A stretch of DNA of 64,000 nt from Anthracocystis setariae (taxonomy: Eukaryota > Basidiomycota > Ustilaginomycetes > Ustilaginales > Ustilaginaceae): the NCBI GenBank assembly GCA_928724745.1, contig CAKMXJ010000032.1:186001-250000 (forward strand), read 5' to 3'. Shown piece by piece: positions 1-64,000 of this stretch (position 1 is the stretch's first letter; every line of letters starts with the position of its first letter). The translations under genes and the position numbers were made by a program. The notes beneath the pieces were generated by a model. That model saw only the letters and a list, made by a program, of their open reading frames with translations. It was not told the DNA's origin and did not search any database.

Positions 1-2
1 AA

Positions 3-1454
3 CTTTCGCTGTGCCTGCTCTACGAACGCTGTCTGGGCTCCTCGTCCGCGTTTGCGCCGTTTATCGAGATCCTACCGCGTCTGCCCGTGTCTTTACCGTT
101 CCTCCTTCCCGCGACGTCCGTCCCGTCGCTCTGGCTGAAAGGTACCGAAGCTGCCCGCATCAACGACCGCGCAACCTACGCGCACAACGACCCATCCTGG
201 CTCTGGGACCACCAGTACGGCATGTCACGCGCCAAAGCGCTCGACTACTTCACTGACATCGGCATCCCGCTGCTTGAACGCACCGCGCTGTTCGACAGCA
301 CGCAGAAGCAGCACCTTGACGCGCTCGATGAGGCGTTCTTGAGAGCATACACCGTGGTCAGCTCGCGCGACTTTATCATCGATACCTACCACGGTGTCGG
401 GCTGGTTCCCGTGGCGGACCTGTTCAACCATGCTGAAACTCACACGGTGCAGTTCGAGAGCGACCAGGAGGTTTGCGAGCTCTGCGGAACGCCATTGATC
501 ACGGGACATGACGAGCAGATGTGTAGCTTCGAGGTTGGATTGAGTTTCGAGTCTGCGTCTGATGCTGATCTGTCGGGGGTGGACAGGGTTGATGAGGGAG
601 GAGACGAGGGGGATGAGGTGGAGGTGGAAGATACGCTCGATATGCGTACGCTTGTCGACCACGCTGCAGGTGACGAGATTTACAACACATACGGTGCCCT
701 CCCGAACGCGCTCCTACTCACACGGTATGGCTTCTGTTTGGATACCGAGACGGATTTTGAGCGGTTCACCATCGACCTGCGCTTCCCACACGAGCGCAAG
801 CAGTTCTTGTCCGCGTTCGATTCAATTGCCTCCGCCGAAATTGCGCTTGATCAAGTGTTTCAATGGCTTGCTTCTTCTTTGCCCAACGACACCGACGAGA
901 AGGAGGGGGAGCGGGGGAGGGTGGAGCGCGATGGGAATGACCTTCTTTACCGTTTGGACGGTATGGTTGAATCAAATGCTTGGATTAACGACAACTTTGC
1001 CGCGCTTTACTCCAAGGATCACAACGATGATCAAGACCTCGTCGATCGAGATACGATCCATCCGCTCTTCATCGATGCTACAGGTCGAATCAGTCGCACC
1101 CTCTTCACCCTAATCTACCTCATTCACCATCACATCCTCCTAATCCCCTCCCAACACACTTCCCTTTACCCCCCCACCACCCTCCTCTCCTCCCTCACCC
1201 CATCACACAATACCGTCCAAAAATCAATCCACACCCTCCAATCCCTCCTCATCCACCAACTTAACAACACACACATCGCACACCACCTCGAACCAGCCCT
1301 CACCCTCCTCCAAACCCTACCACCCCACAACACTATTACGCACGCCTCCATCCACCATGCATACCAACAACACGCCGCTTACACCGCCTCCCTCGCCTCC
1401 CTCCCTCTCTCTGTCTCACACACCCACACCCACACCCACAGCGCACAACTGTAA
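3..1454 (+). CDS. SET-domain lysine methyltransferase (SETD6/RKM type), 5' partial
   Basis: The reading frame is open from the first bases of the window to the TAA at 1452, so the start codon lies upstream. The encoded part resembles the split-SET enzymes that methylate ribosomal and other cytosolic proteins: a leading LLYERCLGSSSAFAPF segment, the cofactor-site motif DLFNHAE, then AGDEIYNTYGALPNALLLTRYGF, which supplies the catalytic tyrosine region. An acidic low-complexity insert (about 560-640) separates the NH motif from the last SET motif. The C-terminal third corresponds to the helical substrate-binding half of this family and ends in a His/Thr-rich tail from CA-repeat DNA. It converges on the UBR1 gene with only 57 bp between the stop codons. 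The substrate cannot be told from sequence. Confidence 0.8.
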   Translation, partial: LSLCLLYERCLGSSSAFAPFIEILPRLPVSLPFLLPATSVPSLWLKGTEAARINDRATYAHNDPSWLWDHQYGMSRAKALDYFTDIGIPLLERTALFDSTQKQHLDALDEAFLRAYTVVSSRDFIIDTYHGVGLVPVADLFNHAETHTVQFESDQEVCELCGTPLITGHDEQMCSFEVGLSFESASDADLSGVDRVDEGGDEGDEVEVEDTLDMRTLVDHAAGDEIYNTYGALPNALLLTRYGFCLDTETDFERFTIDLRFPHERKQFLSAFDSIASAEIALDQVFQWLASSLPNDTDEKEGERGRVERDGNDLLYRLDGMVESNAWINDNFAALYSKDHNDDQDLVDRDTIHPLFIDATGRISRTLFTLIYLIHHHILLIPSQHTSLYPPTTLLSSLTPSHNTVQKSIHTLQSLLIHQLNNTHIAHHLEPALTLLQTLPPHNTITHASIHHAYQQHAAYTASLASLPLSVSHTHTHTHSAQL

Positions 1455-1511
1455 TTAAACCTTGCCCCCATGCATCAAATTTAAACCTAAAAACCCCGCT
1501 GCTTGGTTACA

Positions 1512-4500
1512 TCAAAACGTCTGCCATCCACCCTGATCCATCGCTGCGTCGATCTTTCTAGCCACGATATTCGCCACACCATGCGCCCAGATCTGCTTGC
1601 GTAACTCATCGTACCTCTGCTGATGCAGCTTCTGCGGCCTCCCCTTCCTAAGCCCTACGTCGATCTCTCCATGACTGTCCAGGTACGGACTAAGAAAGTG
1701 GAACGTACCGTTACCCTGGTACAGCAGCAGAACCAGATTGCTTTTCATCTTAAAGTAGACGCCCACCGCACCGCCACAAACATCCATGTGCTGGTTACAC
1801 TCGCCCTTCTCGCCATCCTCCTCGCTCTGGCAGCAAAACGATTGCAAACACACCACGTCGCCACACAGCAAACACAGCGCCGGCTCCGACGGCACCGAGC
1901 CACACTTTCGGCACGTTCTCCTCCTCGTATCCTGCAGCATCGTCGCCAGATCTTCAGGCAGACGCGCGAGCTCGTAGATGTGCGGGTGTTCCAGCAGCAA
2001 CGTCGGTCGAGCCTCTACCGCTTGCAGGTAGGACGACGTCAGCGAGTGCAGCCCCGCCGACGAACGGCCCAGAGTGCCAGTGGCAAGCGATCCGCTCGAC
2101 GAGCCGCTGCTGGCGTTCGCGAGCGCCGAAGACGGTCGGTCATGCGTGCCCGAGCCTTGCGTAGGGAACAGCGAGTTGCCCAACGGTGCCGGCTGGATGG
2201 GAAGCGGGCGGAAAAGCGACGCAAGCGGAACGTAAGCGTGCTTGATCCAACCCTCGACCAAGCCCGCCATCGGAGTTTGCTTCTCGGCCCGCACAGGAAG
2301 CGCGACCGAAGGCAATGGGATCTCGAGCTCCGCAAACAGGCGTCGGTACTCGCCTGGCGACTCACCCAAATCCATCGCTCCGGGATCCGCACCGGCACTT
2401 GCAGAGGACGAAACCCCGACGACGCGGCGCAGGATCGCCGCCCGTCTCAAGAACGGCAGCGTGTAGCTGCAAATCATCTTGGCCAGCGTATCGTCGTCGA
2501 GATTGTCAAAACCAAGCGTAATGTTGCCACGGGCGTACCCGACGAAGCCGATGATGTTGGCGACGGTCCATCGCACATCTGGGAAGATCAGTCGTGCCTC
2601 TTCGATATCCTCCTTGCTGATCTGACCCGTCTTGAGCCCAGCCCCAGGGCGTGGCGAAGAGGTGGAGCCGAACATGTTGCCCATGTGCCCGTACATCTGA
2701 GGCCAGATCGACGGCTGTGCCAGACCGAAGACGGTCTGGACGAGGCAGACGTAATACATGAGCGCTGTGCACTGCGTCAGCGCCTCCGGAGCGACCACAG
2801 CGGCCTCAATGAGGATGGTCATGGGGTCACGCAGCAGCAAAGGCGAACGCACCGCATCATCCCCACCCCAGTGAGGCAGCAACCTCTTGAGAAGTCCTCG
2901 ACGAATGATGTCCGGCCCCTTCGATCCCTCGTGGTACGTCAAGGTTGAGATCCTTAGGCAGTGAATCAGTGATCGCAACAGATCGACCGCCGAGTCGTTC
3001 AAGGCATGCGCCACCGATCTCTGATTCACCGGCACCGAGCAGTCCGTCGAGGGAGAAGGCGTCATCCCTCGCTGGGACGCTTCGAGCATCGCAATCGTGT
3101 ACGCCACCAGCTCCTCGGGAATGTACATCTTCCTGCCCTGCGGTGCCAAGATGGTATGCTGCTGCAACTTCTCCCTGGCCGCCTTGGTATCGTGCGACAT
3201 CGGTTTGAGCACGTTCATCAGTCGGTCGATCATCTGTGCTGTGTGCTCGTCAATGTTGGCGAACTCGAGTCGCATCTGAAGCGAGCTCTGCGAGTGATCA
3301 ACAAAGAACGGTAGGAAAGCGCCAGAGCCATGGTCGGTCTCCTGGTAGTCGGCTAGGTTTGTCTTGGACGAGTGCTTCAGAATGTCGATGTTGATTTTGC
3401 GAATCCAGTCTTGCAACGGTGTCTCATCTGCAGTCACCGATCCAAAAGGAACAAAGACGTTGCTTGCTTTCGCGTCGGACTCGGCGGCAGCAGCAACGTC
3501 AGCAACGGGCAAGATCACGTTGCCGAGACTCTTGCAAAGCGGGCAGATGAATTCGGAGCGGTGCAGGTCCTCGGGATGGTTGCGTGCGATCTGCTGAGTG
3601 TGACGCTGCTCGACACTTCGGCAGTACGTCTCGAAGCAGTGCAGATGCATGAGATGTCCGCACGTAGAAGCATAGAAACCAAATCGGTGGTCTTCCTGTG
3701 GGAAGCTGCCGTACGCTGGGCCCTGTCTTGCCTTGTGGGGATGAGTCTGAGGCAGGCCAGCACGACCCATGGGCGGCGTACCTTGGATGCGCTTGCCATC
3801 ACTGTTGCTGCGGTCCATGGTCAGCGGCGCCTCCAGAGCCTGCTGCAAACTCGGCGCATCTTGCTTCGGAGTCATTCGCATCATCCGGCTGGATTGGATG
3901 TGTGCAAGGCTGCCAAAAGCCTTATCTGCTCCCAGGTTCTCTTGGCAGAGGATGCAGCTGCCCCAGCTCTTCTTCGAGACCCTTGCTTCAGCACCCATGG
4001 CCGACGTAGCGGCATCGACTTCGCCTTCATCATCCTCGTCGTCATCATCGTCGGCACCGAGTTGATCCAAAAGGCTCTTTTGCTGTGCCGAGAACTTCTG
4101 CATAATGGCAGCTTGACGCGCTTTGGCTGCCGCCCTTCGTGCCTCCTCAGCGCTCTTCTGCTTGGATACGCCACTGGACGTACCATCGGTGCCAGTAGCA
4201 GAGACACCGCCACGTCCTGTCGCCTGGAAGTGGGCTTGGACAACACCGCTAGCTGTCGCGGAGTGAGCGGCTGCCTTCTCGAGACACCAGGTGACTTTGT
4301 TCTTGAAGGGCTTGAACTTTTCGAGCAACTCGATGTGGCAGAGAAGTTCAACGAGGGTTGACTCGGGCGATGCGTCGAAGGCCGTGTTCTCGCCTTCCTG
4401 CGCTGGAAGCTTTCTGATGCGAACCGTCGCCGCCTTGTTGGCAAAACCATCAGCAGCATCGACAAGGCCGATCATGACAATCTGTAGCGCAGCATCGACG

Positions 4501-7500
4501 AGCATGTCAGGCGCGTAAGCGTACAGAGTCCGCGTGTTGGCCAGGACCCGGAAGACGATCGAGACGATGATGTCGTTGGACACCACGTCAGCGAGTCGGT
4601 CGAAGAGCGTGCCACGGAGCTGATGGAGCACGGGACTCGGCACAATCGGCGGGAGATCTTCGTCCTTGATGGCAGAGACGGCTCTGCCGCTGCTCTGAGC
4701 GAGACGCTTCTTCTGCCGAGTGCGGATCACCTCCTCGACCTTTTCGCGCTGGTTACGCGTGTAGTGGAAGAAGAACGGCTGAATCTCTGCATAGCACTCG
4801 TCCTTGAGCTCAAAGATGCCAAAGTCGTGCGTGCCATCGGGGGCGCGGAAGGTTGACACTTGCGCCAGAATGCGTTCAAAAGCAGCATGGTCCGTAAACT
4901 TGTCGGAAATGTGCTTGGTCACGTCCGAGAAAGTGCCCTGGCCGAGAGCCAGGAAGTGGATGATCTCTCGTCGAATCTGCGCTTCGATGGTCCAGGCGCA
5001 AAGGGATGACATCTCGGAGAGGCAAGTGACGATGAGGAAGAGGAATTCTTCGGCCAGGAATACAGCCTGCACCTCATCGTACGGCCTCTCGCCCGAGTCC
5101 TCGGCTTGATTGAAGTAAAGCGGCAATCGGAACCGATGGAGGATGGTAAGGAGGAAGCGATCCGTATCGACAAGCGCGAACCCGGCCTGGATCAGGAAAA
5201 GATCCTGGTCATACATGATGCCGCGCATCGAGTTGTCGCGGTAGTGATGCGCCTGCGATCGAATGCCAAATCCGTTACGAACCCACATGTTGCAGCGAAT
5301 CTGCGCTAGCTTGACACATACGCGCAGCGGGAAATCCAGAGCAATGAGCAGCTGCCTCTCATCGTTTCTCGCCGAGAGAAGCTCAGAGAGGTGCTGTTGG
5401 CCAGCATGTTGTTGCAGGGCCTGGTGTCCGACAACGGGAACTTGTCTGATCAGCTCGGCAAGCACCCAATGCATTGGATGGTGGAAGCTGACCGGCTTGG
5501 AGTCGACGGCGAACGAAATGACCGACACGTTCTTGGTTCCGGCGGTCGACCCAATCGTGTAGCTCACGTCTTTGAACATCATGAACGGGTGCGTGTTCTG
5601 ATCTGCAGCAGTCAGCTCTGCACATTTCCAGCAGATGGCGTTGAAGGTATCGTCGATGGCTTCGATCAGCGCTTGCGGCTCGGCGTGGGCGAAAGCCTCT
5701 CCAAACATCTTGGCAGCCTTGCCAAGGTGCGAGCTGATGTGGAAAATCGAAATCCACATCTCGCTTTCAAACTCGACGTGTGCAGACACGGCACGCTTCG
5801 ATGGATAGATAGCTTGAAAGAGGGCAAGGCAATCGAGGAAATAGCTGACGTGACGCTTGCCTTGCGATGCGATGAGCCTTTGGACGCCGTCCGATGCCAA
5901 CAGGTAGCGAATGTCGTAGAAGATGTGGTAGCTGCGCGACTGGCGAAGGAGCATGAGATGCACGTTGGCCTGGCTGTGTGCAGGTGTGCGCGGGGGCGGC
6001 AGAATCAAGCCCATCGTGTCGCTGGAACGCGAGCAGGTGAAGATCGACTGGAGCAGCAGCAGCAGTTTGTGGAGGAAGTCGACCTTTTCTACCAACATGG
6101 TGGCAATCGAAGGTACGCTGAAGAGCTGGACCGTCAAAAAGCAAATGGAATACTCCAGCTCGCGGTCGCTGATCATGAACGTCTCGACAAGCTTGGGGTA
6201 GATTTTGGCGAAACGCAGCGAGACCTCCTTTTTGATCTCACGTCGAGCGATGAGCGACATGAGCAGCGCCTTGATGTCGATGCGCGCCGACTTCCACAGC
6301 TTGCAGTCCATCAGCAACAGTCCTTCGTAGTTGGTCAGCTGACTGGGATCGAAGAAATCCGGGCTCATCGAGCCGGCCTCGATGGGAGCGAGCGGGTGGA
6401 AGGGAGCAAAGAAGCCGCGAGCCACGATCTGCTTGAAAATTGCAGCGTCGGCCTTGAGTGGCTGTGCAAACCAAGAGGATGACGATGCGTCGTGTGTCGC
6501 GGGCAGGTAGAGGTTGCAGTTGGAAAAGTCCATCAAGAAATTGAGCACAACCTGAGCCACCTCTTCTGCAAAGACATCAAAGGCCGGCCGCAACGTGACG
6601 GCAAGGTCGATCGAATGAAGGATGCGTGCAATCTGGTAGAGTCGACGCAAATCTGTGCTGACTTCGATGAGCTCCCTGCCGTGCTTATCGACCCGCTCGG
6701 CAACTCCTTTTGCTTCGTGCTCGGAGCGACCGGTTGCATCTGTAACGATGTCGATCACCTGAGCAAAGCTATGCTTTTCGTCGTTCCACAGCAGCACAGC
6801 ATACTGTCGATTGGCATTGCGGGTGGGCTGCGATTTGTTGGCGTCCGAATTCGACTTTCTTCGTGATGCCGAAGCTTTGTTCATCTCGAGCGTTTCGTTG
6901 GTGAAGTGGCCCGCATGTTCGGAACTACCCGAGGACCGCTGTGGTGTCGATTCCCAGCCGCCAACGTCTGCAGTGTGTTTGAGCTCACCAGAGCGGCTGT
7001 GCCTTTGGCCACGTGAGCCCAAGAAACCGTGGTCTGCATCGAGGTCGTCGCCATCCTCATCGATGCTCTCGCCAACGAGGCTTTCCACTTCGACGGCACT
7101 CATGTCTTCGTCGCTGTCATGCGGGCCGGTGCTACTACTCTTGCGCTTGGACGGTGTTCGACTGGACTGTTGCGAGAGGAGACCGTCTTCGATACTGGAG
7201 AACGACGAGACTGTATCCGGCGGAGCCAGTAGTTTGGGGTTGCCATCGAAGACGGGGGCATGGTCGAAAACGGTGACGACGAGCGTCACGAGCGCGGTGA
7301 TGGTTTCGAGCAAAGGATCACGGAGATGTGCGGGGAGCTCGGAGAGAGCCTCATGGATTTGTTCCAATCCATCCGCCTCTTCGGAGGCACTGGCGGTGGC
7401 AGGCTGCGGGGCCGAGGATGAGGACGCCTTTGGGCGATCTTGTGCGTCGGCCTCGAGCTCCATGTCGGTGGCCGTGGCACTTTCGGACGGGGCTACTTCG

Positions 7501-8141
7501 GAGTGGTAGCGACAGCCGACATCCTGTTTCCAAGCTTCTGGATCGCCACAGTCGCAACATCCGCCGCTTGAGGTAGACACGCTAAAGACGACATCGTGAC
7601 CTTGTTTGGAGTGAATTGAAGCCTGGAAACAGGGTGCACACTGGACGCAGGTGTCGTCAAGACCGCAGTCTCGGCAGCGATAGATGGCCTCGCCCTTCTG
7701 GAAGAGATGACCACATGGCATAGCTCTGCGTGCTTCCGAGTATTCGGGACCGAGGAGATCTGGATCTTGGGCGTCGTCGTAGGCGCTGGAGGTGGACCAT
7801 GGGGACTGAGCCCGTTGAGCCTGCTTTCCCTTTTTGCGAGCCAGGGCGATTTCGCGCGATTCTTCGATCTGGGCGCGGGACAGATTCCAATCGTACGAAG
7901 CAACAAGGTCGAGCGCATCCTGGATGCTGGTGCTCGGATCGCATGGCAATAGAGCGGCGGGCGTCGGAACACTTTCGAAGAGATGTCGGAAGAGGTTTCG
8001 GTGAAGGGTTGCCTTGATCTCTGGCGTGACAAGGTACGAAGACGGTTTGGTCTGGTCTGGAAGTGGTACGAGTCGGGAGAGGAAATTGCACACAGCGACC
8101 TTTGTGGACATGGCGTTGCGGGCGGACGAGTCTCGCCTCAT
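1512..8141 (-). CDS. UBR1: UBR1-type E3 ubiquitin ligase (N-recognin)
   Basis: A large N-end-rule ubiquitin ligase of about 2,209 residues. The UBR box starts at about residue 143 (CGH, then the CRDCGLDDTCVQC cluster and GGCCDCGDPEAWK), which binds basic N-terminal residues. A ClpS-like domain for bulky hydrophobic N-termini lies near residues 445-510 (YAVLLWNDEKHSF). A RING-H2 finger lies near 1395-1535 (CILC, CGHLMHLHC, FICPLCKSL), and a Cys-rich C-terminal autoinhibitory region near 2070-2150 (CRKCG, CLLCGDVVC). That domain order is diagnostic of UBR1/UBR2. I start at the ATG at 8141: the same frame stays open to 8441, but only from a TTG, so those extra codons are probably leader or an unrecognised exon. 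The ATG at 8111 is an alternative. It is a cytosolic/nuclear protein that works with an E2 of the Rad6 type. Confidence 0.9.
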   Translation of the reverse strand: MRRDSSARNAMSTKVAVCNFLSRLVPLPDQTKPSSYLVTPEIKATLHRNLFRHLFESVPTPAALLPCDPSTSIQDALDLVASYDWNLSRAQIEESREIALARKKGKQAQRAQSPWSTSSAYDDAQDPDLLGPEYSEARRAMPCGHLFQKGEAIYRCRDCGLDDTCVQCAPCFQASIHSKQGHDVVFSVSTSSGGCCDCGDPEAWKQDVGCRYHSEVAPSESATATDMELEADAQDRPKASSSSAPQPATASASEEADGLEQIHEALSELPAHLRDPLLETITALVTLVVTVFDHAPVFDGNPKLLAPPDTVSSFSSIEDGLLSQQSSRTPSKRKSSSTGPHDSDEDMSAVEVESLVGESIDEDGDDLDADHGFLGSRGQRHSRSGELKHTADVGGWESTPQRSSGSSEHAGHFTNETLEMNKASASRRKSNSDANKSQPTRNANRQYAVLLWNDEKHSFAQVIDIVTDATGRSEHEAKGVAERVDKHGRELIEVSTDLRRLYQIARILHSIDLAVTLRPAFDVFAEEVAQVVLNFLMDFSNCNLYLPATHDASSSSWFAQPLKADAAIFKQIVARGFFAPFHPLAPIEAGSMSPDFFDPSQLTNYEGLLLMDCKLWKSARIDIKALLMSLIARREIKKEVSLRFAKIYPKLVETFMISDRELEYSICFLTVQLFSVPSIATMLVEKVDFLHKLLLLLQSIFTCSRSSDTMGLILPPPRTPAHSQANVHLMLLRQSRSYHIFYDIRYLLASDGVQRLIASQGKRHVSYFLDCLALFQAIYPSKRAVSAHVEFESEMWISIFHISSHLGKAAKMFGEAFAHAEPQALIEAIDDTFNAICWKCAELTAADQNTHPFMMFKDVSYTIGSTAGTKNVSVISFAVDSKPVSFHHPMHWVLAELIRQVPVVGHQALQQHAGQQHLSELLSARNDERQLLIALDFPLRVCVKLAQIRCNMWVRNGFGIRSQAHHYRDNSMRGIMYDQDLFLIQAGFALVDTDRFLLTILHRFRLPLYFNQAEDSGERPYDEVQAVFLAEEFLFLIVTCLSEMSSLCAWTIEAQIRREIIHFLALGQGTFSDVTKHISDKFTDHAAFERILAQVSTFRAPDGTHDFGIFELKDECYAEIQPFFFHYTRNQREKVEEVIRTRQKKRLAQSSGRAVSAIKDEDLPPIVPSPVLHQLRGTLFDRLADVVSNDIIVSIVFRVLANTRTLYAYAPDMLVDAALQIVMIGLVDAADGFANKAATVRIRKLPAQEGENTAFDASPESTLVELLCHIELLEKFKPFKNKVTWCLEKAAAHSATASGVVQAHFQATGRGGVSATGTDGTSSGVSKQKSAEEARRAAAKARQAAIMQKFSAQQKSLLDQLGADDDDDEDDEGEVDAATSAMGAEARVSKKSWGSCILCQENLGADKAFGSLAHIQSSRMMRMTPKQDAPSLQQALEAPLTMDRSNSDGKRIQGTPPMGRAGLPQTHPHKARQGPAYGSFPQEDHRFGFYASTCGHLMHLHCFETYCRSVEQRHTQQIARNHPEDLHRSEFICPLCKSLGNVILPVADVAAAAESDAKASNVFVPFGSVTADETPLQDWIRKINIDILKHSSKTNLADYQETDHGSGAFLPFFVDHSQSSLQMRLEFANIDEHTAQMIDRLMNVLKPMSHDTKAAREKLQQHTILAPQGRKMYIPEELVAYTIAMLEASQRGMTPSPSTDCSVPVNQRSVAHALNDSAVDLLRSLIHCLRISTLTYHEGSKGPDIIRRGLLKRLLPHWGGDDAVRSPLLLRDPMTILIEAAVVAPEALTQCTALMYYVCLVQTVFGLAQPSIWPQMYGHMGNMFGSTSSPRPGAGLKTGQISKEDIEEARLIFPDVRWTVANIIGFVGYARGNITLGFDNLDDDTLAKMICSYTLPFLRRAAILRRVVGVSSSASAGADPGAMDLGESPGEYRRLFAELEIPLPSVALPVRAEKQTPMAGLVEGWIKHAYVPLASLFRPLPIQPAPLGNSLFPTQGSGTHDRPSSALANASSGSSSGSLATGTLGRSSAGLHSLTSSYLQAVEARPTLLLEHPHIYELARLPEDLATMLQDTRRRTCRKCGSVPSEPALCLLCGDVVCLQSFCCQSEEDGEKGECNQHMDVCGGAVGVYFKMKSNLVLLLYQGNGTFHFLSPYLDSHGEIDVGLRKGRPQKLHQQRYDELRKQIWAHGVANIVARKIDAAMDQGGWQTF

Positions 8142-8981
8142 GTTGGCGAGCCTAGGTGGATATGATAACAGCAAAACTGGGGTCGAGAGTGTTGCTCTCT
8201 TGCTATCGATCGAGCTAGAATGTCGAAGAATTCCGCCAAGGCACTGGGAGGGACTCGGACCGTGCTGGACCTTTCTGCTCGAAGCTGATGGCTTTGTGAT
8301 GAGTGAACCGGGCCGATTGCAAAGTGTTGTGTAGCTGGTGCGTTTGAATGAGGGTGATGGCAAAGTGTCGAAAGCAGTCGAAGCAGATTGACTGGTTTCT
8401 GCGAGAGAGTTGCTGACGAGACGATCGAGGTCGAAAGCCAAGATGGATTAGGTGGAGAAAAGTGTTGGTCTGCGAAACTCAGGTCGGCGTGTCGGAATGC
8501 AAAGTAAGTAGAGTGACCTTTCGCTGTGCTGTGCCGCCAAAGGCATCTGAGCAAAGTCGCCGCTCGAGCCGCTTTTCTTTCCAAATTGGCTTTGGTTTGG
8601 CTTTGGGCGGATGCTCCGGTGCTTTTTGGTTGAAATCCTGTAAATTGGCACAGAAGAATTCACGCGCACCGCACCGCAACGCAACGCAACCTCATTTGAT
8701 TGCTCAGCCACGCAGCCGATTTAGAATCAAACAGAGTCAGCAGTTTGCCAAATTCAAGCGGTGGCCATGCAAGCTACATATTACGGTGCCCGCATCGTCG
8801 ACTTGCGATACGCCAAACCACTCGAATCATGTAGGATTCAAACCTAGTCACAATGATCAGGGATGCGTTGCGGAAATGCTGTGGACTTTTTTTTTCTTTT
8901 TCTTTTTTTTTTGGGTCCGGATATCATGATTGCAAGGAAAGTATTGAAAGGGAAGAGGTGCTGAAGACGGTGCTGTCAGGT
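8142..8981. other. Upstream region of UBR1, no gene seen
   Basis: This stretch lies between the UBR1 ATG and the stop codon of the permease, both on the minus strand. It should hold the UBR1 promoter and leader and the permease 3' end. A T-rich tract lies at about 8887-8911. No reading frame here looks coding. Confidence 0.6.
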
Positions 8982-11621
8982 CTACGGAAGAATGATGCGA
9001 AGGCCGCCGTAATCGGCAAGTGGATGCTGAGAACCGATCAGAGCTCCCCTTCCGCTCGGACACGAGATGAAAGATCTCGAAATGGGAACACCAAGTTGTT
9101 CCGTGATGCTTCGGACCACGTGCGGGGTAAATGGAGCCTCGACAAACACGAGATCGACCGTGACCGTTGGGAAGATCTCATCCACCAGCTGAAACGTCTC
9201 GTCGAGCTGTTCCGGGATCTCGTCGATCGACTTGTAGCAGTGAACCAGCTTGCACTTGGAAGTGGACTCGTTTTGCTGGATATAGTACAGAGCGTTGGCC
9301 AGCATCGAGATTTCGTCGGTTTTGGCAAAGTAGATGACCGAGTGGTTGCGTTCGCCCCGGATCCAGCTGATCAGCTGCTTCTCAAAACGAAGCGGGAGAC
9401 GGCTGAACCGAGAACTGCGTTGCTGTTCAACCAGCCAGACCAGAATGCGTGCAAGATCCACTCTTCGCGCCAGCGCTACGAGTACCGCTGCCATGACGAC
9501 AAAGTACACAAGTGTCTGAACAATGATGACAGGCGAAAGCGCAAAGTTGCCCACCATCGCTATGATGCCAATGGCAATGGCCAGTAGGACCATGGCAAGG
9601 CTCGCTTTCGATGATCGAGGCAGAGACCGCCTAGCGTACTTGAGCAGGACGAGCGAGACGCCGAACAGCGTCATAACGCAAAGGAACGAGACGCTAAACA
9701 CCGAAGAGAGTGTGGTCAGATTGAACCCGCACGTCGCGCTCATAACGAGAGTGAGAGCGAGGAAAAGTGCAATCGACGGGTAGGTGGCGCCAGTTCTGTT
9801 GAGCTTACGCTGCAGCATCTGCGGTACCACCCTATCCTGGCATAGCGCATCGATGAGCCCACAGAACGCTACGATACCGGTGATGATGCCGCCGCAAAGC
9901 ACCACGCAGGCATCAACCACGACAAAGAGCTTGAGCCACGCACCTTTGCCCGCCACCTGCCCAAGCAGCGCGAGAACGTTGGATCCACTCAAGATGGCAT
10001 CCATGGGGATCAAAGCAAGCACCAGAAGCATGAGGGGCGCCTCGGTCACGATCGTGATAAGATGCAGATTGCGAAGCGCCTTGGGGAACGCGCCAGGCTT
10101 GACTTGGTTGATGTAGGATGGGCTGCATTCCACCCCAGTGAGTCCTACAAAGGCAACACAGATACCGTCAAAGATGGCTCGAGCTATGCCCTTGCCTGTT
10201 GAAGGCGCGCGAAGGGCCGCCAGTCCCGTCGACCAATTCTCGTATAAAACGTGGTTGCCCGAACGAATCCATGCGACCATACCGGCAACGATGAGAATCG
10301 CCATGGTCAGAACATGCAACACGAACATGCTCAACGCCAACGTGCTCGAGTCGCGCATGCCGAGAAGAGAGAGCAGGGCAAGACCGACGAGAAGAAGTAC
10401 CGAGATCAAGCGATAGTCGATGTGCAAGTGCGAGGCGGCTGTTTCTCCGGCAATATAAGCACTAGCAGTGCCGGCGCTCACGGCACCGGTGGCCACGGCA
10501 TCGAGCAGGGTGATGGCAGCGGCCAGCACGGCGATGAACTTGGTGGAGATGTTGGAGAGATACGAGTAGTTACCGGCATTGCTCGCGGAAAGGGCCGATG
10601 CGAGTTCGCATATGGTCGGACGGAAGGGGTAGAGCAGAAGGCATGCAATGAGAATCGAGATGGGCGACATGACCGACGAGACAGCTACGACTGCGGGAAG
10701 GGCGTAAAAGACTGAGCCGGTGACGGCATTGCCTGCGATGGCAGAGGCCTTCCATTGGCCTAATCGGAGAGGGCGAGAGGGCTGTGTTGCAGCGGATTCT
10801 GTGCTCGGAAGTGGTGTCGGCAGCTCGAGGAGGGAAATGGAGCCCCATCCGGCGAATTCCCACGCCCGATGTACGGCCATGAGCGGATCCTGCCTCTCGG
10901 ATGGAAGGGAAGTGGTAGGTACATCGAGACCACTGGACAGGGTAGCCTTCAACTCGCCACGACGCAGCGCATTGGACAAGCCAACATCTGTGGCGAAAGG
11001 ATCGTCGGCATTCTTGTTAAGCGGTGGAAGAGACGAGCCAGCTGGGCGTGGTTTGGAGGCTTCGAGGTCGAGAACAGGGGGAGTCGCACCCGACTGAAGA
11101 TTGATGGTTGGAGAGACGATCCTGCGCTTTCTCTGGCGGCGGATGATGGTTGCGAATTGCGACTCGGCAAACGAAGGAGGGCGAAGGTAGAATGTTGGAT
11201 TTACAGCTCCAGACTGACTCGGGCTGGAATGATGCGTCAGATTGGGGTCAGCATCAGTCCTGCCAATCCCGATGCGCTGACGAATGGGAGAGGAGAAGGC
11301 ATTGAAGACGGTCTTGCGAGCTGATTGTTCACCAAGGTCATTGCTGTGACGGTGGCCCAAGCTATTGAATTTGAGGATAGGATGAGCTTGGCCAGCCTGC
11401 AGCGGAGTGGATCCTCGAGAAGTAGATGGTGTGCGCAAGACGAGATGGCGAAGAGGCGAGTCGATCAAAGGATCATGATCTTGTTTGGTGGATGTCTTGA
11501 CGTGATGCGCGGGTTCGGACGGATGGAGGTCCAGTGTCGCAAGCGGATCTTGGAATGAACATATAGAAGAAGAGTCTGGACGAGACGAGGAAACGTCGTC
11601 TTTCTTTGGATGATGCGACAT
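8982..11621 (-). CDS. APC-superfamily amino acid/polyamine permease with long N-terminal tail
   Basis: An 879-residue membrane transporter. The C-terminal part holds about 12 hydrophobic segments beginning with a glycine-rich first helix (SAIAGNAVTGSVFYALPAV), typical of the amino acid-polyamine-organocation fold. A Ser/Pro-rich hydrophilic N-terminal tail of about 290 residues is much longer than in ordinary permeases and may be regulatory. A hydrophilic C-terminal domain follows the last membrane span. I start at the ATG at 11621 (MSHHPKKDD); the frame continues upstream to 11708 only from a GTG. It diverges from deoxyhypusine synthase across a 350-bp shared upstream region. The transported substrate cannot be assigned. 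Confidence 0.8.
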   Translation of the reverse strand: MSHHPKKDDVSSSRPDSSSICSFQDPLATLDLHPSEPAHHVKTSTKQDHDPLIDSPLRHLVLRTPSTSRGSTPLQAGQAHPILKFNSLGHRHSNDLGEQSARKTVFNAFSSPIRQRIGIGRTDADPNLTHHSSPSQSGAVNPTFYLRPPSFAESQFATIIRRQRKRRIVSPTINLQSGATPPVLDLEASKPRPAGSSLPPLNKNADDPFATDVGLSNALRRGELKATLSSGLDVPTTSLPSERQDPLMAVHRAWEFAGWGSISLLELPTPLPSTESAATQPSRPLRLGQWKASAIAGNAVTGSVFYALPAVVAVSSVMSPISILIACLLLYPFRPTICELASALSASNAGNYSYLSNISTKFIAVLAAAITLLDAVATGAVSAGTASAYIAGETAASHLHIDYRLISVLLLVGLALLSLLGMRDSSTLALSMFVLHVLTMAILIVAGMVAWIRSGNHVLYENWSTGLAALRAPSTGKGIARAIFDGICVAFVGLTGVECSPSYINQVKPGAFPKALRNLHLITIVTEAPLMLLVLALIPMDAILSGSNVLALLGQVAGKGAWLKLFVVVDACVVLCGGIITGIVAFCGLIDALCQDRVVPQMLQRKLNRTGATYPSIALFLALTLVMSATCGFNLTTLSSVFSVSFLCVMTLFGVSLVLLKYARRSLPRSSKASLAMVLLAIAIGIIAMVGNFALSPVIIVQTLVYFVVMAAVLVALARRVDLARILVWLVEQQRSSRFSRLPLRFEKQLISWIRGERNHSVIYFAKTDEISMLANALYYIQQNESTSKCKLVHCYKSIDEIPEQLDETFQLVDEIFPTVTVDLVFVEAPFTPHVVRSITEQLGVPISRSFISCPSGRGALIGSQHPLADYGGLRIILP

Positions 11622-11971
11622 GCAACCAAGGATCAGAAGCTGAGCTAAGGAACCAAGCCAATGACTTTGAACGAGCAGGCCAGAACCACCTTGAGCCAAG
11701 GGTGTCACAGAGCAGCCAACGTCGACGGTGTTGTTCAGCAGCGGAGGAGGGAATTTTGATCTCGGAAATGGACCCTGTCACAAGCACTCTACTTGTTCAT
11801 GCCACTGATGTGGCCTAACAGCTTTAGGGTTGGATATTTCGCTCGGAAATCGGAACCCTTCTTTTTTGATTTTTTTAGAGTAGCCGAGCATGCAGGGCCG
11901 AAGAGTTCTTCCCCTTCGGCTTTCTGCCGTCTCTGCGTTTCACTCCACCATCCCGGCAAGCATCCTTCCCC
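11622..11971. promoter_or_regulatory. Shared upstream region between permease and deoxyhypusine synthase
   Basis: A 350-bp divergent intergenic region. A T-rich tract (about 11862-11877) lies roughly 100 bp before the deoxyhypusine synthase ATG. I see no clear TATA box. Confidence 0.5.
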
Positions 11972-13111
11972 ATGAACGGCGCTCAAGTACAGCAGGGTAC
12001 CAGTGGCTCTGTGGCCTCGGCACAGGCTGCCGTCTTTGTCCAATCGCAGCCTCTCCCTGATGATACACCCAAGGTAGTCGGACCCGACTTCGAGCACCAA
12101 GACCCGAACGACTTGGCAGCTCTGCTCGACAGCATGGGCAAGGTGGGGTTCCAAGCGAGTGGAGTCTCGAAAGCAATCGAGGTGATCGACGAGATGCGTC
12201 AGTGGCGGCTCTCCACCGATGCTGCTTACCTTGCCAACATCGACCCTGATAAGCCCAGTCTCGAGGATGCCCAGACGACACAGTGCCGCATCTTCCTCGG
12301 TTTTACCTCCAACCTTGTTTCGTCTGGATTGCGCGAAGTGATCAAGTTTCTCGTCAAGCACAAGATGGTTTCTGCTCTCGTCACTACAGCAGGCGGTATT
12401 GAGGAGGATCTGATCAAGTGTCTTGGTCCCACCTACTTGGGTGACTTTGCGCTTGATGGTGCGACCCTTCGCAAGCAGGGCTTGAATCGAATCGGCAACT
12501 TGCTCGTGCCCAACGACAACTACTGCAAGTTTGAGGACTGGGTGATGCCCATCCTAGATGCCATGCGCGTGGAACAGGGCGACGATGTGGCAAATGCTTG
12601 GTCTCCCAGCCAGGTCATCGAGCGTCTTGGCAAGGAGATCAACGACGAAAGCAGTATCCTCTACTGGGCCGCTAAGAACGAGATTCCCGTCTTCTGCCCT
12701 GCCCTCACTGACGGTAGTTTGGGCGACATGATCTACTTTCACTCGTACAAGAACCCAGGCCTCACCATCGACCTTGTCAAGGATATCCGCCGACTCAACG
12801 ATCTTTCAGTCAAAGCACCCAAGGCCGGCATGATTATTCTTGGAGGCGGGGTGTGTAAGCATCAGATCGCCAACGCCATGCTGTTTAGAAATGGCGCCGA
12901 CTTTGCAGTCTACATCAACACGGGCCAAGAATTCGACGGATCCGACTCGGGCGCAAGGCCAGACGAAGCGGTGAGCTGGGGAAAGATCAAGTCGGCGGCA
13001 AATGGTGGAAAGAACGTCAAAGTGTACTGTGATGCAACCATCATCTTCCCGATGATCGTGGCTGCGACGTTCGGCAAAGCGTTCTGGGCTGCCAACAAGG
13101 CAACTGCATAG
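11972..13111 (+). CDS. DYS1: Deoxyhypusine synthase
   Basis: This 379-residue cytosolic enzyme transfers the aminobutyl group of spermidine to one lysine of translation factor eIF5A, using NAD, as the first step of hypusine formation. The whole family fold is present: [11 protein letters not shown] near residue 110, the NAD-binding stretch ending in [15 protein letters not shown], and the catalytic segment DEAVSWGKI with the acceptor lysine at residue 338, followed by [12 protein letters not shown]. Length and the ATG at 11972 match the family and no intron is needed. It diverges from the permease gene. Confidence 0.95.
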
Positions 13112-13699
13112 GTTGGGCCCGACCTTCCATTCTTTCTGCGTCCGTTTGGGGCCGTTGTAATTGTAATTGTATCATAATATAGACTCCGTTCTGCTTGATT
13201 TCGTCGATGGATTTGCCAGTCGGTGACAGCTGGCCATCATCCGTGGCCGTGCAACGTAGGCAGAGGAAGCAAGTGAAGCAAACCCGATGGAGGAAACTGA
13301 ATCGGGAGGTGCTGCGTGCGGTTCAATATCTAAATAATTTGGTCGTGAAGGGCCGAGAGTTGGGTTCAAGTGGCTGGCTTGCTTTCCTCCCGCCAGCACG
13401 CCGCATCCGAAGCAGCGAAAAGACAAAAAAAAAAGGAGAAGAGAAAGGGAGGCGCTTAGGTGAACTGCGCTTCGGTGCGCGTCAAGTGTTGGTGTCTCTG
13501 GGAACGCGCTCTGGATTTGAATTGCAACAGCCGCTTGCTCCCTCGCATTTCTTTCCAAGGAAGCCAGCCTCCTTCTGGTCTGAACCGCCGGTCGTCTTTC
13601 CCAAGAACTTGGACCAAGGCAAATCCCACGTCGGTTGCGGTCAGTTCATGATGGGATTGTCTCTCAAGATAACCAATTCTATCGTGAGCGAAGATACGC

Positions 13700-13772
13700 T
13701 GTACTGTACTGTACTGCACTGTACTGTACTGCACTGTACTGTACTGCACTGTACTGTAATGTAATGTAATGT
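13700..13772. repeat. Pentamer microsatellite (TGTAC/TGCAC/TGTAA)
   Basis: The unit TGTAC is repeated with an alternating TGCAC variant and decays into TGTAA at the right end. It is visible directly in the sequence and creates spurious Tyr/Ser/Thr-rich reading frames on both strands. Confidence 0.9.
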
Positions 13773-14348
13773 AGGGTTTAGAGCGACTCGGTGTGCTTTG
13801 AAATTGACTCCGCTGACTGTTACAATTCACTGAAAAAAAGTATCTACATTAATTCCACACCTTCAAGGCCAGGCCGAGAAATCGTGTTCCGGCCAGGCAT
13901 CGGCAGGTCCGACTTGCATTGCATGATTGCCATGCGAGTGTGCGCAGAAGTACCTCTCAGGATACGCTAGTGCCGAGGCGTAAGTTTTGAGAGTGGGCCC
14001 CCCCCTGTATCGATGTGAATACTACGCCATCGCGTTGACCTCTTTTCTCTAGTGTTCTGTTACCTATAGAAGGCTGCAGCTGCACCCCTCCTAGCCTAGC
14101 CTAGTGGTTGTTGGATGGATCGTCTAGAGTGGAACAGGGTGTTGCTGCATATAACCTTGGTGAGCCGAGGATAGCTCGCTTTCTAGGGTCCGGTGATACG
14201 TTCAGGGTTTCGTTTTGGCCTCAGCTCCTGAGAACGGTTCGGTGATTCCGTCCGTTCCTCTAAGCTCACCCTTGCTGGCTAGGAACCCATCTACTGCCTG
14301 TCTCTCCCCTTTCGTCCTCACCTCCATCACTATCACCGCATTTCGCGC

Positions 14349-14380
14349 CTTTCCTTTCCTTTCCTTTCCTTTCCTTTCCT
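14349..14380 (+). repeat. (TTTCC)n pyrimidine tract in the leader of the secreted hydrolase
   Basis: Six or so perfect TTTCC units end about 28 bp before the ATG at 14409. Pyrimidine tracts just upstream of the start are common in fungal promoters, so this may mark the transcription start zone. Confidence 0.85.
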
Positions 14381-14408
14381 ATCCCTTTCACACCATTGCC
14401 CATTCGTC

Positions 14409-15959
14409 ATGGTGAAGTTCACAGCCGCTGCTGCAGCGTTGGCACTCGTCGGCTCGTCCGTGACTGCCGAAAGCCATGGCATGATCCGCTCTTTCCAGAA
14501 GCTGCACAACCGTCAAGCTTCTGACTCGATCATGCAGTCTGACTACCAAAACGGGGCTGCCGCTCCAGGCGCTCGTCCCGGCGACGCTGCGGGTCAAACC
14601 GTCGTCATCTCGAGCAATGGCGGTCACGACGACAACTCGCAACGTGCGGGGTGCCCTACCATCTTCATCGGAGGTGCTGCTGTCGGCGGTTCTTACTCGA
14701 GCGGCTGGACCGACATGCCTCAGGTTCTAGGATTCGACACCAAGACCGACCTCACCGTGGCCAACGGTGTTGTGCAGCCATACATCATCGAGATTGGCAA
14801 GGACGCTGCACAGATCAAGCGCGTCGTCATTACCCAACCAGGTCTTCCCCGTGATTACTGGAAGTACGCCAACTTGGTGCGCAACTCGCTTCTCTGTGCA
14901 TCGGTGAATCAGACGCTGGGCATCAACAGGGATGAAATTCTGATTGCCGCTCCTACCTGGTTCGCCGCGGTAGACGCTGCTGCGGGCGAGGCTTCAGCCA
15001 ACGATCTTGTTTTCAATGGTGGCGACTGGGCGACTGGCGTAAGCTCAACGGGTCCGAACGGCGCAGCGGTCTCCTCGTTCGAAGCTTTGGACGACCTCGT
15101 CAACAAGTTTTTCGACAAATCGACTTACCCCAACGTCGAACAAGTTGTCATTGCTGGCCACTCTCTCGGTGGATCCTTCGTTCAGCACTACGCCATGCTC
15201 CGCAAATCGAACCCAGCCCAGGACCCTATGATGAGCTACTTTATTGGCAACCCGGGCTCGTACGTCTGGCCTACCAACAACCTTCCCATCACCAATCCTG
15301 GCGGCGGCTGTGCCAGCACCAGCACCAACTGGGGATACGGTCTGCAAGCTCTGCCTCCCTACGGCCAAGGTCAAGGCTCGGCGGACAGCATTGCTTCGCG
15401 CTACTATGGCCGCACCATCATGTACGGTCTGGGGCTTGCCGACGACGAGAGTGGCGACAGCCACTGTGAAGCGGGATACCAGGGCACATCGCACATTACT
15501 CGTGGCCAGAACTTCCAGCAAGCATTGCAGAGTGCCAATGGCGGCAACGTGCCTTCGACGCAAACGTTCAACTTCATCCCCAACGTGGCCCACGAAGATT
15601 ACCTGGTATTCAGCGACCCCAACAGCCAGGAGTTCCTCTTCGCAAGGGGCACCAACTTTGCAGCTTCGAGCTCAAGCTCCAGTGCAGCTCCAACGGCAAG
15701 CTCGACTGGCCAGGTGAGTACATCCACTTCCAAGGGCGCCAATGTGAGTCTGACGGGCACACCAGCTAAATCCTCGGGCTCTGCGTCTGGATCTTCTTCC
15801 ACTGGTGCCTCCTCATTGCAGTCCTCATCGGGCTCGTCGTCACAGTCGTCGTCGTCTCAGTCGAAGAATGCGGCAAGCAGTATCAGGGGAGTTTCGGTGT
15901 TGTGTGTGGTTTCGGCGGTGGTTGCTTCGAGCACTGCGTTGTTGGCACTCGTGTTGTAG
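14409..15959 (+). CDS. Secreted, probably GPI-anchored alpha/beta hydrolase
   Basis: A 516-residue protein with an N-terminal signal peptide (MVKFTAAAAALALVGSSVTA), a lipase-type nucleophile elbow GHSLGG near residue 250, an alpha/beta-hydrolase body, then a Ser-rich spacer from about residue 415 and a hydrophobic C-terminus ending VVASSTALLALVL. The spacer plus hydrophobic tail is the usual layout for a GPI anchor, so it likely acts at the cell wall or plasma membrane. HVAHEDY near residue 400 may supply the catalytic histidine. The substrate is unknown; I recognise the fold, not a characterised family. Confidence 0.75.
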   Translation: MVKFTAAAAALALVGSSVTAESHGMIRSFQKLHNRQASDSIMQSDYQNGAAAPGARPGDAAGQTVVISSNGGHDDNSQRAGCPTIFIGGAAVGGSYSSGWTDMPQVLGFDTKTDLTVANGVVQPYIIEIGKDAAQIKRVVITQPGLPRDYWKYANLVRNSLLCASVNQTLGINRDEILIAAPTWFAAVDAAAGEASANDLVFNGGDWATGVSSTGPNGAAVSSFEALDDLVNKFFDKSTYPNVEQVVIAGHSLGGSFVQHYAMLRKSNPAQDPMMSYFIGNPGSYVWPTNNLPITNPGGGCASTSTNWGYGLQALPPYGQGQGSADSIASRYYGRTIMYGLGLADDESGDSHCEAGYQGTSHITRGQNFQQALQSANGGNVPSTQTFNFIPNVAHEDYLVFSDPNSQEFLFARGTNFAASSSSSSAAPTASSTGQVSTSTSKGANVSLTGTPAKSSGSASGSSSTGASSLQSSSGSSSQSSSSQSKNAASSIRGVSVLCVVSAVVASSTALLALVL

Positions 15960-16330
15960 AGGTGCATATAGATAGGACGAACCGGAAAGAGGTTCGGTCC
16001 GACGGTGCTTCAATGTCATCTAGATAGTCTTGAAAGCGGCGTCTTATGTGTGAGAGTGAGAGTGAGAAGAAAGCAGGTACAGCACGTCAGGTGCCCAGCC
16101 AGATGAAGATGAAATCGGTGATTTTCAGTTTCAGCTGTGCGAACGGCGACCATTCCACACAGGCGGCAAAGGTTTCGTGAAAAAAAAAAAAAAAAAAAAA
16201 AAATCAATCCCGTGTTGCGCAACACAGACTAACACCGCTCGACTCCACTTGGACTTACCTTGTTGGTAACCAAACTGGATCAAGACTCGATATCGATTCA
16301 AGACTACTGTCACGCTTGTATGTGCTCATC
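15960..16330. other. Intergenic region with poly-A tract
   Basis: This region lies between the hydrolase stop and the Erd1-like ATG. It includes a run of 24 A at 16180-16203. No gene is seen. Confidence 0.6.
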
Positions 16331-17902
16331 ATGAGTGACGCCGATTCGTCTGGCGGGTACGAGGGGCAACTGTGGTCTTTCTCGGCATTCTTTCCGCCGC
16401 CGTACCGGGTGTTGCTGCTGGCGTCGATGGGGTTGCTTCTGTTTGCGATCAACGTCAAGGTGTTGTCGGCCAAGGGGATCGATCTATTTGCGCTATTCCG
16501 TGCCGATGAGATCGAGAAGAATCGGTCGTCTTTCAGTCACTCGCACACGGCGTTTCATCGCTCCACCACCGGGGGTGCTACTCAGTATGGCAGTTACCAT
16601 AACACCAATTCCAGCCATCAGGAAGATGTTCTCCCCACCACCACCACCACCACCACTACTGCTCCAAATGGAGCGCATCATGCTGAGGGGCTGGGGAGGT
16701 TGACGACGAAGCCGCTGTTTGGGTTTGGAGCGATGCAGCTGGTGTGGTCGTTGGCCGGGTGGGCGAGCTACCGCTTCTACGTCGACACTCTCGATGGCGA
16801 TCCCAAGGGACGTCACGCGCAAGGCCTGCAGGGCTTCTGCGTCACAGGTGCATTCCTTACCCTCCTCTGGCCGGGAAATACATTCTTCAAACCCATGCGC
16901 AAGGCTTTCGGTCGCTCCATGCTGCTCATCCTCTCCCCGAGTTTACACCAACCCATCACGTTCTCCGATGTGATCCTCACCGACACCCTCACGAGCTTTG
17001 CAAAGGTGCTCGGCGATGTATGGTTGACCGCATGCTTCCTCGTTCCGCGCAAGGAGCACCACACATGGTGGAATGGTCAAGGTTCGGTGTTCGTACCGCT
17101 GCTGATTTCTTTGCCGTATGCAATCCGCTTGCGCCAGTGTCTTAGCGAGTATTGCGTCACTCGCGCCATCGAGGGTGGAAAGCACAATCGACGTCCGTTG
17201 TGGAATGCAGCCAAGTACGCATCGGCTTTCCCTGTGATCTGGCTGAGTGCATGGTACGAGGCGGATCGAAACCCAGGAAAGCACGGCGAATGGGTGACGC
17301 GACACATGTGGTGGGTGATCTCGGTATTTGGCAACAGCATGTTCAGCTTCTGGTGGGACGTCACCAACGATTGGGGTCTCAGTCTTCTGCAGCCTGGAAA
17401 TTTGGCAAGTGTCGGCGAGATCGCACAGAATGCGGTGCATTTGCATCGGAGAGGGATGAGCTACATGCCGTTGCCGTTGAGCGAGGAGGCTGAGGCGCTG
17501 CCGATGACACATTTCCGTCCGCCGGACGAAAAGGGTGTCGCCTCCACCAGCGGTTCGTCATTGACGGTAGTTGCGCCCCTCAACAACGCCTCTGGTGGAC
17601 CTGGCGTAAGCACACATAGGAGAAACCTCAGTACCATGGAACGCATCCTTCGCCCCTCGCCGAGCTTGATCTTCCCACCATGGATGTACCAACTGGCGAT
17701 CTTGCTTGATCTGGTACTACGCTTTCTGTGGTCGCTCAAGCTCAGCTCGCATCTCCATCACCTCGTCGAATGGCAGGGTGGCATGTTTGTCATGGAACTG
17801 GGCGAGATCGTTCGCAGATGGGTGTGGGTGTTTTTCCGCGTCGAATGGGAAGTGATTCGACGCAGAGAGAGGGCGAGGTTGGCTCATGCGGCGATAGACT
17901 AA
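16331..17902 (+). CDS. ERD1: EXS-family membrane protein, Erd1-like
   Basis: A 523-residue multi-spanning membrane protein with the EXS domain: the FFKPMRKAFGRSMLLIL segment, LPYAIRLRQCLSEYC, and WWVISVFGNSMFSFWWDVTNDW. These are the hallmark motifs of the Erd1/Xpr1/Syg1 C-terminal domain. No N-terminal SPX domain is present, which points to Erd1 rather than to a phosphate exporter of the Syg1 type. Yeast Erd1 acts in the Golgi in retention of lumenal ER proteins, glycosyltransferase recycling and phosphate recovery. I chose the ATG at 16331; the frame extends a few codons upstream from a TTG. It converges on the Hikeshi gene with 99 bp between stops. Confidence 0.8.
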   Translation: MSDADSSGGYEGQLWSFSAFFPPPYRVLLLASMGLLLFAINVKVLSAKGIDLFALFRADEIEKNRSSFSHSHTAFHRSTTGGATQYGSYHNTNSSHQEDVLPTTTTTTTTAPNGAHHAEGLGRLTTKPLFGFGAMQLVWSLAGWASYRFYVDTLDGDPKGRHAQGLQGFCVTGAFLTLLWPGNTFFKPMRKAFGRSMLLILSPSLHQPITFSDVILTDTLTSFAKVLGDVWLTACFLVPRKEHHTWWNGQGSVFVPLLISLPYAIRLRQCLSEYCVTRAIEGGKHNRRPLWNAAKYASAFPVIWLSAWYEADRNPGKHGEWVTRHMWWVISVFGNSMFSFWWDVTNDWGLSLLQPGNLASVGEIAQNAVHLHRRGMSYMPLPLSEEAEALPMTHFRPPDEKGVASTSGSSLTVVAPLNNASGGPGVSTHRRNLSTMERILRPSPSLIFPPWMYQLAILLDLVLRFLWSLKLSSHLHHLVEWQGGMFVMELGEIVRRWVWVFFRVEWEVIRRRERARLAHAAID

Positions 17903-18001
17903 GGGTCACATTCATGAACAATTTCAAGCAAGTTAGACAAGTGGTATAATGGACTGTGCTTTTTCTATTCCATGGTCGGTCGGCGTCATTGAGGTGAAGC
18001 G

Positions 18002-18637
18002 TTATTCTTGCTTGTCGAGGAAGGCGACGCCTTGGGCTCTGAGTTTGCGTTCGAGTTGTTCGAGCCATTTCTGCAAGAGTGGGACGGTTTGTGGGGCTGA
18101 GTCCGGTGCGAACGACGAGAGGTAGGAGAAGGCGTTTTTGGCGATCTTGGGAGCGACGCAGAGTGCGGCTGCCTCAGTGCCTGCTACTGCTCCTGCTTGG
18201 GTCAATCCGAATTGCACTGCTCCCCCTGCTCCTACGGCAACAGTGGTGGGGGTTTGAGATGGAAGGTTTGCGATCTGCGAGTCGACAAGCTGGTCTGGTT
18301 CGATGGATATCCCCAACGTCGCCTGCTGTTGCGCTGCTTGGTTCGACTGCGTGGAAGGCGGCGGGCGGATCTTGAAGATGGCGCTCGGCTTGGTGTTTCT
18401 AATACACCCAAGCAGCGTCCATTTCGGTGGCTCGGATGCAGCGATGGGGGCGGAGGAGTTTGACCAGAGGAGGTGGACGGTGGCGGAGTAGCCGGGTGGG
18501 AACGGTTGGGAGCCGGTCATGAAGACGACTACATGGGAGATGGTGGACGCATTTTCGAGAGGGAAGACGCAGTGGGTTTCGTCGACCTGCTGTGGGTTTG
18601 TGAGCGGTAGACGGCCAGGTAGGACGACAGAGAACAT
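18002..18637 (-). CDS. OPI10: Hikeshi/Opi10 family protein
   Basis: A 211-residue protein of the Hikeshi family, which in animals imports Hsp70 into the nucleus on heat stress and in yeast is named Opi10. Visible signatures are the start MFSVVLPGRLPLT, then HVVVFMTGSQPFPPGYSATV, and PPKWTLLGCIRNTKPSAIFKI. The C-terminal part holds the conserved FSYLSSF helix and a final coiled segment. I start at the ATG at 18637 because the family begins there; the open frame continues to 18754 but the extra residues have no family similarity. It diverges from Nop16. Confidence 0.85.
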   Translation of the reverse strand: MFSVVLPGRLPLTNPQQVDETHCVFPLENASTISHVVVFMTGSQPFPPGYSATVHLLWSNSSAPIAASEPPKWTLLGCIRNTKPSAIFKIRPPPSTQSNQAAQQQATLGISIEPDQLVDSQIANLPSQTPTTVAVGAGGAVQFGLTQAGAVAGTEAAALCVAPKIAKNAFSYLSSFAPDSAPQTVPLLQKWLEQLERKLRAQGVAFLDKQE

Positions 18638-18976
18638 GCTGCTGAAGGTCAAGACGGGAGGTTGAAGTGTGAGCGAGGTGTTGGTTGCTGGCACTGGGGA
18701 GAAGGAATGGGGAAGAAGGAGTTGTACGAGATCCAAAGCTTCTGGAAACTCCACATGCTACTCCACCATCGGGACTACTCAATCGGGGTTGCTCCTGCTT
18801 GTCGCCGACTTCCGAATTCGAGTCCTAAAATTTCCCGCTTAATTCGCTTTCTCCCGCGAAATTTTGCCTTGACCTTCTTTGGGACCCTTAACCCCTCACC
18901 TCGATCGTCTTCACCATCCATCCTTTGGTCCCACCTTTCGCATCACACCGTACACTACGCACGCAACGAATCTATC
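18638..18976. promoter_or_regulatory. Shared upstream region of Hikeshi and Nop16
   Basis: A 339-bp divergent promoter. It includes an AT-rich stretch (18828-18870) with several TTTCCCGC/GCGAAATTTT-like blocks. No TATA box is evident. Confidence 0.5.
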
Positions 18977-19651
18977 ATGGCCAATCCTCGTCAGCGCCGC
19001 AAGGCGCGTTCCGGCAGCACCATCAAGCCGTCTCTCAACGCCAAGCAGAGGATGAAAAAGAAACTCGTCCGCGCACCCACCGTCCACGGCCCAGACGTCT
19101 TGAAAGACAACTACGACCCCACCCTCACCCTCAAACAGAACTACGCGCGGCTCGGCCTCGTCCCCTCTCTCGGCGTTCGTCCGGACACCGGTGGAGTTGA
19201 ACGCCCCGCTGGCCCACCCGCCTCCTCTTCCAGTACCACGGAGAATGCACCGGTGAAGAAAGGCATGGCCCGAGTCATCCGCGATGAGGCCGGCAACATT
19301 GTCGACATTATCGAACCCGAATCCGAATCAGACGAAGCTACCCCATGGGGTAAACAGATGGCCTCAGTCGCAGACGCAGACGACGTTGAGACCTTCATGC
19401 CACCACAAACCTCCACGGCAAAACCCAACCCCGTGGTAGGCAAGCTAGAGGAAATGGCCGCACAGGCTGGACCTGTCCACCGCCACACAAGTAACCTCGA
19501 AGCACAGTGGCTTAAAGATCTCGTGGCAAAGTACGGTGAGGATCTAGAGAGTATGGCTATGGATAGGAAACTCAATGTCTGGCAAAGGACTCAGGGCGAG
19601 ATCAAGAGAGCCATCAAAAAGGCTGGCGGATTCGAGGCGTTGCGCTCATAA
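18977..19651 (+). CDS. NOP16: Nop16, 60S ribosome biogenesis factor
   Basis: A 224-residue nucleolar protein of the Nop16 family. The N-terminus is strongly basic (MANPRQRRKARSG, then KQRMKKKLVRAP). The conserved WDKSLTL-like region appears here as YDPTLTLKQNYARLGL, and the C-terminus holds LVAKYGEDLESMAMDRKLNVWQ and IKRAIKKAGGFEALR. Nop16 joins early pre-60S particles. I start at the ATG at 18977 because it opens the basic N-terminus; the longer upstream frame has no family likeness and overlaps the promoter. It converges on the MoaC gene with 161 bp between stops. Confidence 0.88.
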   Translation: MANPRQRRKARSGSTIKPSLNAKQRMKKKLVRAPTVHGPDVLKDNYDPTLTLKQNYARLGLVPSLGVRPDTGGVERPAGPPASSSSTTENAPVKKGMARVIRDEAGNIVDIIEPESESDEATPWGKQMASVADADDVETFMPPQTSTAKPNPVVGKLEEMAAQAGPVHRHTSNLEAQWLKDLVAKYGEDLESMAMDRKLNVWQRTQGEIKRAIKKAGGFEALRS

Positions 19652-19812
19652 TCCCCTGGTTCTCGTTCACCGCTTATCTCGCATACAGACTCGTTTGACT
19701 TGCCTTTTGTACTTTTAGCTCTTTCCCATTGCAATCGTTTCACACCCACAGCCACAGCACAAAAGGAGGACGAGAGGGCATTTTAACAAACAACGACGGC
19801 GTAGGTTCACAT

Positions 19813-21141
19813 TCAACGATGACGGACCCAATCGCCACTCTTACCTCCGCTCTTGTTGACGACCATGACCTCACCAATGCGCATCTGTTTTCCCGCCACC
19901 GCCTTGACCATATCCCAAACCGTCAGACACGCACCCATACACCCTGTCAGCGCCTCCATCTCCACCCCTGTCGCCCCGCCCGTCTTGGCGGTACACTCGA
20001 CCTGAATGTAACTCTCACCCCCGTCATCGTCGCTCAGATGCTCGACGCTGTCGACTTGGTGCCCGAATGCGTTGCAAATGGTGACATTGACCTCGACGTG
20101 CGTGAGGCTAAGTGGATGGCAGAGCGGAATCAAGTCGGATGTGCGCTTGGCTGCCATGATGCCTGCCAACTGCGCCGTGTGCAGCACGGCTCCCTTGCCG
20201 CTCACGCCCTTGCCGCTCTCGGTGGCGACGATCAGCGAGGCCGACGTGGAGGGGAGGTAAACGCGACCCACAGCGGTGGCACTTCGATTCGTAGCGCGCT
20301 TGTGCGAGATATCCACCATGTTGGCATTACCCGAGTCAGGATTGATGTGCGTCAGCCCTGGGGGGGATGGTGCAGCGGCATTGGATGTCGAGTTGAATAG
20401 GTTCGACACGGCTGCAGCTCCAGCCTGTGCGAACAGCGCTTCTTCCGATGTGTCAAGCTGCTGTTGCTGTTCAAGGAACAATTCGTTGGCTGCAAATGCT
20501 TCTGCAGTGCCCGATAGCCGCTGAGGATCCGACTTCTGCTGGACCGAGGGTGTTTGCGCACTGAGCTGCATCACGTTGTGCTGATCAGCCAGATTCAACG
20601 GCACTGCAAACTCGGCACTGGCGTCCGGATTATCCACGAATGCATCCAACGATGACCAGGGCGAGTCGTCGTCTTGCCCGGAAGGATCTTGCATGTATTC
20701 GGACCACTTTGTGCTCGCTCCCATGGCATTCGCGTCCATTGTCGACAGGCCAGAGGATGGGGGCGTGTCGGAAAATCGCAATCCGGAGAGGGGTGCCTTG
20801 GTGATCGTGCGAGGCGCGCGGTTGACAGTCTTGACAGCGGCCGCCCCCGCTTGGGCAAAGATGGCTTCTTCCATTTCTTCGACTGCACTCTTCGCAGATG
20901 CAGCGGATGAGGAAGGAGAGATTGGGGCAGAGGAGTTGGGATGTTGATGATACACCTGCTTGTATAGCGACTTGTCCTGGAGATTTTCGAATGCTTTGTC
21001 CAAGCTTCCCCAAGGGTCATCGTCATCCTCCTCCTCCTCTTCCTTCCTGGCTCGGCGTGCGGACGAGTGGAATCCCCGTCGAGGCATAAGAGCGCTCCCC
21101 GCTCTCAGGGCAATCTTTGTTTCCATGCGACCTCGACGCAT
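19813..21141 (-). CDS. Cyclic pyranopterin monophosphate synthase (MoaC domain), mitochondrial
   Basis: A 442-residue protein whose last 175 or so residues are MoaC, the second enzyme of molybdenum-cofactor synthesis, which turns the MoaA product into cyclic pyranopterin monophosphate. Visible motifs are [34 protein letters not shown] and [14 protein letters not shown], with the catalytic Asp410/Lys413 pair in WDMVKAV. The N-terminus ([28 protein letters not shown]) looks like a mitochondrial presequence, and residues 35-260 are low-complexity linker. It lies 115 bp downstream of the MoaA stop on the same strand. Fungal and human counterparts are often fused or bicistronic, so co-transcription is possible. 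Confidence 0.9.
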
Positions 21142-21256
21142 AAGCTTGCTCGCTCCTAAAGGGTATATAAAAGATGTGTCAAGAGTGAGCCAAGCCTATT
21201 CCGATTTGTCTCTTTGCACAAAACGCAGGCTGCTACTTTTTTTCGCGAACCCGACA

Positions 21257-22825
<1,569 letters not shown>

Positions 22826-23423
22826 CTTGTCCAATAGTTGTCCACACAGGGGGTTAGATGATGGAGAAGAACCAAGACAAGGCGTTCTGTCATTGCCACC
22901 ACGCGTGACCGGCAGAATATGAATGGACGGATCAGCCATCTTATCTCTGGCCCTGGTTGCAACCCAACTTCCTGTCACTTTTCTGATTGGTTTGAAGCCG
23001 GCGATGGATCATTTCGTAATCGCTGTTAGTTGTCAAGATTTTTCTTTAGTGTGTTAGAGACCAACGCCACTCTAACAGCTCAGCAATGTGGCCTCGCACC
23101 CACAACGTCCCCGCATCGTTCGCTGTCAAATCATTTCAAAGTCTGTGCGCGGTCATTACAGTGGTATTCAAAAGGCAATTCGGGCCAATCTCAGCGGATC
23201 GTAACGGCGAGAAATCAGCATCTCATCATTCAACACGGTTAACGACACCACTCCTTCCTCCCTCTTTCTTTTCCTGACTGCTTTGACAATCGCTTGATAC
23301 TGCCGATTTCTGGTTGGTTCGGCTTGGCTTATACGAATCATTAGCAAGAACCTCTGCGTGTTCTCTGCACTCACCAGCCGTCAACGTCTCCCGCCAAAAC
23401 CGAGACCAGCAGCGGACAACACG
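22826..23423. promoter_or_regulatory. Shared upstream region of MoaA and TMEM135-like gene
   Basis: A 598-bp divergent intergenic region. No third gene is seen. The right part (23236-23424) is CT-rich on the plus strand, as expected for the leader of the downstream gene. Confidence 0.5.
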
Positions 23424-25001
23424 ATGTCTTCCCCCATGTCCTCCTCGCAAACCGTCCCTTCGAAAAGTCCCGTCCCACGCAGAATCCTCCCTCGCAACCT
23501 CAACGAACTCAAAGCTTTCGCAGCAGATCCGCCCCTAACACCCCGAAATCGCATCGTCGCACGTTCGTTCGCCGTGGGCTATGCATCCAATGCGGTGCTC
23601 GATGGACTCCTCCCTTTAGCTTTGCGCAAAAAGTCGGCTAAGGAAGCGCTCAAGGCTTTTTTCTCGCTCAAGTCACTTCAATCCGGCGCTGTCCTCGCTC
23701 TCTTCTCTGCACTCTATCGCGTTCTTCTCGCGCACTTGACCACAGTGCGACTCAACCTTTTGGCCAAAAGCTGGAAAGCCGATGACCTCGACTTCAGCGT
23801 CACACGCGACCGTATCAAAGCACGTCTGATCAGAGTGCTCAATTCGGCGGCGCTCGTGCCGTTTACTGCGAGTCTGGCGGCATCAGCCGTGCTGGCGGCA
23901 TTCCCCATTCCCTCGCTTCGCCAATCCATGGGCTTGTGGCTGAGTACCAAGGCGGTGGAGAACCTGTACCAACATTTGCGCAAGCAGCGTTCGCGCATCG
24001 TGAGCTGGGTGCCAGACTGGGTCGGAGCTAGCTTCTTATACGCCCTCGCCAACGGCCAATTGCTATGGACGTTCCTGTTCGAACCATCTTGCTTCCCCAG
24101 CTCATACGGTCGCGTGATCCTGGCAAGGAGTCAGAACTACATCCCGCCTCGGCCCACCGAACTGCCGCCATCCATCCCTTGGCCCGATCCGCGTTCCGCT
24201 GCAGACATCGTTGCTCTTCTCTCGACGCCCACCAAGACCGCCGCAGCATATCCTGGGTTCAAAGCCCCTGTGCTGTCCGCCCTCACGCCGTCCAAATACC
24301 CCACCACCACCTACCCTTTGATCAACCCGGTGCTCGACTATGCGCCCGCGCATCCTGCACACACGCGTCTCCTCTGTGCCGTTCTGCATCCCACCCAACC
24401 GTCGTGCTCGCGTAACTGTCTCAACTTCTTCCTCACCGAATGGACGGCGAGTGCCAAATTCGTCGCTGCCTTCACCGCGCTCACCTCGCTTTTATCTTAT
24501 AAGAAGATGCTCAAGGACCCGGAAACTGCGCTGTTCCGGTTTGCACTCGCAGTCGTACAGGGCGCCACCGTGATCTCGGGCTCCCTCAGCACCGCTTGGG
24601 GTCTCGTATGTTTCTGGCAACACTACCTTCCGCGAACCTGGCTTCCACGCACAAGGTACTTCCTCAACGGCTTCATCAGCTCCGTCTTCATCCTAACCCT
24701 CCCCAAAACAAGGCGCTCCCAACTAGCAAGCTACGTCACAAGACAAAGCATCCTTTCCTCCTACAAAATCGCCAATCTCAAAAAAAACCTCCATCCACTC
24801 ATCCCCCAACAACAATCTTTCCTCATAGCCCTAGCTCTAGCAACCCTAACAGCTCTATACGAAACCTCGCCCAACTCTCTAGAACCTTCCCTAAAAAAAG
24901 TTTGCGCACTACTCACCGGCGAATCCGCCACCAAGGATGCTCACAAACAGTCCTTGTTGAGGTACACTCCACAGTCGCACGACAAGCACAAGGTTCAGTA
25001 G
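23424..25001 (+). CDS. Multi-spanning membrane protein, TMEM135-like
   Basis: A 525-residue protein with several hydrophobic segments. The stretch LCAVLHPTQPSCSRNCLNFFLTEW, with HP and clustered cysteines before a membrane span, resembles the N-terminal domain of TMEM135, a peroxisome/mitochondria-associated membrane protein. A second hydrophobic block (ALVQG-like region near residue 380, then RYFLNGFISSVFIL) also fits that family. The ATG at 23424 is the first in frame; upstream only a GTG is available. The C-terminal half uses more A-rich codons than its neighbours. It converges on the ammonia-lyase gene. The family assignment is from memory of the motif and is only moderately secure. Confidence 0.55.
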   Translation: MSSPMSSSQTVPSKSPVPRRILPRNLNELKAFAADPPLTPRNRIVARSFAVGYASNAVLDGLLPLALRKKSAKEALKAFFSLKSLQSGAVLALFSALYRVLLAHLTTVRLNLLAKSWKADDLDFSVTRDRIKARLIRVLNSAALVPFTASLAASAVLAAFPIPSLRQSMGLWLSTKAVENLYQHLRKQRSRIVSWVPDWVGASFLYALANGQLLWTFLFEPSCFPSSYGRVILARSQNYIPPRPTELPPSIPWPDPRSAADIVALLSTPTKTAAAYPGFKAPVLSALTPSKYPTTTYPLINPVLDYAPAHPAHTRLLCAVLHPTQPSCSRNCLNFFLTEWTASAKFVAAFTALTSLLSYKKMLKDPETALFRFALAVVQGATVISGSLSTAWGLVCFWQHYLPRTWLPRTRYFLNGFISSVFILTLPKTRRSQLASYVTRQSILSSYKIANLKKNLHPLIPQQQSFLIALALATLTALYETSPNSLEPSLKKVCALLTGESATKDAHKQSLLRYTPQSHDKHKVQ

Positions 25002-25160
25002 TAGTGCATTCGTGCATCAACTGTACTGTACAGTACTGCAATTTTATCTATTGGATCGACACGCATTGCACGTGTCAACTGGAACCATGAATTCTATGAC
25101 TGCTGTTTATACCCCCAAAACAAGAAACATGAAAATTGACTGCAAATGTGAGCCAGCCAC

Positions 25161-27356
25161 CTAAATGCCGTTCGTCTTGACGTCGAGGTCCTTTTCGAGC
25201 TCGCCGAGCATATTGTACAATTCGCCGTCTCGGATGCTCGCGTAGATGACCGAAACGTAGCCACCCGTGGTGTTCCATTGCGAAAACTCGCCCTGAAACT
25301 CGTTCAAATTCTCCTTGCCGTGCATCGGCACACCCAGCGTCTTCCTGACAAACTCGTACGCCCGTTTGGTCTTGCCCAACAGATGCGAGGCGTGGCACGC
25401 ATATGGGTTGTCCAGCATCTCGATCGTCACTTGACGGTAGATCTTTTCCGTATCGGCAACCCCAGCCGCTCGCCACTTGACAATGTTCCTCAGTGGGTCA
25501 GCTCCACCTCCCGACGGAAGCTCAGAAAAGTACTTGACCAGAACCGAAGAGGCGTCCTGGTACGTCTCCACCAGACGATCGCGCAGATCCTTGGACGACG
25601 TCTCATCGAGACGCTTGCTCATGCTCTTGAGCACAAGCTCAGCAATCTGCTTCTGCTTTTCAGCGTCCATCCATTCGCCAAAGTGGCTGTTGAGCGAAGC
25701 AAGGATCAGAGCAGGGAGCTGAGCAGCCACCTTGTGCTGCAACGCACGGATGTCAAGAGCCTGGCAGAGCAGGTACAGCGACCAAGCCTGGATCATCGAG
25801 AGACACTCCACAGCCTGAAGCGTCTGCCTGCCGCTGATCAAAGCCAAAGAGTTGATGGCCTGGTTGGCCATCTCGGCACTCTGCACGTGCGTCGAGACAG
25901 GGTTGCCGAGGAACATGAGCTCAGACGTGACACTGGCGAGCGCAATGTCGATGCCCTTGGCGTGGAAGTTGAGCGAAAGATCCGGAGTGGAAGCAAGGTT
26001 GGCGGGGAGACCGCGGTTCATGGCAGGGTTGACCAACTCGGTCATCTGCTGGAAGGTCATCTTGCCCATGGCGCACAGTGCCAGACGAAGCTTCTCGACC
26101 GCATTGGTCATGGCCATAGCCTGGAAGTTACCACCGTGGTGAATGCGACCGTCGCCATCGTAAGGGTCGATCATGGGGTTGTCGGTGGTCGAGTTGATCT
26201 CGATGTTGACCGTTTGCTTGGCGTTTTCAATGTCCTCGAGACCTGGCCCAACCCACTGGGAAGCAGTTCGAAGCGTGTATCGGTCCTGGCGAAGCGTACC
26301 GTTGTCTTCCGAAAAGAGGACGTGCTTCTCATTTTCGAGGTGTTCGGCGAGACTGGAACCCGAAAGAAGTGCACGGATGTAGCGGGCGCTCTTGATTTGA
26401 CCGGGATGAGGACGAGCAACCTCGTGGATGAAAGGAGCAAAGCTGGCATCGGTCCCCTTGAGCGCCTCGACAGCCATAGCGGTGGTGAGCTGGGTGAGGG
26501 CAGCCAGCTTCTCAGCCTCGTAAGTGACGAGACCGGCGACGGAAGCAGAGAATGCGGTTCCGTTGAGCAAGCCGAGCGCCTCCTTGGGCTCGTACTGGAC
26601 GGGTGCAATGTTGTGCATGCGGCAAGCCTCGTCAGCGGTGACCTTGACGCGCTGGCCGTTCTTGTTGGTGACCCAGCAGTAGATGCCGCGCTGACCAGCG
26701 AGCGCACCAGCAACGTAACTGAGCGGAGAAAGATCACCACTGGCCGAGATACTCGACCTGACGGGGACGACGGGGGTAACGTTGTTCTCGAGGAAAAGCT
26801 TCTGCATCTTTTCGAGCACCTCCCAACGAACACCACTGTGGCCTCGCATCAAGGAACTGAGACGGACCACAATGGCTCCCCGAACCCACGCCTCGGGCAT
26901 GATCAAAGATGACTCGGTGTCGGTGAGGGGGAGCGCGAAAGGTGCCGAGCTGGGCTCTCCGGTGGGGAAACTCGAAGGAACAGGGAGCACACCGCACTGC
27001 TGCATCTGGAGCAAGGCAAGCTGCAGTGCACGAGTGTTGGCAGTCCTCGAGTCAGCCGAGCCACCGAAACCGGTGTTGATGCCGTAGATCGACTCGCCGC
27101 GGTCAAGCTTGGCGATCAAGGACTGAACTGAGTCGTCGATACGCTTGCGGGTAGCCGGCGAGTTGTCGAGGACGGGGGTGTGGCCGTATCGTGCCGAAGC
27201 GACGAGACCCTGAATCTTGAGGTTGTGGCCATCGATGACGACCTGCTCTGTACGGAAAGTGGAAGCCTTGCGGACTTTGGTGTCCGAGGGCTGGACGAGG
27301 AGGCCGGGACGAGTGGCTGCCTCGGTGGGGGGGATCACGTCTGCGGTGGGAGCCAT
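25161..27356 (-). CDS. PAL: Phenylalanine ammonia-lyase
   Basis: A 731-residue, intronless enzyme that converts L-phenylalanine to trans-cinnamate and ammonia. The Ala205-Ser206-Gly207 triad in SSISASGDLSPLSY cyclises to the MIO cofactor. The catalytic tyrosine is Tyr91 in YGINTGFGGSADSRT. Length and sequence style match basidiomycete PAL (Rhodotorula and Ustilago types) rather than bacterial histidine ammonia-lyase. In the substrate-selectivity position the sequence reads LLQMQQCGVLP, with Met118-Gln119 where Rhodosporidium PAL/TAL has His-Gln. The ATG at 27356 is the natural start. It would let the fungus degrade phenylalanine or make cinnamate. Confidence 0.95.
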   Translation of the reverse strand: MAPTADVIPPTEAATRPGLLVQPSDTKVRKASTFRTEQVVIDGHNLKIQGLVASARYGHTPVLDNSPATRKRIDDSVQSLIAKLDRGESIYGINTGFGGSADSRTANTRALQLALLQMQQCGVLPVPSSFPTGEPSSAPFALPLTDTESSLIMPEAWVRGAIVVRLSSLMRGHSGVRWEVLEKMQKLFLENNVTPVVPVRSSISASGDLSPLSYVAGALAGQRGIYCWVTNKNGQRVKVTADEACRMHNIAPVQYEPKEALGLLNGTAFSASVAGLVTYEAEKLAALTQLTTAMAVEALKGTDASFAPFIHEVARPHPGQIKSARYIRALLSGSSLAEHLENEKHVLFSEDNGTLRQDRYTLRTASQWVGPGLEDIENAKQTVNIEINSTTDNPMIDPYDGDGRIHHGGNFQAMAMTNAVEKLRLALCAMGKMTFQQMTELVNPAMNRGLPANLASTPDLSLNFHAKGIDIALASVTSELMFLGNPVSTHVQSAEMANQAINSLALISGRQTLQAVECLSMIQAWSLYLLCQALDIRALQHKVAAQLPALILASLNSHFGEWMDAEKQKQIAELVLKSMSKRLDETSSKDLRDRLVETYQDASSVLVKYFSELPSGGGADPLRNIVKWRAAGVADTEKIYRQVTIEMLDNPYACHASHLLGKTKRAYEFVRKTLGVPMHGKENLNEFQGEFSQWNTTGGYVSVIYASIRDGELYNMLGELEKDLDVKTNGI

Positions 27357-28024
27357 CTTGATGATTGTACTGTTGCGACTGCGAGTAAGGGGGCCGGATT
27401 TGGAAAGGGCAACGACAGCAAGGCACGACAGTTAGGGGCGACGTGGGGATTGCGAAGAAGGATAGGGACGAGCCATTCTCGCTTTTATAATGTCGGGCAT
27501 AGCGTATCAGCCAGATGTCACGGTGACGGCAGACGAACACCTTGCCTTAAGCCTACGGTAAGCAACACCAAAAGACACAGGACAGACGGCAGCAACAGTG
27601 AAGTACAGATTCATGTCGCACGCGCCGACTCCTTTTGCTTTGCCTCAAACTCAACTTCGGGCTCTAGCTCAGACCAGGGCTTGATAAGCTCAAGAGAATC
27701 CTGGTCCGGCTTGGGGCATTGGAGAAGCAAAGATGAAAAAGAAATCCGACCGGAATGGCAACAAAAAGTGCGGTTCGACTGTGCCGTATGGTCGACGTCG
27801 ATCGGTCAAGCTGAATCTAAGCTGACTGGAAACCCCATTCACAAAAAAAAAAAACAGGGGCCAAAAGTTGCGGAGTAGCCGAAGATAGCCAGAGAGGCGC
27901 GCTATGTTTGGCAGCTGATATCGCATGCAACCAACCTACTGTGACTGAATCCCAAAAAGAAATGCGGTGGGGTCAGTGGCTGGATTGTGGAGCAATTTCG
28001 ACAAGATGCGCTGTCTGTGAGACG

Positions 28025-28063
<39 letters not shown>

Positions 28064-28508
28064 TCTTTTTCGGTGTTTACGCTTTTGTCGGTCGGAATGG
28101 GATTTGGCTGGCGTCGGTTCGTCACGAGGTCTTAGATATGCGGTGGGCGGAGTGCTCTCTTCCGTTTTGATCGCTTCGTACTCTCGATCCGCTGTGTAAG
28201 GCGAAATGAGCAGTCGCTTAAGCCGACTCCTCTTCTCTCCAGACCGCCCGATTCAACCTGGTTCCTCAACTGCCAAGGATCGAGATCGCGCCTATGCAGA
28301 ATTGACTCGGCAAGCGAGGTTCACTCAGGGTTCAGCTGCAACTCACAGAGTACCGCTCATTTCACAAGAGCTTGTCTCCGTAAATCCCACCTCTCTCCCT
28401 TTGACGATGCACACATTCGCACCAAATTCACTGCACATTGAATAGAATCGAGTTCATCACGGCCATCACCGTGCTACAGCCGAGCAAGAGTACAAAAGAT
28501 CCACTTTT
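27357..28508. other. Upstream region of the ammonia-lyase gene, no gene seen
   Basis: About 1.15 kb between the PAL ATG and the stop of the DenD-like gene. It holds a run of 36 T at 28027-28062 and an A-run at 27842-27854. The long frames here are shadows of PAL or low-complexity sequence. Confidence 0.6.
28027..28062. repeat. Poly-T homopolymer, 36 nt
   Basis: Directly visible. No target duplication or retroelement sequence flanks it, so I do not call it a SINE or processed copy. Confidence 0.9.
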
Positions 28509-29525
28509 TCACTTGTTAAGCTTCTTCTCAGCGTCCAAAAAGTCTTGGAACTCCTTGACATTCGCCTCGAATCCACCTTGATCCACCTTGAATCCAATGC
28601 TCAGGGCAAACTCGTTGTCGAACACGGCAGGGAATGTGGCCACCAACCTTTCGCTGACCTCGTCCTTTTCGAACTTGATCAACTTGACCGCCTCGTCGCC
28701 GGCTACCTTTCTCAAAGCCTCGACCTGTTCTTTCACCGTCACTGTGAACCCGGGCAGGTTGACTGCACGGCTGTATCTGGGAAACTTGTCCGCGGGGATG
28801 TCCTTGGCGATGACAAAGTTCTCGAGCACGGTGGATGGAGATGAGATCCAGAGCTTGGTGGTGGAGAGGACCGGGTCGTCGGCGGAACGGCCGATGGGGC
28901 AGGTTGCTTCGAGGCCTTGAAGCGGTTCGCGGATGATACCGGAGACGAAAGCGGTGGTCGCCGCTGCGGGTGCGCCAGGACGTACTGTGATGGTCGGCAG
29001 CCGAACAGCTCGGCCATCGATGAACCCTTTGCGAGAGTACTCGGTGACCAGATACTCGCACATCACCTTGGCTGTGCCGTAGTTCGATTCGGGTCGCGGA
29101 TACGTATCGGGCGTGACCACGTCGGGAAGCTTGCCGCCAAACACACCGACGGACGAAGCGAAAACCACTTTGATGCCTGGCACCAGCTCTTTAGCCTTGT
29201 CGAGCAATGAGCGCGTCGAGTCAAAGTTGACCATGAAGCCCCAGTCCCAGTTGTCTTCCGAGCCTTTCGACATGATGCCGTGAAGCGAGTAGATGACTTG
29301 AGGAAGGCCGAGTGGTGTGCGAAAGACCGATTCAACGCCAGCAGCTTTGGTCAGGTCGGCAGCTACGCATTCAGCCTTGACACCGGCGGTCTTGGGCCGC
29401 GGTGGTTGGTGCACGTCGACCAAGATGAATTCGAAGTTCTGCTCCGGCTGCAGACGCACTAGCGTATCGGCGAGCATGGAGCCAAGGAAGCCGCCAGCTC
29501 CAGTGATCAACACGGTAGTCGACAT
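28509..29525 (-). CDS. NAD-dependent epimerase/dehydratase, D-erythronate dehydrogenase (DenD)-like
   Basis: A 338-residue extended short-chain dehydrogenase. The N-terminus carries the NAD motif TGAGGFLG (residues 8-15). The catalytic Tyr-x3-Lys appears in SNYGTAKVMCEYL, and ASSVGVFGG precedes it with the serine. The segments IMSKGSEDNWDWGFMVN and RLPTITVRPGAPAAATTAFVSGIIREPL are typical of DenD-like enzymes that oxidise four-carbon sugar acids. The partner enzymes of that pathway (OtnK, OtnC) are not in the window, so the substrate is an inference. It is followed on the same strand by PAL and preceded by the HyuB-type gene. Confidence 0.8.
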   Translation of the reverse strand: MSTTVLITGAGGFLGSMLADTLVRLQPEQNFEFILVDVHQPPRPKTAGVKAECVAADLTKAAGVESVFRTPLGLPQVIYSLHGIMSKGSEDNWDWGFMVNFDSTRSLLDKAKELVPGIKVVFASSVGVFGGKLPDVVTPDTYPRPESNYGTAKVMCEYLVTEYSRKGFIDGRAVRLPTITVRPGAPAAATTAFVSGIIREPLQGLEATCPIGRSADDPVLSTTKLWISSPSTVLENFVIAKDIPADKFPRYSRAVNLPGFTVTVKEQVEALRKVAGDEAVKLIKFEKDEVSERLVATFPAVFDNEFALSIGFKVDQGGFEANVKEFQDFLDAEKKLNK

Positions 29526-30225
29526 AGTGAAGTCAGGAATATGTTGGAATCCAAGTGTCTAAGCTGATGGTGGGGACTATGGTGGTAGAGGTGAAGGTCG
29601 AAGCTGGAATCCAACGACGTTCGTATCGAGTTCAGAGTGCGCAACGGACAAGTGACCGGCGGAACCGGTAGAAGAGTCGGACGGACAGCGTCTGTGGGGT
29701 TGCATCTTTGTTTCGACGTGGGGGGAGACGCACTTGCACGCGGAGAATTACGGTGCCTGCACGCGTCACCATCCTTCCGTTTCTTCGATGCTTCCACTGC
29801 CAGACCAGGATCCAGCGCAGCGTGGGTCCCACTTTGGAACACCACGATATCCTCATCGCTGCCAACAAGGAGTTTCAGCGTTGTATGCGTTTGTGGCCAT
29901 AGCCGGTGGTGTCATTCGCAGGTGAAGAGTTTAATCCGAGAAGCGCCTCCGCGCCGCATTGCTCCCCACACAACCCGAAAAATTATCCGCCAATTAGACC
30001 GGTCACGGTTCAAGGCGCAATCCACTCCACCATCCCAAAAAACAGCAAATGGATACAGCTGATCGAAAGGCCATCCGAACCACACGCCTAATCTGGTCAA
30101 GACCAATTAGCCTATCCCATTCGTCACTACTCACAGTCGTGATCAAATTCATGCTTTCAAGTAGCAAATATGTATGTATGTCGGGGTGGAACTGTGCGCA
30201 TCGAGCGTCCTGGCCGCGCATACGC
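29526..30225. other. Upstream region of the DenD-like gene
   Basis: A 700-bp intergenic region. I see no gene. It should contain the DenD-like promoter and the 3' end of the HyuB-type gene. Confidence 0.55.
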
Positions 30226-32148
30226 TTAAGCGCCGAGCTGCACAGCGCTCCAATTCGCTACACTCCCCTTTGTGCTGGTCGTGTGGTGAGCACGAACGCT
30301 ATGTACACTCTTGGTATCCGTCTCCACACTCGGTTTGGGAATGACACCGGTTGGCGACTTGTCATCGTTCAGCAAAGGCACCATACGTCCCGAAGCATTC
30401 CTGTCATTGATCGGATCCCTCTCCTCCTGAACACCAACCTTGTGCTCAGGCTGCTTGCCTTCCTTCGAGCCCCATCCACCTCCACCGGGAGTATTGATGA
30501 TGATGCGGTCGTTCGCGCCCATCTTTGTGGTGTTTTTGCCGGATAAGTTGATGATACGTTGAGGAGCTTTGCCTTCCACCTCACCTTCGCGGAGGTCGCC
30601 GTCCGCCTCGCGACGCTGCTTGACCCACAGATTGAGACCCTTCTGTGCACTTTCGCCACCAGCAACACCATAAGGCTGGAAAACGCGACGCTCGCTGAGG
30701 ATGGATACCTGGATCCCCGGCGAAAGGAACTCAATGTCTCGGATGACACCGTCACCACCGCGGAACTCACCTTCGCCCCCCGAACCGTCCCGCAGCGAAA
30801 ATTCGCGAAGCACAACCGGGTAGCGACGTTCCATAATTTCCGGGTCGGTGATACGAGTGTTGGTCATGTGAGTGTGGACCCCTGAGGTACCGTGCCAATA
30901 CGGGCCGGCTCCGGAACCACCAGCAATGGTTTCGTAGTAGCCAAACCCCTCGACGTGGTTGCCGCTGGCATCCTTTCCGCCAAGACCAAAGGTGAGATTA
31001 TTCGTGTCCCCTTGCGAAGCAGCAGCAGCACTGAACGCCTTGAGCACGACATCCGTGATACGTTGCGAGGTGAGCACATTGCCACCAACGACGGCGGCGG
31101 TTTCGGATGGGTCCAGAAGCGAACCTTTGGGAATGCGAATATCGATGGGTGTCAGGCATCCCTGGTTCAGCGGAATCTCGGAAGAGACCATCGATCTCAA
31201 GCAGTAGATGATAGCTGAAGACACGACCGAGCGAGGACAGTTGAAGTTGGCTGCGACTTCAGGACCGGTCCCCTCGAAATCAAAGATAGCAAAGCCTTTC
31301 TCGGTATCGATGTCGACGGTGAGCTCGATAGGTGTGCCGTCGTCCATGTAGTCAAGAGCGTGGAGCTTGGTGGTGCCCTGACGCTTGGCGACGTTACGCA
31401 GAAGATTGCGAACGGCCGACTCGGCGTTTTTGCGGATGTGCTCCATGTAGTTCTGGACCATGTCGAGGCCCCACTCGGCGACGAGCATGTGAATGAGATT
31501 GATGCCCTTCTGATTGGCGGCAATCTGAGCCTGCAAATCCGATTCGACATCCCGATAGCAACGAGTACCGGAGCAGCCTGGATACTGAGCAGGCTCCTCG
31601 ATAAGGTATTTCTGCAGACCCTTGCGGTCGAATTTGCCCTCGCTGACGATCTTGAACGATTTGATGCGGGCACCTTCTTCGAAGAGGGTCTTGGAGGTGG
31701 GAGGCATGGAGCCAGCAGTGATACCGCCAATATCTGCATGGTGACCACGTGAGGCACAGAAGAAGATGATCTCGTCCGAATCGGCAGCGTGGCAAGGAGT
31801 AATGCAGGTGATATCGGGCAGATGGGAGCCACCAGCGACAGGCATGTTGGCCATCAGAACATCGCCACGTTTCATAGTCTCGGCTATCGACTTGAGGTGA
31901 TCGATCTGAAACTTGACGGCAAACGACATGGATCCAAGATGGACGGGAAGATGCGGTGCATTGGCGACGAGCGAGCCATCGGGGGAGAATAAAGCGCAAG
32001 AAAAGTCGAGACGCTCTTTAATGTTGGTAGAGATGGAAGTTTGCTGCAACGACTTGCCCATCGACTCAGCGACAGACATGAACCGATTCGCAAAGAGCGA
32101 AAGCAGAATAGGGTCAGGCCCTGCCTCATCCTTGTTATCTTTCGCCAT
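30226..32148 (-). CDS. Hydantoinase B/5-oxoprolinase B-type protein, stand-alone
   Basis: A 640-residue protein matching the HyuB half of 5-oxoprolinase/hydantoinase enzymes, which hydrolyse cyclic amides such as 5-oxoproline with ATP. It opens with [20 protein letters not shown] and contains [45 protein letters not shown] and [11 protein letters not shown], all core HyuB motifs; NTPGGGGWG lies near the C-terminus. Eukaryotic 5-oxoprolinases are normally about 1,270 residues with a HyuA half first. Here the ATG at 32148 begins directly at HyuB, and although the frame stays open upstream for about 60 codons it has no ATG and no HyuA likeness. It is either a true HyuB subunit with HyuA elsewhere or a truncated copy. 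Confidence 0.85.
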
Positions 32149-33078
32149 GACGATGAACGATTCGACGTCTCGAACAAGAACGCTCTTGAGTCGGAGCTGA
32201 GATGAGGCTTGCTGTTGAGAGGTGGACCTCTCAGGTCGAACCGCCGACTGTGTAGAATGAGGTTTGATCGGTATGTAGAGGATACGCTGCCGCTTTCTTA
32301 TCAGCTGATGGGCGTAGTTTGTCGAAGGCGGAGCGTAGCAAGGTGGTGCTTCATCGATGTAGGTAAGCTACCAAGGATGGCGATATGGAGGCTGCATTTC
32401 AACTTCAGGTGCCGCGCACGGCTCGGTTTCCACATCGGCGCTTTTCTCGGCGTAATTTCACGTCGGCGCGCATTTCTTTCTCCACTTGCATCGCCGATCT
32501 TGTCCGATGGGCACTTGCAGTCCATCCTGATGGCTCTTTCCAGTATCGCATCCTGCTTGCAGCGCAAAACTTGGTTTCGCTGACTCGTCCGTTCATACAC
32601 ACATTGCGTTTGAGACGGCTGATGCGCACGTGAAGCTCGATGCAGCTCACACAAATAAAGTCAAAGGCCAAAGATTGTGCAGAAAGCTGGGCTTACGACA
32701 GCCAAGATGGTGAGCAAGGGGGGTATGTACAAGGTATCCAAAGTGCTTTCCGGCCGGTAAGGATGTGCAGCGGTCAGGCAATTTGCTGTGCTTATGCTTG
32801 ACCGTCAGGTGCGACATCGACTGGCCCTGGAAAGAAGAAGACGTGAAACTGTTGTAGACAGAATCCGGTAGAGGAGGAAAGAGTGTGTAGACGAGTGAAT
32901 GCGAAAAAACTAAAGAGTGTAGATGCAGCAAGCGAATGCGAAGACGATTCGAGATGAGACTGAGCAGATTGTCCGTGAAATGAGGTGGGGCGCCTGGAAG
33001 AGTCTATGGTGCGGCGAGTCGGTGGGGGTGATTTGAGGTGTCGAAAGGGTACCAAATTGGTCCTCAGTTGGGGCCAGT
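32149..33078. other. Upstream region of the HyuB-type gene
   Basis: A 930-bp intergenic region between the HyuB ATG and the stop of the small GPI protein. I see no HyuA sequence and no other gene on either strand. Confidence 0.6.
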
Positions 33079-33843
33079 CTAAAGCAGAGTTGCCATTCCG
33101 GCAACCAGAGCGCCGGCGAAGGCGAAAAGGGCGGTGTTGGCACCGTTCGAGACAGCGGCGTTGTTCACAGATGTTCCGGTTGGCGAGGCGGCGTTGACGG
33201 GGCTGGTCTTGGCGGCGGAGGCGACAGTCTTTGTACCAGCAGAGGTGGCAGCGGCGCCAGTGGTAGAGGCAGCTGGAGCAGCGATGGACGAAGCTCCAGC
33301 AGTAGCGGTGGAGCTCGCTGCACCCGTGGCTCCACTGACGATGGAAAGGGGGACGTCGTTCTTGGTGGTGGCGTTGTGGACGATGTTGATCATGTCGGTG
33401 TACGACGCGATCTCTTGATTCTGAACCAACATCGCGCGCAGACCCGAGTAGTTACCGGGATTCCACGAGCTTGGTACCTCGAAGACGAAGCCACCGCACT
33501 GAGCGCCGTTGGTTCCTGGCTTGCCGTAACCGTTACCGGCGTCGCAAGTGGTCGAGATGGAAGGGACCGTTCCGATGTTGTAGGCGACCTCTGTGTTGTT
33601 GTTGGACATGAGGTCGACCTGGACATTGCCGGAAGAGGGAGGGTTGACCCAGTTGACGGCAACCTGAGACCCTGGCACCCAGTAGATGTAGCATCGGTAG
33701 AAGTCGCAAGCAGGCTCGTTCATAACCAGCTCCGAATTGGGATCCTGATATTGACGGGCCTCGAGCTGGACTGGGCTAGCCGCGACCAGTGCCGACGCTG
33801 CAAGGATAGCAGCTACACCCACAGTCTTTGCGAGGGGAGCCAT
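33079..33843 (-). CDS. Small secreted GPI-anchored protein (Kre9/Knh1-like surface protein)
   Basis: A 254-residue secreted protein. It has a signal peptide (MAPLAKTVGVAAILAASALVAA), then a compact domain with GSQVAVNWVNPPSSGNVQVDLM, FVFEVPSSWNPGNYSGLRAML and paired cysteines (CDFYRC, C..GAQC), as in the Ser/Thr-rich GPI-anchored family related to yeast Kre9/Knh1. A long Ala/Ser/Thr-rich spacer follows, and a hydrophobic tail (ALFAFAGALVAGMATLL) suits GPI attachment. I start at the ATG at 33843 because it opens the signal peptide. The frame is open far upstream but those codons come from CT-rich leader DNA. It is likely a cell-wall or surface protein; its exact role is unknown. Confidence 0.75.
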   Translation of the reverse strand: MAPLAKTVGVAAILAASALVAASPVQLEARQYQDPNSELVMNEPACDFYRCYIYWVPGSQVAVNWVNPPSSGNVQVDLMSNNNTEVAYNIGTVPSISTTCDAGNGYGKPGTNGAQCGGFVFEVPSSWNPGNYSGLRAMLVQNQEIASYTDMINIVHNATTKNDVPLSIVSGATGAASSTATAGASSIAAPAASTTGAAATSAGTKTVASAAKTSPVNAASPTGTSVNNAAVSNGANTALFAFAGALVAGMATLL

Positions 33844-34368
33844 GACGGTATGTATGCTTGTGAAAAAGGAACGATGCACGATGGTAGGAAGGAAGTGAAG
33901 TCCAGGTGTTGCCAAACGAAAGCAGGTGAGAAGAGAAGAGAAGAGAAGAGAAGAGAAGAGAAGGCAGAGGAGGAGGAGGAGGAGGAGTAGGTTGGAAGGG
34001 AGCGTTGATGACGGTGGTGATGGTGGCTTTGAAGCAAATGGCGAAAGGTTATACAATACCAAGAGGATTCCAGGATCGATGATGAGGATCGAAGAAAAGC
34101 GAGGTAGGTCTCGAGGTCCCCGGATGTGAACGAAGGGTGCTGTTCGATTCTCGATGGCCAAAGCTTGATGCTACTGCAACGGTCTAGTGCAGTGCGGTAT
34201 TGTAACCACTCTGTGAAGGAAGGGGCTTTGCTCAGCAGGAAGAGGAGCTTGAATATGAGAATTTTTTGGAAGGGTGCTGAGGATCGCGAGACCCTTTTTT
34301 TTTTTTTTGGCAGTCGAGTGGGAGTCTGAGCAAGACATGCCGCACTCACGCAGGAAAGGTGGGCGAAC

Positions 34369-34400
<32 letters not shown>

Positions 34401-37400
34401 GAAAAAAAATCCCACTAACGGAGACTAGCTGCAACTAGTGCCAAGAGCCACACAGAGAGACAGAGAGGGACAGAGAGACCCAATTGTGGCACTTGGCATC
34501 TTCTTTGGCACTTGGCTGTACATTACTGTAGCTAGCAGCGTACAATACAGTATGAGCCTGGTTGCCCTATGCCTAAGCTGATGCAACCAAGCCGAAAATG
34601 AAGCAGCTCACCGGAAGAAGAAATTTGACCCCACCCGTCCGATGACGTTGGGGGTGGGAATCAGTGGTGCCGAAACACAGGCTGCTGCCATGATTGCAGA
34701 TCGGTGCTTGTCATGCATAATTACCGAGCCAATTCCATTGCCCGACCGTCGAGAGCATCAACCGATTCAACCGATTTCAAACCACCACGGCGGTTTCCTG
34801 TTCATTCCAATCCAGTCCAGTGAAGTGCAGTCCAGTCACGTAAAGTGTGGGTATAATAGACGACGCTTCATTTTTGCAATTAAATTTTTGCAATTTCCAA
34901 AATGTCCTGTAAATTGGTATTCGGAGGTCAAGCATATGTCCGATGCGCTGACGTGCAATTCCGGCCGTCCTGCAGCTTCCGCCACTGTATCTGTATCAGC
35001 GAAGCAAAGACATGGCCACCAAGCAAGCGCATCCAGAACGCCAGGCCAGGGGTTGATGCTTGGCCGTTCTGGACTCGCGCTCTGCATATACTTCAGTGAT
35101 GTTCGTACAAGTTCGTTGCTGGTCCATTGGCTTTGTCTTTTGCATTGTAGCACTTGCGCATTTCTGCTAGACGCTAAGCCTATGCTTCTACGCTTCTGCA
35201 AAAGGGTCGGTTGCATGCAGAGGCGGCTAGATTAGTTGCAGCAAACGGCCGCGGTGAGAAACCAGAAAAAGCCAATCAGAAGCTTCGGTGTCATTTTCAT
35301 CGTAAGCGGCGCAGACACAGGCCTCTCTGACTACGGTGGTACGGTGCGCAGGGGCTTTTGCAGTTTTCGCAAGCGGTCATCGTTTCGAGGTTACACAAAC
35401 GGCTGCATTGTACTTCTCGGCTTGGATCTGACGGGGCTCCGCCGACAGCTGCTATAGCCTTGCTAGCGTGCTGTGCAGCTTGGACCTATGTGTTTGCGTT
35501 GCACAGCTTGGCTCCGATATTCTGGACTGCATTGCCATGCCCAGCGAAGCGGATGCTCAAGTGAGGTTGCTGACTGGCTGGTCGGTCTCAAATTGGACTC
35601 TGTTCGGCGGATGGAATCTCTTGCATTCGCAGGCCACCCAACTGTACTTAGATGTACTCTAGGTTATATTGTTGGTGTGGCTCTTGGCATACATTCAGTT
35701 TGCAGAACCTAGATCTAGCGTGTATACTCGAGCGGCTTGGCCTGCCTCGGTTGCGGCGGACAAGTTCGTCTCGCGCACCTGTCGAGCAAGCCGAGTGTCG
35801 CTCGGTGTCAACCTCTGCCGGCAGTCTCTGCCGGGGGTAGCGTTGGAGTGTGCCAAAACGGCCGGTGGTAAGGGTCAGCTTTTTGCAGACCGAGCCGCCG
35901 AGTTGCAGTTTCAACGGCTGCAACTCCAACATCGTTATGCATGCCATGCCCCCCGCTGCCGAACCAGAACGCTCTCCAAAGCCGCGCAACATTGCGACGC
36001 GGGGGGGTTTTTTTTCAGAAAGTTTGTTTGTTAAATTGTTGCTTGTAACTGCTGAATCTGTACAGATGCATATATTTTATTCATTTTTGTGTGCGAGTGG
36101 GTGAGGGCCGTCTTAGCTCATGTCGTTTGCTCTTGTCAGCCTTGTGCATCCTGTTACACTCGTGCGAACGTGTGACAATTTTTCGGACGACTCTACACAT
36201 CTTCGGCCGGCGGACCTTGCTTCCTCTAGCAGGTCTAGCTTGACTTCCCACCATACCACTTCGTCTGTTTCCTCTTCCGCCTACCACCCTCCCGACCCTC
36301 CTCCCACGCAAGTCAGTAAGCAAATCCGCCGTTGACCGCACCGGCAACCTACCTGAGCAAAGAGCAAGCCATGATTGCTGAAATGACCTGAGCCAACGTA
36401 TGCCATGTAGAGCCAACGCACGTGTAGTACCGGTTTGCATTAATACTGATTTTGGCGTCTGATCTCAGTAGTCGGCTGTGACAGCAACATTGGCTGTTTG
36501 TGATTGCACTCAGCTGAAACTGAAGATTGCAACGATGTGAGGAAGAAACGTATTGACGCCAAGTTAGTTGCAGAACAAAGACGCAAATAAGGTCAAAAAG
36601 AGCGCCGCAAGCCGCACAAAATCTGCTGGACCGTACCTACAGTTGTGCTAAACCGTCAAGAGCAAGAACAGGATTCGGGAAGGATTGATTCTGTATCTCT
36701 GCTCTCGTATAGACTGCTCACATTTCATTCTGTATCTAGTTCTAGCTTGTGAAACGCACGTACCGTGCTGTATGTGTACTGATTCTGCCTAACCTGTCAG
36801 CACCAGCCTGTTGCTCAAACTCTCGCGAGCATCTTTCCGAGACGCTGCGAGGATTTTCGAAGCGATATCGCCGCAGGCTGTCACGCTCGTGTCCAACATG
36901 GCTCCTTATCTCTTGGCTCGCCTGGCATGAAGCTTGGCATGCAGACCCTTATCAGCGATCTTCGCCGTTCTCCCTCTTCCCTCCGCCTAGACCCTTGAAG
37001 CCGGCGGATGTACCGCCCCTTTCAACCACTTTTCCCCCGCCACAGCAGAGATAAGCAATGCGCACTAAGCGAAGGAGTCACCATCAGTAGTATTCCCCGT
37101 CGCTGCATTAGCGTCCATTCTACGATTGTGCGAAGTACAAAAGCCGAAACGTTTCTTATTAGTGAAAAGCAACTCTCATCTTGATTTGCCATGAAACAGC
37201 GATGGTCTAAGCGGTAGGAGAGATCTCGAGGCATCTTGTTGGCCCCACAAGAGATCTGTCTGACAGCGCCCTCTGTCCATATGTTTCTCGGAATGTAGCC
37301 GCTGAAATACATTGATCGACTCTGTCTGGAACCTATAAAACAGGGCCTAAGGAGGCTGTCTTCCACCCCATCCGCACGTACTAGCTCATTCGAATCTCTT

Positions 37401-37442
37401 TTGTCCCCTCTCATCGCTGCTGAGCGCAAACCATCGTCACCA
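33844..37442. other. 3.6-kb region without a convincing gene
   Basis: This is the longest gene-free chromosomal stretch in the window. Its left end holds the CT-rich leader of the GPI protein (on the minus strand), then homopolymer and AAAAG-type tracts (34291-34410). From about 34500 to 37400 the base composition is more AT-rich and no frame has the codon bias or domain look of the neighbouring genes. The right end must hold the promoter of the formate/nitrite transporter. Confidence 0.6.
33927..33987. repeat. (GAGAA)n followed by (GGA)n
   Basis: A pentamer array of GAGAA units (33927-33963) passes into GGA triplets (to 33987). It lies 84-144 bp before the ATG of the GPI protein, so on that gene's strand it is a pyrimidine tract in the leader. 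Confidence 0.85.
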
Positions 37443-38476
37443 ATGTCGCAAATGGTATCGTTGGAACAGGCAACGTGGGCCTGGATCGAGGCGGGCCCTC
37501 GCAAGCACCACATGCCCATCGGCAAACGCTTTGTCAAGGGTATTATGGCCGGGTTCTGTAAGTTGCTTTTCTTCGACTCGGGACCTCTTTGGGCGCAAGT
37601 GCAGAGCTAACCTTGTCTATCTACCATGTAAATATGTCTTCTTGGGTTTCCTCAGTACTCTCTGCCGGAGGCATGCTCGTCCAGATCATGACTGCCAACC
37701 CCTGGCTCGCTACCAACGCCCCCGGTCTGCTCAAGATCCTCCAAGGAGCTGTGTTCCCCGTCGGTCTCGTCATGATCGTACTTTTGCAAGCGGACCTGGT
37801 CACCGGTGAGATGGCCGTTTTCATCATGTCCACGATCAAGCGTCGCGTGCCCTACTGGGCATTCCTCTACGGCTGGGCTATCACATTCCTCGGCAACCTG
37901 ATCGGCGCTCTCTTCTACGCCGCATTCCTCGTTCACTTTTCTGACATTTACACCGATGCCATGGTCACGGGCTCCACCAATATCGCCAATGCCAAGGTTG
38001 CCACCGCCAACTTCCGTCAGCTGTGGCTTCGTGCGATCGGCTGTAACGTGCTCGTCTGCATTGCCGTCTTCCAAGCTTCGCTTGCCAAGGATGTCGTTTC
38101 CAAGGTCGTCGCCAGTTGGTTCCCCATCTTTGTGTTTGTGGCTGCCGGATTCGAGCATGTGGTGGCAAACATGTTTCTGGTAAACGATGCGTTGATGAAC
38201 AAGCATACTCACTTTGGAGTGGGCGAGTACATCTGGAAGAGCATCATCGCCACTTTCTTGGGTAACGTCCTAGGTGCGGCTCTGTTGGCTCTGCCATTGG
38301 TGTATCTACACGGTGGAGATGAATGGGACCCCAGTGAGGGTGTCAGGGCCAAGATGGGCTCTGAGATGAGCGCGACCGCTTCGGTCAACAATGTGACCCT
38401 GCCTGGAAGTGGCAACCAGAGCGCTCGCAACGAAAGGTGGACCAAAGATCTCGAGGCCCAGATCGGTCAGGCCTAG
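37443..38476 (+). CDS. Formate/nitrite transporter (FNT family), two exons
   Basis: A 311-residue channel-like membrane protein. Exon 1 is 37443-37557 and exon 2 is 37656-38476; the 98-bp intron has donor GTAAGT and acceptor CTCAG, and the join keeps frame through GIMAGFLLSAGGMLVQI. Six membrane spans are visible. FNT features include LVTGEMAVFIMS, the GNLIGALFYAAFLV loop region, and AAGFEHVVANMF, which carries the pore histidine. The family moves formate or nitrite across the plasma membrane. The gene ends 94 bp before the left end of the transposon block. Confidence 0.88.
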
Positions 38477-38569
38477 TTAGCATATGTATGGTATTGTACT
38501 CAAATAAATTGACCATGCAAAGAATAGGATAGGACAGAAGCATAGACATACTTGATCTCGTTATCACCA

Positions 38570-38763
38570 TGTCACGCTTTCGCACGAATGTATGCGGTTT
38601 TAGCGTGAATTGAGAGATGGTATTTCGGAAGGTAACCAATCCGGAGCGGAGCATAATTATATACAGGTCAGGTGGCCGTGTATGCGCTTGCACCTGAGCT
38701 GCATGTGAGACACGCGTGAACAAGAAGCTTACTTAAGCAGCGGTCAGGCGTAGACGCCTGACA
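38570..38763 (-). repeat. 3' LTR of the outer gypsy element
   Basis: 194 bp, TG...CA ends on the element strand. It differs from the 5' LTR at one base (C versus T in the TATTTYGGAAGG segment). Confidence 0.95.
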
Positions 38764-38774
38764 CTGCCCCCTCT
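38764..38774 (-). other. Polypurine tract of the outer gypsy element
   Basis: AGAGGGGGCAG on the minus strand directly abuts the 3' LTR, as expected for the plus-strand primer. Confidence 0.7.
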
Positions 38775-38903
38775 AAAGGAAGCAGCTCCGCTGCGAAAGA
38801 ACGGAATGCGGTGACGAGACACGAGAAATGAGACGAGAACAAGAAACAGATCCAAGAGATGCAAGAACGGAACAATGCGGATGCGAAGCCGGAACGGCCG
38901 GAG

Positions 38904-39686
38904 CTAGGGAGGGGCGGAGGGATGCGATGACTGGCGGTTGCGCCAGGCGGTGAGAACGTCCAGGTCGGTAACGGTAGAGGCTGAAACCCATTGGTCACGA
39001 CCAGCGTGACCAAAACGAACAAGGTATTGCAAACCACGCGTTTTCAGAGTGCGTTCTTTGAGGATTTGCGTAACGTGTTGGTGAGGGGCGGTTTGTTGGG
39101 CTGGGGTGTAAATCTCCAAGTGCTGGATCGAGATGACTGGATGGAGGCGAGAGTCGGCAGGCAACTCGAGCTCATAAGCGAGCTCGCTTACAACACGGCA
39201 AATTCGGTAAGGTCCTAGTCGCTGGACTCCTAGGCGACGATCGACGGGAAGATGGCTCTTCGGAACCCCGTAGCCGTCTCCTATGTTGAGCCATACCCAG
39301 TCGCCAACCTGCAGCGACGGGGGAGGCTCGTGAAAGCGATCATAGCGTTGCTTCATGTAAGCTTGAGCCAAGGCGAGGTGATCAAGCGCTTCCTGGCGGA
39401 AAGCGACACGACGTTCTGAGATGGCTAAGTCGCCGGCCGGAGATTGTTGTTGAAGGATGGGGGAATCGTATTGAAGTGCTGTAAAGGGGTCACGCAGTTT
39501 GAGACCATAGAGAAGATCGTTGGGCGCTGCCCCCATCGAAGAGTTGACGCGGTTCCCCAAAAGAAGCTCGACCATTGGCAGATGATTCGCCCAATCGTCG
39601 GACCATGCATTACATAAACCACGAAGTGCCATTTCCACAGATTGGATTGCGCGCTCACTTTGGCCGTCGCTTTTATGGTGAGCCGT
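38904..39686 (-). pseudogene. Outer gypsy pol, third part: integrase C-terminus and chromodomain-like tail
   Basis: This is the last part of the outer pol, ending at a TAG at 38904. It begins just after the inner gypsy insertion and carries the third catalytic residue region of integrase (KSDGQSERAIQSVEMALRG), then a GPY/F-like region, then LKTRGLQYLVRFGHAGRDQW and TVTDLDVLTAWRNR, which fit the aromatic-cage strand and C-terminal helix of a chromodomain. That makes the element a chromovirus. It has no start of its own; it is cut off from the rest of pol by 7.6 kb of foreign element. Confidence 0.85.
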
Positions 39687-40011
39687 TGTCAACGGAGGTA
39701 AGGCCTAGCTTCGGGTTTCGGGTCACAGCTATTCTCGGGTTTCGGCCTGTGACTTGCTTCTGACTTTTTTCCATTCCGAGGCTTAGCCAATTTTTCCGTT
39801 CCGAGGCTTAGCCAGCGGCCGGTCAGCTGACCTCTCCAATTTTTTCGGCTTATCCGGCCGTCTAAGTTCCTTATAAAACCTCACTTTTTGCCACCGCCTT
39901 TTCTCTCTCAACTACGATCTCTCTATTCGATTCCAAGTTCGATCTATCTATCGTCTGCATTGCTTGTCTTGTCGACGCTTCCTCAGCTTCTGCTTCTCTT
40001 ATCCTTTGACA
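39687..40011 (+). repeat. 5' LTR of the inner gypsy element
   Basis: 325 bp with TGTCAACGG...TTTGACA ends. It has a TATAAAA box at 39872-39878, the likely promoter of the element. Two bases differ from the 3' LTR (CACCGCC versus CACTGCC; CTACGATC versus CTACAATC). Confidence 0.95.
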
Positions 40012-40286
40012 GTGGGGGGCCAACCCGGAAACGTTGGTGCCGTAAACCCGCGTTTTCCTAGCTCAACTTGTCTTATCGCGTCCGAATCTCAGCCTCTCGG
40101 TCCCGAACTCAGCTTTTCTGTTTTCCCGCGTTTGAAACCGCATAACTCGTCGATCTCTTCGATCTCTCATTCTTCCCTCTCGCCATAAATCTTCAACCTT
40201 TCGATTTACCTCGTCTTCATTACATAACCAGCGCCTACAATCTCATTGCTCTGCAACTTCTGTTCGTGGTTGTTCTTCGCTCACGC

Positions 40287-41630
40287 ATGAGTGAACCCGA
40301 ACGTCGATCGGAACGCTTGCGAGTGCAGGAAGCTCTTAGGCAATCAGTTGCTATTGCCGAACCAAGACCGCGAAAGACTTCGACTTCTTCTCCAATCTCA
40401 TCGCCGTCCGCGACTACTCTCCCCCAAATCGAGGTTTCGCCTCTTTCTATCACTCCGCCTACGCTCGAAAAGACAACTACTGGGCAGACTGCTTCGTCTG
40501 TCGGCATTATCGAAACCCAGTTACCCGCTGCTCGTCTGCAATCCAATATGCCCGATATCGGTTTCTTCTCAGCATCACCCACGGGCCCCAGCGCCGAGGA
40601 TTATCTCTCTGATTATGAGAAATACCTCATCGAAATGGGCTGGATTGATAACGATGCTGCCGCTTGCAGGGTCTTTAAGACTCGAATGCGTGGTATGGCC
40701 AAAGGCTGGTTTGCTTCCCTCGACGATGATATCAAAAGTTCATGGGACCGGCTCCAAGAAGCATTTCTCAAGCACTTCGAACCCGAAGCTGGTCTGGGAA
40801 CGTCAAATCAAGCGGCTCTCGAGAACTTTCAAGCCCATCTCAACCCTTCTCTGGATCTGGTCCGCGATTCCAAGGTATGGGGCGAGTGGCTGGCCAAGTT
40901 ACTGGAGTTGTCGTCGCAAATCCCAACGGATTATCAACAGCCTGGTCCTCTGGCATACTTAGCCTGGTCTTCATTACCGCCTGAACTTCAATCCATTATC
41001 GAAATCCCTAGGGAGAGAGCTACAGTTGCCGACTTTGTCAATTCTTGCCGAAGGGTTCCTCGTCTGACATATGAAAGGGTTCTCACCGAATTCGATCAAA
41101 GGAAGGAGCTAGCTAAGCAGCTTCGAACGCAGCAGCAGCGAGAAAACGAGCTTAAGAAGGAACTCCGCAAGGAAATCCAAAACGAGCTCTCGGAGATGCG
41201 CAAGACTTTCCCTCCACAGATGCAACTGCAGCTACCGCCATCTCCTCCAATGAATCAAGGCCAATTCGCTCCTTTGCCTGCACCTCAACGTCAATATTTA
41301 CCGCCAAGCCCTCCTCGGGAACAACAGCGTTTTCAAGAGATCCAGCAAATGACCTTCCCCGATACTCCGGAAGGTCGAGCGCAGTACGAAGCAGCCAAAC
41401 GCGATTATGCAGCTCGCCATCCTCGGACTACTTTGCAACCTGCTGCGGACGAGCCCTATCCCCTTAAGCCGGGCACTATGCCCGCGGGATCAGGGGAGTG
41501 CCATCGCTGTGGACTCCGTGGCCACAATTATGGCGAGTGTGCTTCATCGGGTAGGCCCGCCGTGGATCAAGCTGAACAGCACTATCGACGTTCCTATGGC
41601 GCCGCTACTCGGGGTCGGGGAAATCAGTAA
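40287..41630 (+). CDS. Gag protein of the inner gypsy element
   Basis: A 447-residue capsid/nucleocapsid protein from the ATG at 40287 (MSEPERRSERLRVQEALRQ). A retrotransposon capsid core runs over roughly residues 90-270 (MRGMAKGWFASLDDDIKSSW, then FLKHFEPEAG), followed by a charged coiled segment, a Pro/Gln-rich linker and one CCHC zinc knuckle, CHRCGLRGHNYGEC, with spacing C-x2-C-x4-H-x4-C. It ends at TAA 41628, two codons after a slippery heptamer that leads into pol. Confidence 0.9.
   Translation: MSEPERRSERLRVQEALRQSVAIAEPRPRKTSTSSPISSPSATTLPQIEVSPLSITPPTLEKTTTGQTASSVGIIETQLPAARLQSNMPDIGFFSASPTGPSAEDYLSDYEKYLIEMGWIDNDAAACRVFKTRMRGMAKGWFASLDDDIKSSWDRLQEAFLKHFEPEAGLGTSNQAALENFQAHLNPSLDLVRDSKVWGEWLAKLLELSSQIPTDYQQPGPLAYLAWSSLPPELQSIIEIPRERATVADFVNSCRRVPRLTYERVLTEFDQRKELAKQLRTQQQRENELKKELRKEIQNELSEMRKTFPPQMQLQLPPSPPMNQGQFAPLPAPQRQYLPPSPPREQQRFQEIQQMTFPDTPEGRAQYEAAKRDYAARHPRTTLQPAADEPYPLKPGTMPAGSGECHRCGLRGHNYGECASSGRPAVDQAEQHYRRSYGAATRGRGNQ
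41618..41624 (+). promoter_or_regulatory. Putative -1 ribosomal frameshift site GGGAAAT
   Basis: In the gag frame the bases read G GGA AAT, fitting the X XXY YYZ rule for tandem -1 slippage. The gag stop TAA follows after one codon (CAG). After a -1 shift the frame reads AAA TCA GTA AGG and stays open into pol. GGCCC at 41631-41635 can pair with GGGCC at 41661-41665, a possible stimulatory stem. Confidence 0.75.
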
Positions 41631-44600
41631 GGCCCGCGAGTAGTCTTGACCCGATCTCAAGGGCCGGCTCAACCAATCAGGGTCGGTATACCAACATCAA
41701 CACTGTTTATACTACCAATTCCAGTGCTTCCAATGACCAGCCTCAGTGGTCTCGATCGCCTTTCCCGCTACCGCCACAGGAAGCTCTTGCTCCTGTGACG
41801 CGAAAAAAATGTTTCAATCGTCGAGTTTCGTCTCAGTTTCAGCAAGTTTCGCCGGTTTCGTCTTCGCAGCTTTCGCATTTGCACGTTCCTCAATCAGTCT
41901 CTTCGGTATCCTTATCTTCAACATCGCTAGCTTCGCAACAAGCAACCTGTACAGACAATATGGACGATTCAACTAAGCTCAACCCAACTTCTGACAACAC
42001 GCTCGTGGTAACCACCCGTCCGGAGAGCACCATGACAATTGCGGATGTCAGTGTCTCTATTCCGTTTCCATTGCACGTTATGCAGCCCAGCATTCCCGGT
42101 TACCAACATACCGGTGATTTTCCTTGTAAAAATAAGCTTCAACAGCTGCAATCCCGACTAGTCTCTCAAGCTGGTCGACGTCCTTCTCCATCACCAACCA
42201 TTCGCACGCCATCTCCGCCACCGCCGGCTGCACTTACACGCTCTCGGCGAAAGGCTGTTAAGGTTGATCTCCGCTCACTGCAACGCCGAGCAACCAACAA
42301 CAAACATCTCTTCTTCGTCATACCCACTCAAATCGAGCATGTCATAGACGAAGGCGAAACACCGATCACTACCATGATCAAGGCTGAGGCCGTGGTAGAT
42401 GACGGTGCATTAGTCAATGTCGTCTCTCGATCTCTCGTTCAGGAGTTAGGCTTAACCCCTACTCCTACCGACATCATAGTCCGCATGGCCAATGGTATCA
42501 GGGTTCAAACAGATGGTCGAGTGAACCTTTCAATTTCCCTTTGCGACGCAAACGGTGATTGGACAACACTTCGCGAGTACGAGTTCGAGGTATTACCTGA
42601 GAGCCCCTCTCAGATGATCCTCGGTAAACCTTGGAAAACGCAAACGTGCGCTCTTCATTTCTATGAAATGGACGTCCTATTCATTCCAATTCCCGGTTCT
42701 CAAGGCATTGTCCGACATTGGACTAAGATTGTAAGCCGCAACGGTCAACAACACCCTGAAGCCACGCCTGCAACTCCCTTGGATGCTGCTCGCCTTCTTT
42801 CCATGGCACAGCTACCTCTTCCGATGCTCGAGCTTGAGCAGAGCCTCAGGGAAACGGCTGTGACGGCCATCGAAACTGCAGCTCAAGAATCCGAAGATGA
42901 TGAAAACGAGCTGGATCAATCTTTGTCCTGGCCCAGTGACGATCATACAGATTCACAATCTCGGCAAGTCAAATTCAAGGAGCCCTGCGATGAGGCCGAA
43001 CTTTCCAAACTGCAAGCTCTACTGCCAATCGACGATGCAGACCCCAAGTACGCGGAAGAGCGGAAAAGGATTCGAGCGAAGTTCGCCCCATATAGGGTAA
43101 GCGGGAAAGAGGACGATCTCACTGAAGAAAGGGCAGAGCGTGTTGCACGACTACTAGAGGACCAATTTGGATCGGTAGGCACAGCCGCGGAGCGTCAACA
43201 TCTCCGTGCGCTGCTCAAAACTAAGCATCAAGCTTTCGCTGAGAATGCCTCTGAGTGCAAACAGAACAGAGTGGTCATCTGCGACCCTATTCTGATAGAA
43301 GAGCCTCCCGATACTGTGCGCCGTTCCAAAACCCAACCGCTGTCTCCGCCGCAGAAGGAGTTTTTGCACAACCAGGTTCGAGACCTCATAGCGAATGGCT
43401 TCCTCGTCAAGGTCGATGAGGACAAAGTGCGCTGGATTTCTGAAACCAGGATTGTCCCAAAGCCCTCAGCTGAAATCGATGCCAACATCTTGCTGGAGGA
43501 ATTACAGCGTCAGGTCAATGTCTCCCTCAAAAAAGCCGGCTTAGCCCATGACGCTCACATGCCAGATCCAACACCGGTTTCCGAATCTCTTACCTGCTCG
43601 ACATCAGAACCAGCAAAGACTCGGTACAGGCTTGTGCATAATTACGCTCCCATCAATCGCTACATGAGGGATGCCGCCTTTGTCCCAGGCGATATCACCG
43701 TCAAGGCCACCAAACTCTCCGGCAAGCGGTACTTGTTTAAAGGAGATGGATGCGCCGGTTTCTTCATTGTTGCGAATTCAGCGCTTGCCACCCTCCTTTC
43801 AGTGACTTATATCGAAGACCTTGGATTCTTTGGGTACACGGTGATGCCATTTGGATTCAAGGTCGGCCCATCACTGTACTACAGGTTCATAACTACCGCT
43901 TTTGGTGATTTGTTCGATCGTGATTCCGACTTTTGGATGGACGACGTGGCTGCCGGCCATCACGACTTTGGGGCCTACTTCAACTGGTTGCGGACCTTTT
44001 TGGATCGGGCTATCGACACTGGATTCACTCTTTCAATCAGCAAATGTCGATTCCTCCATGAAGATCTCATCTTTTGTGGACAGCTCGTCGGTCAAAAGGG
44101 TATCCGTATTGACCCATCCCGTCTCAACGCCATCGTCAATTGGCCTGTCCCTCAAACCGTCCGAGAACTCATGGTCTTCAGAGGGATTTGCTCTTATCTC
44201 CGATCCCGAATTCCATCATTCGCTCAAATCTTTGCGCCCCTAGATCGTCTCACTCAAAGGGTCGAGGATTACGATCAAGATATCTCAAGGGCGTGGACTG
44301 ACGTGCAGAACGAAGCCTTCCTTCGCATCAAGGAAGCTCTTGTTAACTCAAATGTCCTAAAGGAGCCTCGGTATGACCGACCGTTCATCATACAGAGCGA
44401 TTGGAGTGCTGAAGGAATGGGAGCGGTCTTATTACAGGAATATGAGGTTTACAAGGACGACTCAGGCCAATGGAAGCTTGATCCCAGCTATCCTATTTCA
44501 ACCAAACTCGGCCCGGACCGAAAGAGGTTAGCGTTTCCTATCGCCTATGCGAGTCGGAAATGCTTGCCCTCCGAAAGTCGTTACTCCGCCCATCTTGGTG

Positions 44601-46261
44601 AACTGGCGGCTGCAAAGTTCGCCCTCGATAAGTTCTCCTCCTTTACCTTCGGACAACCTATTGTTCTCGTAACTGACTGCATTGCTCTGCGCGACATTCT
44701 GCGGTCAGACAAGATGCCATCAGCTCATGCTCGTTGGAGAGAGCAACTGCTATCTCATAATATCATCGAAGTCCGCCACTGCCCAGGTGTAAAGCACCAA
44801 CTCGCACATGGCTTGTCCCATAGGCCAGCCTCTACCTGCGATGAACCAAGCATTCCTCTTCAAGATCGTAGCAATGTCTTTGTCGGTGCGGTCGAAGTGC
44901 CCAATCCACCCGATCCTCAAGCTCAACGCTATCTCGCTCTTGACAGCACATCGGGTCCGCTTCTTCATCGCTTTAAGGGAGATGAACTTGAACCTCTACT
45001 CCGGTTCTTGATCCTCCTTGAACAGCCACAGTCCGGACCAGCGAGAACGAGGATTCGCCGACAAAGTTCCTATATCCTACAAGATGGGGAACTCGGTTAT
45101 GTGCACGACGATCAAGTTCTCAAGGTTCTTCCACGTAAGGAAGCACAAGCGTTCGCTCAAGAGGTCCATGCGCGTGGTCATGCTGGTGTGGCCATCACAA
45201 TCAACATTCTCCGTCTCCAAGAAGGAGTAACTTGGCCCGCTATGTGGCGCGATGTCGTCAATGTGGTAAGGAAGTGTCAAACATGCCAACAGTTTGGTCC
45301 GAGAAGATCAAGCCCGATCGATCCGGTTATTGCTTCATCGCCGATGCAAGTCTGGGCAATGGACTTCGTCAGTCTGCCCGTATCTCATGGAAAAAGCAAG
45401 GTACTTGTGATAATTGACTATTTCAGTCGTTTCATGTGGGCCTTCGCTTGTCAGCAGCAACGCGGTCGTGACGTTGTAAAGGCTTTGGATCAACTGCACG
45501 ACACTCTGGCCGTCTTACCAGCAAGAATTGTTACAGATGGAGCAACTCATTTTGATTGCGGCAAAGTTGCAGAATACCTAATGGATCACGAAGTCGAACA
45601 TCGGATCGTGAGCGCCTATGCTCCCTGGGTGAACGGCTTGGTTGAACGGCATAATGGTCTTCTCATCCAAACACTTCGAAAGCTTACGACGCCGGCTCTA
45701 TCGACCGATTCCACAGTACAGCTCTCAACAATTACCTCGGCATGGGAACCTTACTTACATCAAGCCGTGCGAGAGCTAAATCGCCGACCCATCGAAGGCC
45801 TCAATAAGTGGTCGCCTACCGAGCTGCTCTTCGGCTTCACGATTCGAGACTCCAAGCAATCTGCAGCCACACAGCCTGCCGACATTCGCACAATTCAGTC
45901 TCAACGGGCCTTTGTTGACGTTTGCAGGATCGAAGCTTCGCAAAGCCTGGAGGAAGCGCAAGCGAAGCGAGTGTCTGCAACCACACCGAATCGTGCTTCC
46001 AAGGAATATTCTGCCGGTGACTTGGTTCTAAAGCACCAAACGCAATTTGAGTCGACATACTCAACTCACTCCAAGATGGCACCTCGATGGACGGGCCCCT
46101 ACATCGTCTTAAAGAGGTTGAAGAAAACTTATTCGATTCGGAACCTTGCAACAGGTGATCAAGAGCAGGTGCATCAAGACAGGCTCAAACCTTATTGGCC
46201 CGATTCTTCCTCACAAGACTATTACGCACCCGAGCTTCGCGAGAGGCCGTCCGACTCATGA
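41621..46261 (+). CDS. Pol polyprotein of the inner gypsy element (PR-RT-RH-IN)
   Basis: The frame is open without a stop from the slippery site to TGA at 46259, over 1,500 codons. Order: protease-like domain with VVDDGALVNVVS at about 42390 (Asp-Asp-Gly where Asp-Ser/Thr-Gly is usual); reverse transcriptase with FWMDDVAAG at about 43935 as the metal-binding motif; RNase H beginning QSDWSAEGMGAVLL; integrase with an HHCC finger (HARGHAG...CQTC), then catalytic D, D and E in WAMDFV, VTDGATHFD and VERHNG; and a GPY/F-type C-terminus (WTGPYIVLKRL). There is no chromodomain. The first in-frame ATG is about 350 bp in, so expression most likely depends on the frameshift. Confidence 0.88.
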   Translation, partial: KSVRPASSLDPISRAGSTNQGRYTNINTVYTTNSSASNDQPQWSRSPFPLPPQEALAPVTRKKCFNRRVSSQFQQVSPVSSSQLSHLHVPQSVSSVSLSSTSLASQQATCTDNMDDSTKLNPTSDNTLVVTTRPESTMTIADVSVSIPFPLHVMQPSIPGYQHTGDFPCKNKLQQLQSRLVSQAGRRPSPSPTIRTPSPPPPAALTRSRRKAVKVDLRSLQRRATNNKHLFFVIPTQIEHVIDEGETPITTMIKAEAVVDDGALVNVVSRSLVQELGLTPTPTDIIVRMANGIRVQTDGRVNLSISLCDANGDWTTLREYEFEVLPESPSQMILGKPWKTQTCALHFYEMDVLFIPIPGSQGIVRHWTKIVSRNGQQHPEATPATPLDAARLLSMAQLPLPMLELEQSLRETAVTAIETAAQESEDDENELDQSLSWPSDDHTDSQSRQVKFKEPCDEAELSKLQALLPIDDADPKYAEERKRIRAKFAPYRVSGKEDDLTEERAERVARLLEDQFGSVGTAAERQHLRALLKTKHQAFAENASECKQNRVVICDPILIEEPPDTVRRSKTQPLSPPQKEFLHNQVRDLIANGFLVKVDEDKVRWISETRIVPKPSAEIDANILLEELQRQVNVSLKKAGLAHDAHMPDPTPVSESLTCSTSEPAKTRYRLVHNYAPINRYMRDAAFVPGDITVKATKLSGKRYLFKGDGCAGFFIVANSALATLLSVTYIEDLGFFGYTVMPFGFKVGPSLYYRFITTAFGDLFDRDSDFWMDDVAAGHHDFGAYFNWLRTFLDRAIDTGFTLSISKCRFLHEDLIFCGQLVGQKGIRIDPSRLNAIVNWPVPQTVRELMVFRGICSYLRSRIPSFAQIFAPLDRLTQRVEDYDQDISRAWTDVQNEAFLRIKEALVNSNVLKEPRYDRPFIIQSDWSAEGMGAVLLQEYEVYKDDSGQWKLDPSYPISTKLGPDRKRLAFPIAYASRKCLPSESRYSAHLGELAAAKFALDKFSSFTFGQPIVLVTDCIALRDILRSDKMPSAHARWREQLLSHNIIEVRHCPGVKHQLAHGLSHRPASTCDEPSIPLQDRSNVFVGAVEVPNPPDPQAQRYLALDSTSGPLLHRFKGDELEPLLRFLILLEQPQSGPARTRIRRQSSYILQDGELGYVHDDQVLKVLPRKEAQAFAQEVHARGHAGVAITINILRLQEGVTWPAMWRDVVNVVRKCQTCQQFGPRRSSPIDPVIASSPMQVWAMDFVSLPVSHGKSKVLVIIDYFSRFMWAFACQQQRGRDVVKALDQLHDTLAVLPARIVTDGATHFDCGKVAEYLMDHEVEHRIVSAYAPWVNGLVERHNGLLIQTLRKLTTPALSTDSTVQLSTITSAWEPYLHQAVRELNRRPIEGLNKWSPTELLFGFTIRDSKQSAATQPADIRTIQSQRAFVDVCRIEASQSLEEAQAKRVSATTPNRASKEYSAGDLVLKHQTQFESTYSTHSKMAPRWTGPYIVLKRLKKTYSIRNLATGDQEQVHQDRLKPYWPDSSSQDYYAPELRERPSDS

Positions 46262-46991
46262 CCTCTATTCTAGCAAATCTTCTGTTCGTCAACTTTGCTT
46301 TTCGGCTTTGCTCCTCGATCTCAAGCGCTTCTTCTACTATTTAACAATCTTTTCTTTGGTCTCTACTATGCCAAACAACGCTCATCGTTTTTCCATCAAC
46401 CTCGTTGTTGTAATCATGCAACCTCGTGATTCATCGACTCTAGCTGTCGCCTCGATTCTACCCGAACTTATGATCGTCGTTCATTTGGTTATATTCAACC
46501 GCTCGATAATGTTCACCTACCACAGAACATTTAGCGGTTTCATTGTTCTCCATTGTCGTCTTTTTTCCCGGCCTCCGCGCTTAACCATACAACAAAACTA
46601 ATCGTCTCCTCATCGACGCTCGATCTCAATGCCTTCTTGGTGACTCGATCTCTCCTCTTTGTGGCTGTCACTATGGTATTCATCGACATCGCAAGGCTGT
46701 TGAACCTCAAGTTTCACGACATCCAAACTCATGGCATTGCCAAGACCGTTCTTCTTCTTTGCAGCATGAAGGCCGAGACAGAGACAGCAACGGCTGAAAA
46801 GTGGTCTTGTCAAAATCCCTTCCATCGAAGCTAGGTTACGATCGTTACATCTCAAGAACCTATCTTAGGCATCCAATTTGCTTTGTCAGTCATGATCATC
46901 TATTCCCTTTGCCGCTTTATCCATTTCTCCCTTCTCCCAAGCTTCGCCAAAAGTCTCCGAGGACGGAGCCTTCTTTTTTTTGTTCGGGCTC
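46262..46991 (+). other. Non-coding region between inner gypsy pol and its 3' LTR
   Basis: 730 bp, unusually long for a 3' untranslated part. Short hydrophobic frames (46369-46601 and 46553-46834) exist but have no recognisable motif. No clear purine tract precedes the LTR: the flanking sequence is TTTTTTTTGTTCGGGCTC. Confidence 0.6.
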
Positions 46992-47316
46992 TGTCAACGG
47001 AGGTAAGGCCTAGCTTCGGGTTTCGGGTCACAGCTATTCTCGGGTTTCGGCCTGTGACTTGCTTCTGACTTTTTTCCATTCCGAGGCTTAGCCAATTTTT
47101 CCGTTCCGAGGCTTAGCCAGCGGCCGGTCAGCTGACCTCTCCAATTTTTTCGGCTTATCCGGCCGTCTAAGTTCCTTATAAAACCTCACTTTTTGCCACT
47201 GCCTTTTCTCTCTCAACTACAATCTCTCTATTCGATTCCAAGTTCGATCTATCTATCGTCTGCATTGCTTGTCTTGTCGACGCTTCCTCAGCTTCTGCTT
47301 CTCTTATCCTTTGACA
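46992..47316 (+). repeat. 3' LTR of the inner gypsy element
   Basis: 325 bp, matching the 5' LTR except at two positions; followed by the duplication CCGT. Confidence 0.95.
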
Positions 47317-47320
47317 CCGT

Positions 47321-48223
47321 GGAATGCGCCAATTCACAGCCGTAGCGAGCGTTCAAGGACTTCCAAAAGGAAGAAGTCAACCGAGAATCGCGGTCGCTGA
47401 TGAGACGGGTGGGATAACCGACGTGAGGAAGTAAGCGCTCGGCGAAATGAAAGCTCCATTGTTCCGCTGTCCAGGTGGTGGCTCCGGAAAGGAGATAAAC
47501 ACGGCGGGTTGCAGTGTCCGTCACCACGAGGATAGTGTCAAGGAGGTCGCGATCGAAATGAGAACGAACCGGAGGTAAACGCACGATGAAATCGCAGGAA
47601 AGAGTGGCGAACGGAGTGGCCGGACTGGGAAGCGGTTGGAGGGCGCCGTAGGGGCGGTGGCGTTGAATGGCAGTCTGCTGACAATGCGTGCAGCGGCGCA
47701 CGAAGGCCTCGATGTGGCGAAGTAGATGAGGAGAGTAAGCCACTTGGCGGAAGCGGTCGAATGTGGCTTTCACGCCAAGGTGGCCGGAATGAGCTAAGGC
47801 GATTACCTGAGACAGGGCGGCGGGCCCGATGCAGATGCGCCACTTGGAATTCTCATCAACCTTATGCAGCAATCCAGCGCTGGACAAGCCCCAGTTGCCT
47901 TGTCGGAACGGGCGCGCACCATTTGCTTGGGATACAAGGTCGGCGGAAATGCGAGTGAAGGCGGAGTCGGAGCGCTGACTAGATGCGATGGTCTCGTGCA
48001 AGGCAGGGCTGAGAGTAACGTGATGCACGGACTCACCAAGATTGGAAGTTTCCGCTGCTTGGATACGGCTGAGAGCGTCCACATGCGTCATGTACATACC
48101 TTTGCGATGCATGATGGTGATCTTGGGACGGAATTCGGCGAGGATGAGAGCGAAACGAACCAGGCGGGGATTGCGAGAGGCAGGTGTGACGGAGAAGGGC
48201 TTGGCGTCGGCGATGCTGGTAAC
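47321..48223 (-). pseudogene. Outer gypsy pol, second part: end of RNase H and integrase N-terminal half
   Basis: This segment lies between the two nested insertions. In the outer pol frame it reads through the RNase H end, the HHCC finger of integrase (HSGHLGVKATFDRF then CTHCQQ), the first catalytic aspartate in LSCDFIVRLPP and the second in LISDRDSRLTSSFW. It stops where the inner gypsy LTR begins. The copia insertion precedes it on the element strand. Confidence 0.85.
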
Positions 48224-49165
48224 TATTAGATTCTAAAAGTCAATCGATGCGAAGTAGCTATCGCGGCGTTAGTTTATCCAATGTTAGATACGACTTACAA
48301 CATTCGGTAATGGATGTTTGACATCCGATATCCTATTTCCTAAGTTGCGATCTTGGGAGAGTGTCGTGAGTCGTTAAGTCCGTGCTCGAACTATCACAGA
48401 GTTTGATGTCTGTGACTTAGTAATGCTAGGACAATATCGATATTGAACGGGGCGCAGCGGTTAGAAGCTTCGAAGGATTTGGACGAGGAAGATCAACATC
48501 CAATATCGGATGTTGATGCTAGTCGTCAGATCTTATAAGTCGATAAGTAAGGTAGTGATTCGATAAGTTCTATTCACTTTCTCGGGTGCTGGTCCCGGGT
48601 CTTATATACATATGTCTTGATCCTAACTCGTACAGCGAAGGTGTCCCCATCTTCGCTATACTCCCTATGCGTTTCCTATAGTGACTATCTTGTCCTCCGT
48701 CTATGTCCCCAACACTCGTTATTGAGTGTTTCTCTTCATCATGTGGGCCCTTATTCCGCCACTGAGCCTCGTACCTCAGTCATGATTGGTTCGTGTCTCG
48801 TCCGCCCGTCCTTCTCTCCTCTTCCATGCTAGGTAGAAGGTTCCGTTCGGGGCGGACCGGTTTGCCACCCCTCTAATGTGGTCCTGTCATTGGGCGATGA
48901 GTGTGTGGGTTCGTAACTGAGGTTCATGATTCGTCGAGCGGTCTCAACATTTGGTATCGAATGTTGAGACCTGTCAGCGGACCAATGAGGGTACTGTCGG
49001 GTGTCGCGTGGGCGCGGGAAATGTCTAAATCCGCCCGGCGAACATTGGGACCGGTGTCTCGACATTCGCCGTCGCGTGTACAACACTCACTACTGAGTGT
49101 TGTGTGCCGATATGTGATGTGCCCGATTGCGAGATGAAAAGCTGATTCGTAAGGCGAATCCAACA
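48224..49165 (-). repeat. 3' LTR of the copia element
   Basis: 942 bp. It contains six copies of the 20-bp inverted repeat, including one with 12-bp perfect arms (48941-48972). The short frames inside it recur identically in the other LTR and are not genes. Confidence 0.95.
48941..48972. repeat. Perfect inverted repeat with 12-bp arms in the copia 3' LTR
   Basis: Arms GGTCTCAACATT and AATGTTGAGACC surround an 8-nt centre. The centre of this structure is one copy of the 20-bp family (48947-48966). The same structure is at 56232-56263 in the 5' LTR. Confidence 0.9.
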
Positions 49166-49177
49166 GTCCCCCTCATC
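49166..49177 (-). other. Polypurine tract of the copia element
   Basis: GATGAGGGGGAC on the minus strand directly precedes the 3' LTR. Confidence 0.75.
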
Positions 49178-49239
49178 GAGCACTCACATCACACGGCACA
49201 GACAAGTACATTTCGATCAAGACATTTTGCATTGGACTG

Positions 49240-50913
49240 CTACTCTTCATATTCCTGGTCCGCGTTTCCACGTCCAGTCTTACGTCCGACGAGTGCTTCA
49301 CGCTCGTCGAACATCTTTCGAAGAGTGCCGGCAATCCTAATGACGTTGGCCGGAGTCCAGAGGCGAGGTTTGTTCTTCTCGCCCCTCACGTTCCTGTCGC
49401 CCTTGATGCCGGCTTCCGCTGCTTGTCGCAGCTCCTCCAGTCCAGCTCGGATTTCACCCGCGAGTACCACTCGTCGGGTGCGCTTACCTTCGAATCCTGT
49501 TCCTCGACAAATCCTGCCGCTGACGATGCAGGCGTCGCAGGCACCCTTGTCTGTTGCGCGATTCCGGCCCATGTGGTTGACACCGGCGCCGTACGTGCAA
49601 AGGATCCTGCGCGTCTCGCAGGGTTTGCACGACGGTTCGGCGACGCGGAATCCGGGATGCAGGTCGTCACCATGCTTGGGGAAGTGCTCGGATGAGCAAC
49701 GTACTTCCCCAGCAGGTACGACGAACCTGCGTTGCTTCTCCAGGCCGATATCGGGGTCCATCGGTCCGGACCAAGCAAGATGCGGTGGCAAGGGCCACCT
49801 CGCGCATCCACCAGCGGGCTCGGGTGCCAGGCTGGGAGGGTCTCGACGAGAGGCGCTTGCATCCTCTTCGTCGTCGTCGTCGATGAGATTGCCCTCGTCG
49901 TCCTGAGGGCATCGGAAAAGGGATTGCTGGCTGGGCGGGGGGAGCTCAGCGGCGATCATGTTGGAGGAGGTGGAAGCGAGGGAGGTGACGTTGCGCGTCG
50001 ACCTCAACCTCAAACCGCCTGTGCTCGGTCGAGCGGATGCAGGCGTCGTGGGTGCCGTGCTCTCCGGAGCAGAGGGCGGCGAGAATGATCCATCCGTCGT
50101 GCCACGCCGGGCAGGGGGCGAAGGTGAAGTCGTGTCTCTTGAGGTGGACCGCGATGACGCCGAGCCACGATTGGCAGGCGACGGAGGTGGGGAAAGTGGT
50201 ACTCGAATGGGCGGTGGAGATTCCGATGCTGCGCCTGTTGAGGCGGGCAGCGGCGAGTCCGAGCCACGGGTGGCGGACGGCGAGATCGAAAGCAACTGCA
50301 CTTCCCCGTGGAAGGCAGGCGAGAGATGGGGAGGAGTCGTTGAGGTAATGGCCGTGTCGCGATTGACAGAGGGCCCGGCGAAGTCGTTCCTAGCCATGCT
50401 GTCGACAGCAGAGGGCTCGTCATCGTCGATGTCCATGGCATCCGGGCCAGAGGGACAAGTCGTTGGTGCCGTGGTGGTGACGGCGGCGTTGTCGGTGGTG
50501 GTGGTGCTCGCCGTCTGAGCTGCGCGCCTCGCGGCGGCAGCTAGTACGGCCCGGCGTTGGGCCTCTCGTTGCTTCTTGGACATCGCCATTGTCGTCGGCG
50601 GAGGAAAGGAGTGTGGTGGTGGTGGTGAGGAAGGAAGAGAGAGAGAAGGAGGAGAAGAAGGAGAAGAGAGGGAAGGCGAAGGAGCTGAGTTCAGGATCTC
50701 TTTGTCTTCTTCCGCCTTCTCTCTTTGTCTGATTGTTCGGTTCTCCGCAAGTAGGGTCGGTGACATTCCTATAGTGCGTTTTCCAAGTCTGGCTCGCTTC
50801 TTCGAGGGCACTTGAGCGGTGTGAGGGTTTGTAGATACTGTTCTGCGCAGCCGTTTAATGAAGTCGATGCGCCGCGAATGCGCAGAAGATATTCGGTTTC
50901 GGGTTACTGACAT
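49240..50913 (-). CDS. Extra ORF of the copia element, Cys-rich Zn2Cys6-like protein
   Basis: A 557-codon ORF lying between the end of pol and the polypurine tract, on the element strand. The ATG at 50913 lies inside a copy of the 20-bp palindrome; in-frame ATGs at 50589 and 50583 (MAMSKKQREAQRRAVL) could also serve. The first 370 residues are basic at the start and then Ser/Pro/Thr-rich, with an acidic patch (LIDDDDEEDAS). Six cysteines at 429, 432, 439, 459, 462 and 469 form C-x2-C-x6-C-x19-C-x2-C-x6-C, the Zn2Cys6 cluster pattern with a longer middle loop. A basic helix-prone tail follows. I do not recognise the protein. It is not env-like: no signal peptide or membrane span is seen. A captured host gene or an element regulator are both possible. 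Confidence 0.7.
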   Translation of the reverse strand: MSVTRNRISSAHSRRIDFIKRLRRTVSTNPHTAQVPSKKRARLGKRTIGMSPTLLAENRTIRQREKAEEDKEILNSAPSPSLSSPSSPPSLSLPSSPPPPHSFPPPTTMAMSKKQREAQRRAVLAAAARRAAQTASTTTTDNAAVTTTAPTTCPSGPDAMDIDDDEPSAVDSMARNDFAGPSVNRDTAITSTTPPHLSPAFHGEVQLLSISPSATRGSDSPLPASTGAASESPPPIRVPLSPPPSPANRGSASSRSTSRDTTSPSPPARRGTTDGSFSPPSAPESTAPTTPASARPSTGGLRLRSTRNVTSLASTSSNMIAAELPPPSQQSLFRCPQDDEGNLIDDDDEEDASASRRDPPSLAPEPAGGCARWPLPPHLAWSGPMDPDIGLEKQRRFVVPAGEVRCSSEHFPKHGDDLHPGFRVAEPSCKPCETRRILCTYGAGVNHMGRNRATDKGACDACIVSGRICRGTGFEGKRTRRVVLAGEIRAGLEELRQAAEAGIKGDRNVRGEKNKPRLWTPANVIRIAGTLRKMFDEREALVGRKTGRGNADQEYEE

Positions 50914-51094
50914 TCAGTACTGAATGTGGCGGCGGTGTGTGAGCTTTGGGAGGGCCGGTAATTGTTTTTGGTTGACCTTCGTAGGTCTTTTTATCCTTTT
51001 TCTGATTTTTGTTTCGTGTTTGAATTTTCCTTGAGGCGTTTCGGCAAGCTGTCAAGTAATGCCGGGTATTTACATAGACAGGGTCCAACATTCA

Positions 51095-54000
51095 TTACTG
51101 AGTGTTGGGTTTCATTGTCGGTTTTTGGCATTGGATCCCGAGTGCGTCCCTGTTGGTCGTAATCTTATTCTTCTCGAGCGCCTTTGTCAGGATATCGGCC
51201 AATTGATCGTTTGTCGATACTGGTTTCACAGAGAGCACACCTGATTCCTGGTACTCTCGTGTGATGTGGTACTTGAGCCTAAAATGCTTAGTTCTGTTAT
51301 GGAACTTCGGCTCTTTGCTGAGCTCGATTGCTGCTCTGTTGTCCACCATGAGGTCTGTCGGGGTTTTGATTTGCAAGCCGAGTTCAGACATTACCCATCG
51401 AGTCCATATGATCTCCTTGCCGGCCTCTGCCATCGCGACGTATTCAGCGTATGTGGTGGAGTCCGTGATGATCGACTGGAGTTTCGATACCCAGCTGTAC
51501 GGCATTGAAGCGACAGTGTTGACAATTCCAGATGTGGATCGCGATGTCTCAGTGTCCCCCGCGTGATCTGCATCGGTGAATGTGCGCAACCATTTTCCAA
51601 AGTCAACATTCGATGCTGAATGTTGGGAATCGAGTATGCGTCTGTACATTAGTCCATGCGTGTTAGTTCCCTTGAGGTAACGGAGTAGGTGTTTCGCTTG
51701 GACCATGGCATTAGCATGCGGATGTGCGAGTTCTCGGCTGAGCTTTTGGATCGCGAAGGCGATGTCAGGCCTGGTGCAGGTGGCTATGTATAGCATCTGG
51801 CCGATGATGCTTCTGTACGTGGAGTGTTCTTGTGGGGGGAGTGGTTCCCCTCCTTTGAGGTCGCTGCTTGGATTAAGTGGTGTATGGACGATGTTTGCGG
51901 AGTCTAAGCCATATGTTGTGAGGAGGCGATTGATGTAGCTGGTCTGCGTAAGGTGGATCGTCTTCGAAGTCTGTTCGACTTGTATGCCAAGGATGTAATC
52001 CAATAGCTCGCCGCCGGTCATCTTGAAATGCTTTCGGAGCTCGGTCATGACACTGGAGGCTGAATCTTTGTTCTCAGCGAAAATGAGGATATCATCAACG
52101 TAGAGTGTCAAGATCACACGACCAGTCTCAACATTTGGTACTGAATGTTTGATATATAGTGCCGAATCGTGTTTGCTCCTTGTGAATCCCATTCCTCGCA
52201 GTGTGGAGTCCGCCTTGTGGTACCAAGTCCGCCCAGCTTGCTTGAGTCCGTAGAGTGACTTATTGAGCTTGCAGACCGTTCCATCGGGTGATCCTCGTGG
52301 ATAATCTGGTGTTGGCGGCGGTCTCATGTAGAGGTCCTTGTCGATCTCCCCGTTCAGGTATGCGGTCGAGACGTCCATTTGATAGATGCTCCACCCAACT
52401 TGTAAGCTGATGATCATCAAGAGTCTCAGAGTGGAGATCTTGACTACTGGGGCGAAGGTCTCATCATAGTCGATGCCGTGTTTCTGGGCAAATCCTTGAG
52501 CCACAAGTCTTGCCTTGTACTTATCGATCGATCCATCTGACTTTCTCTTAATCTTGAAGACCCATCGGCTACCGATGATGTTGGATCCAGATGGTGGTTT
52601 GGTCATTGTCCATGTGTTGTTGTCCTTGTGTGACAGAAGTTCTTTATCGATTGCTTCTTTCCACAAGTTCCAATCTGGTCTTCGATGCGCTTGAGCGATT
52701 GTGCGAGGTTCATCATCAAGTTGGCCAACTGGATCGGTGGTCTCAACATCTGATACCGAATGTTCCAACTCGTCGACGATTTCTCGTACCGCGTTGGCCT
52801 GGAGTCTTGGCGATCCCGGCGGTGACCCAGGAGGAGTCGCTATTCCTTGCGCGCGTTCTTCTGGGGTAAGGTAAGGCAAAGTATTGCGCTCAGGGATTTC
52901 GTTGAGGGTTGCGACATCTGTGTTGTTGATGCGTGTTTCGGTGGGTGAGTCTCCAACATTCAGTACTGGGTTGTCGTACTCGTCACTGGATGTTGGCAAC
53001 CTCGCGTCTGATTCACGAATCCCAGCGAAGGGGAATGAGGTCTCATCGAAGGTGCAGTGAACCTGTGTCAGGTATTGACATTCGTTCTTATCGTATAGCT
53101 TGTAAGCCTTGGTTCCTGGCGTCACGCCGAGGTATACGCAAGGCACGGCTCGATTGTCCAAAGTGGTTCGTTTTTCGGCGGGAATATGGGCAAATGCTGC
53201 ACATCCGAAGGTGCGTACCATAGTCAGGTCCGTAGGTCTGCCATACAACGCTTCGTATGGCGTCTTCATGCCGTTTCCTTTGGTTGGTAACCGATTGTTG
53301 AGGTACACGGCATGCAGGAGTGCGTCACCCCACATGGTGTCTGGGACGCTTGACTGAATCATGATGCAACGCACTATGTTGAAGAGCGTTCGATTCATTC
53401 TCTCCGCGACACCATTCTGCTCGGGAGCGAACGGTGATGTCCGTTCGTGTAGTATGCCGTGTCGGCCAAGATAGTCTGCCATTTCGTTACTCGTGTACTC
53501 CCCTCCATTGTCAGTACGGAGTCGTTTCATCTGATTGCCAGTTTGCCTTTCCATGACTGTCTTGTACTCTTGCAGGCATCCAAAGACTTCACTCTTGCGA
53601 GAAATGAGATAAACCATTGTGAATCGAGTGCAATCGTCAATGAATGTGACTGCGTATCGATGGCCTTGTGGAGTCTCATCTGGAATCGGGCCCTTGACGT
53701 CGGAGTGTACAAGCTGAAGTGGGGTGTCAACACTCAGTACTGAGTGTTGAAAGGGCAACTTGGATGATTTACCCACTTCGCAGGTTTCGCACTTGGGTTG
53801 TGACTTTCGCGTGTCGATAGTCATTCCGGGGACTGATTTGGCAATCTCTTCAAGACGTTGTTTTCCTGGATGCCCGAGGCGTTTGTGCCAGTCGTCAGCC
53901 TTGGTGCTGTGATCAGCGGCGAGTCCGGCGAAATCTATACCGACCTGGTCGACGTATGTGAGCGGTCCGATGTGTACACCTCTGCAGGTGACTCTTCCGC

Positions 54001-55510
54001 TTCTAGTTTGGGCGATTGTTTGCTTGTCGGTCGTTGTAATTCTGACTTTCCTTCGCATGATTCCTGTTGACAGCAAGTTGACGCTGAAGGATGGTATATA
54101 GGCGACGTTGGTGAGGGTGATCCTATTGGTTAACCCGTTTCCTACGTTGACTTCCATTTCTACAGTACCGAGTCCTTCGATCTTGACTGGGACATCGTTT
54201 GCAACCCAGATTGGTTTCATTGAGACGCCAATGTGAAGGTCCGAGAAGAGATCTTTGTTACAGCAGATGTGTCTGCTCGCACCTGAGTCCATGAGCCACA
54301 TCGTCGTTCGGGGATGTGTTGAGTCGGTAATTGAGTACGCGTTCTCATTATTGGGTCCCTGGACTCGGTTCTGAGTGTTTGACCCTGGATTATTGGATCC
54401 CCCGACTCGGTTCTGAATGTTTGACCCTGGCCGGTCTACCTTTGGGTTATTGCAGTTCCTTGACAAGTGCCCCTTTTGTTGGCAATTGTAACAAGTCATT
54501 TGTTCGATGGGGACCTTCTTCTTACTCTTGGACATTGGACGCTGAGTGTTCTTCTTTCCCTTCTTGTTCCCATCACTCGCGTAGTATGCCGAAGAGTTGT
54601 TCTTGTGTTTGCTTTCCAGTCCATGGTTGTTGAGTCCCAAGCGTAGTTCTTCACTCCTGAGCCTAGTGACGATAGAGTCGAGCTCGACTTTCTCGTCGAT
54701 GGTCTGACTTGCGACAGTGAACATTTCGTTTTCGTTCCCAATCCTGTGTATGATCATCTGTCCTTGTTCTCGGCGAGCTCGGTACGTTTCTTTGATCTGA
54801 GCCGCTATGTTCTCGTATTCCTTCCGTAGTCCTTTCATTAGGATACTGTACTTCTTGTGGAAGGTAATGGTATATCCAGCAAGCATGAGGTGATCTGCGA
54901 GTTGATTGATGCGACCGACGAAGCCGTCGATGGTTCGTCTGTCTTGCCTTAGGCTGTTGAATTCCGTCTCCATCTCTTCGAGCTGCCACTTCATGGATTT
55001 GGCAAATCGATCCTCGAGTGTCGTCCATATCTGGTGAGCGTCCTCGAGATCATTGATGGTGTGCTTGATGTCGTTCGATAAGCTACTTCTGAGCATGCCG
55101 CATGCGGTCAGGTTTGCGTTCAGCCAATCTCCATATGCGGTGTCGTCTTCTGATGGTCGGGGTAAAGTCCCTCTGACGATTCCGTACACCCGTATTCCCT
55201 TTTGCATCAATACATCGATACATTTATCTTTCCATGTGTAGTAGTCTTTGGCTTGTTCGAGTTTCGGTAGTCGCAGGTGGTTTTGCGATGCATTCGATTC
55301 CGTCATTGTGAACACAGATCCGGGTGTCGGCGAGTTGCGAGGGGTGTTGATATTTGTGGTTACGTTGGCGACACTCAGTGATGAGTTGTCGAATTCGTTG
55401 GTGTCTTGTGTGTCCCTGCTGATAGTTTCAGCGATCGAATCGAGGGGACGTGATCTTGAGCGAGTTCCTCGGTAGGTACCTTCAGAGTTTCCGTCAGGCG
55501 TTGGGCTCAT
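51095..55510 (-). CDS. Copia Gag-Pol polyprotein, intact
   Basis: A single 1,471-residue ORF. Order: Gag; CCHC knuckle CYNCQQKGHLSRNC; protease with WLMDSGASRH (about 54270-54299); integrase with WHKRLGHPGKQRLEEI and CETCEVGKSSK, then the D,D,E core; reverse transcriptase with YVDDILIF (about 52089-52110); and RNase H (TDADHAGD...STSG). This PR-IN-RT-RH order defines Ty1/copia. The ATG at 55510 lies inside the primer-binding site, four bases after the 5' LTR. The stop TAA at 51095 lies inside a palindrome copy. Ten further palindrome copies are embedded in the coding sequence in two reading frames. No frameshift or stop interrupts it, so it could be active. Confidence 0.95.
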   Translation of the reverse strand: MSPTPDGNSEGTYRGTRSRSRPLDSIAETISRDTQDTNEFDNSSLSVANVTTNINTPRNSPTPGSVFTMTESNASQNHLRLPKLEQAKDYYTWKDKCIDVLMQKGIRVYGIVRGTLPRPSEDDTAYGDWLNANLTACGMLRSSLSNDIKHTINDLEDAHQIWTTLEDRFAKSMKWQLEEMETEFNSLRQDRRTIDGFVGRINQLADHLMLAGYTITFHKKYSILMKGLRKEYENIAAQIKETYRARREQGQMIIHRIGNENEMFTVASQTIDEKVELDSIVTRLRSEELRLGLNNHGLESKHKNNSSAYYASDGNKKGKKNTQRPMSKSKKKVPIEQMTCYNCQQKGHLSRNCNNPKVDRPGSNIQNRVGGSNNPGSNTQNRVQGPNNENAYSITDSTHPRTTMWLMDSGASRHICCNKDLFSDLHIGVSMKPIWVANDVPVKIEGLGTVEMEVNVGNGLTNRITLTNVAYIPSFSVNLLSTGIMRRKVRITTTDKQTIAQTRSGRVTCRGVHIGPLTYVDQVGIDFAGLAADHSTKADDWHKRLGHPGKQRLEEIAKSVPGMTIDTRKSQPKCETCEVGKSSKLPFQHSVLSVDTPLQLVHSDVKGPIPDETPQGHRYAVTFIDDCTRFTMVYLISRKSEVFGCLQEYKTVMERQTGNQMKRLRTDNGGEYTSNEMADYLGRHGILHERTSPFAPEQNGVAERMNRTLFNIVRCIMIQSSVPDTMWGDALLHAVYLNNRLPTKGNGMKTPYEALYGRPTDLTMVRTFGCAAFAHIPAEKRTTLDNRAVPCVYLGVTPGTKAYKLYDKNECQYLTQVHCTFDETSFPFAGIRESDARLPTSSDEYDNPVLNVGDSPTETRINNTDVATLNEIPERNTLPYLTPEERAQGIATPPGSPPGSPRLQANAVREIVDELEHSVSDVETTDPVGQLDDEPRTIAQAHRRPDWNLWKEAIDKELLSHKDNNTWTMTKPPSGSNIIGSRWVFKIKRKSDGSIDKYKARLVAQGFAQKHGIDYDETFAPVVKISTLRLLMIISLQVGWSIYQMDVSTAYLNGEIDKDLYMRPPPTPDYPRGSPDGTVCKLNKSLYGLKQAGRTWYHKADSTLRGMGFTRSKHDSALYIKHSVPNVETGRVILTLYVDDILIFAENKDSASSVMTELRKHFKMTGGELLDYILGIQVEQTSKTIHLTQTSYINRLLTTYGLDSANIVHTPLNPSSDLKGGEPLPPQEHSTYRSIIGQMLYIATCTRPDIAFAIQKLSRELAHPHANAMVQAKHLLRYLKGTNTHGLMYRRILDSQHSASNVDFGKWLRTFTDADHAGDTETSRSTSGIVNTVASMPYSWVSKLQSIITDSTTYAEYVAMAEAGKEIIWTRWVMSELGLQIKTPTDLMVDNRAAIELSKEPKFHNRTKHFRLKYHITREYQESGVLSVKPVSTNDQLADILTKALEKNKITTNRDALGIQCQKPTMKPNTQ

Positions 55511-55514
55511 AACC
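55503..55514 (-). other. Copia primer-binding site, initiator-tRNA-Met anticodon type
   Basis: GGTTATGAGCCC on the element strand directly follows the 5' LTR. It is complementary to GGGCTCATAACC, the anticodon stem-loop of fungal initiator tRNA-Met, not to a tRNA 3' end. This is the half-tRNA priming arrangement known from Ty5 and Drosophila copia. The polyprotein ATG lies within it. Confidence 0.8.
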
Positions 55515-56456
55515 TATTAGATTCTAAAAGTCAATCGATGCGAAGTAGCTATCGCGGCGTTAGTTTATCCAATGTTAGATACGACTTACAACATTCGGTA
55601 ATGGATGTTTGACATCCGATATCCTATTTCCTAAGTTGCGATCTTGGGAGAGTGTCGTGAGTCGTTAAGTCCGTGCTCGAACTATCACAGAGTTTGATGT
55701 CTGTGACTTAGTAATGCTAGGACAATATCGATATTGAACGGGGCGCAGCGGTTAGAAGCTTCGAAGGATTTGGACGAGGAAGATCAACATCCAATATCGG
55801 ATGTTGATGCTAGTCGTCAGATCTTATAAGTCGATAAGTAAGGTAGTGATTCGATAAGTTCTATTCACTTTCTCGGGTGCTGGTCCCGGGTCTTATATAC
55901 ATATGTCTTGATCCTAACTCGTACAGCGAAGGTGTCCCCATCTTCGCTATACTCCCTATGCGTTTCCTATAGTGACTATCTTGTCCTCCGTCTATGTCCC
56001 CAACACTCGTTATTGAGTGTTTCTCTTCATCATGTGGGCCCTTATTCCGCCACTGAGCCTCGTACCTCAGTCATGATTGGTTCGTGTCTCGTCCGCCCGT
56101 CCTTCTCTCCTCTTCCATGCTAGGTAGAAGGTTCCGTTCGGGGCGGACCGGTTTGCCACCCCTCTAATGTGGTCCTGTCATTGGGCGATGAGTGTGTGGG
56201 TTCGTAACTGAGGTTCATGATTCGTCGAGCGGTCTCAACATTTGGTATCGAATGTTGAGACCTGTCAGCGGACCAATGAGGGTACTGTCGGGTGTCGCGT
56301 GGGCGCGGGAAATGTCTAAATCCGCCCGGCGAACATTGGGACCGGTGTCTCGACATTCGCCGTCGCGTGTACAACACTCACTACTGAGTGTTGTGTGCCG
56401 ATATGTGATGTGCCCGATTGCGAGATGAAAAGCTGATTCGTAAGGCGAATCCAACA
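55515..56456 (-). repeat. 5' LTR of the copia element
   Basis: 942 bp, no difference seen from the 3' LTR. A TATATAAG box on the element strand at 55892-55899 is the likely promoter. Six palindrome copies lie in it. Confidence 0.95.
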
Positions 56457-56461
56457 GTAAC

Positions 56462-58477
56462 CGCCAAGTGGTCGGTGAAAAGAATGTGAGGACCGGGTGA
56501 TGCATCAAGGAAACGGCGGGTGCGCTGTAAAGCCCAGACCGCGGCCGCGGCCTCGAGCTCAGTAGGCCAGTAGGCCTTCTCCGCTGGCTGCAGGGCGCGT
56601 GAGTCAAACCATATCGGAACCTCCGAGGGGGAACCCGACGATGAGGCATGGCGACTCTGGTGCAGAGCCAAGGCGAAGCCATTCTGCTGCGAGGCGTCGA
56701 CATAGAGAAGAAACGGTAGGGAATAGTCAGGGAAGTGAAGCACTTTGTCCTGCAAAATGCGCTTGAGTTCCTGTAAGGATTGGCGCGCGCCTGGGTCGGA
56801 GGGAACGGCGGTGGTTGAACAATGCTTCTTCCGAGCTTGTCCACCCGGCGGGGCGCCTTTCAACAGCAATGTCTTGAGCCGCTGTAGAGGTTGAATGAGG
56901 GCTGCAAATCGAGAAACATACGTCTTGTAGTAGGAGAAGAAACCGACAATGTACTCCAGCTGGTTGAGGGTAGTCGGGTACTGGATGTTCTGAATGGCTG
57001 TGCACTTCTCCGGGTGCAACCGAGTACCTGTGCCGGAAACCAGATGACCCAACAGCGGAACCTCAGCGCGCGCAACGTGAGCTTTGTCGCGGGCGAGGGT
57101 GAGGCCTAATTGGCGGATGACGTCCATGACAGCCCTGACGTTGCGGAGATGGTCTTCAGCGGAGAGGGAGCGGATGCCAAAATCGTCAACGTAGACAAAG
57201 GTCTTGTCTGCGAGGCCCGCGGCGGCGAAAGCCTCGGTTAAGGTACGTTGAAGGAAGGCGACTGAGCGGGATTGACCCATGATGGTGCAGGAAAGAGTTT
57301 CCTGACCACGGTGGGTGAGCACAGTGGCCTTCCAGCGATCGTCGGCGTGTAGCGGCATCTGATAGAAGGCTTTCCTCAAGTCGAAGGTGGTGATCAAGGC
57401 GGCGCCGGCTAAACGTTCACGGAGATTGTCAGGATTGGGGAGAGGGTAATGGTCGGGATCGACGACTTGATTGAGTTGTCGGAGATCTACTACAGGGCGG
57501 GGCTTGCCGTTACGGTATACTACGAAGACTGGCCAACCGCATGGCGTCCCAGGGGGTGCTTTCGTTAACCGGCCCTGTTGAGTGAGAGCGTCGAAGACTT
57601 CGTCGATAGCGCGGCGATCGCGAGGTGAGACACGATATAGGCGGGGTTTAAATTGATGCGGGTTGCGGTCAAGGACGGTGGAAGGAAGACGCATCGCGTC
57701 CCTGGTTTGGAGCAAACCCAACTCCGGGCGCCACACATCAGGAAACTTGTCGAAAAGGTTGAGGAAGGCGGCACGCAAGGTTGGGTCACAGTTAGAGTCA
57801 AAGATGGGTTGTTGATCTGAGTCTGGCTGGTCCGGCTGAACGGTGAAGGGTAAGGTGTAACCGTCCATGTCGGGAGGTGCGCGCATGTCGGGGGCTAAGA
57901 CGGCGTTGGGAGCAAGAGTAGAGACCGCTGGAGGCGAAGTAGCGAGCGCTGCAATGGGTTGCACACCCGGACGTTGTACGGTCTTTACTGAAACGCGCAG
58001 ACCGCAAGATTGTAGTGAGACGACTGACTTGACTGAGTCGAAGAGGAGGCCGTGGGCGAGGATAAAATCCATACCGAGGATTAGACCGGGAGGAAGCTTG
58101 GCGAGGACGTGGCAAGAAACAGTAGCGCGAGCGATGGCGTGGGGTGGGCAGGGAATGTGTAAGGAGAAGGTTGCGGTACCCAGGGAAGTGATGGGGGAGC
58201 TGGCTGTAGAAATGGTTGTAGTAGCCGAATGCATGGTATGGTCGAAATGCTGCAACAGCGATTGGGCGATGAGAGAGCACGAAGCGCCGGTGTCGAGGCA
58301 AGCCTCGATCGCTGGACCGCGATTGGGCTGGACGGGGAGGCGGAGGAAGGAAGGAACGAGGTGGAATAGCGGCGAGGAAGTGTCGTGAGCATCGACGATG
58401 GGTAGAGGTGGAGCTGCAGCTTTGTCGGGAGGATGCCGGGGTGGGGAGTTGTGCGCGGATAGACTCCCCGCGTGATC
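56462..58477 (-). pseudogene. Outer gypsy pol, first part: protease, RT, start of RNase H
   Basis: This frame directly continues gag after its TAG stop (58478-58480). It holds the protease motif LDTGASCSLI (DTG at 58286-58294) and GLILGMDFI, reverse transcriptase with PVVDLRQLNQVV, FDLRKAFYQMP and the catalytic VYVDDFGI, a connection region, and RNase H beginning LLYVDASQQNGFALAL. It breaks in RNase H at the copia LTR. The remaining parts are at 47321-48223 and 38904-39686. All three are free of stops and in one frame once the inserts are disregarded. Confidence 0.9.
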
Positions 58478-59578
58478 CTAGGCGACATGCATAACCACAT
58501 CGGAGTCCCCGTCCGACAAGGAGGATGATTCCGGAGAACTAGCGGCGGAAATTGCGAAATAGGCTGCTTGGAGGGCATCATACTGCGCTTCGTCGTAAGC
58601 GGAGTCGGCATCGACGTCAACGTGGTGAGCCGAGACAACAGCGCGGTTAGGAGCCAGAGTCGAGCGCTTGGGGCATTCGGCATCCCAGTGGGAACCCTGG
58701 CAGTGGCGGCACGGACGCAGCGGAGCACGGGTGGCGGGCTTGTCGGAAGGTTTGGTAACAGGCGGGTCGCGGCGGGTGGGAAGGGCTGCGTTCCGGTTGC
58801 TAGCCTTCAGGTAGAGTTTACGCTGGGCGATGCACATTTGCCGGAAGGTGTTGGGATCGACCTTAGCACTGACAGCGTCGGCCGTGAGCTGCTCCTTCAT
58901 GCGGTAGGGCAGCCCATGGAGGAGCCAGTGGACGAGCTGGGTTGGGGAATTCTGCTTGGCAAGCCGAGCGAGGCGCATAACACGCTCATGATACGTGTTG
59001 TAGTCCATGGCAACGTCATACTTAACTTCGAGGAGCTCTTGCAGTGCGTCAGCTTCGCTCATCCCGGATCGCTCGCGAAGCAGGCGAACCCAGATGTCGG
59101 GGTTGCGCTTAAGGGCTGCCCTTTCCAAGTGACCAAGGTTGGTATGCCAGTCGACGGCAGTACCTTCCAGGCATTTGGGCAGGACGGCGCAAACGGATTT
59201 AGGGCCGTAAGTGTCGACGGCCTCTTCAAGATGACAGCAGAACGTTTCCACATCATCACCGTTCTCGGGGTTGAAGGTCGCAACGTCCTTGGGTTTCAGG
59301 ACAGCCTTTTTGTCGACCACAACCATGTCGAGCTGCGCGGCAGAGTCGTCAGAGTCGGACGAAAGAGAGGCCGGGTAGGAGTCGCGGGCGGCGGCAGCAG
59401 TAGCGGCGGCAACAGCGGCGGCTGAAGTAGCTGGTATGGCGGGGGAAGAACCTTGCTGAGCGGAGAGGAACCGTTCCATCATCGCCATCATGCGATCGAG
59501 CTTCTGCTCGAGGGCGGAGGCGGCAGGTTGCTCGGTGGCGACGGAGGAAGCGGAAGAATTGGGCGACGTGTTGGGCAT
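58478..59578 (-). CDS. Gag protein of the outer gypsy element
   Basis: A 366-residue capsid/nucleocapsid protein from the ATG at 59578 (MPNTSPNSSASSVATEQ). A short coiled segment (LEQKLDRMMAMMERFL) is followed by an Ala-rich linker, a capsid core with VETFCCHLEEAVDTYG and LVHWLLHGLPYRMKEQL, and a zinc knuckle CRHCQGSHWDAEC (C-x2-C-x3-H-x4-C, one residue shorter than usual). It ends in VVMHVA then TAG, and the same frame continues into pol. The open frame extends upstream into the LTR (to 59947) but those codons are leader sequence. Confidence 0.85.
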   Translation of the reverse strand: MPNTSPNSSASSVATEQPAASALEQKLDRMMAMMERFLSAQQGSSPAIPATSAAAVAAATAAAARDSYPASLSSDSDDSAAQLDMVVVDKKAVLKPKDVATFNPENGDDVETFCCHLEEAVDTYGPKSVCAVLPKCLEGTAVDWHTNLGHLERAALKRNPDIWVRLLRERSGMSEADALQELLEVKYDVAMDYNTYHERVMRLARLAKQNSPTQLVHWLLHGLPYRMKEQLTADAVSAKVDPNTFRQMCIAQRKLYLKASNRNAALPTRRDPPVTKPSDKPATRAPLRPCRHCQGSHWDAECPKRSTLAPNRAVVSAHHVDVDADSAYDEAQYDALQAAYFAISAASSPESSSLSDGDSDVVMHVA

Positions 59579-59785
59579 GGTGGATGTCGCCGGTGTAGCT
59601 GGGGAAAGGGATAAGGAAGAAGAGACTGAGACGGAAGATCGGCGAAGGAGGCTATCGACGTTGTCGACGTAAGGATAGAGTGGTTTATGACGACGGGCGC
59701 GGAGCACCCAAGGCGGTGAAGGCGTTATGGTGGAGAAGATAGAAGTGGTGTTGAAAAACGAAGGCTTGTCGAAGCGACTACAGAA

Positions 59786-59792
59786 GCTACCA
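59786..59792 (-). other. Candidate primer-binding site of the outer gypsy element
   Basis: TGGTAGC begins one base after the 5' LTR on the element strand, matching the 3' end (GCTACCA) expected of initiator tRNA-Met over 7 nt. The match does not clearly extend further, so the primer is uncertain. Confidence 0.45.
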
Positions 59793-59793
59793 A

Positions 59794-59987
59794 TGTCACG
59801 CTTTCGCACGAATGTATGCGGTTTTAGCGTGAATTGAGAGATGGTATTTTGGAAGGTAACCAATCCGGAGCGGAGCATAATTATATACAGGTCAGGTGGC
59901 CGTGTATGCGCTTGCACCTGAGCTGCATGTGAGACACGCGTGAACAAGAAGCTTACTTAAGCAGCGGTCAGGCGTAGACGCCTGACA
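59794..59987 (-). repeat. 5' LTR of the outer gypsy element
   Basis: 194 bp with a TATATAA box on the element strand near 59881-59888. It is followed on the chromosome side by the duplication CACCA. Confidence 0.95.
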
Positions 59988-60225
59988 CACCAGTTCTGCG
60001 GTGGCAGAATAAATACAGTAAATAAATAATTGAGCCCCGAATAATGTTGGATGTATAAGCGGACAAAAATTAAGGCACAAAAGTCAATTTGCCGTAAATC
60101 TTCTTCTTGTTCCGCCACCATATCTTATTGTAGTACATTTCGTCTCTTCGCCTCCAGCCTCCATCCCTCGAAGCTGAATCGAGCTCATCGCATGAATCCA
60201 CGCTCAAGTCCACTCGCCAGGAGTG

Positions 60226-63216
60226 ATGGACGGTAGCAAGGAGGCTGCACGCCCTGTATGGGTTGCGAAACCGTCCGCGTCCTCGGCTTCGATTCGAGAG
60301 CCTTCACCGGCCTCGTCTTCGTCTGCCTTCCCACCACTGTCTTCACCTGCTGCTCGACGTTCATCTTCTCGGCCCTCAAACTCTCCCTCTACCTCATCAT
60401 CTTTGATCTCTCCGGCCTCCTTCAACCCTTACCCCACTCGTCGACAGGAGCTCGCACAGCGAGCAGCATCCAACAGTGCTCGCAAACGTTCCCATATCAC
60501 CCGCTCGGACCCTTCTACCTCTCGAATCCACTCTATCTTCGACTATGCTGACGATGACGACGTACTCATGCACGACGATTCACTCGAAAACGACGAAGGC
60601 CAAGTCTCGTCTCGTGGCGCGACCATGTCTTCCATTGTCTTTCGTGACCTTTCCTCTACCGGCACGAGTCGGTCCAGCTCACCGTGGCAGCAAGGTGGTA
60701 TGAGTGCAGGACTGGCCATGTTTGCAACATCTACATTTGGAGGTGAGCCGCTGAGCGTGCTCGCGAATGTGGACGACGAGCTGGGTGCAGCGCACATGGG
60801 ACCGAGGATCTACAAGAGGCACAATCAGAAACATGTGAGGAATCGAGTCAAGGCAAAGATCGACGCAGGCCACACGTCGGCAACATCGGTGGCATTGGCT
60901 CTTCAAAAGGAGACCATCGCTACCGCTCGAATGTCGAGCTTCTCATCTACGGACGGATTGCCCCTGCTGACATGGGAGGAAGTGCAAGCGTCACGAAGTA
61001 TCGATTTGCAGAAGCTAGTGGACGAGTGCAGACGTCACTCCAATCTGCTCGCCGTTCAGAAACGCACTAGTTCTGGCAGCTCTTTTGCTTCCACATCATC
61101 CGAAGGCGATCCAGTGAGGAGGCTCGTCGAGGCCGTACAAGCTCGCATCGCCGATCATCGCACATGGACATCCGCAACATCTAATTCAGTCATCTCGGAC
61201 GATCTGCTGCCCTGCGGCCTGCAAAAGCCCGCAATCGATTTCTCTGTTCTTCCGCCTTCCATTCAGGATCGAATCCGCCATGCTGTCCTTCATGGCATCT
61301 CCCGGCTCCTCACTTTTATCATCGAAGCAACCCGATCTGAGCTCGTCGAAACACTTTCTGGCATTCTCCTCTCGACATCGTCTCTAAGACCCACCGCGTC
61401 CAGCTCCTCGGACCTGAGGCCAGCGATTCAGCGGACCTTTTTGTGCACCCTCGACACGATAGCCGCCATGTCGGACCGTTCGACAATCGTCGCTGCAATT
61501 CTGGATCGAAACTGTACCCTTTCATCGGGCAACAACGACATGGAGCAAGACTCAGACCCCCTGACCGACCTTGTAGGCGAGCTTGTTGGCCTATGTGGCC
61601 AGCAGATGTCGTCAAACCCCACCATCCTCACCGAAACTCAGGATCGCACCCTCGTCAGCGCTGCCTCGTTTCTCTTCCTCCTCTTCAATATCAACTCCAC
61701 TCGGCCTAAGGCGACAAGGCTGCCTGTGCACGCATTTTACTGCACAGTCCTTGACCTCGCGCCCTTCCTCGAGCACTTTATTCACTATGCAGCTTCCTTC
61801 GCCCGCACAGGTGGCATTGTGACATCCGGTATCGCAGAGTTCAACGTCTGCCGCTACCCTTTCTTGCTCAGCCTCGGAGGTAAGGTGAGAATGCTGCAGC
61901 TTGAAAACGAGCTACGACTGTCGCAAACACCTCGAGAAAGTTGGTCCTCTGCTTTGCGCTTTACTCAGGGCGAAGCAGAGCTCGTCATGTTGCCGACTTG
62001 GATGAATCTCAAGATCGAGCGAGCCAACGCTTGGGAGCAGAGCAAGCAGCTCTTCCTGCAGCTGCTGGAGAGCACTGCCGGTGAGATACGTGGGAGGGGG
62101 ATGAGGGTCGAGTTTGCCGGCGAGCATGCGGCGGATGGGGGTGGTCCGGCTAGGGAGTGGTTTGCTATTGTCGCCAATGGTTGGGATCACAGAAGCACAA
62201 TAGGTGCGCATGGATGGTTTACCCCGGCAGCTAACTTTGAAACGGGATCCGCCGAGAGTGATGCCGCTTTTCTTGGCCTGGTTCTCGCGCTTGCCGCACT
62301 GTATACGACAAAGCTGGCTCTACCGTTCAGGCTCCCTTCAGTTGCGTTCAAGATTGCCACAGCGCCTTCGCTCGACTCGCTTTCTCTCACGCCAGTCGAT
62401 CTCGAGTTTGCAGATCCGGCTCTGGCAAAGTCACTCCAAGAGGTACTGGAATGGAGCCCGAGCGCTTCTTTGGCCTGGGAAGACCAAGACAAGGTGTTCG
62501 ACAGCACATTTTCGCTCACCTGGAGCACCACCGTTCGGACGGTCACGGGAGAAATCAAGACCATCGACCTTGTCCCCGGCGGACGACATCGTAGCGTCAA
62601 AGTGGCCGAGAGGAAAGAGTTTGTGTCGAAACTCATCTTGCGCGTCCTTATCGGCTCGGTTCAAACTCAGGTGTCTGCCTTCAGGGAGGGTTGGCAGACG
62701 ATCTTGGCCTCGGACTGGATCGCGAACGAGAGACGCGGAGCCGACTCTGCCACTGAGGTCCTGAACCGAGGTGGATTGGCATTGAGTCTGTTCAGTGCGG
62801 AAGAAATGGCTCAGGCGATCTTGTCGCTACCGTCTTCATTTAGCGCACCCAACTTGACTGCGCTGGATCTTGCCGACCTAAAAGACGCCACCGAGACGAT
62901 CTTGCCGAGCTCTCACGAGGCCGGGCAGGAAGCTGACTGGTTCTGGAGCGTATGGGCGAGTTTGGACGTAGTGAAACAGAGGAGGTTGTTGGCGTTCATT
63001 ACAGGTTCACAAGACTTGCCCGCCAGTGGGGCGAGAGGGGTTGGGTTGAGGATCCATATCGTCCGTACGGACGCGATCGACGAACCGAGTTGGCCGTTAC
63101 CGTGGTCAAGCACTTGCACATCGACGCTGTTTCTACCGACCTACCCGAATGCAGCTCTGCTGGCCGACAAGGTCGGCATCGCTATCGAGCATTTCCAGGG
63201 TTTTGGGCTGCGCTAA
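60226..63216 (+). CDS. HECT-domain E3 ubiquitin ligase
   Basis: A 996-residue ubiquitin ligase. The N-terminal 150 residues are Ser/Pro-rich and probably disordered. A helical middle region (about 230-550) leads to the HECT domain, seen in the N-lobe as RVEFAGEHAADGGGPAREWFAIVANGW and in the C-lobe as LLAFITGSQDLPASG and LPWSSTCTSTLFLPTYPN. Cys964 in that last motif is the ubiquitin-accepting cysteine, and the protein ends EHFQGFGLR, as HECT enzymes do. It resembles the Hul4/UBE3A-like group in size, but I cannot fix the orthologue. The ATG at 60226 is 239 bp from the edge of the transposon block, so its promoter now borders the outer LTR. Confidence 0.88.
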   Translation: MDGSKEAARPVWVAKPSASSASIREPSPASSSSAFPPLSSPAARRSSSRPSNSPSTSSSLISPASFNPYPTRRQELAQRAASNSARKRSHITRSDPSTSRIHSIFDYADDDDVLMHDDSLENDEGQVSSRGATMSSIVFRDLSSTGTSRSSSPWQQGGMSAGLAMFATSTFGGEPLSVLANVDDELGAAHMGPRIYKRHNQKHVRNRVKAKIDAGHTSATSVALALQKETIATARMSSFSSTDGLPLLTWEEVQASRSIDLQKLVDECRRHSNLLAVQKRTSSGSSFASTSSEGDPVRRLVEAVQARIADHRTWTSATSNSVISDDLLPCGLQKPAIDFSVLPPSIQDRIRHAVLHGISRLLTFIIEATRSELVETLSGILLSTSSLRPTASSSSDLRPAIQRTFLCTLDTIAAMSDRSTIVAAILDRNCTLSSGNNDMEQDSDPLTDLVGELVGLCGQQMSSNPTILTETQDRTLVSAASFLFLLFNINSTRPKATRLPVHAFYCTVLDLAPFLEHFIHYAASFARTGGIVTSGIAEFNVCRYPFLLSLGGKVRMLQLENELRLSQTPRESWSSALRFTQGEAELVMLPTWMNLKIERANAWEQSKQLFLQLLESTAGEIRGRGMRVEFAGEHAADGGGPAREWFAIVANGWDHRSTIGAHGWFTPAANFETGSAESDAAFLGLVLALAALYTTKLALPFRLPSVAFKIATAPSLDSLSLTPVDLEFADPALAKSLQEVLEWSPSASLAWEDQDKVFDSTFSLTWSTTVRTVTGEIKTIDLVPGGRHRSVKVAERKEFVSKLILRVLIGSVQTQVSAFREGWQTILASDWIANERRGADSATEVLNRGGLALSLFSAEEMAQAILSLPSSFSAPNLTALDLADLKDATETILPSSHEAGQEADWFWSVWASLDVVKQRRLLAFITGSQDLPASGARGVGLRIHIVRTDAIDEPSWPLPWSSTCTSTLFLPTYPNAALLADKVGIAIEHFQGFGLR

Positions 63217-63281
63217 ATGCGATACCTCTAACCCGGGTTCCATTACGAGGAAAACATCTCTATCTGGAATTTAGCTGTGAA

Positions 63282-64000
63282 TCATTTGCGGGCCTGAGCA
63301 ACCAGCCAATCACCCTAACCAAACCATGAACACCAACGATACCAAGTTAGTGTTCAGAACAAGCCCAAGAAAAGCAGTCTGTGGGAGTCCAACTTACAAT
63401 CTCGGTCAAAACAGCCAACGTCTTCTGTTGATCTTGCTCCGACATGTCTGGTACGTTTTTCATCATAACTGTGTTCACTCAGAAGCCAAAGAGTTAGCAC
63501 CTTGATTCTCGAACGAATCTCTCAACTGCAGCCCGAGGGGCTAAGGGGGGGGGAGAAGGACGTACCGTGTTCGTAGCCTGGCCAGATTTTGATGGATTTA
63601 TGTTGTTTGGGTGTGCTGACCATATCGAAGAACTTTTTGCTTCCGTTTGGGTCGGTGACTCTATCGTTTTCTCCGTGGTGGATGGTGATGGGACAAGTGA
63701 TGAGGTGTGCTTTGGCGGCGAGATCGTCGATACCGTCGAGGATGGCTAGACCTGTACTGATGCGTACCTTTCCCTTGTATGTGAGTGGATCCATTTCATG
63801 TAGTTGCTCTACCCTCGGATCGTCCGATACATTGCCCTTGATGGCGGCAGCGAGCGGCAAGCGACCAGCGAAGAACCTGAGCACCTTGGCGACGTATTCG
63901 ACCGCCAAACTGGGTCGCGATTGCGACGAAATCGTGATCATCGGTGCAGCCACAGCCACGCCCGACAAGCTCGGTCGATACGGAGCAGGTTTGCTCGGCA
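63282..64000 (-). CDS. Monoacylglycerol-lipase-like serine hydrolase, 5' part outside the window
   Basis: The 3' part of an alpha/beta hydrolase. The first visible exon (64000-63566) contains SLSGVAVAAPMI, then the helical lid region, and CPITIHHGENDRVTDPNGSKKFF with the likely catalytic aspartate; WPGYEH supplies the catalytic histidine. That layout is typical of fungal monoglyceride lipases (Yju3-like). An intron of 97 bp (63565-63469; donor GTACGT, acceptor ACAG) leads to exon 63468-63398, where VMMKNVPDM follows the histidine. A second intron (63397-63294; GTAAGT..CTCAG) to a 12-bp last exon ending in TGA at 63282 is my best guess but not secure. Confidence 0.72.

What the first reader, a model, noticed from the sequence alone, without database searches (positions are those of the whole stretch)
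48224..56456. A copia element studded with about 24 copies of one 20-bp inverted repeat of fixed geometry
Every copy has a 7-nt half-site, a 6-nt spacer and an inverted 7-nt half-site (AACAYTC-N6-GARTGTT). Copies lie in both LTRs (six each) and at twelve internal sites. Coding copies occur in two different reading frames (HSVxNV-type and NTQ-type peptides), so selection or copying works on the DNA, not the peptide. Constant spacing suggests recognition by a dimeric protein. I saw no comparable copy in the other elements or the chromosomal genes.
Basis: seen in the sequence. Interest (0 to 1): 0.92.

Follow-up and report, generated by a model that had tools for sequence, protein, structure and literature searches.

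The report
Retrotransposon studded with self-recognition sites
A fungal jumping gene carries about twenty copies of one short mirror-image DNA word, its sister families carry different words at the same places, and each of these families also encodes its own candidate DNA-binding protein, which looks like a private lock-and-key system by which an element recognises its own copies.

Summary
In detail: 21 copies (14/20 or better) lie in one intact Ty1/copia element (48224-56456), against 0-2 in shuffles. There are five clear sites per LTR, not six, and 7 of 21 fit the stated consensus exactly. The decisive evidence lies outside the window. Two sister families in the same genome (gag-pol about 71% and 65% identical) carry about 20 copies each of a different palindrome: A AACAYTCAGTACTGARTGTT, B AACACGCAACGTTGCGTGTT, C AAACCCGACGTCGGGTTT. 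Three coding sites sit at identical alignment columns in all three families; the encoded peptides differ. The word has changed in concert. In noncoding LTRs the arms vary 2-4 times less than flanks. Mismatch types do not suggest an RNA hairpin. All three encode, after pol, an ORF2 with C-x2-C-x6-C-x19-C-x2-C-x6-C, a divergent zinc-cluster pattern. Best reading: ORF2 binds its family's palindromes as a dimer. The role is unproven; VANC-like self-specific anti-silencing is my first choice, autoregulation or cDNA coating the rivals. Limits: words cross-match in part between families; of four further copia families one pairs ORF2 with a palindrome, one with a non-palindromic motif, one has ORF2 without motif, one a motif without ORF2.

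The parts
48219..48223 (.). target-site duplication GTAAC, left
48224..49165 (-). LTR (3' LTR in the sense of the element), identical to the other
48299..48318 (.). palindrome AACATTCGGTAATGGATGTT
48495..48514 (.). palindrome AACATCCAATATCGGATGTT
48711..48730 (.). palindrome AACACTCGTTATTGAGTGTT
48946..48965 (.). palindrome AACATTTGGTATCGAATGTT
49082..49101 (.). palindrome AACACTCACTACTGAGTGTT; arms without variation among the 23 aligned LTR sequences
49240..50589 (-). ORF2, 449 aa from the ATG that matches the start of the other families (frame open from an ATG at 50913, 557 aa): candidate palindrome-binding protein; contains no site of 14/20 or better
49357..49647 (-). zinc-cluster-like domain C-x2-C-x6-C-x19-C-x2-C-x6-C and the stretch after it
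50909..50928 (.). palindrome GACATTCAGTACTGAATGTG, upstream of the likely ORF2 start
51087..51106 (.). palindrome AACATTCATTACTGAGTGTT, across the pol stop
51095..55510 (-). gag-pol, 1471 aa, open; Retrotran_gag_2, zf-CCHC, rve, RVT_2
51605..51624 (.). palindrome AACATTCGATGCTGAATGTT (peptide HSASNV)
52130..52149 (.). palindrome AACATTTGGTACTGAATGTT (peptide HSVPNV)
52745..52764 (.). palindrome AACATCTGATACCGAATGTT (peptide HSVSDV)
52955..52974 (.). half-decayed site AACATTCAGTACTGGGTTGT (17/20)
53729..53748 (.). perfect 20-bp palindrome AACACTCAGTACTGAGTGTT (peptide HSVLSV)
54360..54379 (.). half-decayed site (15/20), NTQ frame
54402..54421 (.). half-decayed site (15/20), same frame (NIQ)
54531..54550 (.). 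weak site (14/20), NTQ frame
55370..55389 (.). weak site (15/20) near gag start
55515..56456 (-). LTR (5' LTR in the sense of the element)
55590..55609 (.). palindrome, LTR copy
55786..55805 (.). palindrome, LTR copy
56002..56021 (.). palindrome, LTR copy
56237..56256 (.). palindrome, LTR copy
56373..56392 (.). palindrome, LTR copy
56457..56461 (.). target-site duplication GTAAC, right

Best explanation
The palindromes are double-stranded-DNA recognition sites for a protein that the element itself encodes. ORF2, a divergent zinc-cluster-like protein downstream of pol, would bind each palindrome as a dimer, so that copies of its own family are marked along most of their length (LTRs, gag-pol and the ORF2 leader, but hardly the ORF2 body). 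Protein and sites change together, which splits the elements into families with largely private codes. The most likely use is self-specific anti-silencing or activation: the bound protein keeps the element's own chromatin open in a host that has RdRPs and DNA-methylase homologues, as VANC does for VANDAL transposons.
For: Own-word sites: A 21, B 20, C 22 (thresholds 14/20, 14/20, 12/18), against maxima of 2, 4 and 6 in 30 shuffles each. The B and C words were taken from these same elements, so the fairer control is the de novo palindrome scan, in which the shuffles may choose their own best word: A 19, B 23, C 17, shuffles 1-4 in ten each. Sites at the same alignment columns 595, 932 and 1137 in all three families, and 1312 in A and B with C at 1306, with different peptides; three or more exact triple coincidences in 0 of 100,000 uniform random placements. 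LTR arms less variable than 30-bp flanks: A 0.049 vs 0.104, B 0.066 vs 0.134, C 0.033 vs 0.130; rank p 0.0025, 0.011, 0.0011. Three words in one nucleus are hard to explain by one host protein (inference). ORF2 in A, B and C: six cysteines conserved, the residues between the second and third differ. Family F, further off, also has such an ORF2 and a dispersed palindrome (de novo scan 10 vs 1-3). C and F words contain CCG-N4-CGG; everted CGG half-sites are known for the Zn2Cys6 protein Leu3 (passage and reference title; its N4 spacing is recalled). Host has three RdRP matches and DNA_methylase matches at three places.
Against: No binding, expression or methylation data. The words are not fully private: the A word is found 9 times in B (shuffle maximum 2), the B word 5 times in A (maximum 1) and the C word 13 times in B (maximum 6) at the thresholds. 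Where bits are shown, ORF2 matches Pfam Zn_clus at 8.7-14 bits against a cut-off of 21 (in one search 9 of 10 domains match, best E 0.003). The zinc-cluster protein AlcR is the best PDB hit of one profile and second of another, not significant (E 0.25 and 0.11; ribosomal eL37 0.43 and 0.089), and AlcR is cited as binding as a monomer. A single-sequence fold failed (pLDDT 36). The pairing of ORF2 and motif is not universal: E has an ORF2 with paired cysteines but no motif found; D has a dense hexamer but no ORF2 seen; G's motif is not palindromic. Random-placement p for the A LTRs is only 0.05. CpG is not depleted in A-C (observed/expected 1.08-1.15), so past methylation leaves no visible trace.
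Confidence: 0.5

Rival explanations
1. ORF2 and its sites are an autoregulatory or copy-number circuit: the dimer represses or tunes the LTR and ORF2 promoters, and sites inside gag-pol act as roadblocks or decoys that titrate it.
For: Sites are dense in the LTRs (5, 5 and 4 in A, B and C) and in the pol-ORF2 leader; zinc-cluster proteins are usually transcription factors (passage). Titration would explain many sites.
Against: Does not easily explain why coding sites are held at fixed places, often 500-900 bp apart, across three families.
Confidence: 0.22
2. ORF2 coats the element's double-stranded cDNA before integration (nuclear entry, protection from self-integration, or steering to or away from existing copies); family-specific sites keep each family's cDNA with its own protein.
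For: Sites run along most of the element including coding parts and both LTRs; several copies sit in clusters (for example C32:638-689 kb, C15:500-515 kb).
Against: The ORF2 region (1.5-1.8 kb gap) has no site at the thresholds in A, B or C, which coating would not predict; no known integration-linked domain was found in ORF2.
Confidence: 0.15
3. The palindromes act in RNA as hairpins (packaging, dimerisation or translation control).
For: Each site could form a 7-8 bp stem; the internal sites are in the transcript (inference).
Against: On the sense strand A-C mismatches exceed G-U pairs in all three families (66/37, 28/18, 31/13), the reverse of what paired RNA should leave; both arms keep a fixed word rather than only matching each other.
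Confidence: 0.04
4. A host protein binds the sites, either for silencing or hijacked by the element.
For: Elements often borrow host factors (general knowledge); the words of A, B and C cross-match in part.
Against: Three families in one nucleus carry three words at homologous positions; one would need host factors that track each family.
Confidence: 0.06
5. Peptide-level repeats or chance: the motif is a by-product of a repeated peptide or of base composition.
For: Coding copies give recurrent peptides such as HSVxxV.
Against: Ten of 21 sites are in LTRs; coding sites use two or three frames per family; peptides at one position differ between families; shuffles give 0-2 sites.
Confidence: 0.02

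Closest known systems
VANC / VANDAL anti-silencing system of Arabidopsis (Hosaka et al. 2017, PMC5735166, parts 1 and 2 of 6 of the text read; Sasaki et al. 2023, PMC10398659, abstract and outline)
   Same: A mobile element encodes a variable protein; a short motif is dense in its own family and rare in other elements; related families have different targets; protein and motif are said to coevolve while the replication protein stays more conserved.
   Different: VANDALs are DNA transposons; the VANC21 motif (YAGTATTAY) is non-palindromic, lies mainly in noncoding regions and spreads by tandem repeats. Here the element is an LTR retrotransposon of a probable fungus, the sites are single dispersed palindromes, 9 of 21 inside gag-pol at conserved positions, and no VANC domain was found in ORF2. 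Demethylation is not shown here.
Fungal Zn2Cys6 (Gal4-type) binuclear cluster proteins, e.g. Leu3, AlcR
   Same: Six cysteines in two C-x2-C-x6-C blocks; words C and F read like everted CGG half-sites. AlcR too has a long stretch (16 residues, counted from the alignment) between the third and fourth cysteine.
   Different: 15-19 residues there, longer than in Gal4-type proteins (recalled); below Pfam's cut-off where bits are shown; no CGG in the words of A and B; the gene rides in a retrotransposon.
Ty1/copia LTR retrotransposons
   Same: gag-pol order, RVT_2, rve, zinc knuckle, LTRs, 5-bp target duplication.
   Different: An extra ORF downstream of pol and family-specific dispersed palindromes.

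Membership tests
Ty1/copia LTR retrotransposon | integrase before reverse transcriptase, RVT_2-type RT | tested here: met
Ty1/copia LTR retrotransposon | LTRs with target-site duplication | tested here: met
VANC/VANDAL-type anti-silencing system | motif dense in own family, rare elsewhere | tested here: met
   with partial cross-matching between sister families; genome lists were capped, 8 isolated sites inspected, 6 of them in LTRs of these families
VANC/VANDAL-type anti-silencing system | motif and encoded protein differ between related families | tested here: met
VANC/VANDAL-type anti-silencing system | motif in noncoding tandem repeats | tested here: not met
   sites dispersed, 9 of 21 in gag-pol
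VANC/VANDAL-type anti-silencing system | VANC domains (DUF1985, DUF287) | tested here: not met
   no such Pfam match
VANC/VANDAL-type anti-silencing system | protein binds motif; copies lose methylation | not testable with these tools
   needs biochemistry and methylation data
Zn2Cys6 binuclear cluster DNA-binding proteins | C-x2-C-x6-C ... C-x2-C-x6-C | tested here: met
   families A, B, C, F and G; E deviates (read)
Zn2Cys6 binuclear cluster DNA-binding proteins | profile score above Pfam cut-off (21 bits) | tested here: not met
   A 8.7, B 11, C 14, F 9.2 bits; none listed for G and E. Cut to the domain, 9 of 10 match, best E 0.003; bits shown for one only (13.3)
Zn2Cys6 binuclear cluster DNA-binding proteins | binuclear zinc fold | tested here: inconclusive
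   single-sequence model pLDDT 36; PDB profile hits not significant

The most novel reading that the evidence does not exclude
A fungal LTR retrotransposon lineage has independently evolved a VANC-like, self-specific anti-silencing system in which the element's own gag-pol coding sequence has been sculpted, at fixed codons in variable protein loops, into a scaffold of dimer binding sites; the code shared by the protein and roughly twenty sites has been rewritten as a whole at least twice, splitting one lineage into families that largely ignore each other inside one nucleus.
Probability: 0.4. Interest if true: 0.93.

Novelty: new variant of a known kind. Interest (0 to 1): 0.86.

Why it matters
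How a DNA-binding specificity can change when it must keep matching some twenty dispersed sites is an open question in regulatory evolution. Here three solutions sit side by side in one genome, at homologous positions, with the candidate protein beside them, so the change of code can be tested directly. If the role is anti-silencing, it would be an independent origin of a strategy described for Arabidopsis VANDALs, in a different class of element and another kingdom, with the added feature that coding sequence carries the sites. It would also give a set of related DNA-binding domains with different long recognition words.

Tried and rejected
Protein searches with ORF2 (whole: the 7985 candidates sharing most words were scored; residues 360-545: 1148 candidates) found no match at E<=0.001. 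Single-sequence structure prediction of the ORF2 C-terminus failed (pLDDT 36), so no fold search was run. No relatives of the host genome are held, so the comparison rests on families inside one genome. Pol relatives from other smut-type fungi came only as proteins (seven of the 120 listed were aligned); one of them (Moesziomyces antarcticus, P0005) has KHAHARS at the first cassette, close to B's KHATSRV but not the same; its DNA was not seen. RNA-hairpin reading: disfavoured. Peptide-repeat reading: rejected. CpG depletion as a trace of methylation: none in A-C. Motif in family E: none found by palindrome scan or 6- and 8-mer enrichment. Paper searches for a description of this system (in some only 10 of 14, 14 and 19 papers were listed) showed none that I recognised from title and start of abstract; the library holds open-licence papers only. 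My notebook says 7 of 8 lone sites lie in LTR relics; one search bears out 6 of 8. It also gives the P0005 cassette as possibly its own word, which is untested.
Full report
WHAT IS THERE. The window is G000:C28:186001-250000 of an unnamed 21.5-Mb genome in 36 contigs. The named gag-pol relatives with the highest identity include Moesziomyces antarcticus (63% over 66% of the query), Kalmanozyma brasiliensis (53%) and Ustilago trichophora (39-41%), so the host is probably a smut-type fungus (inference). The element at 48224-56456 is an intact Ty1/copia retrotransposon on the minus strand: identical 942-bp LTRs, target duplication GTAAC, an open gag-pol of 1471 aa with gag, zinc knuckle, integrase and RVT_2 reverse transcriptase, and a second open frame, ORF2, between pol and the 3' LTR (49240 to 50589 or 50913).

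THE REPEAT. Against the 20-mer AACAYTCAGTACTGARTGTT, 21 positions in the element score at least 14/20 and 1 elsewhere in the window; at 15/20 it is 20 and 0. Thirty dinucleotide shuffles of the element give mean 0.47 and maximum 2. Five clear sites lie in each LTR and eleven inside. Genome-wide, 100 exact sites exist and none for the reversed control pattern (capped list).

SISTER FAMILIES WITH OTHER WORDS. ORF2 has 48 matches in the genome, 41 of them without a stop; several are pieces of one copy. Gag-pol has 32 scored matches (of 148 first-look candidates): 13 at 97-100% (A), 6 at 71-72% (B), 12 at 66-68% (C) and one fragment at 73% that I did not assign. Looking for any recurrent palindrome in their loci showed AACACGC...GCGTGTT in B and AAACCCG...CGGGTTT in C. 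In one full stretch each, B has 20 sites at 14/20 (shuffle mean 0.6, maximum 4) and C 22 at 12/18 (mean 2.7, maximum 6; 18 at 13/18). Cross-matches exist: A word 9 times in B and once in C; B word 5 times in A, none in C; C word 13 times in B (shuffle mean 2.8, maximum 6) and 4 in A (mean 1.9). The words share bases, so this is expected, but it means that the codes are not fully private on paper. In the de novo scan, where shuffles may pick their own best word, A, B and C have 19, 23 and 17 against 1-4. Exact genome counts are 68 (B) and 71 (C), reversed controls 0.

CONCERTED CHANGE AT FIXED POSITIONS. With gag-pol of A, B and C aligned, palindromes sit at the same columns 595, 932 and 1137 in all three, and at 1312 in A and B (C has one six columns away); near 43-64, 363-370 and 847-858 all or two of the families have sites at similar but not identical columns. 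With two A, three B and three C copies the lists by codon are: A1 40, 320, 363, 377, 587, 845, 915, 1120, 1295; B1 47, 306, 342, 554, 677, 805, 876, 923, 1081, 1256; C1 36, 338, 555, 807, 887, 1092, 1261 (several are at threshold). Codon phases are 0 and 1 in A, 0, 1 and 2 in B, 0 and 2 in C. At column 595 the peptides are QHSVLSV (A), KHATSRV (B) and RNPTSGS (C); families D to G and six of seven outside proteins have nothing alike there, and P0005 has KHAHARS. Three or more exact triple coincidences arose in 0 of 100,000 uniform random placements. Read outward from the centre of symmetry the half-words are A AC-TGARTGTT, B GT-TGCGTGTT, C GT-CGGGTTT, and F (below) GT-CGGTA: A and B, the closest by protein, share the most; C shares its core with F. 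So the word seems to have changed step by step along the family tree, at all sites together (inference).

CONSTRAINT ON DNA. In noncoding LTRs, mean pairwise mismatch in arms versus 30-bp flanks is 0.049 vs 0.104 (A, 20 sequences), 0.066 vs 0.134 (B, 6) and 0.033 vs 0.130 (C, 10); rank tests p 0.0025, 0.011, 0.0011; random placement p 0.05, 0.028, 0.0018; spacers do not differ from flanks (identical or contained LTRs and pieces under 350-500 bp were dropped). A first run with 23 A sequences gave random-placement p 0.047. Old LTR copies only 70-81% identical still carry exact words (L041, L043). Sense-strand mismatches within sites are A-C more often than G-U in all three families (66/37, 28/18, 31/13 among 52, 41 and 41 distinct sites), which speaks against an RNA hairpin.

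OTHER COPIA FAMILIES. I looked at one element of each of four more families among 81 RVT_2 matches. F: ORF2 with C-x2-C-x6-C-x16-C-x2-C-x6-C; de novo scan 10 against 1-3; 36 sites at 10/14 of TACCGACGTCGGTA against 0-6 in 20 shuffles in the 8.8-kb stretch, whose element ends I did not locate (at least one site lies in a neighbouring gypsy-like frame). G: ORF2 with x15; GACTTC 32 times against 0-10 in 20 shuffles, 29 of them in the LTR-bounded part; not palindromic, chosen after the fact from 6-mer enrichment. E: an ORF2 with paired cysteines of another spacing and no motif found. D: no ORF2 seen among frames of 150 codons or more, but 65 TGCGCA in about 4.5 kb, 61 of them in the gag-pol frame in all three phases. 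So ORF2 with a palindrome holds in A, B, C and F, ORF2 with another motif in G, and the pairing fails in D and E.

ORF2. In ten domains from five families (A, B, C, F, G) the six cysteines are invariant. Pfam Zn_clus scores 8.7-14 bits in A, B, C and F, below the cut-off of 21; cut to the domain, 9 of 10 match, best E 0.003. By profile, the PDB's AlcR zinc cluster is matched at E 0.25 and 0.11, with all six cysteines aligned in the printed alignment, while ribosomal eL37 gets 0.43 and 0.089. I therefore call it zinc-cluster-like, not a proven member. Between A and B the domain is 40-44% identical while gag-pol is 71%, so it evolves faster, and the residues between the second and third cysteine, which contact DNA in Gal4-type proteins (recalled), differ between families. 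The ORF2 region is the longest gap between sites in each element (1827, 1545 and 1687 bp at thresholds 14/20, 14/20, 13/18; at 12/18 C has one weak hit there). The rough chance of such a gap is 0.06-0.09 per family, modest evidence.

HOW IT MOST LIKELY WORKS. One host protein hardly accounts for three words in one nucleus; the specificity should travel with the element, and ORF2 is the only gene in it without an assigned role (inference). I propose dimeric ORF2 binding along the element. For its use, anti-silencing fits best: sites cover LTRs and coding sequence, the host has three RdRP matches and DNA_methylase matches at three places, and a family-specific motif plus a variable protein is the pattern reported for VANC. 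Autoregulation and cDNA coating remain open.

WHAT IS NEW. The kind is known from VANC; what differs is the element class, the kingdom, the palindromic sites and their embedding in gag-pol at conserved codons. Eight paper searches showed no description of it, judged from listings of open-licence papers, some capped. PMC9603552 (passages) reports that Copia elements make up more than 2 Mb in barley smut genomes and speculates about methylation of LTR elements; one listing hit concerns fungal DNA transposons that encode TET/JBP dioxygenases (PMC12730594, listing only).

Noticed in passing
L037:2250-6732 (G000:C5, family D copia): 65 copies of the hexamer palindrome TGCGCA in about 4.5 kb, 61 in all three phases of the gag-pol frame (36/17/8) and 4 outside it; TpG+CpA is 1.58 times expectation and CpG 0.73. 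No ORF2 was seen. Unexplained; not the same as the 20-bp sites.
   Followed up: partly
L040 (G000:C36:194000-202000, family G copia): GACTTC occurs 32 times on the two strands against 0-10 in shuffles; non-palindromic, scattered through LTRs and coding sequence, in an element that also has a zinc-type ORF2.
   Followed up: partly
L038:5865-7316 (family E copia): ORF2 with paired cysteines but no enriched motif found.
   Followed up: partly
window 55503-55514: The gag start codon lies four bases from the LTR, inside GGTTATGAGCCC, which looks like a primer site for an initiator-tRNA fragment as in Drosophila copia (recalled, not tested).
   Followed up: no
window 56381-58234: The frame on the right of the copia element reads like a gypsy-type reverse transcriptase, so the copia element may be inserted in an older gypsy element (from reading the translation; not tested, left side not examined).
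   Followed up: no
G000:C19:538724-540152, C22:426197, C11:576894; C20:365967, C3:1018875, C34:363373: Host matches to DNA_methylase (three places) and RdRP (three places): parts of a silencing machinery are present.
   Followed up: partly
L046 (G000:C2:948700-949700): An exact family-C palindrome in sequence without match to the element pieces compared.
   Followed up: no
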